NCBI GenBank assembly: GCA_017553545.1 | Contig: JAFZKT010000021.1 | Location: 1-46,214 of the forward strand | Origin: Bacteroidales bacterium | Lineage (GTDB): Bacteria > Bacteroidota > Bacteroidia > Bacteroidales > UBA932 | Direction: 5' to 3' | DNA: 46,214 nucleotides | Shown here: positions 1-46,214 of the stretch, in pieces | Layout of the letters: every line of letters starts with the position of its first letter | How positions within the stretch are numbered: position 1 is the first letter of the stretch | Translations under genes and position numbers: made by a program | The notes under the pieces: model-generated | What the model was told of the DNA's origin: nothing | Seen by the model: only the letters and a program-made list of their open reading frames with translations | The model's database searches: none

Positions 1-666
1 AATCAGAATGGGCTGGTCACAGCGATTAAAGCAGGGATAACCACTATTACAGTCACCACAGAAGATGGGAACAAGACTGCTTCCTGTGCCGTTACGGTGA
101 AGGAAAGAGTTTACCCCGTGAATGGGATCTCGCTGGATAATCCCACATTGACCCTAACCGAAGGAGATTCTCAGACTCTTACTGCCACAATCACTCCAAC
201 TAACGCCACCAACAAGAACGTGAGTTGGAGTAGTTCAGATGCGTCTGTTGCCAGTGTTAATCAGGAAGGTCTGGTCACAGCGATTAAAGCTGGGATAGCC
301 ACCATTTCCGTCACTACAGAAGACGGGAACAAAACCGCTTCCTGTGCTATTATCGTAGAAGCTCGATATTATCCTGTCACCGGCATCTCTATCAATAAGT
401 CTTTCGCCGAGGTAATCAAAGGTAGTTCAGTTTCCTTAATTGCGACCGTACTTCCAAGTAATGCAACAAATCAGACTGTAACTTGGACATCAAGTAATAA
501 TACGTTTGCCACTGTTGACAATAATGGGCTAGTTACCGCTTTAAACATCGGCGTCACAACAATTACTGCCACCGCTTCAGAAGGTGAGTATAAATGCACT
601 TGCATCATTAAAGTCATCAGCAACGAGGGTGGCGATTCCGAAGGTGTAGGGTTTGTTATCTGGTAA
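1..666 (+). CDS. Big2 (bacterial Ig-like, group 2) repeat surface protein, 3' part only
   Basis: The reading frame is open from base 1, so the true start lies outside the window. The visible 221 residues hold the tail of one Ig-like domain and two complete ones. Each has the Big2 pattern: PVxGIS, then ATI.P.NAT....WSSSD, then GLVTAIKAG...I.VTTEDGNKTASC. The DNA repeats with a 258-bp (86-residue) period: bases 1-39 and 259-297 are nearly identical, so the array grew by recent duplication. The last domain has diverged. No sorting domain or membrane segment follows; the protein ends shortly after the last domain, in GFVIW. Big2 domains usually act as stalks or adhesive modules in exported proteins. 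The ligand cannot be told. Base composition is visibly lower in G+C than the housekeeping genes from 1477 on. Confidence 0.85.
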   Translation, partial: NQNGLVTAIKAGITTITVTTEDGNKTASCAVTVKERVYPVNGISLDNPTLTLTEGDSQTLTATITPTNATNKNVSWSSSDASVASVNQEGLVTAIKAGIATISVTTEDGNKTASCAIIVEARYYPVTGISINKSFAEVIKGSSVSLIATVLPSNATNQTVTWTSSNNTFATVDNNGLVTALNIGVTTITATASEGEYKCTCIIKVISNEGGDSEGVGFVIW

Positions 667-707
667 ACCCTCCCCTTTACGCCTTAACCATTTTAATATA
701 CTGTATT

Positions 708-1267
708 ATGAAAGCAATCCACAACCAAGTATGCAAAACTATTGAAAAAGAATTGATTACAGTTCTTCACGGTGGACATTGTGACAGTTCAAGGAAGCAC
801 ACTTCTGAGTGACATCTGTAACAATACTGGCATCAGTATTCATGAATACCCTTGGGGAGCAGTTCAGAATTCTAGTCAAGATTGTTTAACTGTCGAAGGT
901 GGGGATGGTCTAGTGCGCATCCATTCCATATATTGGTACTTAAGGGGATTGGAAAGAGATGGGTTTCTAATTATTGAACCTATTTCCCCCTCTAAAGAAG
1001 AGGAAATAATAATCAATCCGAATCAGAATTCAACAAACAATAACGCAAAAATCTGTTCTATCGTGTCTGATTATTTCAGGAGTTTGTTTGTGTCATTCAA
1101 TTCTTGCAGTATCTCCCTTATTTGAGGAATACGTTAAAAGAGGTTATATATCCCCCGAACTATTCGAGGCAAAAAAACAGACCAAAGTAGCACTTTGGGC
1201 AGCTCTCATTTCTTCTATTGCATGCTTAGTGTCAATAATTGGCTTGACCATTTCCTTGTGTTGCTGA
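708..1267 (+). pseudogene. Small C-terminally anchored membrane protein gene with two frameshifts
   Basis: Three overlapping frames look like one gene. An ATG at 708 opens with MKAIHNQVCKTIEKEL. The coding sense then moves to the frame beginning near 772, about 110 residues with IRIHSIYWYLRGLERDGF-like text (actual VRIHSIYWYLRGLERDG). It moves again near 1085-1110 to a third frame with YVKRGYISPELFEAKKQT, followed by a hydrophobic helix and a stop at 1265. The third frame is sensible only as a C-terminus: a charged, amphipathic stretch and then about 22 hydrophobic residues ending in CC. Both changes are in the +1 direction, and neither lies at a long homopolymer. It may be a decayed gene, sequencing errors, or less likely true recoding. 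I recognise no named family. The segment is lower in G+C than its right-hand neighbours. Confidence 0.5.
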
Positions 1268-1476
1268 TTCTCCTTCGTATTAAGCATACGTTCATCGCTT
1301 ACCCAGAATAGCCCGACGATTAATAATTGATTGGTAGCACGCCGCCAGGACAAAAATCCCGTGAATATGGTCTTCGCCAAGTGCTCGAGCACCTGGAGAG
1401 GACCGTTTTCTGGGGTTTTTCGTCTTCGCCAGGTGCTGGGGAGGAAAAGCCTCAGGACGGGGGACGGCCCCAAGCG
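1268..1476. other. Non-coding gap with short direct and inverted repeats
   Basis: There is no convincing gene between the broken membrane-protein gene and the 3' end of miaB. Bases 1370-1385 and 1422-1437 are a direct repeat with 15 of 16 identities (GTCTTCGCCAAGTGCT against GTCTTCGCCAGGTGCT). The first copy also forms a near-perfect palindrome with AGCACCTGG at 1388-1396. That middle arm can pair with either the left arm (1377-1385) or the right arm (1429-1437). This could form alternative hairpins and end transcription of the convergent genes. Confidence 0.5.
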
Positions 1477-2832
1477 CTATTCGCAAATCAACGTGGCGGA
1501 AGTGCAATCCAGCACACGTACCATGGTGTAGGTGCCGGGGCGGCGGGATGCCCGATCGGGGTCTGGCATGACGGAAGAGGCCCCCTCCGGCAGCAGGGCC
1601 GGAAACACGCACATCATGTTGTTGGAGGCGCGGCCGCAGAGCATGGCGGGATCCCGCTTGGAGGGACCTTCCACCAGCACTTCCAGGGTGCGGCCGATCT
1701 GGGCGCGGTAACGCTCCAGGGACTTGCGGTTCTGCAGGGCGATGATTTCATTGAGTCGCCGGTTCTTTTCTTCGGCGGGGACGTCGTCCTGCATGGTGCG
1801 GTTCGCGAGGGTACCGGGCCGGTCCGAATAAGCGAACATGAAGGCCCAGTCGAAGCCCACCTCTTCCATCAGGGAAAGCGTGGCGGCGTGGTCTTCCAAA
1901 GTTTCCGAACAGAAACCCGCAATCACGTCCGTGGTGATGCCGCAGTCCGGCATGGCGCGCCGGATGGCGGAAACGCGTTCCAGATACCACTCGCGGTCAT
2001 ATTTGCGGCGCATCAGGGCCAGCATCCGGGAACTTCCGCTCTGGACGGGCAGGTGGATGTGCTTGCAGATATTGTGCGTAGAAGCCATCACGGCGATGAC
2101 CTCGTCCGAAATGTCCTTGGGATGGGAGGTGGCGAACCGCACGCGAAGGTCCGGCGCAATGGCGGCCACCCGGGAGAGCAGACCGGCGAAGTTCACCGTT
2201 TCCGTGGCCGATTTCCACAGATAACTGTCCACGTTCTGCCCCAGCAGCGTCACCTCTTTATATCCACGCGCGTAAACGTCACACGCTTCGCGCACAATAG
2301 TAGAAGCATCCCGCGAACGTTCGGCCCCGCGGGTGTAGGGCACCACGCAGTAGGAGCAGACGTTGTTGCATCCGCGCATGATGGAAATGAAGGCCGATAT
2401 CCCGTTCCTGTCCGTGCGCACCGGCGTGATGTCCGCATACGTCTCCGAGCGGGAAAGCAGTACATCAATCTGAGGGCTCCCCGGATGAACGGCTTCCAGC
2501 AGCCGTGGCAACGAACGGTAGGCATCCGGGCCCACCACCAAATCCACCTTGTGCGTATCCAGGAGCTTGTCTTTCAAGCGTTCGGCCATGCAGCCAACGA
2601 TGCCGACCAAAACGTCAGGGCGGGCTTTTCGCAGCTGATGGAATACCTCTATGCGGCCCCAGATGCGTTGCTCCGCGTTGTCGCGGATGGAGCAGGTGTT
2701 CGCCATCACCAAGTCCGCCTCTTCCATCACTTCCGTGCGGGCATAACCTGCATCGGCCAGGATGGAGAAGATGACCTCGGTGTCATTGACGTTCATCTGA
2801 CACCCGTATGTCTCAATGTAAACCTTCTTCAT
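1477..2832 (-). CDS. miaB: tRNA-2-methylthio-N6-dimethylallyladenosine synthase MiaB
   Basis: Radical-SAM methylthiotransferase that adds the 2-methylthio group to N6-isopentenyl-A37 of tRNAs reading codons that begin with U. The 451-residue protein has the complete layout. The N-terminal UPF0004 domain has the three cluster cysteines C11 (ETYGC), C47 (ANTC) and C81 (GC). The radical-SAM domain has C155, C159 and C162 in RGCNNVCSYC. A C-terminal TRAM-like tail ends in TLICE. Length is normal for the family. The start codon overlaps the stop of upp by one base (TAATG), so it is the last gene of a radC-upp-miaB operon and probably translationally coupled to upp. Identification is firm from the spacing of all six cysteines. 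Confidence 0.96.
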   Translation of the reverse strand: MKKVYIETYGCQMNVNDTEVIFSILADAGYARTEVMEEADLVMANTCSIRDNAEQRIWGRIEVFHQLRKARPDVLVGIVGCMAERLKDKLLDTHKVDLVVGPDAYRSLPRLLEAVHPGSPQIDVLLSRSETYADITPVRTDRNGISAFISIMRGCNNVCSYCVVPYTRGAERSRDASTIVREACDVYARGYKEVTLLGQNVDSYLWKSATETVNFAGLLSRVAAIAPDLRVRFATSHPKDISDEVIAVMASTHNICKHIHLPVQSGSSRMLALMRRKYDREWYLERVSAIRRAMPDCGITTDVIAGFCSETLEDHAATLSLMEEVGFDWAFMFAYSDRPGTLANRTMQDDVPAEEKNRRLNEIIALQNRKSLERYRAQIGRTLEVLVEGPSKRDPAMLCGRASNNMMCVFPALLPEGASSVMPDPDRASRRPGTYTMVRVLDCTSATLICE

Positions 2833-3485
2833 TACGCCTTTTCCCCGAAGGCAAGGTCTCCTGCGTCACCCAGACCGGGGATGATATAGTTGTGGCCCGT
2901 GAGTTCTTCATCGATGGCCGCCACCCAAAGGGTGTAATCGTCGTCCAGCTTCTGGCTCAGCTGATCCACGGCATAACGGCTGGCGATGGGGCACACCAGA
3001 TGGATGTGCGAAGGTTTTCCGGCTTCCCGGCAGAGTTTCTCCATGGCCACGCAGAAGGATTCTCCGGTGGCGGCCATGGCATCGGCCACAATAACCACCT
3101 TGCCGTCCACCGGCGGACAGTTGCAATAGTCCGCGCGAATCTCCGAATAATCCCCCTTCCCGTATTTGCGGAAAGTGGTGAGGAAGGCGCTCTGCGCATG
3201 ATCGAACACCCGCAGCATCCCCTCTCCGAGGGGCAGGCCTGCCCGGAGGATGGAGGCGACCACGGGCTCTTCATCGGGGGTAACGACAGTGGCCACGCCC
3301 AGCGGCGTATGGACGTCTTCCGGGGAGGCGGGCAGCGTCTTGGAGATTTCGTAGGCGAAGATGGCGCCCACCCTTTCCAGGTTGGTGCGGAAACGCAGAC
3401 TGTCCTTCTGGATGCGTGCGTCGCGCATTTCCGCCATATAACTGTTCAGAATGGAGGACTGTTCCCCGATGTTGACGAGTTTCAT
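2832..3485 (-). CDS. upp: Uracil phosphoribosyltransferase
   Basis: Cytoplasmic pyrimidine salvage enzyme that converts uracil and PRPP to UMP and pyrophosphate. The 217-residue protein shows the PRPP-binding loop at about 134-143 (ADAMAATGES, a variant of the usual DPMLATG) and the C-terminal uracil-binding stretch IPGLGDAGDLAFGE at 202-215. It lies between radC (18 bp upstream) and miaB (1-bp overlap) on the same strand. Co-transcription with radC is likely; a functional link with its neighbours is not obvious. The substitution of Pro by Ala in the PRPP loop departs from the E. coli form but keeps the ATG(x)S core. Confidence 0.93.
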   Translation of the reverse strand: MKLVNIGEQSSILNSYMAEMRDARIQKDSLRFRTNLERVGAIFAYEISKTLPASPEDVHTPLGVATVVTPDEEPVVASILRAGLPLGEGMLRVFDHAQSAFLTTFRKYGKGDYSEIRADYCNCPPVDGKVVIVADAMAATGESFCVAMEKLCREAGKPSHIHLVCPIASRYAVDQLSQKLDDDYTLWVAAIDEELTGHNYIIPGLGDAGDLAFGEKA

Positions 3486-3503
3486 AGCCGATGGTGTTTA
3501 GTT

Positions 3504-4199
3504 CTACAAATATAAGGTTTTTTCCTCTGAAAACGAATAGAAACAGTCCTCGCACACAATGACGTGGTCCAGCAGGCGAATCTCCACGGCGGCGAGCGCC
3601 TTCCGGACCTGTTCCGTCTGGCGGACATCGGCCTGGCTGGGCGCAGGATCTCCGCTTGGATGGTTGTGTACCAGGATGACGGATGCGCTCTGCTTTTCGA
3701 TGGCGCGCCGGAGGATGCGGGCGCTGTCGATGACCGTCTTTTCCAGGCTGCCGGAAGTGATCATCTCCTTCCCCAGCACAAAGCAACTGCGGTTCAGAAA
3801 AACCGCCCAGCATTGCTCGTGGTCCAGGTTTTTGAGGGTGGGAAGCATCAGACGCCAGGCCGATTCCGCCCCCGTCACCGCCCGCCGTCCGGAAAGGGCG
3901 TGTTCCTCCATGCAGCGGCGGCCCAGTTCCAGGGCGGCGACCACGGTGACAGCCCGGACCTCCCCCACTCCCGGATGGGAGACGAGCCGCTCCAGCGGCA
4001 TCGCATCCAGGAGGGCCAGTTTACCATCGGCCGCAACCATCAATTCCTGGGCGATGTCCACCACATTTTTTCCGCCGGTGCCGCTGCCAAGAAGAATGGC
4101 CAGCAGTTCTGCATTTGACAAGGCCTTCGCGCCGCGCTGGCGCATTTTTTCCCGGGGCCTTTCGTCCGGGCACAAGTCTTTGATACGCATAAAATGCAC
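3504..4199 (-). CDS. radC: RadC-family JAB/MPN-domain protein
   Basis: The 231-residue protein has an N-terminal helix-hairpin-helix region (about 20-95) and a C-terminal JAB/MPN metalloprotease-like domain. The JAMM-type motif is complete: HNHPSGDPAPSQAD at 178-191 supplies H178, H180 and D191, as in other RadC proteins. The historic DNA repair name is not well supported experimentally, and the biochemical role of the family remains unclear. A second possible start is M4 (MRIKDLCPDERP), which matches many family N-termini. The gene heads a minus-strand group with upp and miaB. Confidence 0.93.
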   Translation of the reverse strand: MHFMRIKDLCPDERPREKMRQRGAKALSNAELLAILLGSGTGGKNVVDIAQELMVAADGKLALLDAMPLERLVSHPGVGEVRAVTVVAALELGRRCMEEHALSGRRAVTGAESAWRLMLPTLKNLDHEQCWAVFLNRSCFVLGKEMITSGSLEKTVIDSARILRRAIEKQSASVILVHNHPSGDPAPSQADVRQTEQVRKALAAVEIRLLDHVIVCEDCFYSFSEEKTLYL

Positions 4200-4224
4200 A
4201 TTCCAAAGACGTTCATCCCGGACG

Positions 4225-4232
4225 TAAAGATA
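4225..4232 (-). promoter_or_regulatory. Possible -7 box for radC-upp-miaB
   Basis: On the minus strand this reads TATCTTTA, one mismatch from the Bacteroidota -7 consensus TAnnTTTG. It sits about 25 bases before the radC start. No clear -33 TTG was found, so this is a weak call. Confidence 0.3.
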
Positions 4233-4270
4233 GGAAAAAATACCTGTTTTAAAAAACTTTTGCCGGAAGG

Positions 4271-4984
4271 CTAGACCAGCGACAGGGCGACGTCCATCAT
4301 TCGGGTGAAGGTGGTCTGACGTGCTTCGGCGGTTGTGGCCTCACCGGTGAGAATGTGGTCCGAAATGGTGAACAAGGCCATGGCCTTATTGCCGCTGCGG
4401 GCCGCATTCATGTACAGGGCCGCCGCTTCCATTTCGATGGCCAGGACGCCCATCTTGATCCACTTGTCCGTCTGGGGATTGTCGGAATAGAAAACATCCG
4501 AGGATACGACGTTCCCCACCTTGTATTTATAGCCTAATTTTTCGCAGGCGTTGACCGCACTACGGAGCAGGTCATAGTCCGCGATGGGGGCAAAAATGCC
4601 GGGCAGAGCATACTGGGCGGCATAATTGGAGTCCGTGCAGGCGCCCATGGCCAGCACAAGGTCTCCTATGTGTAGGTCCTTGTGAATGGCGCCGGCTGAG
4701 CCGATGCGAACGATGGTCTTAACCCCATAGAAGTTGTAGAGTTCATAGGTATAAATGCCGATGGACGGAATACCCATGCCGTGGCCCATGACGCTTACGG
4801 GCTTGCCCTTGTATGTGCCGGTGAATCCCAGCATGCCCCGTACATTGTTGAACTGTACCGGATTGTCCAGGTACTTCTCTGCCATGAACTTGGCGCGCAG
4901 GGGGTCTCCTGCCATTATCACAGTGGGCGCAATCTCGCCATATTTTGCCCCGATATGGGGCGTAGGTGTGTTATTCCCTGTCAT
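4271..4984 (-). CDS. deoD: Purine-nucleoside phosphorylase, DeoD type
   Basis: Cytoplasmic phosphorolysis of purine (deoxy)nucleosides to base and (deoxy)ribose-1-phosphate in purine salvage. The 237-residue protein carries the hexameric-type signatures in order: phosphate-binding GDPLRAK (26-32), RIGSAG (93-98), the ribose/base-binding [10 protein letters not shown] (182-191), and TISDHI with D209 at the place of the catalytic aspartate. Length is that of E. coli DeoD. It is read divergently from mraZ and has its own good promoter (5007-5036). A 71-bp gap to radC suggests it is a separate unit or the head of a longer minus-strand transcript. Confidence 0.95.
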
Positions 4985-5006
4985 ACTTTCTGGTCATTAG
5001 TTTCCC

Positions 5007-5036
5007 CAAAGATAACACTTTTCTCCCACAAGTCAA
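5007..5036 (-). promoter_or_regulatory. deoD promoter, Bacteroidota type
   Basis: On the minus strand TTG (5034-5036), 19 bases, then TATCTTTG (5007-5014). This fits the TTG-N19-TAnnTTTG consensus of the Bacteroidota primary sigma factor and lies about 22 bases before the deoD ATG. Confidence 0.7.
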
Positions 5037-5089
5037 GCGCTATCTGACGGACACGCGTAAAGACAAAAAACAGCCTGTTGATAAAATTG

Positions 5090-5124
5090 TGGAAAATTTT
5101 GGAAGAAAGTGTAATAAAATGGAA
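5090..5124 (+). promoter_or_regulatory. Candidate MraZ operator: four TGGAA-type repeats on a 10-bp period
   Basis: TGGAA occurs at 5090, 5100 and 5120, and TGTAA at 5110, so the four boxes are exactly 10 bp apart. E. coli MraZ binds direct TGGGN repeats separated by 5 nt (also a 10-bp period) in front of its own operon. These boxes lie just upstream of the -7 element at 5134 and cover the place of the -33 element. Repression of the dcw cluster by its first product is the natural inference. Confidence 0.65.
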
Positions 5125-5133
5125 AATTTTTCT

Positions 5134-5141
5134 TACCTTTG
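5134..5141 (+). promoter_or_regulatory. dcw cluster promoter, -7 box
   Basis: TACCTTTG matches TAnnTTTG exactly and lies 37 bases before the mraZ ATG. The -33 region is occupied by the repeat array at 5090-5124, and no standard TTG is seen at the expected spacing. Confidence 0.6.
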
Positions 5142-5178
5142 TACCCAAAGCGTGAAAGTATAAAGTCAAACAGCGATT

Positions 5179-5640
5179 ATGGTCAGATTCTATGGAACGG
5201 CAGCCGGAAAGGTAGACGACAAGGGGCGCATCGTGCTCCCTGCCGCCTTCCGTGACGCGATGGTACGCGGCGGCGCCCAGAACATGACCCTGATCGTCAA
5301 GAAAAACGTCCAGCAGTGCTGCCTGGACCTGTTCCCCGAAGAGGAATGGGAGAAGCGCAGCGCCAAGGTGCTGGACGGTATAGACCCCGAACTGAATACT
5401 TCCGACGCCAGTTTTTGGACCAAGTACAACGACGGCGTTTACACCCTGGTGCTGGACAGCAAGCTGGGGCGGCTGAACATCCCGTCGCAGCTACTTGAAA
5501 GTGCAGGTATTACCAAAGAGGTGGTATTCGGCGGCGTGGGCTATAAACTCCAGATCTGGAACCCCGAAACTCGCAAGGGGGATCTTCTGACGGACGAGGA
5601 GTTCAAAAAGACCGCACTGAGACTATCCGAAAGAAAGTAA
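5179..5640 (+). CDS. mraZ: Transcriptional regulator MraZ
   Basis: First gene of the dcw cluster. The 153-residue protein has two SpoVT-AbrB-like DNA-binding repeats: KVDDKGRIVLPAAFR at 11-25 and LGRLNIPSQLLESAG at 96-110. The second is a variant of the usual GRxxIP core. MraZ forms ring-shaped oligomers on DNA and represses its own operon in E. coli. A repeat array of fitting geometry lies just upstream (5090-5124), which supports autoregulation here. The stop codon is part of a strong ribosome-binding sequence for rsmH. Confidence 0.95.
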   Translation: MVRFYGTAAGKVDDKGRIVLPAAFRDAMVRGGAQNMTLIVKKNVQQCCLDLFPEEEWEKRSAKVLDGIDPELNTSDASFWTKYNDGVYTLVLDSKLGRLNIPSQLLESAGITKEVVFGGVGYKLQIWNPETRKGDLLTDEEFKKTALRLSERK

Positions 5641-5645
5641 GGAGG
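5638..5645 (+). promoter_or_regulatory. Strong Shine-Dalgarno for rsmH, overlapping the mraZ stop
   Basis: TAAGGAGG contains the mraZ stop codon and a full anti-16S match, 7 bases before the rsmH ATG at 5653. Clear Shine-Dalgarno sites are uncommon in Bacteroidota. Confidence 0.7.
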
Positions 5646-5652
5646 TCTCAGA

Positions 5653-6552
5653 ATGTCTGAATATCATATCCCTGTGCTACTGGCGGAAAGTATTTCCGCG
5701 CTGGTCACGAATCCCGACGGAACATACGCCGATGCCACTTTCGGAGGCGGTGGTCACACCGCTGCCTTACTTTCACGCTTAAACGATGGCGGAAGGGTCA
5801 TCGCCTTCGATCGTGACATCGATGCCATAGCCCGCGCCCCCAAGGACGCGAGGCTCACCCTCATTCACAACAATTTCCGGTTCATCGAGAACTTCGCCCG
5901 CCAGGAAGGCGTGCAGTTCGACGGCATCCTCGCAGACCTAGGCGTGTCCAGCCATCAGTTCGACACGGCCGAAAGGGGCTTCTCCTTCCGCTTCGAGGAG
6001 GCGCCGCTGGACATGCGGATGAACCGGGAAGCCACCCTCACCGCCAAGGAAGTGGTGAACACCTACCCGGAGGCCCACCTGGAACGCATCCTCCGCCTGT
6101 ACGGAGAGGTGGACGGCGCCCGCCAGATGGCCCGCCTCATTGTGGAAGCAAGGCCCCTGGAGACCACCGGAGACCTGGACCGGGCCATCGGCCGGATGCT
6201 TCCCAAAGGAGCCGAGCATAAGGTGCTGGCCAAAGTCTACCAGGCCCTCCGCATAGAGGTGAACCAGGAAATGCGTTCCCTGGAGAAATTCCTGGACGGC
6301 GCCGCCCGCAGCCTCAAGCCCGGCGGCAGGCTGGCGGTAATCACCTACCACAGCCTGGAAGACCGGATGGTGAAAAACTACATCAAGACCGGGAATGTGG
6401 AAGGACTGGAGCAGAAGGACATTTACGGGAATGTAAGCGCCCCGCTGGAGGCCGTGAACCGCAAGCCCGTCGTTCCCGAAGAAAGTGAAATCGCCGGAAA
6501 CACGCGCGCCCGCAGCGCGAAACTCCGGGTAGCCGAAAGGAGGACCGTGTAA
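5653..6552 (+). CDS. rsmH: 16S rRNA (cytosine-1402-N4)-methyltransferase RsmH (MraW)
   Basis: SAM-dependent methyltransferase acting on C1402 of 16S rRNA in the decoding centre; the gene is a constant companion of mraZ. The 299-residue protein shows the SAM-binding loop GGGGHTAALL (31-40), the acidic DRD end of the next strand (53-55), LGVSSHQFD, and the C-terminal ITYHSLEDRMVK motif. Length is normal. It starts 12 bp after mraZ with a strong Shine-Dalgarno and ends in a TAATG overlap with ftsL. Confidence 0.96.
   Translation: MSEYHIPVLLAESISALVTNPDGTYADATFGGGGHTAALLSRLNDGGRVIAFDRDIDAIARAPKDARLTLIHNNFRFIENFARQEGVQFDGILADLGVSSHQFDTAERGFSFRFEEAPLDMRMNREATLTAKEVVNTYPEAHLERILRLYGEVDGARQMARLIVEARPLETTGDLDRAIGRMLPKGAEHKVLAKVYQALRIEVNQEMRSLEKFLDGAARSLKPGGRLAVITYHSLEDRMVKNYIKTGNVEGLEQKDIYGNVSAPLEAVNRKPVVPEESEIAGNTRARSAKLRVAERRTV
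6536..6543 (+). promoter_or_regulatory. Shine-Dalgarno for ftsL inside the rsmH 3' end
   Basis: AAAGGAGG ends 8 bases before the ftsL ATG (6552) and lies within the last codons of rsmH. Together with the TAATG overlap it suggests efficient coupled translation. Confidence 0.6.
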
Positions 6553-6890
6553 TGGCTGGAAGAGTCTGGCATAGCGTCCGGAACGCCTTACGGGCCATCC
6601 GCGAAGGAGAACTCCTGTTGCGCCTGAGGGCCGACAAATACCTGGTGCACATCCTGTACCTGTTCATCCTGATGTGGGTCACCATCTTCCTGGGCATACA
6701 GGTGGACAAGACCCTGATCCGGGTGAAGGAAAACAACGAAGAACTGGAGAAACTGCGGATCTATCGCACGGAAAAAGAAGCGGAACTGGTTAAACTGCAC
6801 AGCGCGTCGGCGGCGCAAAAACGCCTGAAGGAACTGGGATCGGAAGCAACCCTGCCCACCGAGCCCACCAGCATCATCAAGACCAAATGA
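6552..6890 (+). CDS. ftsL: Cell division protein FtsL-like
   Basis: A 112-residue bitopic membrane protein: a basic cytoplasmic head of about 30 residues, one transmembrane helix (about 31-49, LVHILYLFILMWVTIFLG), then a charged coiled-coil region (about 52-90). This topology, the size and the place between rsmH and the division transpeptidase identify it as FtsL, although FtsL sequences are poorly conserved. It would bridge FtsQ and FtsB-type proteins to FtsWI in the divisome. Bacteroidota FtsL proteins are often annotated only as hypothetical. It overlaps rsmH (TAATG) and the next gene (ATGA). Confidence 0.85.
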   Translation: MAGRVWHSVRNALRAIREGELLLRLRADKYLVHILYLFILMWVTIFLGIQVDKTLIRVKENNEELEKLRIYRTEKEAELVKLHSASAAQKRLKELGSEATLPTEPTSIIKTK

Positions 6891-8809
6891 GAAAGGACAG
6901 TGAAATAAAAGACAAGATTGTAGGACGTGACCGCATCCATGTGGTGATGTTCTTCCTGTCCCTCGCTTTCATGGTGCTGGGGGTGTTCATCCTGGTGTGG
7001 ATTGTGAAAATCCAGACCAGCTACACCGTCCCGGAAGAGGTGATAGATCTATTCCGTCCAAAGACCGACTCGGTTATCTATAAAGCCGTACGCGGGAGGA
7101 TTCTCGCAACCGACGGGCGCCCGCTGGCCCTTTCCGTCCCCCTGTACGACCTTCATATGGACTGCACCGTCCTCAAGAAGAAATACAAAGACGAGAATAA
7201 GGACAGCCTGGAGCAGGTATGGCAGGACAAGGCCCGCAAACTGGCCGTCTGCCTGAGCGAAGAATTCCGGGACAAAAGCGCCGAGGGATGGGCCGATATC
7301 ATCCTGAACGGGCGCGACAACGACAAGAAATATCTTCTCATCAAGAAGAACATAAATCTGAGCGTCCTCGAACGGGTGAAGCAGTTCCCGCTGTTCGAGG
7401 AAGGGCGCAACGCCGGTGGCATCATCATAGATGAGCACCCGGAGCGCATCTACCCCTATGATTCCCTGGCCCGCCGTGTGATCGGTTATATGAAATACGC
7501 GGAGGACGGCAAGGAAGACAATAGAGGTATCGGCCTGGAATACAGTTTCGAAAGCGATTTGCACGGGACCGACGGATGCGAATATCGCCGTGTCACCGAT
7601 AACGGACTCTCCGTCCGGGATCCGGACCTGCCCCATCACGACGTCAAGAACGGCAAGGACCTCCGCACCACCCTGAACATCGACTTCCAGGACATCGCCG
7701 ACAAAGCCCTCCGTGCCCAGATCCGGGACCACAATGAAATCCGCGCGGCCATCTGCATCATTATGGAGGTGAAAACGGGCGCCATCCGCGCCATGGTGAA
7801 TCTCTCGCGCGGGGATACGCCCCAGACCACACTGTACGAACGGGAAAATCTGGCGCTGATGCAAGTGGGTGAACCGGGGTCGGTGATGAAGGGCGTCACC
7901 CTGCTCTCCCTGGTGGAGGACGGCTATGTGAAAAACCTGGAGGAAACAATCCCCACCAACAACGGGGTTCTCTCCGGATACCAGCAGGACAACCATATCC
8001 TGACATACCAGAGCCAAACCGGGAAACGCGTCATCAGCGTCATACACGGTTTCGCGATTTCTTCCAACTATGTGTTCGCCTCCCTGGCCGAGCGTTACTA
8101 CGGCAAAAAACCGCAGGAATTCTACGACCACATCTATTCCTATCGCCTGGGCGAAGCCTTCGACTTCGACATCGAGGGCCTGAGGAGTCCGGTGGTCAAC
8201 CGTCCCGGCACTTCCGGCTGGTCCGGCACCACCCTGGGAAGCAACGCCTACGGGTACGGCATCGGCGAAACGCCCCTGCACATTATCACCTTCTATAACG
8301 GGATTGCCAACAAGGGGCGCCTGATGAAGCCTTACCTGGTGGAAAGCATAGAAAAAGACGGGGAGGTTGAACGCAAGTTCGTCCCCAAAGCCCTCAACGA
8401 GAGCATTTGCAGCGCCGCAACGGCCGATACCGTCACACGGGCTCTTCGCGCCGTGGTGACGGAAGGGACTGCCAACCGCCTGAAATCGGCCAAGCTCCCG
8501 GTGGCCGGAAAAACCGGCACCGCCCAGGTGGTGCTTACCCCTGCGGAAAGGAAGGGCAGCAGCAGTAATTACATAGACGCCGGCGGACGCCACAAGAACC
8601 AGGGAACGTTCGTGGGATTCTTCCCGGTCGACAAACCCAAATACACCATCCTGGTAACCGTCTATTCCTACTTGTCGAAAGATGAGTTCGCCGGCGGCAG
8701 ATACCCCGCCCTGGCTGTCCGTGATATTGTGAACCAGATTTACGCACTGGACGCCGACTGGCGACAGGAAATCCAGTGCACCGGAACCGTCCCGGAAATG
8801 ACAGATTAG
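6887..8809 (+). CDS. ftsI: Peptidoglycan transpeptidase FtsI (PBP3, class B penicillin-binding protein)
   Basis: Septal peptidoglycan transpeptidase working with FtsW. The 640-residue protein has a short cytoplasmic N-terminus, one membrane helix (about 18-42), a dimerisation/pedestal domain, and a transpeptidase domain. That domain has all three active-site motifs: S332-V-M-K335 (nucleophile Ser332), S392-S-N394 and K542-T-G544. The C-terminus ends about 95 residues after KTG, so there is no room for the PASTA domains found on some homologues. Its start overlaps the ftsL stop (ATGA), and murE follows with 2 bases between. Confidence 0.96.
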   Translation: MRKDSEIKDKIVGRDRIHVVMFFLSLAFMVLGVFILVWIVKIQTSYTVPEEVIDLFRPKTDSVIYKAVRGRILATDGRPLALSVPLYDLHMDCTVLKKKYKDENKDSLEQVWQDKARKLAVCLSEEFRDKSAEGWADIILNGRDNDKKYLLIKKNINLSVLERVKQFPLFEEGRNAGGIIIDEHPERIYPYDSLARRVIGYMKYAEDGKEDNRGIGLEYSFESDLHGTDGCEYRRVTDNGLSVRDPDLPHHDVKNGKDLRTTLNIDFQDIADKALRAQIRDHNEIRAAICIIMEVKTGAIRAMVNLSRGDTPQTTLYERENLALMQVGEPGSVMKGVTLLSLVEDGYVKNLEETIPTNNGVLSGYQQDNHILTYQSQTGKRVISVIHGFAISSNYVFASLAERYYGKKPQEFYDHIYSYRLGEAFDFDIEGLRSPVVNRPGTSGWSGTTLGSNAYGYGIGETPLHIITFYNGIANKGRLMKPYLVESIEKDGEVERKFVPKALNESICSAATADTVTRALRAVVTEGTANRLKSAKLPVAGKTGTAQVVLTPAERKGSSSNYIDAGGRHKNQGTFVGFFPVDKPKYTILVTVYSYLSKDEFAGGRYPALAVRDIVNQIYALDADWRQEIQCTGTVPEMTD

Positions 8810-8811
8810 AA

Positions 8812-10218
8812 ATGAACTATAAGGACTTCACACTGATTACCGCCGATTCCCGGAAAGTCATCCCGGGCGCATTGTTCGTGGCCGTGAGGGGCTATGCCTC
8901 CGATGGTCATCAGTACATTGCGCAGGCCATAGAGAAAGGGGCAACCGGTATCATCTGTGAGGAGATTCCCGATCATGTCGGGAATGACGTGGAGTTCGAG
9001 GTTGTGGAAAACAGCCGCAAGGCACTGGCGCTGGCGGCCGACGAATTCTACGGCCATCCTTCACGGAAACTGACCCTGGTGGGCATCACCGGCACCAACG
9101 GAAAAACCACCACGGTTACCTTATTATATAATCTGTTCCGCTCCCTGGGCTACCAGTGCGGTCTGCTCTCCACCATCGCCAACTACGTGGGCGACGAAAG
9201 GCTGGAGACGGAAAACACCACGGTGGACCCGGTGACGCTGAACAGCCTGCTGGCCCGGATGGTAGAAAAGGGCTGCGAGTACTGCTTTATGGAAGTGAGT
9301 TCCATCGGCGTGGAACAGGACCGCGTGACGGGCCTGCACTTCGCGATGGGCATTTTCTCCAACCTTACGCACGACCATCTGGATTACCACAAGACCTTTG
9401 CGGAATACCTCCGCTGCAAGAAACTTTTCTTTGACAACCTGCCCGCGGAAGCCATCGCCCTTGTGAATGCCGACGACAAACATGGCGAGGTGATGGTGCA
9501 GAATACCGCGGCCAGGGTTGTCACTTACTCCGTGCGCGGCCTGGCGGACCACACCGCCCGCGTGATGGAGCAGAGCTTCGACGGGATGGAGCTGAAGATA
9601 GACGGCACGGATACCTGGTGCCGGCTCATCGGCGCCCATAACGCCTATAACCTCCTAGCCATCTACAGCGCGGCCGTATGCCTGGGCGCCGGAAAGGAAG
9701 AAACGCTCCTGGCCCTGTCCAAGCTGGAAAGCGCCCCCGGACGCCTGGAGAACCTGAACGGGCCCAAGGGCATTGCAGTGATCATCGACTACGCCCACAC
9801 GCCGGATGCGCTGGAGAACGTGCTGAAAACCCTCCGGGAGATTTGCCGGGACAGGCAGCTGGTGTGTCTCTTCGGCTGCGGCGGAGACCGGGACAAAACC
9901 AAACGGCCGGAAATGGCGCAAATTGCCGAAAAACTCGCCGACCGCCTGGTCATCACCTCGGATAACCCCCGCACGGAGGTACCGTCGGCCATTATCGAAG
10001 ACATCAAGGCCGGGCTCAGCGAAAAAGGCCTGGCGAAGAGCCTGGTGATCGAGAACCGTCGGGAGGCCATCCGTACCGCCATCCTCACCGCTCCGGAAGG
10101 CGCAACCATCCTGCTGGCCGGGAAAGGGCACGAGACCTACCAGGTCATCGGCCACGAAAAAACGCATTTTGATGAAAAAGAGATTGTTCAGGAAACCTTT
10201 AAGCTGATGATGTCATGA
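8812..10218 (+). CDS. murE: UDP-N-acetylmuramoyl-tripeptide synthase MurE (probably meso-DAP-adding)
   Basis: Cytoplasmic Mur ligase that adds the third stem residue to UDP-MurNAc-L-Ala-D-Glu. I start at the ATG at 8812 (MNYKDFTLITADSRK), just after the ftsI stop, because this matches the MurE N-terminus; an upstream in-frame start would run back into ftsI. The 468-residue protein has the ATP loop GITGTNGKTTT (91-101) and DNPR at 384-387. The DNPR motif is the known signature of enzymes that add meso-diaminopimelate, in line with Bacteroidota peptidoglycan. A small palindromic repeat lies within codons for residues 52-59 (EIPDHVGND). It ends in an ATGA overlap with mraY. Confidence 0.96.
   Translation: MNYKDFTLITADSRKVIPGALFVAVRGYASDGHQYIAQAIEKGATGIICEEIPDHVGNDVEFEVVENSRKALALAADEFYGHPSRKLTLVGITGTNGKTTTVTLLYNLFRSLGYQCGLLSTIANYVGDERLETENTTVDPVTLNSLLARMVEKGCEYCFMEVSSIGVEQDRVTGLHFAMGIFSNLTHDHLDYHKTFAEYLRCKKLFFDNLPAEAIALVNADDKHGEVMVQNTAARVVTYSVRGLADHTARVMEQSFDGMELKIDGTDTWCRLIGAHNAYNLLAIYSAAVCLGAGKEETLLALSKLESAPGRLENLNGPKGIAVIIDYAHTPDALENVLKTLREICRDRQLVCLFGCGGDRDKTKRPEMAQIAEKLADRLVITSDNPRTEVPSAIIEDIKAGLSEKGLAKSLVIENRREAIRTAILTAPEGATILLAGKGHETYQVIGHEKTHFDEKEIVQETFKLMMS
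8963..8989. repeat. Dispersed palindromic repeat inside murE
   Basis: Perfect 8-bp arms ATTCCCGA (8965-8972) and TCGGGAAT (8978-8985) around TCATG, flanked by GAG before and GACG after. The same design (GAG-ATTCCCGG-TCAAG-CCGGGAAT-GACG) lies in the 5' end of truB at 25148-25174. In murE it is read as EIPDHVGND between the first strands of the N-terminal domain. Confidence 0.6.
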
Positions 10219-11507
10219 TTTACCACCTGTTCCAATACCTGGAGTCACTGGGGCTCGATTTCCCGGGACTGGGCCTGATTAACTACCTGACTTTCCGCGC
10301 CATGATGGCGGCGGTGACGGCCGTGTTGGTGGCCATGCTGGTGGGTAAACGGATCATCCGTCTGCTGCAGCGCAAGCAGATCGGGGAAACCGTACGCGAC
10401 CTGGGACTGGCCGACCAACTCCAGAAAAAAGGCACCCCCACCATGGGTGGCGTCATCATCATCCTGAGCATCCTGAGCGGTGTACTGCTGTGGTGCGACC
10501 TCACCAATATCTATATTATTCTCCTCATCATCAGCACCTTATGGTGCGGCGCCCTGGGTTTTGCGGACGACTACATCAAGGTGTTCAAACACAAAAAGGA
10601 AGGGATGAGCGAGAAAGGAAAACTCCTGGGCCAGATTGTCCTGGGACTCATCGTGGGCCTGGCCGTCTGGTGGAGTCCGAATATCGTCGTCCGCGAAAAG
10701 GTAGCCGTACCGGAGACCGTAGAGCGTTCGTTGGAGAATGACATCACCGTCACTTCGGGCCAATATGTCCAGGATGACGTGGTGAAAAGCACCAAGACCA
10801 CCATCCCCTTCGTGAAGAACCACGAATTCGACTATCGCTGGCTCTCGCCGGTGAAGGGCGTGTGGGGCTGGTACGCCAAATGGGCCATCTATGTGCTGAT
10901 GATCGTCCTGGTAATCACCGCCTGCTCCAACGGCACCAACCTCACCGACGGACTGGACGGACTGGCGGCGGGGACATCGGCCATCGTGGGCGTGGTACTG
11001 GGCATTATCGCCTGGTTGGGCGGCAACCTCATCGACTCCGACTTCCTGAATATCATGTACATTCCGGGATCGGGCGAGATGGCCATTTTCATGAGCGCCT
11101 TCGTAGGAGCTCTCATCGGCTTCCTGTGGTACAACTCCTTCCCCGCCCAGGTATTTATGGGCGACACGGGGAGCCTCACCATCGGTGGCATCATCGGCGT
11201 AAGCGCCGTGCTGATGCGCAAGGAACTGCTGATTCCGCTGCTTTGCGGGGTGTTCTTTGCCGAAAGCCTGTCGGTTCTGCTCCAGCGCATCTGGTTCAAG
11301 ATCACCAAAAAACGCTATGGACAGGGCCACCGGATCTGGAGCATGACCCCCCTCCATCACCATTATCAGGACAAGAAGGCACCCGAGGGCCCGGTGTTCT
11401 TCCCCAAACCCGTCCCGGCCCAACACGAAGCGAAAATCACAGTCCGCTTTTGGATTGTAGGAATTATACTGGCTGTAAGTACGTTAGCATTGTTGAAGAT
11501 TAGGTAA
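10215..11507 (+). CDS. mraY: Phospho-N-acetylmuramoyl-pentapeptide-transferase MraY
   Basis: Integral membrane enzyme that moves phospho-MurNAc-pentapeptide to undecaprenyl phosphate, giving lipid I. The 430-residue protein has the family marks GTPTMGG (73-79), the catalytic acidic pair in FADDY (116-120), NLTDGLDGL (242-250), FMGDTGS (314-320, with D317) and the HHHY motif near the C-terminus. Between ADDY and NLTDG there is a loop insertion of about 60 residues (roughly 157-215). It is longer than in E. coli MraY and typical of Bacteroidota homologues. It overlaps murE by 4 bases and is followed by murD after 2 bases. Confidence 0.97.
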   Translation: MIYHLFQYLESLGLDFPGLGLINYLTFRAMMAAVTAVLVAMLVGKRIIRLLQRKQIGETVRDLGLADQLQKKGTPTMGGVIIILSILSGVLLWCDLTNIYIILLIISTLWCGALGFADDYIKVFKHKKEGMSEKGKLLGQIVLGLIVGLAVWWSPNIVVREKVAVPETVERSLENDITVTSGQYVQDDVVKSTKTTIPFVKNHEFDYRWLSPVKGVWGWYAKWAIYVLMIVLVITACSNGTNLTDGLDGLAAGTSAIVGVVLGIIAWLGGNLIDSDFLNIMYIPGSGEMAIFMSAFVGALIGFLWYNSFPAQVFMGDTGSLTIGGIIGVSAVLMRKELLIPLLCGVFFAESLSVLLQRIWFKITKKRYGQGHRIWSMTPLHHHYQDKKAPEGPVFFPKPVPAQHEAKITVRFWIVGIILAVSTLALLKIR

Positions 11508-11509
11508 TT

Positions 11510-12844
11510 ATGTCAAGAATAGTAGTATTGGGCGGAGCAGAGAGCGGCGTGGGAGCCGCCGTGCTGGCAAAAGTGAAAGGATTCGATGTGTTCCTGAGCG
11601 ACAAGGGACAGATCAAGCAGGAGTATGCCGATACCCTCCGGAAGTGGGATATCCCCTTCGAGGAAGGCCAGCACACGGAGGAGCTCATCCTGAGCGCCGA
11701 CGAGGTGGTGAAGAGCCCCGGCATCCCCGGGACCGTTCCCATGGTGCAGAAAGTGCGTGAAAAAGGCATCCGCGTGGTGTCGGAGATTGAATTCGCGAGC
11801 CGTTACGACGCCGCGAAGAAGATCTGCATCACCGGTTCCAACGGCAAAACCACCACCACCAGCCTCATCTATCACGTGCTGAAGAACGCCGGCCTGAACG
11901 TGGGCCTGGGCGGCAACATCGGCCAGAGCTACGCCTATCAGGTGGCAACCGAGCACTTCGACTACTACGTGCTGGAAATCAGCAGCTTCCAGCTGGACGA
12001 CATCTATGATTTCCGGCCGGACATCGCCATCATCACCAACATTACGCCGGACCACCTGGACCGCTACGACCACAAGATGGAAAATTACGTGGCCGCCAAG
12101 TTCAAGATTACCCAGAACCTCACGAGCGAAGACTGCTTTATCTTCGACTCCGACGACTCCATAACCGTAGGACACTTGTCCAAGATTGTGCTTAGATGCA
12201 AGATGCTGCCCTTCTCCCAGAAGAAGGAAGTAGAGCAGGGTGCCTTCTTGAAGGATGACAAGATTGTCCTCCGTTATGACAAGGAAGAGACCGATATCTT
12301 CCTTCAGGAACTGGCCCTGGGCGGGCGTCACAATGTGTACAACTCCATGGCGGCGGCCCTCGCCGCCAAGGCCACCGGCATCTCCAACCAGGTGATCCGC
12401 AATTCCCTGGCTACCTTCCAGCCCATCGAACACCGGCTGGAACCCGTGCTGAGCATAAAGGATGTGCTTTACATCAATGACTCCAAGGCCACCAACGTGG
12501 ACAGCGCGTGGTATGCCCTCGAGTGCCAGAAGAAACCCGTGGTATGGATTGTGGGCGGTACCGACAAGGGGAACGATTACAGCGTCCTCAACGACCTTGT
12601 GAAGGAAAAGGTCAAGGGCATCGTATGCCTGGGCGTGGACAACGCCAAGATTCACGCGGCCTTCGGCGGAATCGTCTCCAGGATGGAAGACGCCACCTCC
12701 GCGAAAGAAGCCGTCCGGAAGGCGGCCGCCATGGCCGATGCCGGCGACGTGGTGCTCCTGAGCCCCTGCTGCGCCAGCTTCGACCTTTTCAAGAACTATG
12801 AAGACCGGGGCGAGCAGTTCAAAGCTGCCGTCCGCAGCCTGTAA
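11510..12844 (+). CDS. murD: UDP-N-acetylmuramoylalanine--D-glutamate ligase MurD
   Basis: ATP-dependent Mur ligase that adds D-Glu to UDP-MurNAc-L-Ala. The 444-residue protein has an N-terminal Rossmann-like UDP-binding domain (VVLGGAESGVGAAVLA; KSPGIP at 68-73), the central ATP loop GSNGKTTTTS (109-118) and the C-terminal ligase domain (NDSKATN, LSPCCASFDLF). The C-terminal LSPxxxSFDxF motif separates MurD from the other Mur ligases. The tight placement between mraY and ftsW supports the call. Confidence 0.97.
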   Translation: MSRIVVLGGAESGVGAAVLAKVKGFDVFLSDKGQIKQEYADTLRKWDIPFEEGQHTEELILSADEVVKSPGIPGTVPMVQKVREKGIRVVSEIEFASRYDAAKKICITGSNGKTTTTSLIYHVLKNAGLNVGLGGNIGQSYAYQVATEHFDYYVLEISSFQLDDIYDFRPDIAIITNITPDHLDRYDHKMENYVAAKFKITQNLTSEDCFIFDSDDSITVGHLSKIVLRCKMLPFSQKKEVEQGAFLKDDKIVLRYDKEETDIFLQELALGGRHNVYNSMAAALAAKATGISNQVIRNSLATFQPIEHRLEPVLSIKDVLYINDSKATNVDSAWYALECQKKPVVWIVGGTDKGNDYSVLNDLVKEKVKGIVCLGVDNAKIHAAFGGIVSRMEDATSAKEAVRKAAAMADAGDVVLLSPCCASFDLFKNYEDRGEQFKAAVRSL

Positions 12845-12847
12845 CTT

Positions 12848-14221
12848 ATGGAAGAAGAAAACAGAAAAGAGGGATTCACAGGCCATGTAATGAGCCTGAT
12901 GGAACGGTTCACCGGGGACAAGGTAATCTTCCTGATTGCCCTGTTCCTGATGCTCATTTCCATCATCTCGCTTTTCTCCAGCACTTCGCGCCTGGCCAGC
13001 GACCAGGGAACAGACCGGATGAGCATCATGCTGGAGCAGGTCAAATGGGTAGCCATCGGCTTCGGGGTTATCCTGGCGCTCTATTTCCTGGGCCGGCCGC
13101 AATGGTACCGGAAGATATCGATGCTGGGATTCTTTGCCAGTTTCGCATGCCTGTTCATCGTGGCGCTGAACCTTAGTTTCGGGTCGAATCTGCACGCCGG
13201 AACGATGAACGGCGCCCGGCGGCTGCTGGTGGTCTTCGGCCAGAAAATCCACATTTACGAATTCGTCAAGCTGTTCATGATCATGTACCTGGGCTGGGCC
13301 CTGGACTCTTTCAAGAAAGGCGAATTCAAGTGGCTGCCCCGTCTGGCGGCGCATTTTCCGAAACTGGCCTTTTTGAAGAAGGATATCTGGCAGAAGGTCA
13401 TCTATATTTACACGCCCATCCTCCTGACCGTGGTGATGGTGAGCACAGGTTCCAATTCATCGGCCATCTTCATGGGAATCATCATGATCCTGATGGTGCT
13501 GGTGGGAGGCCTGGACATCAAGGACGTCGCCGTGGTGGGCGCCATCCTGCTGTTGGCTTTCGGCCTGATGTTCGGCGCCTATAAAATGGGCCTGCTGCAA
13601 AAAACGCGACTGGCAACGCTGGTTTCCCGCTTCACCAACGACGACGAAGCCACCATGCAGATCCTGGTCAACAGTGAAAAGAACACGAAGGCGTGGCAGG
13701 AGGCCAAGGACGAGCTGTCTCAACCCGTGGGAGCCCTTCTCGCCATCAAGGAAGGCGGCCTGCTGGGGAAAGGCATCGGCTACAGTACCCAGAAATACCA
13801 GGTGCCCGTGATTTTCAGCGACTATATGTTCAGCTTCATCGTGGAAGAGACCGGCCTGTGGGGCGCGCTCATCCTGATTCTGCTGTATTTCAGCCTGTTG
13901 GCCCGGGGTACGCTGGTGGCCAAAATGTGCAATAATTACTACGACAAGATGATAGTGGCCGGCCTCATCATCCTGGTAACCGGGCAGGCCTTCATGCACA
14001 TGGCCGTGAACGTGCACCTGCCGTTTATTCCCCAGACCGGGCAGACGCTTCCGCTGGTGAGCCACGGAGCCAACTCCTTCCTGGTGTTCGCCATGGTGTT
14101 TGGCATCCTGCTGTCCATCTCGCGCGACGCACGTGAGAATATGGAGAAGAAGGAGGCCGAAGCCGACGCGAATCCCATCATCGAACATAGCGAAAACTGG
14201 ACGCAAGACGCAACTTCATAA
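12848..14221 (+). CDS. ftsW: SEDS-family septal peptidoglycan polymerase FtsW
   Basis: Polytopic membrane glycosyltransferase that polymerises lipid II at the septum together with FtsI. The 457-residue protein has about ten hydrophobic segments and the SEDS features GKGIGYSTQKYQVP and FSDYMFSFIVEETG, which matches the HTDFIFAVIAEE-type motif of family members. PQTGQTLPLVSHG lies before the last helices. A large soluble loop (about 245-300) and a hydrophilic tail of about 30 residues lie on either side of the last membrane helices. The stop overlaps the murG start (TAATG). Confidence 0.95.
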   Translation: MEEENRKEGFTGHVMSLMERFTGDKVIFLIALFLMLISIISLFSSTSRLASDQGTDRMSIMLEQVKWVAIGFGVILALYFLGRPQWYRKISMLGFFASFACLFIVALNLSFGSNLHAGTMNGARRLLVVFGQKIHIYEFVKLFMIMYLGWALDSFKKGEFKWLPRLAAHFPKLAFLKKDIWQKVIYIYTPILLTVVMVSTGSNSSAIFMGIIMILMVLVGGLDIKDVAVVGAILLLAFGLMFGAYKMGLLQKTRLATLVSRFTNDDEATMQILVNSEKNTKAWQEAKDELSQPVGALLAIKEGGLLGKGIGYSTQKYQVPVIFSDYMFSFIVEETGLWGALILILLYFSLLARGTLVAKMCNNYYDKMIVAGLIILVTGQAFMHMAVNVHLPFIPQTGQTLPLVSHGANSFLVFAMVFGILLSISRDARENMEKKEAEADANPIIEHSENWTQDATS

Positions 14222-15351
14222 TGGAATACAAAGCAATCAGAGTCATTATCAGCGGCGGCGGAACGGGAGGCCATATCTTCCCGGCCGTCTCCATCGCCAA
14301 TAAGCTCCGGCAGCTGAACCCGGAGACTGAAATCCTTTTCGTGGGCGCCGAGGGCAAGATGGAAATGGAGAAAGTACCCGCGGCCGGATACAGGATTATC
14401 GGCCTGCCGATGGTGGGCATGCAGCGGAAGCTCAGCCTGCGGAACATCCTGAACAACATCACCGTCCCCTTCCGCGTGCTTGGCAGCGTAAGGCGGGCCC
14501 GGAAGATTATCAAAGAATTCAAGCCGGATGTCGCCATCGGCGTGGGCGGTTATGCCAGCGCTCCCCTGCTGTGGGCGGCGACGGGCATGAAGATTCCCGC
14601 CGTGATTCAGGAGCAGAACGGCTTTGCCGGCCTCACCAACAAGATATTGGGCAGCCGCGTGCAAAGCATCTGCGTAGCCTATGAGGGGATGGAAAAATTC
14701 TTCCCGAAAGACAAGATTGTCCTCACCGGGAATCCCATCCGTGAAGACGTATCCAAACCGGCCACGGCGGAACTGAAGAAAGAAGCCCTTGCATATTACG
14801 GCCTTTCCCCGGAAAAGAAGCATCTTTTCGTGGTGGGTGGAAGCCTGGGCAGCGGAACGCTTAACAACGCAATGAAAAGCTGGATTCAGGACGGCTGCCC
14901 CGACGGAGAAGACGTGGAAATAATCTGGCAGTGCGGCAAATACTATAAGAAGGGCGTAGACGCATTCCTGGCCGCCCATGAAGATCTCAATGGCATTCGG
15001 GCGTATGATTTCATCGGCCGGATGGACCTGGCCTATGCGGCCTGCGACGCAGTGATTTCCCGCAGCGGCGCCAGCACGGTTTCCGAACTTTGCGCCATGG
15101 GGAAAGCTACGGTGTTCGTTCCCTCGCCCAACGTGGCCGAAGACCACCAGACGCACAACGCCATGGCCCTGGTTCGCCGCGATGCCGCCATGCTGGTAAA
15201 GGACGCCGACGCAGAGTCAGATCTGCTTTCCACCGCCATTGGCTTGCTGCACAGCGATGCCAGGCGCAAAACCATGGAGAAAAACATTGAAGCGATGGCT
15301 TTAAGGAATGCGGCGCAGATGATCGCCGATGAAGTCTATAAACTGGTATGA
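14221..15351 (+). CDS. murG: UDP-GlcNAc transferase MurG (lipid II synthesis)
   Basis: Peripheral membrane GT28 glycosyltransferase that adds GlcNAc to lipid I, forming lipid II. The 376-residue protein begins with the donor/acceptor loop SGGGTGGHIFPA (11-22). It has QEQNGFAGLTNK for the N-domain acceptor site and, in the C-terminal domain, GGSLGSG and SRSGASTVSELCAMGKA, the UDP-GlcNAc-binding region. All G-loops of the family are present. It overlaps both ftsW (1 base) and murC (4 bases). Confidence 0.97.
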   Translation: MEYKAIRVIISGGGTGGHIFPAVSIANKLRQLNPETEILFVGAEGKMEMEKVPAAGYRIIGLPMVGMQRKLSLRNILNNITVPFRVLGSVRRARKIIKEFKPDVAIGVGGYASAPLLWAATGMKIPAVIQEQNGFAGLTNKILGSRVQSICVAYEGMEKFFPKDKIVLTGNPIREDVSKPATAELKKEALAYYGLSPEKKHLFVVGGSLGSGTLNNAMKSWIQDGCPDGEDVEIIWQCGKYYKKGVDAFLAAHEDLNGIRAYDFIGRMDLAYAACDAVISRSGASTVSELCAMGKATVFVPSPNVAEDHQTHNAMALVRRDAAMLVKDADAESDLLSTAIGLLHSDARRKTMEKNIEAMALRNAAQMIADEVYKLV

Positions 15352-16742
15352 AGAACGTTTATTTCATAGGGATCGGGGGCATTGGAATGAGTGCCCTGGC
15401 CCGCTACTACAAGTTCAAGGGCTTTTGTGTGGCGGGATACGACCGTACGCCGTCGGAGCTGACGGCCCAACTGGAAAAGGAAGGCATCAGCGTCCACTAT
15501 GAGGACCGGCCGGACCTGATTCCCGCGGACAAGGGCGAAACCCTGGTTGTCTATACCCCGGCCATCCCGGCGGATCTGGGCGAACTGCAGAAAGTGCAGC
15601 AGGAAGGCTATGCCGTCCTGAAGCGCTCCCGCACCCTGGGCGAAATTGCCAGGGGGCAGCGCTGCCTGGCCGTAGCCGGCACGCATGGGAAAACCACCAC
15701 CTCCACCCTCACCGCGCACATCTTCACCGCCTGCGGAGAAGGTTGCAGTGCATTCCTGGGCGGCATTTCCCGAAACTACGGAACCAATCTGCTGATGGCC
15801 CACAATGATGTGGTTGTGGCCGAGGCCGACGAATTCGACCGTTCCTTCCTCCAGCTCTTCCCGGAAATCGCCGTCATCACGGCGGTGGATCCCGACCACC
15901 TGGACATCTACGGCGATTACGCCCATGTGGTGGAAGCCTTCAAGGCCTTCGCCTCGCAGGTTTCAGGGACCGTCATCGCCAAACTGGGGACGCCCATCGG
16001 CCCGTCCGATACCAAGGCAAAGGTCCTCAGCTACCATTATACGGACACGAAGGCCGATTTCTGTGCGCTGAACCCGCACGCGGACCAGCTGGGCTGCTTC
16101 CACTTCGACCTCAAGTATCCCGGCGGCATCCTCAAAGACGTCCGGGTGGGCGTACCCGGCTGGGTAAACGCAGAGAACTCCGTGGCCGCGGCAGCCATCG
16201 CCCTCACCTACGGACTGGATCCGCAGGCGGTGAAAGAGGCTATCGGCACATTTGAAGGCGTTAAGAGACGTCTGGAAGTGCATGTGAACGCTCCGGGCCT
16301 CGCCTACATCGACGACTACGCGCACCATCCGGCGGAGCTCACATCGGCCATCTCCTCCATCCGCGACATTTTCCCCGGACGGAAGCTCACGGGCATTTTC
16401 CAGCCCCACCTGTATACCCGTACACGGGACTTCGCCGGCGAATTCGCCGAAGCCCTTTCCAAGGTGGACAAGCTCATCCTGCTGGACATCTATCCGGCGC
16501 GCGAGGAGCCCATTCCCGGCGTCACCTCCGAGATGATTTTCAAGGATGTTACCGCCCCGGAAAAAGTGCTGCTGAAAAAAGAAGAACTGATGGATTACCT
16601 CGCCGGGGAGCCGCTGGATGTGCTGGCCACCTTCGGCGCGGGGAACATCGACCGCTATATTGAACCTATTACCAACCTCTTAAACGAGCGACTTCAAGTC
16701 CCTCCCCTGAGGGAAGGGGTTTCGGGAGGGGGTTACGTTTAA
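15348..16742 (+). CDS. murC: UDP-N-acetylmuramate--L-alanine ligase MurC
   Basis: ATP-dependent ligase that adds L-Ala to UDP-MurNAc, the first peptide step. The 464-residue protein begins with the nucleotide loop FIGIGGIGMSALA (6-18). It has the ATP loop GTHGKTTTS (111-119), the DEFDRSF motif, DDYAHHP in the middle, and FQPHLYTRTRDF in the C-domain. The last residues (VPPLREGVSGGGYV) are not typical of MurC: they are translated from a GC-rich palindromic repeat at 16694-16737 that appears to have replaced or lengthened the natural end. The ATGA overlap with murG indicates coupling. Confidence 0.96.
   Translation: MKNVYFIGIGGIGMSALARYYKFKGFCVAGYDRTPSELTAQLEKEGISVHYEDRPDLIPADKGETLVVYTPAIPADLGELQKVQQEGYAVLKRSRTLGEIARGQRCLAVAGTHGKTTTSTLTAHIFTACGEGCSAFLGGISRNYGTNLLMAHNDVVVAEADEFDRSFLQLFPEIAVITAVDPDHLDIYGDYAHVVEAFKAFASQVSGTVIAKLGTPIGPSDTKAKVLSYHYTDTKADFCALNPHADQLGCFHFDLKYPGGILKDVRVGVPGWVNAENSVAAAAIALTYGLDPQAVKEAIGTFEGVKRRLEVHVNAPGLAYIDDYAHHPAELTSAISSIRDIFPGRKLTGIFQPHLYTRTRDFAGEFAEALSKVDKLILLDIYPAREEPIPGVTSEMIFKDVTAPEKVLLKKEELMDYLAGEPLDVLATFGAGNIDRYIEPITNLLNERLQVPPLREGVSGGGYV
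16694..16737. repeat. GC-rich palindromic repeat forming the 3' end of murC
   Basis: CCCTCCC (16700-16706) pairs with GGGAGGG (16724-16730), and CCCCT pairs with AGGGG nested inside. The element is read through as VPPLREGVSGGG at the extreme C-terminus of MurC. It resembles short dispersed repeats found in many bacterial genomes, but only one copy is seen here. Confidence 0.5.
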
Positions 16743-16748
16743 CATTTT

Positions 16749-17543
16749 ATGTTTCATGAAATGAAGCCCATCGTCCGCCGGGGCCTCGGCCTCCTTCTCA
16801 TAGCCTCCTGCGTCGTCCTGCTGGTGATTACCACCTCCATGAGCGTCCGGGAACGGCGCGGGCGCACCTGTCAGGGAAGGGCCGACATGGAAGTGATTGT
16901 GAGCGATTCTCTGGAACGCCGGTTCGTGACCAAGGATGACGTGGCGGATTGGCTGGAAAAAGACTATGGCGTCTTCCTGGGGCAGCCACTGGACAGCGTG
17001 GACCTGCATCGGATTGAAGGACTGGTGGAAGCCCACAGCGTAGTGCTTTCCTGCCAGGCCTGGCTCACCGACGACGGCGTCCTGCACGTGCAGTTGAACC
17101 AGCGGGAGCCGGTGGTCCGCTTCGACGACGGCGAAAACGGCTACTATGCCGACGCCTCCGGCTTCGTCTTCCCCCTCCAGGAGCGGGGCAGCGTGGACGT
17201 TCCGGTGGTGGACGGAAAGATACCCATGCGCATTCCGAAGGGCTTCAAGGGCACGCCGGAGGATGAGGCCGAAGCCGCCTGGCTGGGCCAGATTATCGAC
17301 ATGATCAATACCCTTCGGGGAACGGTGTGGGAGAAAAACATCGTTAAAATCAGCGTGGACGACAAAAACGACCTTGTGTTCACACCCCGGAAAGGCGACG
17401 AACGTTTCCTCTTCGGCCAGCCTGTCCGCGTGGAAGAAAAAATGCATCTGATGGAGGCCTATTACACCAGCGGACTGGCCGACAAAAAAATATACCGCAC
17501 AGTGGACGTCCGTTACCGCGGACAGTTGGTTTGCAGAAAATAA
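16749..17543 (+). CDS. ftsQ: Cell division protein FtsQ
   Basis: A 264-residue bitopic membrane protein: a short basic head, one membrane helix (about 12-30, GLGLLLIASCVVLLVIT), then a POTRA-type domain (about 43-110, with FVTKDDVADWLEKDYG) and a C-terminal beta domain. Topology, size and place between murC and ftsA identify it as FtsQ, which links early and late divisome proteins. A second start at M5 (MKPIVRRG) is equally possible and matches many homologues better. The gap to ftsA is 9 bp. Confidence 0.9.
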   Translation: MFHEMKPIVRRGLGLLLIASCVVLLVITTSMSVRERRGRTCQGRADMEVIVSDSLERRFVTKDDVADWLEKDYGVFLGQPLDSVDLHRIEGLVEAHSVVLSCQAWLTDDGVLHVQLNQREPVVRFDDGENGYYADASGFVFPLQERGSVDVPVVDGKIPMRIPKGFKGTPEDEAEAAWLGQIIDMINTLRGTVWEKNIVKISVDDKNDLVFTPRKGDERFLFGQPVRVEEKMHLMEAYYTSGLADKKIYRTVDVRYRGQLVCRK

Positions 17544-17552
17544 ACTCAGGAT

Positions 17553-18998
17553 ATGGAAGATAAATACATTGCCTCAATTGACCTCGGGAGCTCGAAATTC
17601 GGGCTCTGCGTCGCCCGCATCAGCGGGGACGATGTCAACATTGTCTATTACAAGGAAACCCCCTCGGACGGCATCCGATACAGCATGATCGCCAACCCGC
17701 TGAAGGCTTCGGAAAAACTGCGCGAAGCCGTGGCCGAAGCCGAAAAGGAACTGATGATCAAGATTCTGCAGGTGGTGGTGGGCATGCCGCGCGGCGAGGT
17801 GGCGCAGGTGACGGCATCGGCCCGGATCGAACGCACCAACCCCGATGATTATATATCGGCCGAAGAGGTGAGTTCGCTCAAATCCATCGCGCTGGAGACC
17901 TATCCCCTGCCCAACCCCGACAATCAGATCATGTACGGCGCAGTGGCGCAGTCCTTCTCCATCGACGACGAAATCCAGCTGGTGGAAAGCGACGTGGTGG
18001 GCACCCTGTCCAGCAGCCTGGAAGGCAACTTCAAGGTGTTCATCGGCAATCGCCGGGCGACGACCGCCCTGGACAAGATCTTCAACAGCCTGAACATCGC
18101 CGTGGCCAAGAAATACTTCCTGCCCGACGTTGTGGCCCGCACTGTCCTCACCGACGAGGAACGCGTGGGCGGCGTTGCGCTGGTGGACGTGGGAGCCGGC
18201 GTGACCTCGGTCACCGTTTACCACGGCGGCATCCTGCGCTATTATGCTTCCATCCCTTTCGGCGGGAAATCCATCACCAACGACATCCGCACCGAATGTT
18301 CCATTTCCGAAGATCTGGCGGAGAAAATCAAAAAGCGTTTCGGCGCCTGCCTGCCCGGGAAACTGGCCACGCTCAGTGAGAAAGTGCTGCAGCTGCGGGT
18401 TACCGAACCCTACAAGGAAGTGCCCGTTCGCTATATTTCTGAAATCATTGACTGCCGCGCGCGGGAAATCGTGGAAGCCATCCTGTTCTACATCCAGGAA
18501 AGCGGCCTGCAGAATACCCTCCGAAACGGTATCGTAGTCACCGGCGGCGGGGCTGAACTCACCAACTTCGTGAACCTGATCAAGGAAATGTCCGGCTACG
18601 ACGTACGGAAGGGCTATCCCCGCTTCATGTTCAGCGCTTCGGTGGGCAGCGGTGTCTACTCCACCAGCGCGACGGCGGCCATCGGCATGGTGCTCGCCGC
18701 CCACGAAAACAATCTGCCGGACTGTGTCAGTGCGCCTGTACTGCCCCCCAAGGTAGAAGAGGAAGAATTGATGGAAGTGGAAGTGACCGACGAGACACCC
18801 AATCCCCCTGGAGCACTGTTCAATCCCGACGACTTCGGGAAACCCCAGGAGCGGCCGAAGAAGGAAAAGAAGAAGAAAGTGAAGGTGCCCAAGCCCAAGG
18901 GCGAAAAGAACGGCATCCTGAGCATTTTCTGGAAGAACGTGGGCGACACCATCATGGATTTTTATGACTACGCCAATAAAGAAGAGGAGACCAAGTAA
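17553..18998 (+). CDS. ftsA: Cell division protein FtsA
   Basis: Actin-like ATPase that anchors FtsZ filaments to the membrane. The 481-residue protein begins with the phosphate-1 motif ASIDLGSSKFGLCV and has VDVGAGVTSVTVYHGG (phosphate 2) and IVVTGGGAELTN (adenosine site). It is longer than E. coli FtsA because of an extended C-terminus. A Lys-rich linker (EKKKKVKVPKPK) is followed by an amphipathic stretch, GILSIFWKNVGDTIMDF, which fits the membrane-targeting helix. The stop overlaps the ftsZ start (TAATG), so the two are probably translated in a fixed ratio. Confidence 0.96.
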   Translation: MEDKYIASIDLGSSKFGLCVARISGDDVNIVYYKETPSDGIRYSMIANPLKASEKLREAVAEAEKELMIKILQVVVGMPRGEVAQVTASARIERTNPDDYISAEEVSSLKSIALETYPLPNPDNQIMYGAVAQSFSIDDEIQLVESDVVGTLSSSLEGNFKVFIGNRRATTALDKIFNSLNIAVAKKYFLPDVVARTVLTDEERVGGVALVDVGAGVTSVTVYHGGILRYYASIPFGGKSITNDIRTECSISEDLAEKIKKRFGACLPGKLATLSEKVLQLRVTEPYKEVPVRYISEIIDCRAREIVEAILFYIQESGLQNTLRNGIVVTGGGAELTNFVNLIKEMSGYDVRKGYPRFMFSASVGSGVYSTSATAAIGMVLAAHENNLPDCVSAPVLPPKVEEEELMEVEVTDETPNPPGALFNPDDFGKPQERPKKEKKKKVKVPKPKGEKNGILSIFWKNVGDTIMDFYDYANKEEETK

Positions 18999-20239
18999 TG
19001 AATACGGACATCAACATCACCCCCAACGACTGGACCAGCGAACGCTCCATCATTAAAGTGATCGGCGTAGGCGGAGGCGGCTGCAATGCCGTCAACTATA
19101 TGTACAGGCAGAACATCCAGGGCTGCAGCTTCATCGTGTGCAACACCGATGCACAGGCATTGGCCTCCAGCGAAGTTCCCATCAAGATCCAGATGGGAGA
19201 AGGCGGACTGGGCGCGGGAACGGATCCCGCGGCCGGACGTAACGCCGCTTTGGAAAGCCAGGAGGAGATTGCCGCCAAAGTGATGGACAACAACACCAAG
19301 ATGCTCTTCATTACGGCCGGCATGGGCGGCGGTACCGGCACCGGCGCCTCCCCCGTCATCGCCAAGATGGCCAAGGACAGAGGTATTTTGACGGTGGCCG
19401 TAGTGACCATTCCCTTCAAGAACGAGGGCAATGAAAGCCAGTCCAAGGCCGTTGACGGCATCCACGAACTGGAAAAGAACGTGGACGCGCTCCTGATTAT
19501 CAACAACGAGAAACTGTATCAGTTCTTCGGGGACACCCTTATCCAGGAAGCCTTCCCCAAGGCCGACGAAGTGCTGGCTACAGCCGTCCGCGGCATCATC
19601 GAGGTCATCAGTCGGCCCGGTTACATCAACGTGGACTTCCGCGACGTGTGCAAAATGATGCGCGACAGCGGCATGGCCCTGATGGGCAGCGGAGAAGGCA
19701 CCGGGGAAAACCGTCTGGAAATGGCCGTAAAGGGAGCTTTCGAGAGCCCGCTCCTCAATGACTTTGATTTGAAGACCGCCAAACACGTCCTGGTGAATAT
19801 CACTACCGGCGCCAACGAACGCGGCGCCAAGATGAGCGACCTGGAACGCATCGACGACATGATTTCAGAATATACCGGCGACGCCAACCACTTCAAGAAG
19901 GGCATCGTCTGGGAGAAGGATCCCGAGTTTGGCGACAAGGTGCGCATCACCGCCATCGTCACGGGCTTCGACATGGACCTGGGCGGACTGGGCCTGAACA
20001 AGGACCTGGGGAACCTGGTGATTATCGACGATAACTTCCAGTGGGAACAGGCCTCGACGGGCGGCGAGGTAAACATTCCCGCCGGGGCCGACACCATCAA
20101 GATCGGCTATAACAACTCCGACAACGCCAGGCACTTCGACTTCTCCACGGACCGCCGCCCGGTGCTCTGCATCGCCCCCGGCGCCCCGAAAGCCGAGCTG
20201 GAGAACACCCCGGCCATCCGCCGGACGCATAGCGCGTAA
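18998..20239 (+). CDS. ftsZ: Cell division GTPase FtsZ
   Basis: Tubulin-like GTPase forming the Z ring. The 413-residue protein shows VGGGGCNAVN (24-33), the tubulin signature GGGTGTGASPV (110-120), and the T7 loop NVDFRDV, where the common Ala is Arg but both acidic residues remain. After the GTPase and C-terminal domains there is only a short linker before the conserved terminal peptide ENTPAIRR, which would bind FtsA. It is the last gene of the dcw cluster; palindromic element A begins 10 bp after its stop and may help end the transcript. Confidence 0.97.
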   Translation: MNTDINITPNDWTSERSIIKVIGVGGGGCNAVNYMYRQNIQGCSFIVCNTDAQALASSEVPIKIQMGEGGLGAGTDPAAGRNAALESQEEIAAKVMDNNTKMLFITAGMGGGTGTGASPVIAKMAKDRGILTVAVVTIPFKNEGNESQSKAVDGIHELEKNVDALLIINNEKLYQFFGDTLIQEAFPKADEVLATAVRGIIEVISRPGYINVDFRDVCKMMRDSGMALMGSGEGTGENRLEMAVKGAFESPLLNDFDLKTAKHVLVNITTGANERGAKMSDLERIDDMISEYTGDANHFKKGIVWEKDPEFGDKVRITAIVTGFDMDLGGLGLNKDLGNLVIIDDNFQWEQASTGGEVNIPAGADTIKIGYNNSDNARHFDFSTDRRPVLCIAPGAPKAELENTPAIRRTHSA

Positions 20240-20248
20240 GGCTGTCGG

Positions 20249-20355
20249 CTGGAGCAAATCTCTCTGATTCACAGCGACTTACTTATACAGGGGTGCACCG
20301 GGCGGTGCACCCCTCTTTTAGCTTCTCGCTGATTTTCAATTACTTACGATCCAGG
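20249..20355. repeat. REP-like palindromic element, copy A
   Basis: A 107-bp element with ends CTGGAG and ATCCAGG. The core AGGGGTGCACC (20289-20299) - GGGC - GGTGCACCCCT (20304-20314) is a perfect 11-bp stem with a 4-base loop. CTGATT lies 15 bases from the left end and again 15 bases after the core. It fills the space between the ftsZ stop and the gltX promoter, and the core is followed by CTTTT. Confidence 0.85.
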
Positions 20356-20364
20356 CTACTTGTG

Positions 20365-20395
20365 TTGGAAAACTGCCCGAAATCCGCTAAATTTG
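20365..20395 (+). promoter_or_regulatory. gltX promoter, Bacteroidota type
   Basis: TTG (20365-20367), 20 bases, then TAAATTTG (20388-20395), 21 bases before the gltX ATG. It begins 10 bp after element A, so gltX is probably not part of the dcw transcript. Confidence 0.7.
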
Positions 20396-20415
20396 CATCC
20401 TCAACAGCAGAAGAT

Positions 20416-21978
20416 ATGGAAAGAAGAACCCGCGTAAGATTTGCTCCGTCACCCACCGGCCCGCTTCATATGGGCGGCGTGCGCACGGCACTGTATAACT
20501 ACCTGTATGCCAAGCAGAAAGGCGGCGATTTCATCCTCCGCATCGAGGACACGGACTCGCACCGTTTCGTGCCGGGCGCAGAGCAGTATATCATCGAAGC
20601 GCTTAACTGGTGCGGCATCACGCCGGACGAGGGAATCGAGAACGGAGCCATCGTGGAAGTGGCCTCCCCGAAGCATCCCCACGCCCCTTATCGGCAAAGT
20701 CAGCGCAAGCCCCTCTATCGCAAGTACGCGGAAGAATTAGTGGAAAAGGGCTGGGCCTATTACGCGTTCGACAGCGCGGAGGAACTGGCCGCGAAGCGTT
20801 CGGAGGCTGAAGCCATCGGCCAGACCTTCATGTACAACGCCGCCAGCCGCCTTCAACTGCGGAATTCTTTGACCTTGCCGGCCGATGAAGTGGCGCGTCT
20901 AGTGAAGGAGACATCGGACTGGACCGTTCGCTTCAAGATGCCTGTCGGCCGGGTAGTCAAAATGGACGACCTCATCCGCGGGCACGTGGAAGTGAATACC
21001 GACACGCTGGACGACAAAGTCCTCTGGAAGCGGGCCGATGAACTCCCCACCTACCACCTCGCCAACATCGTGGACGACCATCTGATGGAAATCACGGAGG
21101 TGATTCGCGGCGAGGAATGGCTACCTTCTCTTCCGCTGCATTATCTGCTGTACGAAGCCTTCGGCTGGACGGACACGATGCCCCGCTTTGCGCATCTGTC
21201 CCTGCTGCTGAAGCCGGACGGAAAGGGAAAACTTTCCAAGCGCGACGGCGACCGCCTGGGCTTCCCGGTGTTCCCGCTCAAGTGGGTAAGCCCCGAAACC
21301 GGCGAAGTTTCCCGCGGCTACCGCGAAGACGGTTACTTCCCGGAGGCATTTGTGAATATGCTCGCTTTCCTGGGCTGGAATCCCGGTGGCGAAAGGGAAC
21401 TCTATACGCTGGACGAACTGGTTCCCGTGTTCTCGCTGGACCGCGTCATCAAATCCGGCGCCCGCTTCAATGTGGAAAAGGCCAAGTGGTACAACAAGGA
21501 GTATCTGCGCGCCAAGAGTGTTTCCGAGCTGACTGATCTGTTCATCCCCGTGCTGGAAAGCAACGGCGTCAGCGGATGTGACCGCGCCTATGTTGAATCC
21601 GTGGTCGGCCTGGTACAGGAGCGCGCCACTTTCGTGGCCGACATGTGGGACATCGCCAAGTCCCTCTTCGTGGCACCATCGGCCTATGAGCAGAAGGATG
21701 TGGACAAATTCTGGAAAGAGGAGAACTACAGCCTGATGATTCAGGCCGTGGATTGGCTGGTGAAGGAGTATAAAGGCGCCGTGACGCCTGAGGGCGTAGA
21801 GGCTGCCCTTGTGGATTACATCAAGGCGCACGAATGGCCGATGGGCAAGGTGATGAACTGCCTCCGTCTGGCTCTCACCGGCGCGGCTTCAGGCCTTGGC
21901 ATCGCGGACCTCGTCGCCCGCATCGGCCTGGACGAAACCGCCCGTCGCGTGCACGCCGCGGCTTCCTGCTTAAATTAG
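20416..21978 (+). CDS. gltX: Glutamate--tRNA ligase
   Basis: Class I aminoacyl-tRNA synthetase that charges tRNA-Glu. I start at the ATG at 20416 (MERRTRVRFAPSPTG): it follows a well-placed promoter and matches the family N-terminus, while an upstream in-frame start would lie inside palindromic element A. The 520-residue protein has the HIGH-type motif as HMGG (18-21) within PSPTGPLHMGGVRTALYN, RIEDTDSHRF, and the KMSKS-type loop as KLSKR (272-276), followed by a helical anticodon-binding domain. Length is normal. It converges on the transposase gene across element B. Confidence 0.96.
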   Translation: MERRTRVRFAPSPTGPLHMGGVRTALYNYLYAKQKGGDFILRIEDTDSHRFVPGAEQYIIEALNWCGITPDEGIENGAIVEVASPKHPHAPYRQSQRKPLYRKYAEELVEKGWAYYAFDSAEELAAKRSEAEAIGQTFMYNAASRLQLRNSLTLPADEVARLVKETSDWTVRFKMPVGRVVKMDDLIRGHVEVNTDTLDDKVLWKRADELPTYHLANIVDDHLMEITEVIRGEEWLPSLPLHYLLYEAFGWTDTMPRFAHLSLLLKPDGKGKLSKRDGDRLGFPVFPLKWVSPETGEVSRGYREDGYFPEAFVNMLAFLGWNPGGERELYTLDELVPVFSLDRVIKSGARFNVEKAKWYNKEYLRAKSVSELTDLFIPVLESNGVSGCDRAYVESVVGLVQERATFVADMWDIAKSLFVAPSAYEQKDVDKFWKEENYSLMIQAVDWLVKEYKGAVTPEGVEAALVDYIKAHEWPMGKVMNCLRLALTGAASGLGIADLVARIGLDETARRVHAAASCLN

Positions 21979-21982
21979 CCAC

Positions 21983-22089
21983 CTGGAACGGAAGTAACTG
22001 ATTGAATGTAAATTACAAATATAGGGGTGCACTGGGCGGTGCACCCCTATTTGCGTAAGTGGCTTATTGTTAGCGCTTCCAACTCCAGG
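21983..22089. repeat. REP-like palindromic element, copy B
   Basis: 107 bp with the same 40-26-41 geometry as copy A. Stem ATAGGGGTGCAC (22021-22032) / GTGCACCCCTAT (22039-22050) is a perfect 12-bp match. Ends are CTGGAA and CTCCAGG. The right end overlaps the last codons and stop of the transposase gene (22070-22089). It lies between two convergent genes. Confidence 0.85.
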
Positions 22090-23002
22090 GCAGATGGAGC
22101 AATCGGGCAATTTGATAATCCTTGGCAGGAGAAGTGTGACGCAATAAATCGGCCAGCATTTCTTTCTTCTCATCTGAGGCCGATAAAACGGCATGCGGTT
22201 TTGCAGCAAAACCGGATTGGCCGATGATTTCCAGCATCTCCACGTAGATTTGGTCTGAATCTATCTTGTATTCCTCTTTCAGGTCGTACTCGCTTCCTGT
22301 GTTGGAATTAATGGCCAGGACCATCGAAGGGTAGTCCTTGTAAAAACTGAGCAACGCAGCTTTGTCGATGGGAAGATATCGGCTGATGATATAATCCGTC
22401 AATTGTTCCTGCTCCGCTGCCGATATTTTTTTGTAGATGCGGCGCAGCACCGCGTAACTTAGATAGGCGTGGTCGCGGACGTGATTATCCACCTCTTTCA
22501 ATGCGATTCGCATAGGGCCCGTTGCCTTTTCCCGCTGAATCGGCCGGGAAAAAGGATGATCATTCCCAATGTACGCAAGAAAATTCCATCTGTCATCTTC
22601 GGCTCTTGCGAATAATTGCTTCTCTACAGAGTTGTTGTAATGGTACGCCACGCACGTACGGATTTTCTTTTCCGTCGTTTTGGGAGCGTTGCCATAGGCT
22701 TTTTCAAAGAGAGCACCCTTTCGGCCGGAATCTCTGTTGAAAGCCATCGCATAGGTGGATGTGACTGTGCCGATGAACAATGCTTTCACCTTGGGTGATG
22801 CGGCACGGATGAGCGTATGGAAATGGTTGAACATCAGGGCCAGTGCCAGCACGCTGATACCATAGTTCCAAGCCATTACTGAAAAGATGGTAAAAAAGAC
22901 CAGGCGGTCTTCCCGGGAGTAGAAGATGAGATTGTAGTCGATGCCGTGTTGAAAGATGTGTTCATAGGCGTCCAGGGTGAATTTTCTTTTGTGACCTCGC
23001 AT
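22070..23002 (-). CDS. rayT: REP-associated tyrosine transposase (RAYT, Y1/HUH superfamily)
   Basis: Single-strand-type HUH transposase domain related to IS200/IS605 TnpA. From the start chosen here (MRGHKRKFTLDAYEHIFQHG) the protein has 310 residues. It shows the fold's pattern of an early strand, then YSREDRLVFF, and the metal-binding H-x-H as H60-F-H62 in ALMFNHFHTLI. Catalytic tyrosine candidates lie in the CVAYHYNNSVEK helix. An upstream start at 23056 would add 18 residues. RAYTs are known to act on REP sequences near their own gene rather than on IS ends. Four palindromic elements lie around this gene, and copy B is joined to its 3' end. The G+C content is visibly lower than in the dcw cluster, suggesting transfer. 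Confidence 0.85.
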   Translation of the reverse strand: MRGHKRKFTLDAYEHIFQHGIDYNLIFYSREDRLVFFTIFSVMAWNYGISVLALALMFNHFHTLIRAASPKVKALFIGTVTSTYAMAFNRDSGRKGALFEKAYGNAPKTTEKKIRTCVAYHYNNSVEKQLFARAEDDRWNFLAYIGNDHPFSRPIQREKATGPMRIALKEVDNHVRDHAYLSYAVLRRIYKKISAAEQEQLTDYIISRYLPIDKAALLSFYKDYPSMVLAINSNTGSEYDLKEEYKIDSDQIYVEMLEIIGQSGFAAKPHAVLSASDEKKEMLADLLRHTSPAKDYQIARLLHLPWSWKR

Positions 23003-23128
23003 AGTTTTGTGCTTTAGTGGATCACAATTATAAGATATATTATTCGAGGAAAACATAACTTGTTGATAACTTGTGTTGTTTTAGCTGCTTTTTTATCTGT
23101 TTTGACTGATTATTCGTATCTTCGCACT

Positions 23129-24067
23129 ATGACAAAGGAAGAAAAGTATCGGGAGTTACTGCGTCAAGCGGAGGCTTTGCTGGCCGATGAAAAGGATCCC
23201 ATCGCGCGGATGTCTAATCTGTCAGCCATGCTTCATACTGAGATGGGGTTCTGGTGGACAGGATTCTATCGTGTACAAGAAGAAGAACTGATTCTTGGAC
23301 CCTTTCAGGGACCGGTGGCTTGTTTGCGGATAGCTTTCGGCCGTGGCGTCTGCGGAACCGCTTGGAAAGAACAGCGGACGCTTGTTGTTCCGGACGTGGA
23401 ACAATTCCCCGGCCATATTGCCTGTTCCAGTGAATCCCGCAGCGAAATAGTTATTCCCGTCTGGCAGCAAAGCCAGGTTGTTGCTGTACTGGACATTGAC
23501 AGCCGGGAGTTGAACAGCTTTGACAATACAGACAGGGAGTGGTTGGAGAAATTCGCCGTCCTGACTTATGGGCCCAGTAAGGAGATATGGTTTGCGGCGG
23601 GTTGCTTTTGGGGGGCTCAGAAGTTTTTCAAGCGTATCAAAGGCGTTGACTACACGGAAGTGGGGTTTGCCAATGGTCAATTGATGAATCCCTCCTATGA
23701 GCAGGTATATATAGACACAACCGGTCATGCCGAATGCGTTCACATTAGATATAATCCGACGGTGATATCTCTTCGGCGACTCACGGAATTATATTTTAAA
23801 ATCATCGACCCGCTCAGTCTGAACAAACAGGGTGAAGACGAAGGGACCCGCTACCGAACCGGCGTGTATTTCGATGATTCGCAAGACGTAGCAACCTTAA
23901 GTAAAGTATTTACAAACGTGAAGCGGTCGCTGGGAGTATCGGCCCTGCCGGTTGAACTCCTTCCCCTGAGGTGTTTCTTCCGAGCCGAAGACTATCATCA
24001 AGACTATCTGGATAAGAATCCTGGCGGTTATTGTCACCTGAGTCCTGATGTTTTCGAACTAATCTAG
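23129..24067 (+). CDS. Fused free methionine-R-sulfoxide reductase (GAF) and peptide methionine-S-sulfoxide reductase MsrA
   Basis: Two repair enzymes in one 312-residue chain. Residues 1-148 form a GAF domain of the fRMsr (YebR) type. Cysteines C65, C75 and C99 have exactly the spacing of the three redox cysteines of E. coli fRMsr (84, 94, 118), within GRGVCGTAW and GHIACSSESRSEIV. Residues 152-312 form MsrA, with catalytic C159 in GCFWG, DPLSLNKQGEDEGTRYR, and a resolving C302 in GGYCH. The chain would reduce free Met-R-sulfoxide and protein or free Met-S-sulfoxide. I start at the ATG at 23129 because an upstream in-frame start adds a stretch with no homology to either family. The gene is divergent from the transposase and ends 6 bp before element C. 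Its G+C is lower than that of distant neighbours. Confidence 0.9.
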   Translation: MTKEEKYRELLRQAEALLADEKDPIARMSNLSAMLHTEMGFWWTGFYRVQEEELILGPFQGPVACLRIAFGRGVCGTAWKEQRTLVVPDVEQFPGHIACSSESRSEIVIPVWQQSQVVAVLDIDSRELNSFDNTDREWLEKFAVLTYGPSKEIWFAAGCFWGAQKFFKRIKGVDYTEVGFANGQLMNPSYEQVYIDTTGHAECVHIRYNPTVISLRRLTELYFKIIDPLSLNKQGEDEGTRYRTGVYFDDSQDVATLSKVFTNVKRSLGVSALPVELLPLRCFFRAEDYHQDYLDKNPGGYCHLSPDVFELI

Positions 24068-24073
24068 TTTAGA

Positions 24074-24180
24074 CTGGAGCAGAAGTGGCTGATTATCACT
24101 ACATTGCCCACAAAGGGGTGCACTGGCTGGTGCACCCCTGTTTGTATATGTAATTGATATCAAGCGAGTTAAACTCCAGG
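24074..24180. repeat. REP-like palindromic element, copy C
   Basis: 107 bp, same geometry as A and B. Stem AGGGGTGCAC (24114-24123) / GTGCACCCCT (24130-24139). The ends CTGGAG and CTCCAG are exact inverted repeats. It fills the whole gap between the msr fusion stop (24067) and the truB stop (24181-24183), which it touches directly. Confidence 0.85.
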
Positions 24181-25221
24181 CTACTGCAGCAGGGCCAGGG
24201 CCTGGTCCAGGGAGAGGGCGTCGGAGAGGCGGAAGTCACCGCTGCGGGAGCGGATGAGACCGCTGAGGTGAGCGCCGGAGCCGAGGGCCTCGCCCAGATC
24301 ACGGGCGAAAGCACGGATGTAGGTGCCCTTGGAGCAGGCGATGCGAATGACGGCCTCCGGCAGTCCCAGGGCCGATGTATCCGCCACATGGATGCGGGAA
24401 GAAGCTGTCGAGACTGCTACGGCGGGGAGAGACTCCCTCCCGGGGGACTCCGCTACGCTTCGCTCCGCTCCGGCCCCTCCCATTACGCCGTGCCCTGCGG
24501 GCACTGGCTGTGGGCCCCTCCCCCTATACTCGTCCGGGGGTGGACAAGCCCCCGGGAGGGAGTCTCTCCCCGCCGTAGCAAAGTCCAGCAATTCCAATTC
24601 AGAAATCAGAATGCGGTTGCGCTGGAGCGTGTCCAGGGCGGCGGAGTCGAAAGGAGATTCTTCGCTTCGCTCAGAATGACAGGAAGAGTCAGAATGACAG
24701 GAACGGGCCTTATAAAGTTTCCGGGCAAGTTCATAGGCGCGGACGCCATCCACAGACTTGGCGCTGAAGAGCGGAGCCACCTGCTCCTGCTCGCCTAAGA
24801 AGGCCGGGAGGGCGGTGCGGACGGCATCGGCCGTAATGTGCTCATAAGGGAACGTGCGGTCCACTTCCTTCTCCAGGTCGTAGGACGGTGTGGTGGCGCC
24901 GAAACGGATGCGGGCGATGTACTCCTTGTCGTGATTCTGGAGCTCCTGCGCACGTTTGCAGGCATCGCCGATGCAAACCAGCAGCACCCCCGTCGCCAGT
25001 GGATCCAGCGTCCCCGCGTGCCCCACCTTCAGGTTCTTCTTCCCGAAGTGCCTGATGGCGGCGAACTTGAGTTTGCGGATTACATCGGCCGATGTCCACC
25101 GATACGGCTTGTCCACCGGAAGGACGATGCCTTCAGGGTAGTCGGCGAGATTCCCGGTCAAGCCGGGAATGACGGCAGAAGAGCCGGGAATGACGGGAGT
25201 GGGAGTGGGAACGAAATACAT
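24181..25221 (-). CDS. truB: tRNA pseudouridine-55 synthase TruB with repeat-encoded insertions
   Basis: Makes pseudouridine 55 in the T-loop of tRNAs. The catalytic aspartate is D73 in GHAGTLDPLATG; the C-terminal part shows CSKGTYIRAFARDLGEALG and LIRSRSGDF. The start at 25221 overlaps the rpiB stop (TAATG). At 346 residues it is about 100 longer than a usual Bacteroidota TruB, and the excess is repeat-like. Residues about 8-26 (VIPGSSAVIPGLTGNL) come from a palindromic repeat. About 173-192 (CHSERSEESPF) come from a widespread dispersed repeat. About 214-271 (AGRDSLPG ... PGRESLPAV) come from a 166-bp element with 32-bp inverted arms. All three keep the frame, so the enzyme may still work with surface loops. 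Catalytic segments look intact. Confidence 0.9.
   Translation of the reverse strand: MYFVPTPTPVIPGSSAVIPGLTGNLADYPEGIVLPVDKPYRWTSADVIRKLKFAAIRHFGKKNLKVGHAGTLDPLATGVLLVCIGDACKRAQELQNHDKEYIARIRFGATTPSYDLEKEVDRTFPYEHITADAVRTALPAFLGEQEQVAPLFSAKSVDGVRAYELARKLYKARSCHSDSSCHSERSEESPFDSAALDTLQRNRILISELELLDFATAGRDSLPGACPPPDEYRGRGPQPVPAGHGVMGGAGAERSVAESPGRESLPAVAVSTASSRIHVADTSALGLPEAVIRIACSKGTYIRAFARDLGEALGSGAHLSGLIRSRSGDFRLSDALSLDQALALLQ
24415..24580. repeat. 166-bp palindromic element inside truB with perfect 32-bp arms
   Basis: Bases 24415-24446 and 24549-24580 are exact inverted complements over 32 bp (arm begins TGCTACGGCGGGGAGAG). The 102-bp interior holds further structure: two GGCCCCTCCC direct repeats and a TGCCC-TGC-GGGCA hairpin. 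It is read through by truB. Near-repeat text appears in both arms (AGRDSLPG and PGRESLPA). Confidence 0.85.
24650..24702. repeat. Dispersed repeat of the CHSERSEESPF-encoding type inside truB
   Basis: The plus strand reads GGAGATTCTTCGCTTCGCTC then AGAATGACAGG, with the AGAATGACAGGAA part repeated once (24673 and 24691). On the truB strand it is translated SCHSDSSCHSERSEESPF. This peptide text is a well-known by-product of an intergenic repeat found in many bacterial phyla. Confidence 0.65.
25148..25199. repeat. Palindromic repeat in the truB 5' end, related to the one in murE
   Basis: Arms ATTCCCGG (25150-25157) and CCGGGAAT (25163-25170) around TCAAG, followed by GACGG. A half copy, GCCGGGAATGACGGG, follows at 25183-25197. 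It is translated as VIPGSSAVIPGLTGN at the TruB N-terminus. The same palindrome type occurs at 8963-8989. Confidence 0.65.
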
Positions 25222-25652
25222 TAACGGCAGGGCATCTTGTCGATGCGTTTCTGGTGACGGCCGCCCTCGAAGGGAGTATCCAGCCATTCGCGCACGATGG
25301 CGGCGGCCAGGCGGTAGCTGATGAAACGGGCGGGAAGCACCAGCACGTTGGCGTTGTTGTGCTGCGCCACCAGATGGCCGATGGCAGTCCCCCAGGCCAG
25401 GCCCGCGCGGATGCCCTGATGCTTGTTCAGCGTCATTGCCATCCCGTTGCCGGTGCCGCAGAGGGCAATTCCCAGCGACACTTCCCCGCTTTCCACGGCC
25501 GATGCCAGCCGATGGGCGAAGTCCGGATAGTCCACGCTGTCCGTGGTGTCCGTGCCGTAGTTAACCACCTCAATGCCGCGGGAACGCAGCATCTTCACCA
25601 GTTTGAACTTGTACTCCACGCCAGCGTGGTCGTTGCAAATGCCGATTTTCAT
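25221..25652 (-). CDS. rpiB: Ribose-5-phosphate isomerase B
   Basis: Interconverts ribose-5-phosphate and ribulose-5-phosphate in the pentose phosphate pathway. I start at the ATG at 25652 (MKIGICNDHAG); an upstream in-frame start would pass through the promoter. The 143-residue protein has the family marks ICNDHAGVEYK (4-14), the YPDFA segment, and CGTGNGMAMTLNK around the catalytic cysteine. It is followed by truB with a TAATG overlap, so the two share an operon. Its promoter reaches into palindromic element D. Confidence 0.94.
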   Translation of the reverse strand: MKIGICNDHAGVEYKFKLVKMLRSRGIEVVNYGTDTTDSVDYPDFAHRLASAVESGEVSLGIALCGTGNGMAMTLNKHQGIRAGLAWGTAIGHLVAQHNNANVLVLPARFISYRLAAAIVREWLDTPFEGGRHQKRIDKMPCR

Positions 25653-25671
25653 AGCGTAATGTTTTAACATA

Positions 25672-25701
25672 CAAATATAAGCAAAAAAAGGGTGACACAA
25701 A
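25672..25701 (-). promoter_or_regulatory. rpiB-truB promoter
   Basis: On the minus strand TTTG (25698-25701), 18 bases, then TATATTTG (25672-25679), 19 bases before the rpiB ATG. The upstream box lies within the left end of palindromic element D. Confidence 0.65.
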
Positions 25702-25798
25702 AGTCGCTGAGGATGAGAGATTTACGCAGATTAGGGTGCACCGCACGGTGCACCCTAATAGTCACAAATAACTGTGATTGAATGAGTTACCTATCCAC
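25692..25798. repeat. REP-like palindromic element, copy D (diverged)
   Basis: Perfect 13-bp stem ATTAGGGTGCACC (25730-25742) / GGTGCACCCTAAT (25747-25759) with a 4-base loop. CTGA at 25707 and CTG at 25772 hold the same distances from the core as CTGATT in the other copies, and ATCCA occurs near the right end. The terminal CTGGAG is lost. It spans from the rpiB promoter into the last codons of the GH92 gene (stop 25787-25789). Confidence 0.7.
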
Positions 25799-28144
25799 GG
25801 GAGGACGGGAGGCGTCCCAGCAGGAGGAAGGCTCGGTGCCCATGTCCAGGACCAAGGTGCCGCCGGCGAAGACTTCGCTGCGGTACAGCCAGTTGCGGTC
25901 CAGGGGCTCCCCGTTGAACGTGGCGCCCTGCACATACAAGGCGTCCGGGCCATTGCCGCGGGTTTCAATCACGAAAGTCTTGCCCGATGCATTGTACGGA
26001 TCCAGATGCACCACAATCTTGTCAAAGGCCGGACTGCCGATCTGGTAGGTGGGATGTTCCGGAGCGCCGCCCTGCACATCGAACAGGCCGATGGTAGAGA
26101 GCACATACCAGGCGCCCAGCTGACCCTGGTCCTCGTCCTGGCCATAGCCGTAGCCGTGTTCGCCGTCCGTGCCGTAGAATTCGTCACAGATCAGGCGCAC
26201 CCACTTCTGGGTTAGCGCAGGCCTGCCGGAGAAGTTGAACAGCCAGGGTTCGTGCAGGCAGGGCTGGTTGCCGTGGTTGTAGGGACTGTTGAGACCTGAG
26301 AAGGCATAGGCCACCTTTCCGCCGCCGAATATGCTCTTGCGGGCTTCGGTGAAGATGCCGTCCAGCCGCTCGTTGAAGACATCGGCCCCCAGACGGGCGA
26401 TGAGTGAATCCGGATGCTGCGGCACGAAGAAGGTATACTGCATGGCATTGCCTTCCTGGAAACCGCGCCAGGACTCCAGCGGGTCGAAATTGCCGATGAA
26501 TTCGCCATCCGTTCCACGGGGATGGACCAGCTTCAGATCGTCGTCGAAGAGCCTGGCCCAGCCGTCTGAAAGATCCATCAGCTGCCGGTAGTCCTCTTCA
26601 TGGCCGAGCTGTTTGGCCAGCTGGGCCGTAGCATAGGCGCTGAAACTGTATTCCAACGTGTGAGAGGCGGAGAAAGTGGCTCCGCCGCTGTGGGCTACGA
26701 AGCCGGGATCCGTCACATACGGGACATATCCCTTGGTGACGAACTGCTCCACGTCCATCTTGCCGGCGCCCTCGATGCGGCCTTTCCACTCCAGGTTGTC
26801 CTTACGGGCGGCGGCGTACATCGTCTCCACGTCATAGTCCCGGATGCCGCTGTTGTAGGCACCTGCAAAGGCGATGGAAACCATGTTGGTTCCCACGCCG
26901 GAGACGTATTTGCTGCAGGCTATTCCGTCGCCCAGCCAGCCGGCGTCCTTGTAGACCAGCAACTGGGACGACACCCAGTCGTTGTAGTACCGGGGATAGG
27001 CCAGGGCCCAGAGCGGAGTCAGGTTCCAGTAACCGCCCCAGATGGCGTCCGTGTTGTAGTGGTTGTGAACAGGCTTGCCGGAGGCATCCAGAGGGATTTG
27101 GCCCACGGAGCCGTCGTTGGCGGGATAGGCCCCGTTCACATCGCTGGCAAGGCCGCGGCCCAACAGCGCGTGATACAGGCCCGTATAGAACTTGACCTTA
27201 TCCTCGGGCTTTCCGCCATAGACCTCAATCTTACCCAAGGCTTCCCGCCACAGGGAAGCGGCCTGCTCCGCCGCGTCGTCAAAGGACAGCGAGGCGGCCT
27301 CGGCTTCCAGATTGGCCCGGGCATTCTCCACAGAGGTATAGGACAGACCCAGTTTCGCCACCACCGTGCCGGGATTGTCGTAATCCAGGCAAAGGACGGC
27401 ACCGGGGCCGGATACCTCCGAAGCGGCGCCACGCTCCCCTCCCACGTGGAAGGCGGAAACGGACGTGGGCGCCTTGGACAGTTCGGCATAGAAGAACATA
27501 CTCACGGTGGCACCGTTCTGATACTTCTTCACGTATTCAGGTTCGGTGACGATATACCCCTGCAGGATATTGCCGGAGCAGGCGGCATAGGCATCACGTA
27601 CGGCGCCGCTCTCCCCCATCCGGGTACCCACGTTCACCAGGATGTGACCGGGCTGGGAGCCGTCGAAACTGAAGCGCTGGAAACCCACGCGCCGGGTGGC
27701 GGTAAGTTCAGCCTTTACGCCATAATCCTTCAGGTAAACGCTGTAGTAACCGGCGCGGGCCTTTTCAGAAGCCTTGTCAAAACTGGAACGCCAGCCTTCG
27801 GAGGGATTCTCCAGCACGCCGGGCTGCGTCACAGGTTCCCCGGTGACGGGCATCAGGGCCAGACCGCCCACCTGGAATTCGTGGAAACAGGGAAATCCGT
27901 CGATGGAAGTATGGGTGTCTTCATAACCCACGGCTTCCCAGCCCTGGTTATTCCCATAGGTACCGTTGGTGGAAGCCCCCAGCTTGGCCATGCCGAAAGG
28001 TACGGCAGCGGGCGTGTATACGAACCAGCGGCTGTGCACCGTGCCGATGTTGGGATTTACATAATCCAGCACATCTTCAAGTACATCTTCGCGGGTGGAA
28101 CAGGCTGCCAGAACGCCCAGCAGCAGGATAAACAGCTTTTTCAT
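25787..28144 (-). CDS. GH92-family alpha-mannosidase lipoprotein, acid residue replaced by Gln
   Basis: Exo-acting, calcium-dependent, inverting glycosidase family that removes alpha-linked mannose. The 785-residue protein begins with a lipoprotein signal (LLLGVLAAC, C15). It carries GH92 landmarks: the N-terminal beta domain (VNPNIGT, VPFGMAKLG), HNHYNTDAIWGGYWNLTPL, the (G)NxP segment GNQPCLHEPWLFNFSG, and DEDQGQLGAWYVLSTIGLF. In typical members the general acid is the Glu of GNEP; here that place is Q627. The Asp-containing general-base motif is kept. A characterised mannosyl-phosphate-specific member has the same Glu-to-Gln change, so mannose-1-phosphate diesters may be the substrate. It is the last gene of the mannan operon and overlaps GH76 by 4 bp (ATGA). 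Confidence 0.92.
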   Translation of the reverse strand: MKKLFILLLGVLAACSTREDVLEDVLDYVNPNIGTVHSRWFVYTPAAVPFGMAKLGASTNGTYGNNQGWEAVGYEDTHTSIDGFPCFHEFQVGGLALMPVTGEPVTQPGVLENPSEGWRSSFDKASEKARAGYYSVYLKDYGVKAELTATRRVGFQRFSFDGSQPGHILVNVGTRMGESGAVRDAYAACSGNILQGYIVTEPEYVKKYQNGATVSMFFYAELSKAPTSVSAFHVGGERGAASEVSGPGAVLCLDYDNPGTVVAKLGLSYTSVENARANLEAEAASLSFDDAAEQAASLWREALGKIEVYGGKPEDKVKFYTGLYHALLGRGLASDVNGAYPANDGSVGQIPLDASGKPVHNHYNTDAIWGGYWNLTPLWALAYPRYYNDWVSSQLLVYKDAGWLGDGIACSKYVSGVGTNMVSIAFAGAYNSGIRDYDVETMYAAARKDNLEWKGRIEGAGKMDVEQFVTKGYVPYVTDPGFVAHSGGATFSASHTLEYSFSAYATAQLAKQLGHEEDYRQLMDLSDGWARLFDDDLKLVHPRGTDGEFIGNFDPLESWRGFQEGNAMQYTFFVPQHPDSLIARLGADVFNERLDGIFTEARKSIFGGGKVAYAFSGLNSPYNHGNQPCLHEPWLFNFSGRPALTQKWVRLICDEFYGTDGEHGYGYGQDEDQGQLGAWYVLSTIGLFDVQGGAPEHPTYQIGSPAFDKIVVHLDPYNASGKTFVIETRGNGPDALYVQGATFNGEPLDRNWLYRSEVFAGGTLVLDMGTEPSSCWDASRPPVDR

Positions 28145-29358
28145 TCTGCGGCTTCTTTATGTTCGTTCTTGTAGAGGGCCACCGTGGAAAGGGCGTCCAG
28201 CGCCGCGGCCTGCATCAGCAGGGAGCAGTCGCGGTCCACGTTGGAGACACCGGTCCAGTCCTCGTACCAGAGGCCGTTGGTCTGCCGGCCGTTAAGCCAG
28301 GCGCGCTTGAGGTTGGAAACGAAGGTCTCCACATAACCGGCAGCTGCGGCATGGTCGGGGATGAGTTCGATGTAAGCGTGGATGAGCTTGACGGTGAACC
28401 AGGGGTCGTTGAGCGGATAGCTCAGCGGAAGGGTGCCGCGCGGACGAACGAAGTAGTTGTAGGCAGCATCGGCCGTGGCAATGGCCTCGTCCAGATAATG
28501 CTGCTGGCCGGTGATGTGATACAGGCGCTGGCCCGCCACAATCATGGCCGCCGAGTTGTAGGCCCACTTGGTGGAGTGGATCTTGCCGTCGGCCCCCTTG
28601 TCGTTCACGTAGACGTTGTCCGTATCCCGAAGGGTGGAGTACACCCAGTCATAAAGGGATTGGGCCAACTCCAGCACCCCGGCCTTTTCCGCCTCGGGGC
28701 AGATTTCATAGTAACCCAGCAGGAACCACTGGGCGAAACCGTTGGCGCAGGCGGGCTTGTTGGAACCCTCGGAGCTCTTGTCGGGCATGTTGATGAGCTG
28801 CTCGCACCACCACAGGCCGCCGCCGAAGGTGTTGTCCAAGCCGGTCCTGAGGAACTTCACGATATCCGCGCAGCGCGTCAGGTATTCCGGCTTTTGAAGC
28901 TGGTTGTAGGCCTCCACCAGGTTGATACCCACGATGGAGTTGTCGTCGAAGTAACGTTCTCCGTAGCCGCCGGCGCCGGAGGAGTAGGCCGCCACGCCGG
29001 GGTTGCTGCGGTACATTTCGTACTTCTCCACCTTGGCGGCGTAGTCCACGTTGTAACCCAGACGGTTCAGGTTCGCCAGGGCCGACACCATCCCGTCATA
29101 GGGCCACAGGAAGGAAGCATCGCCGTCTCCCTTAGCCTTAGGATAGTTTTCGTTGTACAGGCCCCACTGGTTCCCGTAGAACTGCTCCACCTTCTGGTAG
29201 GTCTCGTAGGCTTTTTCGTGCCAGAGGCCGGATTCGGTTTCACCGCCGTCCTTGATCTCCCCCTTGAACGGGGGCATCGGTTCCTTGGAAAAGTCGCAGG
29301 AAGGGGCACAGAGGCTGAGAGTCAGGAATAATCCTGCTATGATATACATTTTCTTCAT
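28141..29358 (-). CDS. GH76-family endo-alpha-1,6-mannanase lipoprotein
   Basis: GH76 enzymes cut the alpha-1,6-mannan backbone of fungal cell wall mannan with retention. The 405-residue protein has a lipoprotein signal (SLCAPSC, C21), so it is membrane-anchored in the periplasm or on the surface. The paired catalytic aspartates sit in YFDDNSIVGINLVEAY as D138-D139, matching the family's DD motif. The remainder fits an (alpha/alpha)6 barrel: GGGLWWCEQ, KPACANGFAQWFLLGYYE, STKWAYNSAAMIVAGQRLY. One base separates it from the SusE-like gene, and it overlaps GH92, so all are co-transcribed. Confidence 0.92.
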   Translation of the reverse strand: MKKMYIIAGLFLTLSLCAPSCDFSKEPMPPFKGEIKDGGETESGLWHEKAYETYQKVEQFYGNQWGLYNENYPKAKGDGDASFLWPYDGMVSALANLNRLGYNVDYAAKVEKYEMYRSNPGVAAYSSGAGGYGERYFDDNSIVGINLVEAYNQLQKPEYLTRCADIVKFLRTGLDNTFGGGLWWCEQLINMPDKSSEGSNKPACANGFAQWFLLGYYEICPEAEKAGVLELAQSLYDWVYSTLRDTDNVYVNDKGADGKIHSTKWAYNSAAMIVAGQRLYHITGQQHYLDEAIATADAAYNYFVRPRGTLPLSYPLNDPWFTVKLIHAYIELIPDHAAAAGYVETFVSNLKRAWLNGRQTNGLWYEDWTGVSNVDRDCSLLMQAAALDALSTVALYKNEHKEAAE

Positions 29359-29359
29359 C

Positions 29360-31096
29360 TTAGTTTACGGTTACAGTGTGAGTCATAACACCTTCCTTGC
29401 AGGTGTACAGCGTAATGGTGGTGTTGGCTCCGTTGTTGGCGGCCGTAGGGAGTTTCCAGCAGTGTTCCCACTGGCTCCAGCCGGCCTCCTCGCAGTCGAA
29501 GTAGTCCGCGGACTGATTGCCGTCCGGACGACCTTCCCCATCCACGGTGCTCTTGCGGCCCCAGCACAGAGTCCGAGAGCCGTCGGTGGTGGGAATGAAG
29601 TAATAGCGCTCGTCCATTCCCCAGCTCATGGAACGCCACCACACTCCGCCGGTTCCACTCCAGACGCCAGCGCCCTGATAGGTAAGCGTGACGATGTCTT
29701 CGAAAGTGGCCGAGTAAATCACCTGCACCTTGTTCACCACCACCTCAGTGACTTCGTTGGTGGAGATGTTGACGGTGAGGCGGGTGGCATCGGCCCCGGC
29801 GGGCGTAGCCGTTACCGTGAAGGGATAGCTGTCCACGCCATTGGATACGGTGATGGCACCACCGGCGAGCTTGGCATAGATGCGGTAAACGTTCTCGTCC
29901 ACTTTCAGGAATTCCTGGTCCTGGACTTCAGCGCCGGCGCCGCTGATCTTGAAAGCGGTCTCGGGTTCCGGTTCCGGATCGGGTTCCGTTTCCTCGATGG
30001 CGTGCGTCAGGTTGCCGGCAGCATCCAGATAGATGCTCATCAGGATTGTCTTCTGGTCAAAGGCGGAAGACATCTTCCAGAGGTTGCCCCAGTCGGTCTT
30101 GGTCACCTGATGGAGGTAATAATCCTCCGGCGTGGTGGGATAGTCCGCACTGTCGGCGCCGTCCGGATTGGGCCAGCGGGAGCCCCAGCGAACCGCAGCG
30201 CCGTTCACCTCCGTCATGAAGGAATAACGGGACTCGCTCCAGGAGCACCAGGAAGGCGTTCCGGGACGGCCGGGGCCCAGGAAAGTGGCTACGCCCTTTC
30301 CGGTGTAGAGGCCATTCTCCTTGTACTGCAGGATAACGAACGCCGTGTTGTTGGCAGCCCACTGGGCCTGCACGGTGGTGGACAGTTCATCGATGGTAGC
30401 TTTCAGGGTATTGAAATCCACCGTCACCAGGGCCAGGCCGCTGGTGGGCGGGGTGGTGATCTCCTGCGCGCCGTCACCGATAACAATCTTTCCCTTACTA
30501 TCCACATAATAGTTGTCAGGACCGCAGGCGAAGCTGAAGGTGCCGGCCTGCAGACGGGTTATCATCGTGAACACGCCTTCGGCCTTCTGGATAAATGTAC
30601 GGCCGGTCTCCGCGATGGCAGTTCCCGCCGGCGCAAGGGCGTCGGGCAGGGCGTCAATGTCATTGCCGCGGACAAGGGTGAGAGTCTTTACAATGCCGCA
30701 GGGACGGACGACGCCGCCGCGGGAAGCCTTCACCGTCCAGATGAAGGAACCGGTCTGGTTGCGGGCCAGACCTCCGGCACGGGCGATGGTATTCAACTGC
30801 GAATGCGTGAGGGTGAGACGGGTCTGTGAACCGCGGTCGCTCTGGAAAGTGGCCAGCGGAGCGCTGAAATCCCCACCTTCCCGGTCGAAGAGCACTTCGT
30901 AGAGGATGATGCCGCCATCGGCCGCCTCTCCCCCGGACCAGAAGAAGACCACGCGCTCGGACGAGGTCACATCCAGGTCCACTTCCTCCGGAGCGTCCAG
31001 TTCCGTGGGGACCGTGAACTCCGCGTTGAATTCATATTTGGTTTTGCAAGCCACCAGGGCGGCAAACGCGAGCAATATGGTAATAACTTTCTTCAT
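29360..31096 (-). CDS. SusE-like outer-membrane glycan-binding lipoprotein
   Basis: A 578-residue lipoprotein (LVAC, C17) in the place of SusE/SusF, right after SusD. It begins with a SusE-type Ig-like domain (about 25-140) and continues with two related carbohydrate-binding-like modules separated by an acidic linker (EPDPEPEPE, near residue 370). Both modules share an opening strand (FTMITRLQAGTFSF; VYRIYAKLAGGAITV). Both end in W, a beta pair and G-x-x-TH: NLWKM...LDAAGNLTHAI and HCWKL...CKEGVMTHTV. The same plan recurs in the two lipoproteins at 42931 and 45206. It probably holds mannan chains at the surface for the SusCD pair. Exact ligand is unknown. Confidence 0.8.
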   Translation of the reverse strand: MKKVITILLAFAALVACKTKYEFNAEFTVPTELDAPEEVDLDVTSSERVVFFWSGGEAADGGIILYEVLFDREGGDFSAPLATFQSDRGSQTRLTLTHSQLNTIARAGGLARNQTGSFIWTVKASRGGVVRPCGIVKTLTLVRGNDIDALPDALAPAGTAIAETGRTFIQKAEGVFTMITRLQAGTFSFACGPDNYYVDSKGKIVIGDGAQEITTPPTSGLALVTVDFNTLKATIDELSTTVQAQWAANNTAFVILQYKENGLYTGKGVATFLGPGRPGTPSWCSWSESRYSFMTEVNGAAVRWGSRWPNPDGADSADYPTTPEDYYLHQVTKTDWGNLWKMSSAFDQKTILMSIYLDAAGNLTHAIEETEPDPEPEPETAFKISGAGAEVQDQEFLKVDENVYRIYAKLAGGAITVSNGVDSYPFTVTATPAGADATRLTVNISTNEVTEVVVNKVQVIYSATFEDIVTLTYQGAGVWSGTGGVWWRSMSWGMDERYYFIPTTDGSRTLCWGRKSTVDGEGRPDGNQSADYFDCEEAGWSQWEHCWKLPTAANNGANTTITLYTCKEGVMTHTVTVN

Positions 31097-31102
31097 AATC
31101 GG

Positions 31103-32683
31103 CTACCATTTAGGGTTTTGCTCCAGGTTCTTGTTCAGATCCCTTTCCTTCTGGGGAATGGGCCACAGGTAGTGCTTGGAGGCGTCGAACTGACGCTGTT
31201 CAATCCGGACGAATCCGCCGTCGGTGCCCACGTTCTCGCCCGTGTACAGGCCGTGGCACCAGCCATTGAGCACATCCTCGGCGATACGCCAGCGGATGAT
31301 GTCGTTGCGGCGGGAACCTTCGAAGGCCAGTTCGCTGCGTCGTTCGTTGCGAACGATATCCTTAAGATTGGTTGCACCCGCAGGGAAATCCAACGCCCCT
31401 GCGAGGGTGAAGCCGGCCCGCTGACGGATGGGCCGGATGGTCGCATTCCAGACGGAAGCGTCCAGAGTACCCAGTTCCGCGTGCGCCTCGGCGTTCATCA
31501 GGAGAATGTCGGCGTAACGGATGAGGATGGGATTCAGGCCGCTCTGCAGGGTAAGCCGATAGGTAGGATCCCACCACTTGCGGACGTAATAGCCCGTGGG
31601 CGTAACATCGGAGGTAGCATTATAAGCGTCCGTGCTGTCCCATTTGGGTTCTTTCACCGTACCGTCGGGCATCGGATAGCCGTTGCCGGGATACACGATG
31701 GTGGCGGCAAGACGGGGATCGCGGTTGTCCCAGGGGTGTGCCGCATCATAAGAGGAAGTGGCATCGTCGATGGCTTTGCCGTCCAGCATAATGTAACTGT
31801 CCACCAGCGACTTGAGCGGGGCGATATTGGTGTAGCCGCCCATGCTGGGAGGAAGCAGGTTGTACATGATGTTGTGCTCCTTGAAAACGGGCTTATACTG
31901 CGAGGAAAGCATGATTTCGGAGCAGTATTCGTTGCCGATTTCGAAGAGGCCGGTGTAGGACGGGAAGAGGCTGATGCCGCTGTGGGCCATGATGTCGGCG
32001 GTGAGGTCCCGCACCTCAGCGTAGTTCCCTTCGAACAGGTGCACCTTGGCCAGGATGGCCACGGCGGTCCAGTGGGTGATGCGGCCCTTGTCTTCATCGG
32101 CCGTATAGGAGCCGGGAAGAGCCTGGGAAGCAATCACATCTTCCAGTTCGGCCACAATCTGGCTCACCACGTAGTCTTTGCTGTCACGGGAAAGCGTGCG
32201 GGACTCGGTGATGGTGATGGGCCGGGTGATGTAAGGGATGCCGCCGAAGCGGGTGTAAAGGTCATAGTAGTGCCAGGCGCGGAGCACGCGGGCTTCAGCT
32301 ACATAACGGGCCTTCAGGCCGGGATCCAGATTGGGAACCTGGTCGATGTTGGCCAGCAGTTCGTTGCAGTCGCGGATGCCGCTGTAGGCACCGCCCCAGA
32401 GGCCGTAGATATAACTATCGGACGTGCCGTAGGTACCGTTGCCGATGGCTTTGGTCTGTCCGCCCTTCACATAGGCGTTGTCAGTTGTGCCTTCGCTGTA
32501 CACCAGGCCGTACATATCCGTCAGTGACACGTAGCAGGTGTTCAGGGCGCTGATGGCGGCATCGGGGTCGTTCTGCCAGAAGGACAGGTCCGAATCCCTG
32601 TCATAGGGAGCCGTATCCAGCGGGACGCAGGAATAGGCCGACAGGATGGCAATAACCGAGAGAATGGAATATAGTTTTTTCAT
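31103..32683 (-). CDS. SusD/RagB-family nutrient-binding outer-membrane lipoprotein
   Basis: Extracellular lid of the SusCD importer. The 526-residue protein has a lipoprotein signal (AILSAYSC, C19). It has the SusD N-terminal pattern (PLDTAPYDRDSDLSFW, then ALNTCYVSL), the TPR-like core (RAWHYYDLYTRFGGIPYITRP), and the C-terminal RNERRSELAFEGSRRNDIIRW followed by YLWPIPQKERDLN. All are typical of the family. It lies 15 bp after susC, as in nearly all such loci. In this operon its likely ligand is alpha-mannan oligosaccharide. Confidence 0.95.
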   Translation of the reverse strand: MKKLYSILSVIAILSAYSCVPLDTAPYDRDSDLSFWQNDPDAAISALNTCYVSLTDMYGLVYSEGTTDNAYVKGGQTKAIGNGTYGTSDSYIYGLWGGAYSGIRDCNELLANIDQVPNLDPGLKARYVAEARVLRAWHYYDLYTRFGGIPYITRPITITESRTLSRDSKDYVVSQIVAELEDVIASQALPGSYTADEDKGRITHWTAVAILAKVHLFEGNYAEVRDLTADIMAHSGISLFPSYTGLFEIGNEYCSEIMLSSQYKPVFKEHNIMYNLLPPSMGGYTNIAPLKSLVDSYIMLDGKAIDDATSSYDAAHPWDNRDPRLAATIVYPGNGYPMPDGTVKEPKWDSTDAYNATSDVTPTGYYVRKWWDPTYRLTLQSGLNPILIRYADILLMNAEAHAELGTLDASVWNATIRPIRQRAGFTLAGALDFPAGATNLKDIVRNERRSELAFEGSRRNDIIRWRIAEDVLNGWCHGLYTGENVGTDGGFVRIEQRQFDASKHYLWPIPQKERDLNKNLEQNPKW

Positions 32684-32698
32684 TGCGCGTCCTCCATT

Positions 32699-35600
32699 TT
32701 AGAATTTCACGTTCAGGCCGACGGAATAGACGCGCGCCACAGGATAGGAGCGGCCGCTTCCGCCGTTGTATTCGGGATCCCATCCGCCCTTCATGGCGGA
32801 AATGGTGAGGGCATTCTCCACGCTCAGGTAGGCGCGGAGCTGCGTCATATGGATCTTCTTCATCCAGTCGCCGGAGAAGTCGTAACCCAGCTGGAGGTTC
32901 TTCACGCGGAGATAAGCCGCATTCTGAATCCAGAAGTCACTCTTGGTGGCGTTGTTGGTGGATTCCGTACCCATGGTCAGACGCGGGTAGGTGGCATCCG
33001 TGTTGGACGGGGTCCAGCGGTCGATGTGGAAATCCAGCACGGGGCCTTCGTTGTTGTTGTGGAAGGCCTCCACGGCTTCACCTCTCATCCAGGCGCTGCG
33101 CATACCAACACCCTGGATGAAGGCGCTGAAGAACAGGCCCTTCCACTGGAGGGAATAGTTCACGCCGAAGGTGTAGCGCGGGAAATCGTTGCCCACCAGG
33201 AAGCGGTCGTCGTCGTTGATGACGCCGTCCGTGTATCCTTCAGCGTTCGGTTTGTCAATATAGCGGATGTCACCGGCCTTGGGGACGATGCCCTCCAGGT
33301 GCGGACTGGCGGCCGCTTCCTCGTCGCTCTGGAACAGACCGTTGCTGCGGAGCGTGTAATAGGAATAGAGCGGATAGCCCTCCTTGATGATGGAGGTGAC
33401 GTCCGAGCCATAGTGCAGTTCCTCGCCGTGCGTATCGGCCACGATGTTCCAGCTGTCGGAGAGGTTGGCCGATATGTCATGGTTCACGGAACCCGTCCGG
33501 AAGTGGTAATTGGCCGACAGTTCCCAACCGTAGCTGTTCACCACGGCGGCGTTGGAGGTGGGTGACCCGCGGCCGAAGAGAGCCGGGACGGGCAGGCTCA
33601 CCAGGATGTCGCTGGTGCGGTTGAAGAAGGCGTCGAAGCTCACGTTCAGATCGCTCTTGAGGAAAGCGACGTCCACGCCGATGTCCGTCATCATGGTGGT
33701 TTCCCACTTGATACCGGGGTCTACCGAGCTGTAGGAGGCCGTGGGGACGATGGTGTCGCCGAAGCTGTGACCTTGCAGCACGGAGATGGTGGAAAGGTAC
33801 TGGTAGGCGCCGATGCGGTTGTTACCTACCAGGCCCCAGCTGCCGCGCAGTTTCAGGGAAGGAATCACCGGGCGGATGTTCTCCCACCAGGGTTCCTGGG
33901 AAATGCGCCAGCCCAGGGACAAGGACGGGAACAGACCCGAACGGTTGCCCTTGGCGAAGTAAGATGAGTAGTCGTTACGGACATTGAATTCCGCCAGGTA
34001 TTTCTCATCGTAATTGTAGGTGACGCGGCCGAAAGCCGAATAGAGCGACCAGTCGGAGGCGTAACCGCCGTTGGAGACATCATCGCCGGAAAGGCCGCCC
34101 ACGAACACGTCGTAGCGGGAGGTTTCCGTCAGGCGCGTGGTGTTGAAGCCGCGGCCACGTTCGCCTTCATAGGCGTAACCGGCCAGGGCGGCGAAGTTGT
34201 GTTTCTCTCCAAAGGTCTTGGCATAGTTAAGCGTCACCGTGGAAGTGAGCTTGGTATAACGGTCGAACGATTCGGCGATGTGGTTCTCATTGTCGCCGGA
34301 CTTTTCGGCCAGGGAAGCTTTGCGGAGTTCGTGCGTCTGGTTTTCCAGTACGCGGCCGCCCACCGTGGCGTTCAGGCTGAGACCGTCGATGATGGAAAGG
34401 CTGGCCGTAAGGCTGCCGCCGATGTCATCGTTCACGCCGCGGCGGTAACCGCCCGTCTCCAGACGCTCCAGACAGTTGGAGTTGGAGCCGGAAGGGTAGG
34501 TGTAGGTGCCATCGGCATTCTTGATCTCATAGATGGGAGGCATACGGTTGGCCTGCTCGATGATCCAGTCACTCCAATAGGCGTGGTCGTTGATGACGTT
34601 GCGGGTGAACTGCGCCGTGGCGTTCACGCTCAATCTTTCGGTCACCTTGTGCGTAAAGCCCAGGCGGCCGTTGTAGCGCTTGTAGCCATAGTCTCCGCCC
34701 TTGAACAGGCTGTTCTGATCCAGATAGCCCAGGGATGCCATATAGGAGAGGGTCTTGCCGCCGCCCGTCACCGAAATATTGTGGGAGGTCTGCGGAGCCA
34801 CGTCCTTGTAGATGGAACGGATCCAGTTGCAGTTGGTGCCCCCGTTTCGGAAAGCGGCGATTTCGTCGGCCGTAAACTTGGCGCTGCGGCCGGAATTCAC
34901 AGCCGCCTCGTTGTAGAGTTCGGCATAGACCCAGGAATCCACGATGGAGGGAAGGGCCGTCGCCTGCTGGAGGGCATAGCTCATGTCGTACTCCACGGCC
35001 ACCTTTCCTTCTTCACCCTTCTTGGTGGTGACCAGGATGACGCCGTTGGAGGCGCGGGAACCGTAAATGGCGGTGGATGATGCATCCTTCAGCACGGAAA
35101 TCTGGTCGATATCGTTCGGATTCAGGTTCGCGAGCGAGCCTTCGATGCCGTCGATAATCACCAGCGGGTCGTTGTTGTTCATGGTGTTGAGACCGCGGAC
35201 GTTCAGCGACGGGGAGCCGCCGGGAGTGGAAGAGCCCTGCCGGATGACCAGGCCGGGCGTGGTGCCCTGGAGACCTTCCAGCACATTGGAAATGGGCTTT
35301 CCTTCCAGTTCCTTGGTGGAAACGGTTGCCACGGCGCCGGTGAGGTTCACCTTTTTCTGTACGCCGTAACCCACCACCACCGCGTCCTCCAGAACAAGGG
35401 ATTCGTCCTTGAGGTTGACGTTGATGAGCGAGCGTCCGCCTACCGGGACTTCCAGGGTCTCATAGCCGATGGCCGAGAACACCAGGATGTCATCCGCGGC
35501 AGCCCGGATGGTGTAGTTGCCGTCTAAATCGGCCACCGCACCATTGCTGGTCCCCTTCACCATCACGGCCGCTCCGATGACGCCTTCGCCGCCGGATGTG

Positions 35601-35710
35601 ACCGTTCCCGTGATGAGGGAGACGTCCTTCTGCGCATAAACCGCCGTCGTGCCCGTCCAGAAGAACAGGACCAGACTCAACAGGGTCAGCAGGATTGTGG
35701 TTTTACGCAT
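32699..35710 (-). CDS. SusC/RagA-family TonB-dependent outer-membrane transporter
   Basis: TonB-dependent importer of glycan oligomers. The 1003-residue protein has a signal peptide (to about residue 26, AVYAQ). A CarboxypepD-regulatory-like beta-sandwich follows (about 32-115, GTVTSGGEGVIGAAVMVKG). Next come the TonB-contact/plug region (VVVGYGVQKKVNLTGAVATV, then VLKDASSTAIYGSRASNGVI) and a 22-strand barrel ending in VGLNVKF. The SusC signature VLKDASATAIYGARAANGV is nearly intact. With SusD it forms the pedal-bin importer. Only 3 bases separate it from the upstream kinase gene. Confidence 0.96.
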   Translation of the reverse strand: MRKTTILLTLLSLVLFFWTGTTAVYAQKDVSLITGTVTSGGEGVIGAAVMVKGTSNGAVADLDGNYTIRAAADDILVFSAIGYETLEVPVGGRSLINVNLKDESLVLEDAVVVGYGVQKKVNLTGAVATVSTKELEGKPISNVLEGLQGTTPGLVIRQGSSTPGGSPSLNVRGLNTMNNNDPLVIIDGIEGSLANLNPNDIDQISVLKDASSTAIYGSRASNGVILVTTKKGEEGKVAVEYDMSYALQQATALPSIVDSWVYAELYNEAAVNSGRSAKFTADEIAAFRNGGTNCNWIRSIYKDVAPQTSHNISVTGGGKTLSYMASLGYLDQNSLFKGGDYGYKRYNGRLGFTHKVTERLSVNATAQFTRNVINDHAYWSDWIIEQANRMPPIYEIKNADGTYTYPSGSNSNCLERLETGGYRRGVNDDIGGSLTASLSIIDGLSLNATVGGRVLENQTHELRKASLAEKSGDNENHIAESFDRYTKLTSTVTLNYAKTFGEKHNFAALAGYAYEGERGRGFNTTRLTETSRYDVFVGGLSGDDVSNGGYASDWSLYSAFGRVTYNYDEKYLAEFNVRNDYSSYFAKGNRSGLFPSLSLGWRISQEPWWENIRPVIPSLKLRGSWGLVGNNRIGAYQYLSTISVLQGHSFGDTIVPTASYSSVDPGIKWETTMMTDIGVDVAFLKSDLNVSFDAFFNRTSDILVSLPVPALFGRGSPTSNAAVVNSYGWELSANYHFRTGSVNHDISANLSDSWNIVADTHGEELHYGSDVTSIIKEGYPLYSYYTLRSNGLFQSDEEAAASPHLEGIVPKAGDIRYIDKPNAEGYTDGVINDDDRFLVGNDFPRYTFGVNYSLQWKGLFFSAFIQGVGMRSAWMRGEAVEAFHNNNEGPVLDFHIDRWTPSNTDATYPRLTMGTESTNNATKSDFWIQNAAYLRVKNLQLGYDFSGDWMKKIHMTQLRAYLSVENALTISAMKGGWDPEYNGGSGRSYPVARVYSVGLNVKF

Positions 35711-35713
35711 AAT

Positions 35714-36793
35714 TTATAGGGTATAAAAAGATTTCAGGTCCAATTGCCGGAGGGCATAGGCGTATGCGCCCAGCGAAACGGCTTTGCTGGTGCCGATGGC
35801 ACTGACGGTAATGCCCGTCTGTTTCTGCTTGCGGTAGCGGACTTGGCGGGCCGATCCCGGAACGGGGATCAGTACGGATTCGTCCTTCAGGAACTGCTTC
35901 ATTCCGGCTTCCGTGGTGAGGTCCAGTACCGTCATCTGCAGCCAGGGATTGATGGCCTCCACCAGGGCCGGGAAGGCATATTTGGCCGCGCCGGAAAGGC
36001 CGCCGCCCACCACCACCAGTCCGTCGGCGATGTCCAGGGCATGCGCCAGGGCATCGGCCGCAGCCACACCCAGACGGCGGAAAGACTCGCGGGCTGCATC
36101 GGCATTCCCCTCACGCGTACCTTCGGCGATGTCGAAGATGTCCTTGGGGGTGAGTTCGGCATTGTCGCCGGAGACTTCGCGGTACACGCGTTTGACGGCA
36201 CGAATGCTCACACTTTCCTCCGCGATCTGATCCGGCTGAAAGACGTTGCGCATGAGCCACACGTCCCCGCCCACGCCGTTGTCGCCCCGGAGGAGTTCGC
36301 CGTCCAGCACCACGCCGCCGCCGAATCCCGTACCCCAGGTGAGGCCGATGAGATTGCGGTAGCGCCTGCTGCTGCCGGCCGCTTCCAGGCGGGCGTTCAT
36401 CTCAGGCAGGATGCCGCAGAGGGCTTCCCCATAGGCGAAGAGATTGCCGTCGTTATTGATATAGACCGGAAGGCCGAAAGCTTCTTCCAGGTAGGGTCCC
36501 ATGGCCACACCGCCCCGGAAACAGGGGAAGTTGGGAAGATCGCCGATGATGCCGGATTCGTAATCGGCCGGACCGGGGAAGGCGAAGCTGATGGCCACTG
36601 CAGGCTCATCCAACACCTCCTGCACCCGACGGAATCCTTCCACCAGCACATCCAGACAACGCTGGGCGTCGTCCGTAACGGCATCCAGGCGGATGGGATC
36701 CACCACTTCACGGCCGCTCCGGATGGCGGAGAACACGAAATTGGTTCCTCCGGCGTCCAGGGTCAATACAGTTCTAGTGTCGTTTTCGTACAT
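35714..36793 (-). CDS. ROK-family sugar kinase, probably mannokinase
   Basis: Cytoplasmic ATP-dependent hexokinase of the ROK family. The 359-residue protein has the phosphate-1 loop DAGGTN (13-18), a PGPADYESG turn, the sugar/catalytic segment INNDGNLFAYGEAL with the catalytic Asp, GLTWGTGFGGGVVLDG, and GLVVVGGGLSG. The usual ROK zinc motif (CxCGxxGC) is absent; the equivalent region reads GVGGDVWLMRN, so this is a zinc-less member. Its place between the mannose-6-phosphate isomerase-like gene and susC of a mannan locus points to mannose phosphorylation. Glucose or fructose cannot be excluded from sequence. Confidence 0.85.
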   Translation of the reverse strand: MYENDTRTVLTLDAGGTNFVFSAIRSGREVVDPIRLDAVTDDAQRCLDVLVEGFRRVQEVLDEPAVAISFAFPGPADYESGIIGDLPNFPCFRGGVAMGPYLEEAFGLPVYINNDGNLFAYGEALCGILPEMNARLEAAGSSRRYRNLIGLTWGTGFGGGVVLDGELLRGDNGVGGDVWLMRNVFQPDQIAEESVSIRAVKRVYREVSGDNAELTPKDIFDIAEGTREGNADAARESFRRLGVAAADALAHALDIADGLVVVGGGLSGAAKYAFPALVEAINPWLQMTVLDLTTEAGMKQFLKDESVLIPVPGSARQVRYRKQKQTGITVSAIGTSKAVSLGAYAYALRQLDLKSFYTL

Positions 36794-36800
36794 TATTATA

Positions 36801-38519
36801 TTATGGGTTAAAGCGGATATAGGCGCGGATGACCATACATTCCTTCACCCCGTCCCCGGGACGGATGATGAAATCCTCCACGCAGGCGGGAATGATGAAA
36901 GTCTCCGCATAGTGGACCTCAAAAGGCTCGAAGGCGCCGGTGGGACTTTCCACCACGGCCGATGAGCCTTCCGCCAGGTTCAGCACCTGCACGCTGTCCC
37001 CGGTCCTGAAGGGAACGGGAACGCTGAAGCGCGTGCGGCGGGTCTCTATGAATTCGGCGGGATGCAGGCCGGTTCGGATTTCCTCCCAGCCTTCACCCTT
37101 GGCGATGGGCTCGAAATGATTGGCCAGGTTGGCCATCACATAATCCGTATCGCGCTCCCACTGGATCACCTTGCTACCACGCTCCACATTGATGGGGCGG
37201 GGTTTTCCATCCAGGCCCAGGCGGTTCCAGTCCCACAGTTTGAAGGTGAACAGGTTGGGCGTGGCGCTGATTTCCAGCACCATGGCATTGGCGCCGGAGC
37301 AGTGGATGGTACCGCCGGGAATGAGGAAATGATCGTGCTTCTTGGCCGGAAGCCGGTTTACGTATTTCTCCGCAGGGAACGAAATCTCCCCGCGCTGGGC
37401 AGCCCTAAGATCGGAGAGCATGGCCTCTCTGTCCACCCCGTTCTTGACACCCAGGAACACCGTGGCGCCTTCGCCGGCATCCAGCAGATAATAGCTTTCA
37501 TCCTGCGTATAGGCCATCCCGAACTGTTCCCGGATGAACTGGGTGGTGGGGTGTACCTGCAGGGAGAGGTTGCCGCCGTCCATGGTGTCCAGGAAGTCGA
37601 AGCGGATGGGGAAATCCTTGCCGAATCGGCCCCAGACAGGCATACCCAGCAGTTTCTGTGCGTGAAGGAGCACAAGGTCTACCGAGGGGAATTCCACTTT
37701 CTCGCCCTCCACTTCCAGCAGCAGGCTGTTTTCCTCCGGAACACAGTCGAAGCACCAGCCGTAGTTGACGGTTTCGCGGTCCAGGTCGCAGACTTCCTTC
37801 ATCCACTGGCCGCCCCAGGGGGCAGGATCGAAGAAGGGAACCACGCGGAAGGGTTTGCGGGCGGTGAGGGCCATTCCCCGAAGGAAAGTTTGGGCCCCAA
37901 TCAGCTTGGGACGGGCGGCATCGTTGGTGTCCAGCCACCAGTCCACGCGGCCGAAGAGGCCATCCTTATAAGAGTCCAGGGCACGCCAGTCGATGAAATA
38001 ACCGCGCTTGTACTGGATGGAAACGGGCTCCTGGGCACTGTGGACGCCCAGGCCGTCCACCTTGTGAGCGCGGAAACGCTGCTGGATTTCCCAGCGGGCC
38101 ATATCGGCATAGACCAGCGTGGCCTGAGGAGCCACCAGGGATGCTCCCGGGCCGATAACCAGCGCTCCGGCCTCGGCACGCAGGCGCGCGTCCTTTAATA
38201 AAACATCGTCAAAGAACTCTTCCAGGCGGAGCGGGGAGACAAAGCCAAAAAGGACGTCGTCCGTCATAAAACGGTCCGTCATGGCGCGGACGGCCGCCTC
38301 CGGTTTCATCAGCTCACGGGTTCGGATAATCTGCTCAAAAGATCCGGCAAATGCCGCCTCTACGGCCTCCTCATACACGCCGGCATAGCAATCCACGGCC
38401 AGCACAGCGGGTTTTTCCTGCAGCAGGCGGGACGCAATGGCATCCCATCCCACCCACACGGAACCTTCCGTCCTGGTAGCCGGATATTTGTCATAATTGG
38501 ATGAACGTACTTTGTTCAT
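36801..38519 (-). CDS. Class I mannose-6-phosphate isomerase-like protein with extra N-terminal domain
   Basis: The C-terminal part (about 232-572) matches class I mannose-6-phosphate isomerases: APWGGQWM, the zinc-site segment GGNLSLQVHPTTQ (QVHP at 321-324), DESYYLLDAGEGA, IPGGTIHCSGANAMVLEIS, and a terminal cupin-like domain. It would convert mannose-6-phosphate to fructose-6-phosphate. The first ~225 residues are extra compared with ManA. They read like a degenerate nucleoside/sugar kinase fold (AVLAVDCYAGVYEE; ALVIGPGASLV; VYADMARWEIQQRFR) without a P-loop. It is the first gene of the mannan operon, directly behind the promoter at 38537-38567, and 7 bp before the ROK kinase. Confidence 0.85.
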   Translation of the reverse strand: MNKVRSSNYDKYPATRTEGSVWVGWDAIASRLLQEKPAVLAVDCYAGVYEEAVEAAFAGSFEQIIRTRELMKPEAAVRAMTDRFMTDDVLFGFVSPLRLEEFFDDVLLKDARLRAEAGALVIGPGASLVAPQATLVYADMARWEIQQRFRAHKVDGLGVHSAQEPVSIQYKRGYFIDWRALDSYKDGLFGRVDWWLDTNDAARPKLIGAQTFLRGMALTARKPFRVVPFFDPAPWGGQWMKEVCDLDRETVNYGWCFDCVPEENSLLLEVEGEKVEFPSVDLVLLHAQKLLGMPVWGRFGKDFPIRFDFLDTMDGGNLSLQVHPTTQFIREQFGMAYTQDESYYLLDAGEGATVFLGVKNGVDREAMLSDLRAAQRGEISFPAEKYVNRLPAKKHDHFLIPGGTIHCSGANAMVLEISATPNLFTFKLWDWNRLGLDGKPRPINVERGSKVIQWERDTDYVMANLANHFEPIAKGEGWEEIRTGLHPAEFIETRRTRFSVPVPFRTGDSVQVLNLAEGSSAVVESPTGAFEPFEVHYAETFIIPACVEDFIIRPGDGVKECMVIRAYIRFNP

Positions 38520-38536
38520 ACATATTAAGGTTTGTG

Positions 38537-38567
38537 CAAAGATATAAAGAAAATTATACAGAACAAA
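38537..38567 (-). promoter_or_regulatory. Promoter of the mannan operon
   Basis: On the minus strand TTTG (38564-38567), 19 bases, TATCTTTG (38537-38544), 17 bases before the manA-like ATG. It is a full consensus match, in the gap shared with the divergent regulator gene. Confidence 0.75.
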
Positions 38568-38586
38568 TATTTTTTATTAAATTTGT
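38563..38586. promoter_or_regulatory. Possible operator in the divergent control region
   Basis: ACAAAT (38563-38568) and ATTTGT (38581-38586) are inverted repeats 12 bases apart. They overlap the -33 box of the mannan operon and the -7 box of the regulator gene. A regulator bound here could control both. The region is AT-rich, so the repeat may be chance. Confidence 0.35.
38578..38585 (+). promoter_or_regulatory. -7 box of the gntR-family regulator gene
   Basis: TAAATTTG, an exact TAnnTTTG match, 22 bases before the ATG at 38608. A clear -33 TTG is not present at the usual distance. Confidence 0.5.
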
Positions 38587-38607
38587 ATCCGATTTGAAGA
38601 GAAAGCT

Positions 38608-39330
38608 ATGGTTTTAGACAGAAAAAGCATTGTTCCGCTGCACAAACAGGCAGAGGATCTGCTTCGCGAACTAATTGAAAAACAAGAGTATAAGAACGGA
38701 AAGCTGCTGCCCAACGAGGTAGATCTCGCCGCTCAGCTGCACATCTCGCGCAACACCCTCCGCCAGGCCATCAACCAACTGGTCTATGAAGGGCTGCTGG
38801 TGCGCAAAAAAGGCGTGGGCACAAAGGTGGTCTCAAAGGGCATCACCGGCGGCGTCCAGAACTGGCGCAGTTTCTCCCAGGAAATGAAAATGCTGGGCGT
38901 AGAAATCAAAAACTACGAACTCCGGATCAGTTTCCGCAAACCCAGCCCGGAAGTCGCCGCTTTCTTCGGCACGGACACGGACACGCCGTGTGTGGTGATG
39001 GAACGCCTGCGGGGCAATCCCCAACGTCCGTTCGTCCAGTTCGTTTCCTACTTCAACCCGCGCCTTCCCATCACCGGAGAGGAGAACTTCAACCAGCCCC
39101 TTTACGATATGCTGGAAGAACAATACGGCATTGTGGTGAAAACCTCCCGGGAGGAAATCAGCGCCCGTCTGGCCGGAGATAAACTGGCCGGGAAACTGGA
39201 CATTGCGGCCGGGGACCCCGTCCTCATCCGCAAACGCTTCGTGCTGGATGTGAACGACGTCCCCGTCGAATATAACATCGGCTATTACAAGGCCGACAGT
39301 TTCACCTATTCACTGGTTGCCACCCGCTGA
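38608..39330 (+). CDS. GntR/HutC-family transcriptional regulator (wHTH-UTRA)
   Basis: The 240-residue protein has a winged helix-turn-helix at the N-terminus (LHKQAEDLLRELIEKQEY, KLLPNEVDLAAQLHISRNTL, GLLVRKKGVGT) and a UTRA effector-binding domain (about 90-235: PCVVMERLRG, PFVQFVSYFNP, EEISARLAG, PVLIRKRFV, PVEYNIGYYKAD). Such proteins are usually repressors relieved by a phosphorylated sugar. It is divergent from the mannan operon with 88 bp between, so that operon is the probable target and mannose-6-phosphate a reasonable effector guess. Its last 25 bp overlap the convergent transporter gene. Confidence 0.92.
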   Translation: MVLDRKSIVPLHKQAEDLLRELIEKQEYKNGKLLPNEVDLAAQLHISRNTLRQAINQLVYEGLLVRKKGVGTKVVSKGITGGVQNWRSFSQEMKMLGVEIKNYELRISFRKPSPEVAAFFGTDTDTPCVVMERLRGNPQRPFVQFVSYFNPRLPITGEENFNQPLYDMLEEQYGIVVKTSREEISARLAGDKLAGKLDIAAGDPVLIRKRFVLDVNDVPVEYNIGYYKADSFTYSLVATR

Positions 39331-40472
39331 CCGGCAGCAAAAGCACAGTAAATCAGATAAACAAGGCAGAGCGCAAGCACCGCCAGTGAGCCCGTCTGGT
39401 TACCCACCAGCTGGGTGCTGATGCCCATCAGCGGCGGAATCACCGCGCCGCCTGCCACGCCCGTAATCATAAAGCCGGAAATTTCATTTCCCTTGTCCGG
39501 ACGGGCCTTGAGAGCCAGGGAGAACAGGACGGAGAACACGCTGGCGCAGAAGAAACCGATAGCGCCCAGACCCACCAGAATCCAGGTGATATTGCCCGCA
39601 AAGAAAAGAAGGGCCAGGCCGGCGGCTGCACAGAACAGATTGATTTTCAAATACTTGATATCATCCATTTTTGTCAGCAGCGCAACGCCCAGGAAGGCGC
39701 CCACCGTTCTGCAGATGAAATAAACGCTGGCGCCCAGCGACGCCTTTTCCACCGGTAAACCGCAACGCTCGATGAGGAGCTTGGGCGACACCGTGTTGGT
39801 ACCCACATCAATACCCACGATAAAAAAGATTCCCAGGAAAAGCAGGAGGATGGTTTTATCCTTCAGCAGGCCGAAAGAGGCCTTGAAACCAGTACCTGAG
39901 CCGGAGACTTCCTCGCGGGGAATAACCGTCACTTCCAGCAGCAGGAAACTCAAGAGTGTTACCACTGCATAAATGGCGAAAAGATACTTCCAGTTGCCGA
40001 AAACGCTGCCTGCCAGCAGGGCCAGAAAAGGCGCGCTGAACGAGGAAAGAGCCTTCACCACCTGCCCGCCTGTAAGGGCCGACGACAGCTTCTTCTCCCC
40101 TACCACGTTAGTGAGCAGCGGATTCAGCGAAATCTGCAGGACGGTATTGCCGATGCCCAGAAGCACGAACGCCGCCATCACGGCCACCAGGCTGTAGGAG
40201 AACATCGGGATGATCATCCCCGCGATGGTGATGACGTTGCTGATCTGCACCATCGTCTTCCGCCCGAGCCGGTTCATCAGGAGTGCGGCGGGGATGGAAA
40301 GCAGCAGGAACCAGATGAAGACCATGGAGGGAATGAAGCCGGCCACCGACTCGGTGAGGCCGAAATCTTTTTTTACATAGCTTGTAGCTATGCCCACGAC
40401 ATCACAGAAGCCCATCACGAAGAACGTGGCCAGGACAGGAATGGCGTTTCGTTTTTTTATCAAAGCAAGCAT
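39306..40472 (-). CDS. FucP-like MFS sugar permease
   Basis: Inner-membrane major facilitator protein of 388 residues with about 12 hydrophobic segments and MNRLGRKTMVQ, the loop 2-3 signature. It also has the glycan-permease traits of the FHS (fucose/glucose-galactose) group: ATFFVMGFCDVVGIATSYVK at the start, GNTVLQISLNPLL, and FGLLKD in the central loop. It probably brings a monosaccharide from the periplasm to the cytoplasm. Next to a mannan locus with a cytoplasmic kinase and isomerase, mannose is the best guess. It is convergent with the GntR-type gene (25-bp overlap) and divergent from GH97. Confidence 0.87.
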   Translation of the reverse strand: MLALIKKRNAIPVLATFFVMGFCDVVGIATSYVKKDFGLTESVAGFIPSMVFIWFLLLSIPAALLMNRLGRKTMVQISNVITIAGMIIPMFSYSLVAVMAAFVLLGIGNTVLQISLNPLLTNVVGEKKLSSALTGGQVVKALSSFSAPFLALLAGSVFGNWKYLFAIYAVVTLLSFLLLEVTVIPREEVSGSGTGFKASFGLLKDKTILLLFLGIFFIVGIDVGTNTVSPKLLIERCGLPVEKASLGASVYFICRTVGAFLGVALLTKMDDIKYLKINLFCAAAGLALLFFAGNITWILVGLGAIGFFCASVFSVLFSLALKARPDKGNEISGFMITGVAGGAVIPPLMGISTQLVGNQTGSLAVLALCLVYLIYCAFAAGQRVATSE

Positions 40473-40475
40473 TTT

Positions 40476-40502
40476 CGCAAATGTTTAAACAAAATTTTTG
40501 CG
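40476..40502. promoter_or_regulatory. Nested palindrome between the MFS and GH97 genes
   Basis: TGTTTAAACA (40482-40491) is a perfect palindrome, enclosed by the inverted pair CGCAAA (40476-40481) and TTTGCG (40497-40502). It sits immediately upstream of the transporter ATG in the divergent control region and could be a regulator site. No factor can be named. Confidence 0.35.
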
Positions 40503-40532
40503 CAATATAGTAATTATTTCCGTATTTATTTC

Positions 40533-40540
40533 TATCTTTG
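40533..40540 (+). promoter_or_regulatory. -7 box of the GH97 gene
   Basis: TATCTTTG, an exact TAnnTTTG match, 21 bases before the ATG at 40562. No good -33 TTG at 19-20 bases upstream. Confidence 0.55.
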
Positions 40541-40561
40541 CCGTGAACTTTGTATGAACAT

Positions 40562-42757
40562 ATGAAAAAGTTACTCTCATATGTCCTTTGTTTCGGGCTG
40601 CTGGCCGCCTGTACGGCGGGTCGGCAGGAGTCGCCCGTACGGGAGACGGTGAGCCTGTCCTCCCCGGACGGGACGCTTTCCATGGAATTCCGCCTGCTGG
40701 AAGACGGTACGCCTCAGTACACCCTTACGCGCGGTGACGTTCCCGTGGTCCTTCCCAGCCGCCTGGGCTTCGACCTTCGGGGCAGCCTGCGTCGCGGCCT
40801 GTCGGAACTGAACCCGGACGGAAGCTTCTCCAAACTGGACGACCGCCCCTGCTATTCCTTTTCGGAAGACTTTGAGCTGGTGGACGCCGTCCGGGACAGC
40901 TTGGACCAGACCTGGGAAACCGTCTGGGGAGAGGAACGGCTCATCCGCAACCGCTACAACGAATTGTTAGTGCAGTTGCAACATCGGCCCACAGGTCACC
41001 GGATGGACATCCGCTTCCGCCTGTATGAGGACGGCCTGGGCCTTCGCTATGAATTTCCCGGAGACCCCACGCTGGGCTACTTCGTCATCAAAGAAGAGAA
41101 AACAGAGTTCGCAATGGCCGGAGACCATACCGCCTGGTGGATCCCCGGAGACTTCTCCTCCCAGGAATACGAATACACCACCTCCCGCCTGTCGGAAATC
41201 CACAGCCGGATGAAAGAGCGCTTTGAGGGCGGCAACAAGGGGGCCGATTTCTTCTCGCTGGACGGCGTCCAGACCTCCCTGCAGATGAAGACCGACGAAG
41301 GCCTTTACATCAACCTGCATGAGGCGGCGCTGGTGAACTATCCCTGCATGCACCTGGTCTACAACGCCAAGACGCAGACCTTCACTTCCTTCCTCACGCC
41401 GGACGCGCAAGGGTGGAAGGGCTATATGCAGGCGCCCTGCCATACCCCCTGGCGCACCGTCCAGGTGACCGCCAGTGCCACGGACATGCTGCAGAGCCGC
41501 CTGGTGCTGAACCTCAACGACCCCTGCGCCTACGAAGACGTCTCCTGGATCCATCCCGTGAAATATATGGGCGTGTGGTGGGAGATGATCGCCGGGCCCT
41601 GCACCTGGTCCTACACGGACGACTTCCCGTCCATCCACCTGGGCAGCACTGATTACTCATCGGCCCGCCCGCATGGAAGGCACGGAGCGAATAATGATAA
41701 GGTACGCGCGTATATAGACTTTGCCGCCGCGCACGGATTCGACGAGCTGCTGGTGGAAGGCTGGAACATCGGCTGGGAAGACTGGGTTGGCTGCTGGAAA
41801 GACGAGGTCTTCGACTTCGTGACGCCCTACCCGGACTTCGACCTTCCCGCGCTGAACGCCTATGCCCACAGCAAAGGCATCAAGCTTCTGATGCACCACG
41901 AGACCTCTTCGTCGGTCCGCAACTATGAACGGCACATGGAAGAGGCCTATAACCTGATGAACCGCTACGGCTACGACGCAGTCAAGAGCGGCTACGTGGG
42001 AGACATCATCCCCCGCGGCGAATACCACTACGGCCAGTGGATGGTAAACCATTACCTCTATGCCGTGACGCAGGCCGCCAAACATCACATCATGGTGAAC
42101 GCGCATGAGGCCGTACGTCCTACGGGTCTTTGCCGCACCTATCCGAACCTCGTCGGCAATGAAAGCGCCCGCGGAACGGAATACCAGGCCTTCGGCGGCA
42201 CTGTCCCCGAGCACACCACCATCCTGCCCTTCACCCGGCTCAACGGCGGCCCCATGGACTTTACGCCCGGTATCTTCGAGGCCAACCTGTCCACTTTCAG
42301 CCCCAACAACGGCTCCCACGTGCAGGCCACCCTGTGCAACCAGCTGGCGCTGTACCTGACCATGTACTCCCCGCTCCAGATGGCGGCCGACCTTCCGCAG
42401 AACTACGCCAAATACCCGGACGCCTTCCGCTTCATCGAGGAAGTGGCCGTGGACTGGGAGCAGAGCAAGTATCTTTTCGCCGAACCCGGGGACTACGTGG
42501 TGGTAGCCCGCCAGGCCCGCAAAGGGGGCCGATGGTTCCTGGGCGGCATTACGGATGAGCAGGAGCGCCACTTTGACATCCCTCTGGACTTCCTGGAGGA
42601 CGGCCGCAGTTATGAGGCCACCCTGTACCGGGACGCGCCCGATGCCAATTATTGGGAAAACAACGCAGCATACATCATAGAAAAACACACCGTCACCTCC
42701 AGGGACACGCTGTCCGTCACGGCAGCCCCCGGCGGCGGTTTTGCCATTGCATTTTAA
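40562..42757 (+). CDS. GH97-family inverting alpha-glucosidase (SusB-like) lipoprotein
   Basis: GH97 removes alpha-linked glucose (inverting branch) or galactose (retaining branch) from oligosaccharides. I start at the ATG at 40562, which gives a lipoprotein signal (FGLLAAC); an upstream TTG start is unlikely. The 731-residue protein has an N-terminal beta-supersandwich, a (beta/alpha)8 barrel and a C-terminal beta domain. The inverting catalytic set is present: E447 (HHETSSSVRNYE), E516 (NAHEAVRPTG) and E540 (GNESARGTEY). The spacings of 69 and 24 residues equal those of SusB (E439, E508, E532). Alpha-glucosidase is therefore favoured over the retaining alpha-galactosidase type. It begins a plus-strand group with a small protein and two surface lipoproteins. 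Confidence 0.93.
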   Translation: MKKLLSYVLCFGLLAACTAGRQESPVRETVSLSSPDGTLSMEFRLLEDGTPQYTLTRGDVPVVLPSRLGFDLRGSLRRGLSELNPDGSFSKLDDRPCYSFSEDFELVDAVRDSLDQTWETVWGEERLIRNRYNELLVQLQHRPTGHRMDIRFRLYEDGLGLRYEFPGDPTLGYFVIKEEKTEFAMAGDHTAWWIPGDFSSQEYEYTTSRLSEIHSRMKERFEGGNKGADFFSLDGVQTSLQMKTDEGLYINLHEAALVNYPCMHLVYNAKTQTFTSFLTPDAQGWKGYMQAPCHTPWRTVQVTASATDMLQSRLVLNLNDPCAYEDVSWIHPVKYMGVWWEMIAGPCTWSYTDDFPSIHLGSTDYSSARPHGRHGANNDKVRAYIDFAAAHGFDELLVEGWNIGWEDWVGCWKDEVFDFVTPYPDFDLPALNAYAHSKGIKLLMHHETSSSVRNYERHMEEAYNLMNRYGYDAVKSGYVGDIIPRGEYHYGQWMVNHYLYAVTQAAKHHIMVNAHEAVRPTGLCRTYPNLVGNESARGTEYQAFGGTVPEHTTILPFTRLNGGPMDFTPGIFEANLSTFSPNNGSHVQATLCNQLALYLTMYSPLQMAADLPQNYAKYPDAFRFIEEVAVDWEQSKYLFAEPGDYVVVARQARKGGRWFLGGITDEQERHFDIPLDFLEDGRSYEATLYRDAPDANYWENNAAYIIEKHTVTSRDTLSVTAAPGGGFAIAF

Positions 42758-42767
42758 GATCTTAAAC

Positions 42768-42917
42768 ATGATACGCGACAACAAAATGCCCTACGAGGCG
42801 CCCGCGATGGTCTCCGTAATCCTGGAGGCCGGGAACACCCTGTGCCAAGGCAGCACGGGAGAGAGTTTTAACAGTACGGTGGTCTACCTCACCGACGGAT
42901 GGGAAGAAGAAGATTAA
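42768..42917 (+). CDS. 49-residue small protein of the Y-x-x-P / LCQGS type
   Basis: An ORF below the usual length cut-off: it starts MIRDNKMPYEAPAMV and ends DGWEEED. It lies 10 bp after the GH97 stop, and its own stop is part of a perfect ribosome-binding sequence for the next gene. Many Bacteroidota genomes have similar short proteins (an early YxxP, a run of alternating hydrophobic and acidic residues, then LC-x-G/S) next to surface lipoproteins; they have no assigned function. There is no signal peptide and no membrane helix. The single cysteine (C26) stands in NTLCQGS. Context and pattern argue that it is real; function unknown. Confidence 0.6.
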   Translation: MIRDNKMPYEAPAMVSVILEAGNTLCQGSTGESFNSTVVYLTDGWEEED

Positions 42918-42922
42918 GGAGG
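42915..42922 (+). promoter_or_regulatory. Strong Shine-Dalgarno overlapping the small-protein stop
   Basis: TAAGGAGG contains the stop codon of the 49-residue gene and lies 8 bases before the ATG at 42931. It is the same stop-plus-SD design as at 5638. Confidence 0.65.
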
Positions 42923-42930
42923 ACAAAGCC

Positions 42931-45228
42931 ATGAAGAAATCCCTATTCGTTCTGATTACCGCCATTGCCGCAGTCCTTTCCTGTACCAAGGAGACTCCCG
43001 ACGGAAACGAACCGCTGCAGAAACTGGTCTTTACCGGTGTCACGGACCCCACCAAGACGGTCCTGGAGTCTGATTTCACCATCAAATGGTCCACGGATGA
43101 TGACATCACCGTCTTCCCCGGCGAAAACGCTTCCGGCGTGACGTTTGACGTAACTGCCACCTCCGGGAACGGCCACACGGCCACTTTCGAGGGCAGCGCA
43201 GCCGCATCGGCAGGCTACTATGCACTGTCGCCCGCCCAGGTTGGCGTCAGCATTTCCGGCGGTAAAATCTCCGCCGTCCTCCCCACGACACAGACTCCCG
43301 TCGCAGGCAGCTTCGGCCCCGAGTCCAATGTGGCTGTGGCTGTTGCAAGTGACTATGTCTTCCAATTTAAGAATGTGGGTGCCCTTGTGGGATTCACCAT
43401 CGGCCAAGACGACATCACCGGCATCAAACTGGAAGCCCTGAATGGCGAAGTCCTTTCCGGAACGGCCGTCGTCAACCCCGCTGACGGGAGCCTCGTGAGC
43501 AAGAGTGGCGTCAGTTACGTCCAGATGAACGGCAGCCTTGCCAAAAACGCCACCTATTACTTCGTGGTGCTCCCCGGCACGTATAGCGGCGGATTCCGCA
43601 TCACCCTCTTCAAGGGAGCGCAGTACGCCCGTACTTCCCTGACCGCGAGTTACGACATCCCGCGCAACGGCAATCTGAGCCTGGGAACCCTTGCGTTAAA
43701 CAATTGGAAGACCGCCTTCGTTGAAGGGGAGGACGTTTTCATCAAAGGTTCAGCCGAAGACGGACAGAAACTGGCCTATGTAGGGGCCGATGACTATTGG
43801 GACGGTGACATCCAGTACAGCGATGTGGCAAACTACGCCTACAACTATGAGATTTTCACCCGACTCACGCAGGACCAGAAGTTCTACTTCAAAACCGCCG
43901 GCGGCGAAAACTATACGCTGAATGCAGCCGGGACGGCCGTGGAGCCGCTGGCCAAGATTGCCAACGCACCCTACGGCGCTCCTTCAGACGGCATTTACCG
44001 CATCCGGATGGATTTCCCCAGCGGCGCGGCGGAGGTGAAGAAGATTACCGAAGTCAAATACGACATCTACGGACTGGACTCCAGAGCGCTGACCTATGTG
44101 GGTGAAGGCGTTTGGTCCTCAAGCAACTTCCTGATGCGTACCAGCAGTTATATGAACCGCTACCGTTTCCTCGTGAAGTTCGCCGATGACAGCAAACAGT
44201 ACTATGGAAGAATGGTAAGCAACAACGGAAATCCCATCTATGGCCAAACTGAAGCCACCTATTTCCACGTACAACCCACCATTGACAGCAATGCCGACCA
44301 CTGGTCCCCTTGCTTCCAATACCCGAGCGTCTGCCAGGATGTGGACAACCGCTACTACTGCACCATGACGCTGTCCCTGAACAACGACAACGGGCACTAC
44401 ACCCATTCCATCACCAATATGACCGACTCCCAGATAGGAGAAGGCGTCGTTTTCATTTGCCGCTCCAACGAAGCCGGCCAGCAGATGGTGTACATCGCCT
44501 CCAATCATTACAACAGTTCCATGGCGGACTACGGAGACAATTCCACGCTTGTCCCGACTGCCATCAGTGATTATTTTGAAATTTTCACCAGAATCAATTC
44601 CGGAGAAGTATTCTATTTCTACAATGCCACTACCGGCAAGTACTATGCTCCCACTTCCACCGGAGCCGGCGTACAGGAAATCTCGAATCCTTCGGAAGCC
44701 ACCTATTCCATCTCCACCGGCGGGGCCTGGCGTATCCGGGCGAATTTCTCCACCGGCGCAGCCAATATCCGGAGAATCGACCAGGTCCGTACGGAACTGA
44801 ACTACGACGGCGGCTTCGCTGATGGCGTACACGTGCTTTCATACACCGGCAAGGGAACCTGGGCGAAAAACAGCGCCGCCATCAAGGGCCACGAAGGCCA
44901 ATATGGCCGTCACCCGTTCACGGAATACATTATCAAGATATGGTTCAACCGGGACAATGCCGACAACGAGATCAACTGCTGGCAGGTCTATGGGACCACT
45001 TCCGTCAAGAGCGGGAGCCCCGACCCTGCAGACGACGGCTCTTACTGGAATCTCCAGCCGGCCACCGGAGACAACTGGAGTCATGTCTTCTTCTATCCTT
45101 CCTGGACAATCGATACTTCGGGCTCCCGCCAGTATTATGCGACCATCAGTGTGTATATGAACGACAAGTTCGGCAATTATACGCATCGGTTCTCCAATGT
45201 GGTTTATGAAGATAATATCCCAGAATAA
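42931..45228 (+). CDS. Surface lipoprotein: fimbrillin-like N-terminal half plus two SusE-like modules
   Basis: A 765-residue lipoprotein (AAVLSC, C18). Residues about 25-250 have the fimbrillin-like pattern of Bacteroidota surface proteins: FTG...PTKTVLE, IKWSTDDDITVFPG, ATFEG, YYALSPAQ, and a later YYFVVLPGTYSGGFRITLF. Two similar modules follow (about 255-500 and 505-765). Each opens with a lipoyl-like beta stretch (DGQKLAYVG; AGQQMVYIA), then FEIFTR-type and FYF strands (EIFTRLTQDQKFYF; EIFTRINSGEVFYF). Each closes with W-x-x-x-FxYP and a G-x-YTH strand (HYTHSITN; NYTHRFSN). The modules resemble those of the SusE-like protein at 29360, so glycan binding at the cell surface is likely. The ligand is unknown; GH97 upstream suggests alpha-glucan. 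Confidence 0.75.
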   Translation: MKKSLFVLITAIAAVLSCTKETPDGNEPLQKLVFTGVTDPTKTVLESDFTIKWSTDDDITVFPGENASGVTFDVTATSGNGHTATFEGSAAASAGYYALSPAQVGVSISGGKISAVLPTTQTPVAGSFGPESNVAVAVASDYVFQFKNVGALVGFTIGQDDITGIKLEALNGEVLSGTAVVNPADGSLVSKSGVSYVQMNGSLAKNATYYFVVLPGTYSGGFRITLFKGAQYARTSLTASYDIPRNGNLSLGTLALNNWKTAFVEGEDVFIKGSAEDGQKLAYVGADDYWDGDIQYSDVANYAYNYEIFTRLTQDQKFYFKTAGGENYTLNAAGTAVEPLAKIANAPYGAPSDGIYRIRMDFPSGAAEVKKITEVKYDIYGLDSRALTYVGEGVWSSSNFLMRTSSYMNRYRFLVKFADDSKQYYGRMVSNNGNPIYGQTEATYFHVQPTIDSNADHWSPCFQYPSVCQDVDNRYYCTMTLSLNNDNGHYTHSITNMTDSQIGEGVVFICRSNEAGQQMVYIASNHYNSSMADYGDNSTLVPTAISDYFEIFTRINSGEVFYFYNATTGKYYAPTSTGAGVQEISNPSEATYSISTGGAWRIRANFSTGAANIRRIDQVRTELNYDGGFADGVHVLSYTGKGTWAKNSAAIKGHEGQYGRHPFTEYIIKIWFNRDNADNEINCWQVYGTTSVKSGSPDPADDGSYWNLQPATGDNWSHVFFYPSWTIDTSGSRQYYATISVYMNDKFGNYTHRFSNVVYEDNIPE

Positions 45229-46214
45229 TCTGCTTATTATCCTTGCTCTCTTCCTCGGCATCAGTTGTGCCGGAAAGGCGGAGCAGGATACCGTTGAACC
45301 GGAAGCCCCGGAAGGGTCTCCGGTTTCAATGGTATTTTCCGCCACGGCCGCCGACCCGGAGGTAAAGACCACCCTGGGCGGGGACCTGAGCATCCGCTGG
45401 CAGAGCTGGGACAAGATCACGGTTTTCAGCGGCCCGAACGCTTCCGGCAGCGAATTCACCGTGAGTTCGCTGGCAAACGACAACAAGAAAGCCAACTTCA
45501 CGGGTCTCGGCCTTCCCGCCGTAGAGCATTATGCGGTCTCCCCTGCCCAAAACGATGCCACCATTTCCGGCGGCGTCATCACAGCCGTCCTGCCGCAACA
45601 ACAGGGCGTGACGGCCGGCAGTTTCGGGGCGCAGGCCAACCTGTCGGCCGCCGTCTCCAGCGCCTCCTCGGACGCTTTCTTCTTCCGCAACGTCACGGGC
45701 CTCCTCTCCCTGAGGATTGCCGACAGCGGCGTCACGGGCGTGCGCATCGAGGCTCTGGGGGATGAAAAACTCTCCGGGCAGGCCATGATCAACTTCGAGG
45801 ACGGAATCCCCGTGGCAAGCCCCACAGAGGGCGCCCACAGCTGGGTAACCCTCTCCGGGGCACTGTCGGCCGGCACCACCTATTATGCGGCGGTCTTCCC
45901 GGGCACCTATTCCCAGGGATTCCGCATCACGCTTTACAAGAATGGGCAGTACGCGAGCATCGTCAGCCGCACGCCGCTCACCCTGAACAGGAACGGGAAT
46001 GTGTTCCTGGCCGATGTCCCCAGCCTGACTAAATGGAAGACGCCCGGCACCGTGGTCCTTCGCGGGGAAGCCGCCGAGGACGGGCAGGAGATGTCCTACT
46101 GGGCCAACCAGTATGCCGATATGAACGTATCCCGCAACCGCGGAACCCAGGTCGAGGCCTTTGCCTCCGACGAATACACCTACGAAGCTTTCACCAGCCT
46201 GAAAGCCGGGAAGA
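45206..46214 (+). CDS. Paralogue of the preceding surface lipoprotein, 3' end outside the window
   Basis: Starts at the ATG at 45206, overlapping the previous gene by 23 bp, and stays open to the end of the window (336 residues visible). It has a lipoprotein signal (FLGISC, C21) and the same fimbrillin-like half: KTTLGGDLSIRWQSWDKITV, HYAVSPAQNDATISGG, TYYAAVFPGTYSQGFRITLY. The first SusE-like module begins with VVLRGEAAEDGQEMSYW, parallel to VFIKGSAEDGQKLAYV in the upstream gene. It is clearly a tandem duplicate that has diverged. Probably a second surface glycan-binding protein of the same locus, as SusE and SusF are. Confidence 0.78.
   Translation, partial: MKIISQNNLLIILALFLGISCAGKAEQDTVEPEAPEGSPVSMVFSATAADPEVKTTLGGDLSIRWQSWDKITVFSGPNASGSEFTVSSLANDNKKANFTGLGLPAVEHYAVSPAQNDATISGGVITAVLPQQQGVTAGSFGAQANLSAAVSSASSDAFFFRNVTGLLSLRIADSGVTGVRIEALGDEKLSGQAMINFEDGIPVASPTEGAHSWVTLSGALSAGTTYYAAVFPGTYSQGFRITLYKNGQYASIVSRTPLTLNRNGNVFLADVPSLTKWKTPGTVVLRGEAAEDGQEMSYWANQYADMNVSRNRGTQVEAFASDEYTYEAFTSLKAGK

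Follow-up and report, generated by a model that had tools for sequence, protein, structure and literature searches.

The window analyzed here (the whole stretch of 46,214 nucleotides) contains four copies, A to D, of a palindromic element around the gene of a Y1 HUH REP-associated transposase (RAYT), raising the question of whether the repeats belong to that gene or merely share its neighborhood. The copies have the positions and geometry given in the initial annotation but not its length of 107 bp, which arises from the inclusion of one flanking base; the unit with dyad symmetry, CTGGAG...CTCCAG, measures 106 bp. Its parts run in the order outer ends, wing, and GC-rich hairpin, followed by the wing and ends inverted, and the wing is itself a degenerate palindrome (AAnTnnCTGAnnnTCAGnnAnTT). 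No strand is assigned to the elements and their parts in the following list:

20249-20354: copy A, 106-bp two-winged palindrome, 9 bp past the ftsZ stop codon and upstream of gltX
20258-20280: left wing of A, AAnTnnCTGATnnTCAGnnAnTT motif
20289-20314: core hairpin of A, 11 pairs, terminator-like
20323-20345: right wing of A, placed by geometry
21983-22088: copy B, flanked by the gltX stop (21978) and the RAYT gene
21992-22014: left wing of B, placed by geometry
22021-22050: core hairpin of B, 12 pairs
22057-22079: right wing of B, placed by geometry
22070-23002, minus strand: RAYT (Y1 HUH REP-associated transposase), 310 aa, with HFH motif and catalytic Tyr
24074-24179: copy C, with the stops of convergent GAF-msrA (24067) and truB (24181) on either side
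24083-24105: left wing of C
24114-24139: core hairpin of C, 11 pairs
24148-24170: right wing of C, placed by geometry
25692-25797: copy D, ends degenerate, lying between rpiB (5' side) and gene 25787-28144 (3' end)
25701-25723: left wing of D
25730-25759: core hairpin of D, 13 pairs
25766-25788: right wing of D, placed by geometry

The gene at 25787-28144, whose 3' end lies at copy D, is one that we take to be GH92-like. Outside the core, copies A to D share only 34 to 49 of 80 positions; the combination of constant spacing with divergent sequence described earlier is thus real. Copy D indeed keeps the stem and geometry with degenerate ends, and the CTGATT reported 15 bases in is present in A, B, and C (starting at base 16) but not in D, which reads CTGAGG. 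The shared orientation of the copies has little meaning because the element is a near-palindrome. A comparison of positions 19900-26100 with Rfam gave no match up to an E value of 1.

The source genome, a 1.76-Mb draft most likely belonging to the gut-bacterial genus Candidatus Cryptobacteroides, carries the element at 39 places, so copies are not confined to the window. Exact matches to the core GGGTGCACN6GTGCACCC lie at 37 places and one-mismatch matches at 2 more, compared with 0 exact occurrences and 3 with at most two mismatches for the same pattern read backwards. Since the core search tolerated two mismatches, the near-invariance of the inner stem partly reflects how the copies were selected. 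Thirty-eight of the 39 copies are flanked on both sides (the remaining one, 5 bp from a contig end, was left out), and these align without gaps across the element, except for a single copy (L031) with a disrupted right wing. They consist of two inverted units of conserved length around a hairpin, the arrangement of a REPIN. Pair counts show coordinated changes on both sides of the stem at three pairs; among the wing and outer pairs tested, only a few reach p values of 0.01 to 0.05, about what chance would give for the number of tests, and the compensatory pairing of conserved outer parts typical of a REPIN was not seen. As clear covariation is restricted to the core stem, wing hairpins or one long hairpin were rejected as the conserved structure. 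Between copies, the best half-to-half match is 37 of 42 positions, compared with at most 36 in 50 column shuffles, a weak excess in the direction of half exchange.

The RAYT is present as a single copy in the source genome; the next best match is 36% identical and has another stem beside it. The terminal codons and stop of the gene lie inside the right end of copy B, as was claimed when B was described as fused to the transposase, and copy C lies beyond msrA. The start of the 310-aa version is the one used by a relative (at L159), and the open frame extends to 23056. NCBIfam REP_Tyr_transpos matches the protein at an E value of 5.7e-5, and the window RAYT falls under both the Pfam and the NCBIfam cut-offs; Pfam Y1_Tnp is found in 17 of 17 relatives. 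Residues H78, H80, Tyr138, Asn141, Asn142, and Trp157 are invariant in all 72 aligned relatives, and solved structures give weak matches to Y1 transposases (best E value, 0.0073, to 2xo6). The C-terminal region of ~150 residues, spanning approximately residues 180 to 328, is conserved and has no Pfam match. A phage or plasmid origin was rejected: one phage and three plasmid records match, over 37 to 41% of the protein at 28 to 31% identity.

If the element belongs to the RAYT, the two should occur together. We compared genomes of the genus, counting as RAYT genomes those with a match at an E value below 1e-20. Element hits are found in 49 of 57 RAYT genomes and in 14 of 44 others (Fisher p = 2.8e-8), and not at equal abundance in relatives without such a match; 7 of these 14 have five or more hits, and 8 of the 57 have no hit of the element model, R1. 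This model was built from the source-genome stem and misses some families, such as those of genome G068. Its hit numbers are not copy numbers, because both strands of the palindrome are counted and at most 37 candidates per genome are scored.

We next turn to the RAYT loci themselves, a subset of the RAYT matches found. The 76 loci comprise 2 from the source genome, 29 relative-genome loci, 40 further high-ranking matches, and 5 in gltX loci; one locus, L007, was left out because it gave no tblastn match. The scan combined a skeleton from the source genome with stem pairing, and identity between upstream and downstream stems did not enter the score. At a score of at least 30, an element lies within ~500 bp at 72 of the 76 loci, on both sides at 46 (50 at score 29), and the scan found none within that distance at the other four. 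Shuffled flanks (542 kb) contain 0 elements at score 30 and 1 at score 29, and among 29 loci of RAYT-like genes from other genera in the order, none reaches 30 and four reach 29. The source genome also has a third, weak Y1 gene with no element beside it.

Across the genus, the wings are alike, and the hairpin and ends vary with the neighboring RAYT gene. Upstream and downstream hairpins of one RAYT agree in at least 8 of 11 bases in 44 of 46 cases, compared with 90 of 3,426 comparisons between loci (46 of 50 and 90 of 3,662 at score 29). Further, hairpin similarity tracks RAYT similarity (Mantel r = 0.265; 0 of 999 permutations). The outer ends are also locus-specific, with 5.9 of 7 positions shared between upstream and downstream copies and 3.2 between loci, while the wings are hardly so (11.5 and 10.6 of 22). 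The source genome itself has two RAYTs and two private hairpin families, of 39 and 7 copies, the second RAYT (at C9) having its own hairpin (ATCGATGG family, 7 copies). Individual hairpin families are restricted to few species. The hairpin GGGTGCAC has 37 copies in the source genome, 14 in G028, and 1 in each of two other genomes, and is absent from the other 57 of 61. The G028 RAYT is 67% identical to that of the window, and all 14 G028 copies have C at stem base x=0, versus 1 of 38 source-genome copies, a stem change at the species level. A second hairpin was found in 4 of 101 genomes, one of which (G005) had no cognate RAYT identified, and a third hairpin in a single genome of the 101. For one RAYT family, exact element copies number just 3 and are confined to the locus of that RAYT, and a genome with a 92% identical RAYT (G017) had no match to that exact element pattern.

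We conclude, with a probability of roughly 0.78, that the elements are non-autonomous, REPIN-like repeats, each with one cognate RAYT, and that they form a variant REP/RAYT system; the RAYT would be what mobilizes them. The 39 places and the tracking of RAYT by element hits fit the earlier proposal of a distinct variety of REP/RAYT. Calling it a Bacteroidota variety may be too wide, as the full-length RAYT profile matched along its length only in the source genome among 344 sampled genomes of the order, two of them of the genus. The proposed equivalence of GGAG to the enterobacterial GTAG does not hold as a general rule, because the outer ends differ among RAYT loci (GTTT, CTGG, GTGG, and GTAA are commonest).

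As first described, the elements lie at gene borders. Stop codons abut them, and 58 of 62 gene 3' ends fall in a range from 29 bp inside to 23 bp outside an element border. In a simple codon model, none of 39 copies is spanned by a gene; two gene-to-element distances of ~2.1 kb are spurious, as RAYT and msrA escaped the model. Genes on both sides are convergent at 24 of 36 copies, a count that has no genome-wide baseline. The mean hairpin energy is -22.1 kcal/mol, and tails with at least 4 T in 8 positions occur on 53 of 76 strands versus 13 of 150 control positions. The elements would probably also act as bidirectional terminators, although T-rich tails on both strands are limited to 19 of 38 copies and a terminator scan of the region gave only 9 sites versus 6.2 in shuffles. 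They could even be host-owned terminators or protein-binding sites under selection, with the RAYT as a passenger or domesticated gene, and the tight fit to stop codons, the convergent neighbors, the stable hairpins with T-rich tails, the fixed geometry of elements with degenerate wings, and the lack of observed recent copying all agree with such an origin. However, host ownership gives no reason for a stem that changes along with the neighboring RAYT, for elements adjoining 72 of 76 RAYT genes, or for the coexistence in one genome of two families, each with its own RAYT, and we consider it unlikely.

Recent movement was not seen among the source-genome copies, which have diverged from each other. 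Orthologous pairs listed, including those with flanks at least 80% identical, contained no clean empty site, and the single presence/absence difference between close species (L163 and L146) resembles an internal deletion. At one orthologous site, with flanks that are 79 and 87% identical, L159 carries element-RAYT-element and L171 just one element; under a crossover idea, the L171 element was compared with the two L159 copies, and half identities are 25 to 28 of 46 every way. This site, and the bracketing of the RAYT on both sides at 46 of 76 loci, would also suit an IS200/IS605-like insertion sequence made of the RAYT and its two elements, with scattered elements as solo ends or MITEs. We regard this as improbable: near-identical multiple transposase copies with ends were found neither in the source genome, where the window RAYT is single, nor among 39 within-genome RAYT pairs at the tested loci, none of which is a recent copy given identities of only 32 to 63%, and scattered elements outnumber the RAYT 39 to 1. 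A stem-loop family independent of the RAYT, gathering in the same intergenic spaces, would fit the location of both between genes but is very improbable in view of the controls at score 30 (shuffled flanks and other-genera loci), the matching stems on both sides of RAYTs, and the genome-level association.

Short intergenic palindromic or inverted-repeat units of similar size (roughly 100 to 130 bp) are familiar from RUP, Correia/NEMIS, and ERIC; to our knowledge, each is associated with a different transposase type or with no transposase, and we know of no RAYT partner. RAYTs themselves have reportedly been divided into groups by Bertels, Gallie, and Rainey in 2017. The system described here, with RAYT genes bracketed by element copies, has the REPtron arrangement. 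As far as the available text of the sources goes, it shares with REP/RAYT systems (E. coli; Pseudomonas TnpA-REP) a Y1 HUH transposase between palindromic repeats dispersed intergenically, a repeat type that is private to each RAYT and co-evolves with it, and repeats by gene 3' ends, and differs in its unit of 106 bp rather than 21 to 65 nt, its two conserved wings, and the long C-terminal region of its RAYT (PMC6006769, PMC3733652). Within 12 nt of the stem, GT[AG]G, the REP/RAYT trait at the 5' hairpin foot, occurs in 0 of 76 source-genome halves and 2 of 226 halves of other families; at the outer end, other families have GT in 129 of 226 and GT[AG]G in 23 of 226. REPINs of Pseudomonas fluorescens SBW25 are likewise built of two inverted parts on either side of a hairpin, keep their spacing, and are linked to a RAYT, but are described with conserved ends and a less conserved spacer in the middle, whereas here the middle hairpin is nearly invariant per genome and the wings are degenerate and alike across families (PMC3116915, available text).

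In the same sources, TnpA-Y1 subclass 2.6 (Bertels group 5) resembles the present system by description: it too consists of class-2 RAYTs from Bacteroidetes that have a Y---NP type motif and lie beside genome-recurrent "atypical secondary structures," but its median length is 179 aa versus about 310 to 340 here; in the available text, subclasses 2.1 and 2.3, which are long and have a C-terminal domain, are described without such flanking structures (PMC6006769). TIRYT genes of TIRtrons are RAYT-like and have long flanking inverted repeats that lack GTAG, may occur as dispersed families, and are in some cases self-complementary; unlike here, a common wing or shared geometry is not described in the available text (PMC3733652). 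Literature matches listed include no description of such elements in Cryptobacteroides; preprints and most subscription papers are outside that scope, and the absence says little.

How might such a system work? The cognate RAYT would recognize the hairpin and outer ends, the parts that are locus-specific and, for the hairpin, co-diverge with it, and would cut single-stranded DNA at the element ends, as other Y1 transposases do. The wings may be a common docking motif, possibly for the RAYT C-terminal region or a host protein. A GC-rich hairpin flanked by A and T tracts would stop transcription both ways, so that insertions at gene 3' ends would be harmless or useful, with geometry and hairpin kept while the wings drift.

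RAYT/REP systems are persistent and poorly understood in bacterial genomes. The roughly 70 RAYT loci, most of them from a single genus, combine dozens of hairpins with one wing design and amount to a natural experiment on RAYT recognition, in which RAYT residues can serve as predictors of hairpin and end sequences in a regression. They point to a RAYT subclass in which flanking repeats occur together with a conserved C-terminal region, and provide a mobile repeat whose possible role as a bidirectional gene terminator can be tested. More tentatively, the elements may follow a modular code, in which the wings are a universal landing and binding module read by the C-terminal region of this RAYT subclass, and hairpin and ends form an address that can be swapped. 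New RAYT families would then enter existing elements at gene 3' ends, the RAYT would be lost between its brackets, and the address, rewritten at fixed terminator sites, would sweep all copies in the genome. The site after gltX is one possible example: twelve relatives, as well as the window, carry elements there, with about eleven different hairpins.

The two-winged palindromic elements A to D and the REP-associated transposase gene (RAYT; 22070-23002, minus strand) adjoining copy B represent a genuine REP/RAYT variant. The draft genome, to which the window belongs as contig C12, comprises 89 contigs totaling 1,758,656 bases and is about 80% complete. Among named records, relatives of the gltX locus are mostly Bacteroidales MAGs, several of them Candidatus Cryptobacteroides, which by this sequence likeness is most likely the genus. 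Around the four copies lie gltX, GAF-msrA, truB, and rpiB, identified by Pfam, and the RAYT; we take ftsZ and a GH92-like gene, recognized by reading of the sequence, to be among the neighbors as well.

20249-20354, palindrome, element copy A
21983-22088, palindrome, element copy B
24074-24179, palindrome, element copy C
25692-25797, palindrome, element copy D

RAYT and GAF-msrA (22070-24067), between copies B and C, have a G+C content of 48-50%, against 59-63% in the genes around them, and neither passes a codon model whose training set was the neighbors and msrA itself; these two features suggest that the pair was acquired. Repeats of a different type lie inside the truB coding sequence: its reading frame contains a long inverted repeat at 24400-24600 (GGGGAGAGACTCCCTCCCGGG plus complement), and near 24670-24700 there is a short one, cagaatgacagg.

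The draft genome contains the exact core 37 times and a one-mismatch version twice more; a reversed-pattern control gave none for the exact core and three when up to two mismatches were allowed. Among the 38 flanked copies the spacing of the unit is fixed, and conservation tapers off near x=-43 on one side and x=66-68 on the other (x, position relative to the core). Nearly invariant columns are interspersed with near-random ones, an alternation that, as read from the aligned copies, is a pattern of constraint and not of plain decay. Little variation is seen in the inner stem pairs, in part because these pairs served to find the copies. At x=0/23 and x=-1/24 all 38 copies are paired (19.6 and 20.9 expected), and at x=-2/25 19 of 38 are (9.7 expected), with both sides changing together at all three. 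Pairing within or across the wings showed no clear excess in these copies, with a few of the many tested pairs reaching p 0.01-0.05, so the wings are best seen as sequence motifs; each is a dyad in itself, AAnTnnCTGATnnTCAGnnAnTT. The hairpins have a mean stability of -22.1 kcal/mol, and T-rich tails are found on 53 of 76 strands. Three copies (C35:366, C63:184, and C78:6) lie less than 400 bp from contig ends, so assembly may have been interrupted at such repeats, and more than 39 copies may exist.

The elements adjoin gene 3' ends. The flanking genes are convergent at 24 of the 39 copies, point the same way at 11, and diverge at 1; the remaining 3 copies lack a predicted gene on one side. 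Among 62 neighboring gene 3' ends, 58 fall in a range from 29 bp within the element to 23 bp beyond its border, and 17 of these are exactly one base from the border. As the initial annotation held, copy B is fused to the 3' end of the RAYT, whose stop codon (22070-22072) and last codons lie inside its right end. Classical REPs have the same habit: in PMC3733652, for two species, most REPs between convergent genes have both 3' ends no more than 20 bp away, and GTAG ends often provide a TAG stop.

To assess linkage, 76 RAYT loci were scanned (2 from our genome, 29 and 40 from protein matches, and 5 in gltX loci). At score 30 and within about 500 bp, elements stand on both sides of 46 and on one side of 26, and 4 have none; at score 29 the counts are 50, 22, and 4, the loci without an element being L074, L091, L094, and L212. 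Shuffled flanks (542,472 bases) gave no element at score 30 and one at 29, and RAYT-like genes of other genera, scanned likewise at 29 loci, gave none and four, respectively. Each RAYT is privately paired with its stem. For 44 of the 46 RAYTs with an element on both sides, the upstream and downstream stems share at least 8 of their 11 bases, which is true of 90 of 3,426 comparisons between loci. Stems are alike at 10 or 11 of 11 bases in all seven RAYT pairs above 80% identity, and at 9 or more in 7 of 2,270 pairs below 45% (Mantel r 0.265; 0 of 999 permutations as high). The outer ends behave like the stems (5.9 of 7 bases alike up- versus downstream, 3.2 between loci), whereas the wings are hardly locus specific (11.5 of 22 versus 10.6). 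The element is therefore modular, with RAYT-specific parts (stem and ends) and common parts (wings and A/T tracts).

The exact core is present in 4 of 61 genomes searched: our own (37), G028 (14), G003 (1, without recognizable wings), and G017 (1). The covariance model built from our copies has hits in 63 of 101 genomes of the genus, since elements with other stems share the architecture. RAYT protein matches occur in 72 of the 101, with E below 1e-20 in 57; element hits are found in 49 of these 57 versus 14 of the other 44. Two elements with the stem ATCGATGG flank a second RAYT in our genome (C9; 36% identical), and this stem totals 7 copies there (control pattern, 0); no element was found beside a third, weak Y1 gene (C26). 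A wing-only search of our genome added single elements with other stems on contigs C84, C59, C32, C55, and C77, and several other places it returned held no such element. Genome G068 has twelve RAYT matches, yet the own-stem model (R1) finds nothing in it; its RAYTs at L188 and L192 are adjoined by elements with other stems. In our genome, wings cluster with repeated half-stems (CCGTGCTAACCCC and variants; L281, C55:1940-2280) in what resembles a broken array of a different element family, and a lone wing (L278, C51, about 210-245) forms a perfect 16-bp hairpin, AAAAATAAGTCGCTGA-ttt-TCAGCGACTTATTTTT, with no core or second wing.

The window RAYT matches REP_Tyr_transpos and Y1_Tnp, both below their cutoffs; its relatives match Y1_Tnp clearly (17 of 17; best E, 3.3e-10). 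The HxH motif and Tyr are invariant in all 72 aligned RAYTs, and a C-terminal stretch, with hSNTGSEYDIkE and QIAKFLHL at its end, reaches about the level of conservation seen in much of the catalytic half. The RAYT profile is matched in 44 of 344 sampled genomes of the order (only two of this genus); the two RAYTs of our genome match at full length, and the others reach no further than about position 170 of 305. In the published classification (PMC6006769), long RAYTs with C-terminal domains lack flanking repeats and flanked ones are short. A long and flanked RAYT would be a new subclass, set apart from the published ones by description.

The GT[AG]G foot, one of the marks that define classical REPs, was looked for in these elements and is absent, so we file them as a new variant and not as REPs in the strict sense; no description of a two-winged variant was found in the literature searched. 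By analogy, the system would work like a REPtron/REPIN, with mobilization modeled on TnpA-REP (PMC8266576): the RAYT would recognize the single-stranded hairpin and cut near the element ends with the end sequences as a guide, and the element would be copied to new sites. The elements may also end transcription from both directions.

Sites recur while stems change, since orthologous sites and gltX stops carry different stems. The RAYTs of our genome, G028, and the L159 species are 65-67% identical, and GGGTGCAC is common to all three; all 14 G028 copies have C as the base below it, versus 1 of 38 of ours (G in 24, A in 13). The msrA-truB site carries AAGGGGTGCAC in the window, and its orthologs in L159 and L171 carry GTCGGGTGCAC. 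An element lies within a few dozen bases 3' of the gltX stop in the window and in 12 of 80 relatives, with about eleven different stems; in the other 68 the model finds no element after gltX, some sequences ending just past the gene.

Relatives with an element after the gltX stop
E up to 0.0015: L102, L104, L107, L119, L126, L138, L145, L151, L159, L163, L171
E 0.0044: L148

Replacement, conversion, or independent insertion may account for the change of stems. Upstream of gltX, at an orthologous site whose flanks are 79 and 87% identical, L159 has element-RAYT-element where L171 has just one element. At the gltX 3' end of two sister species (flanks 95-97% identical), the element is whole in L163 (7138) and reduced to its ends in L146, as an internal deletion of the palindrome would leave it. 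At the ftsZ 3' end of L119, orthologous to window 20240-20360, a hairpin CTGCCCGGGAA...TTCCCGGGCAG takes the place of a two-winged element; its loop contains one single wing, CTGATATTCAG, an inside-out arrangement.
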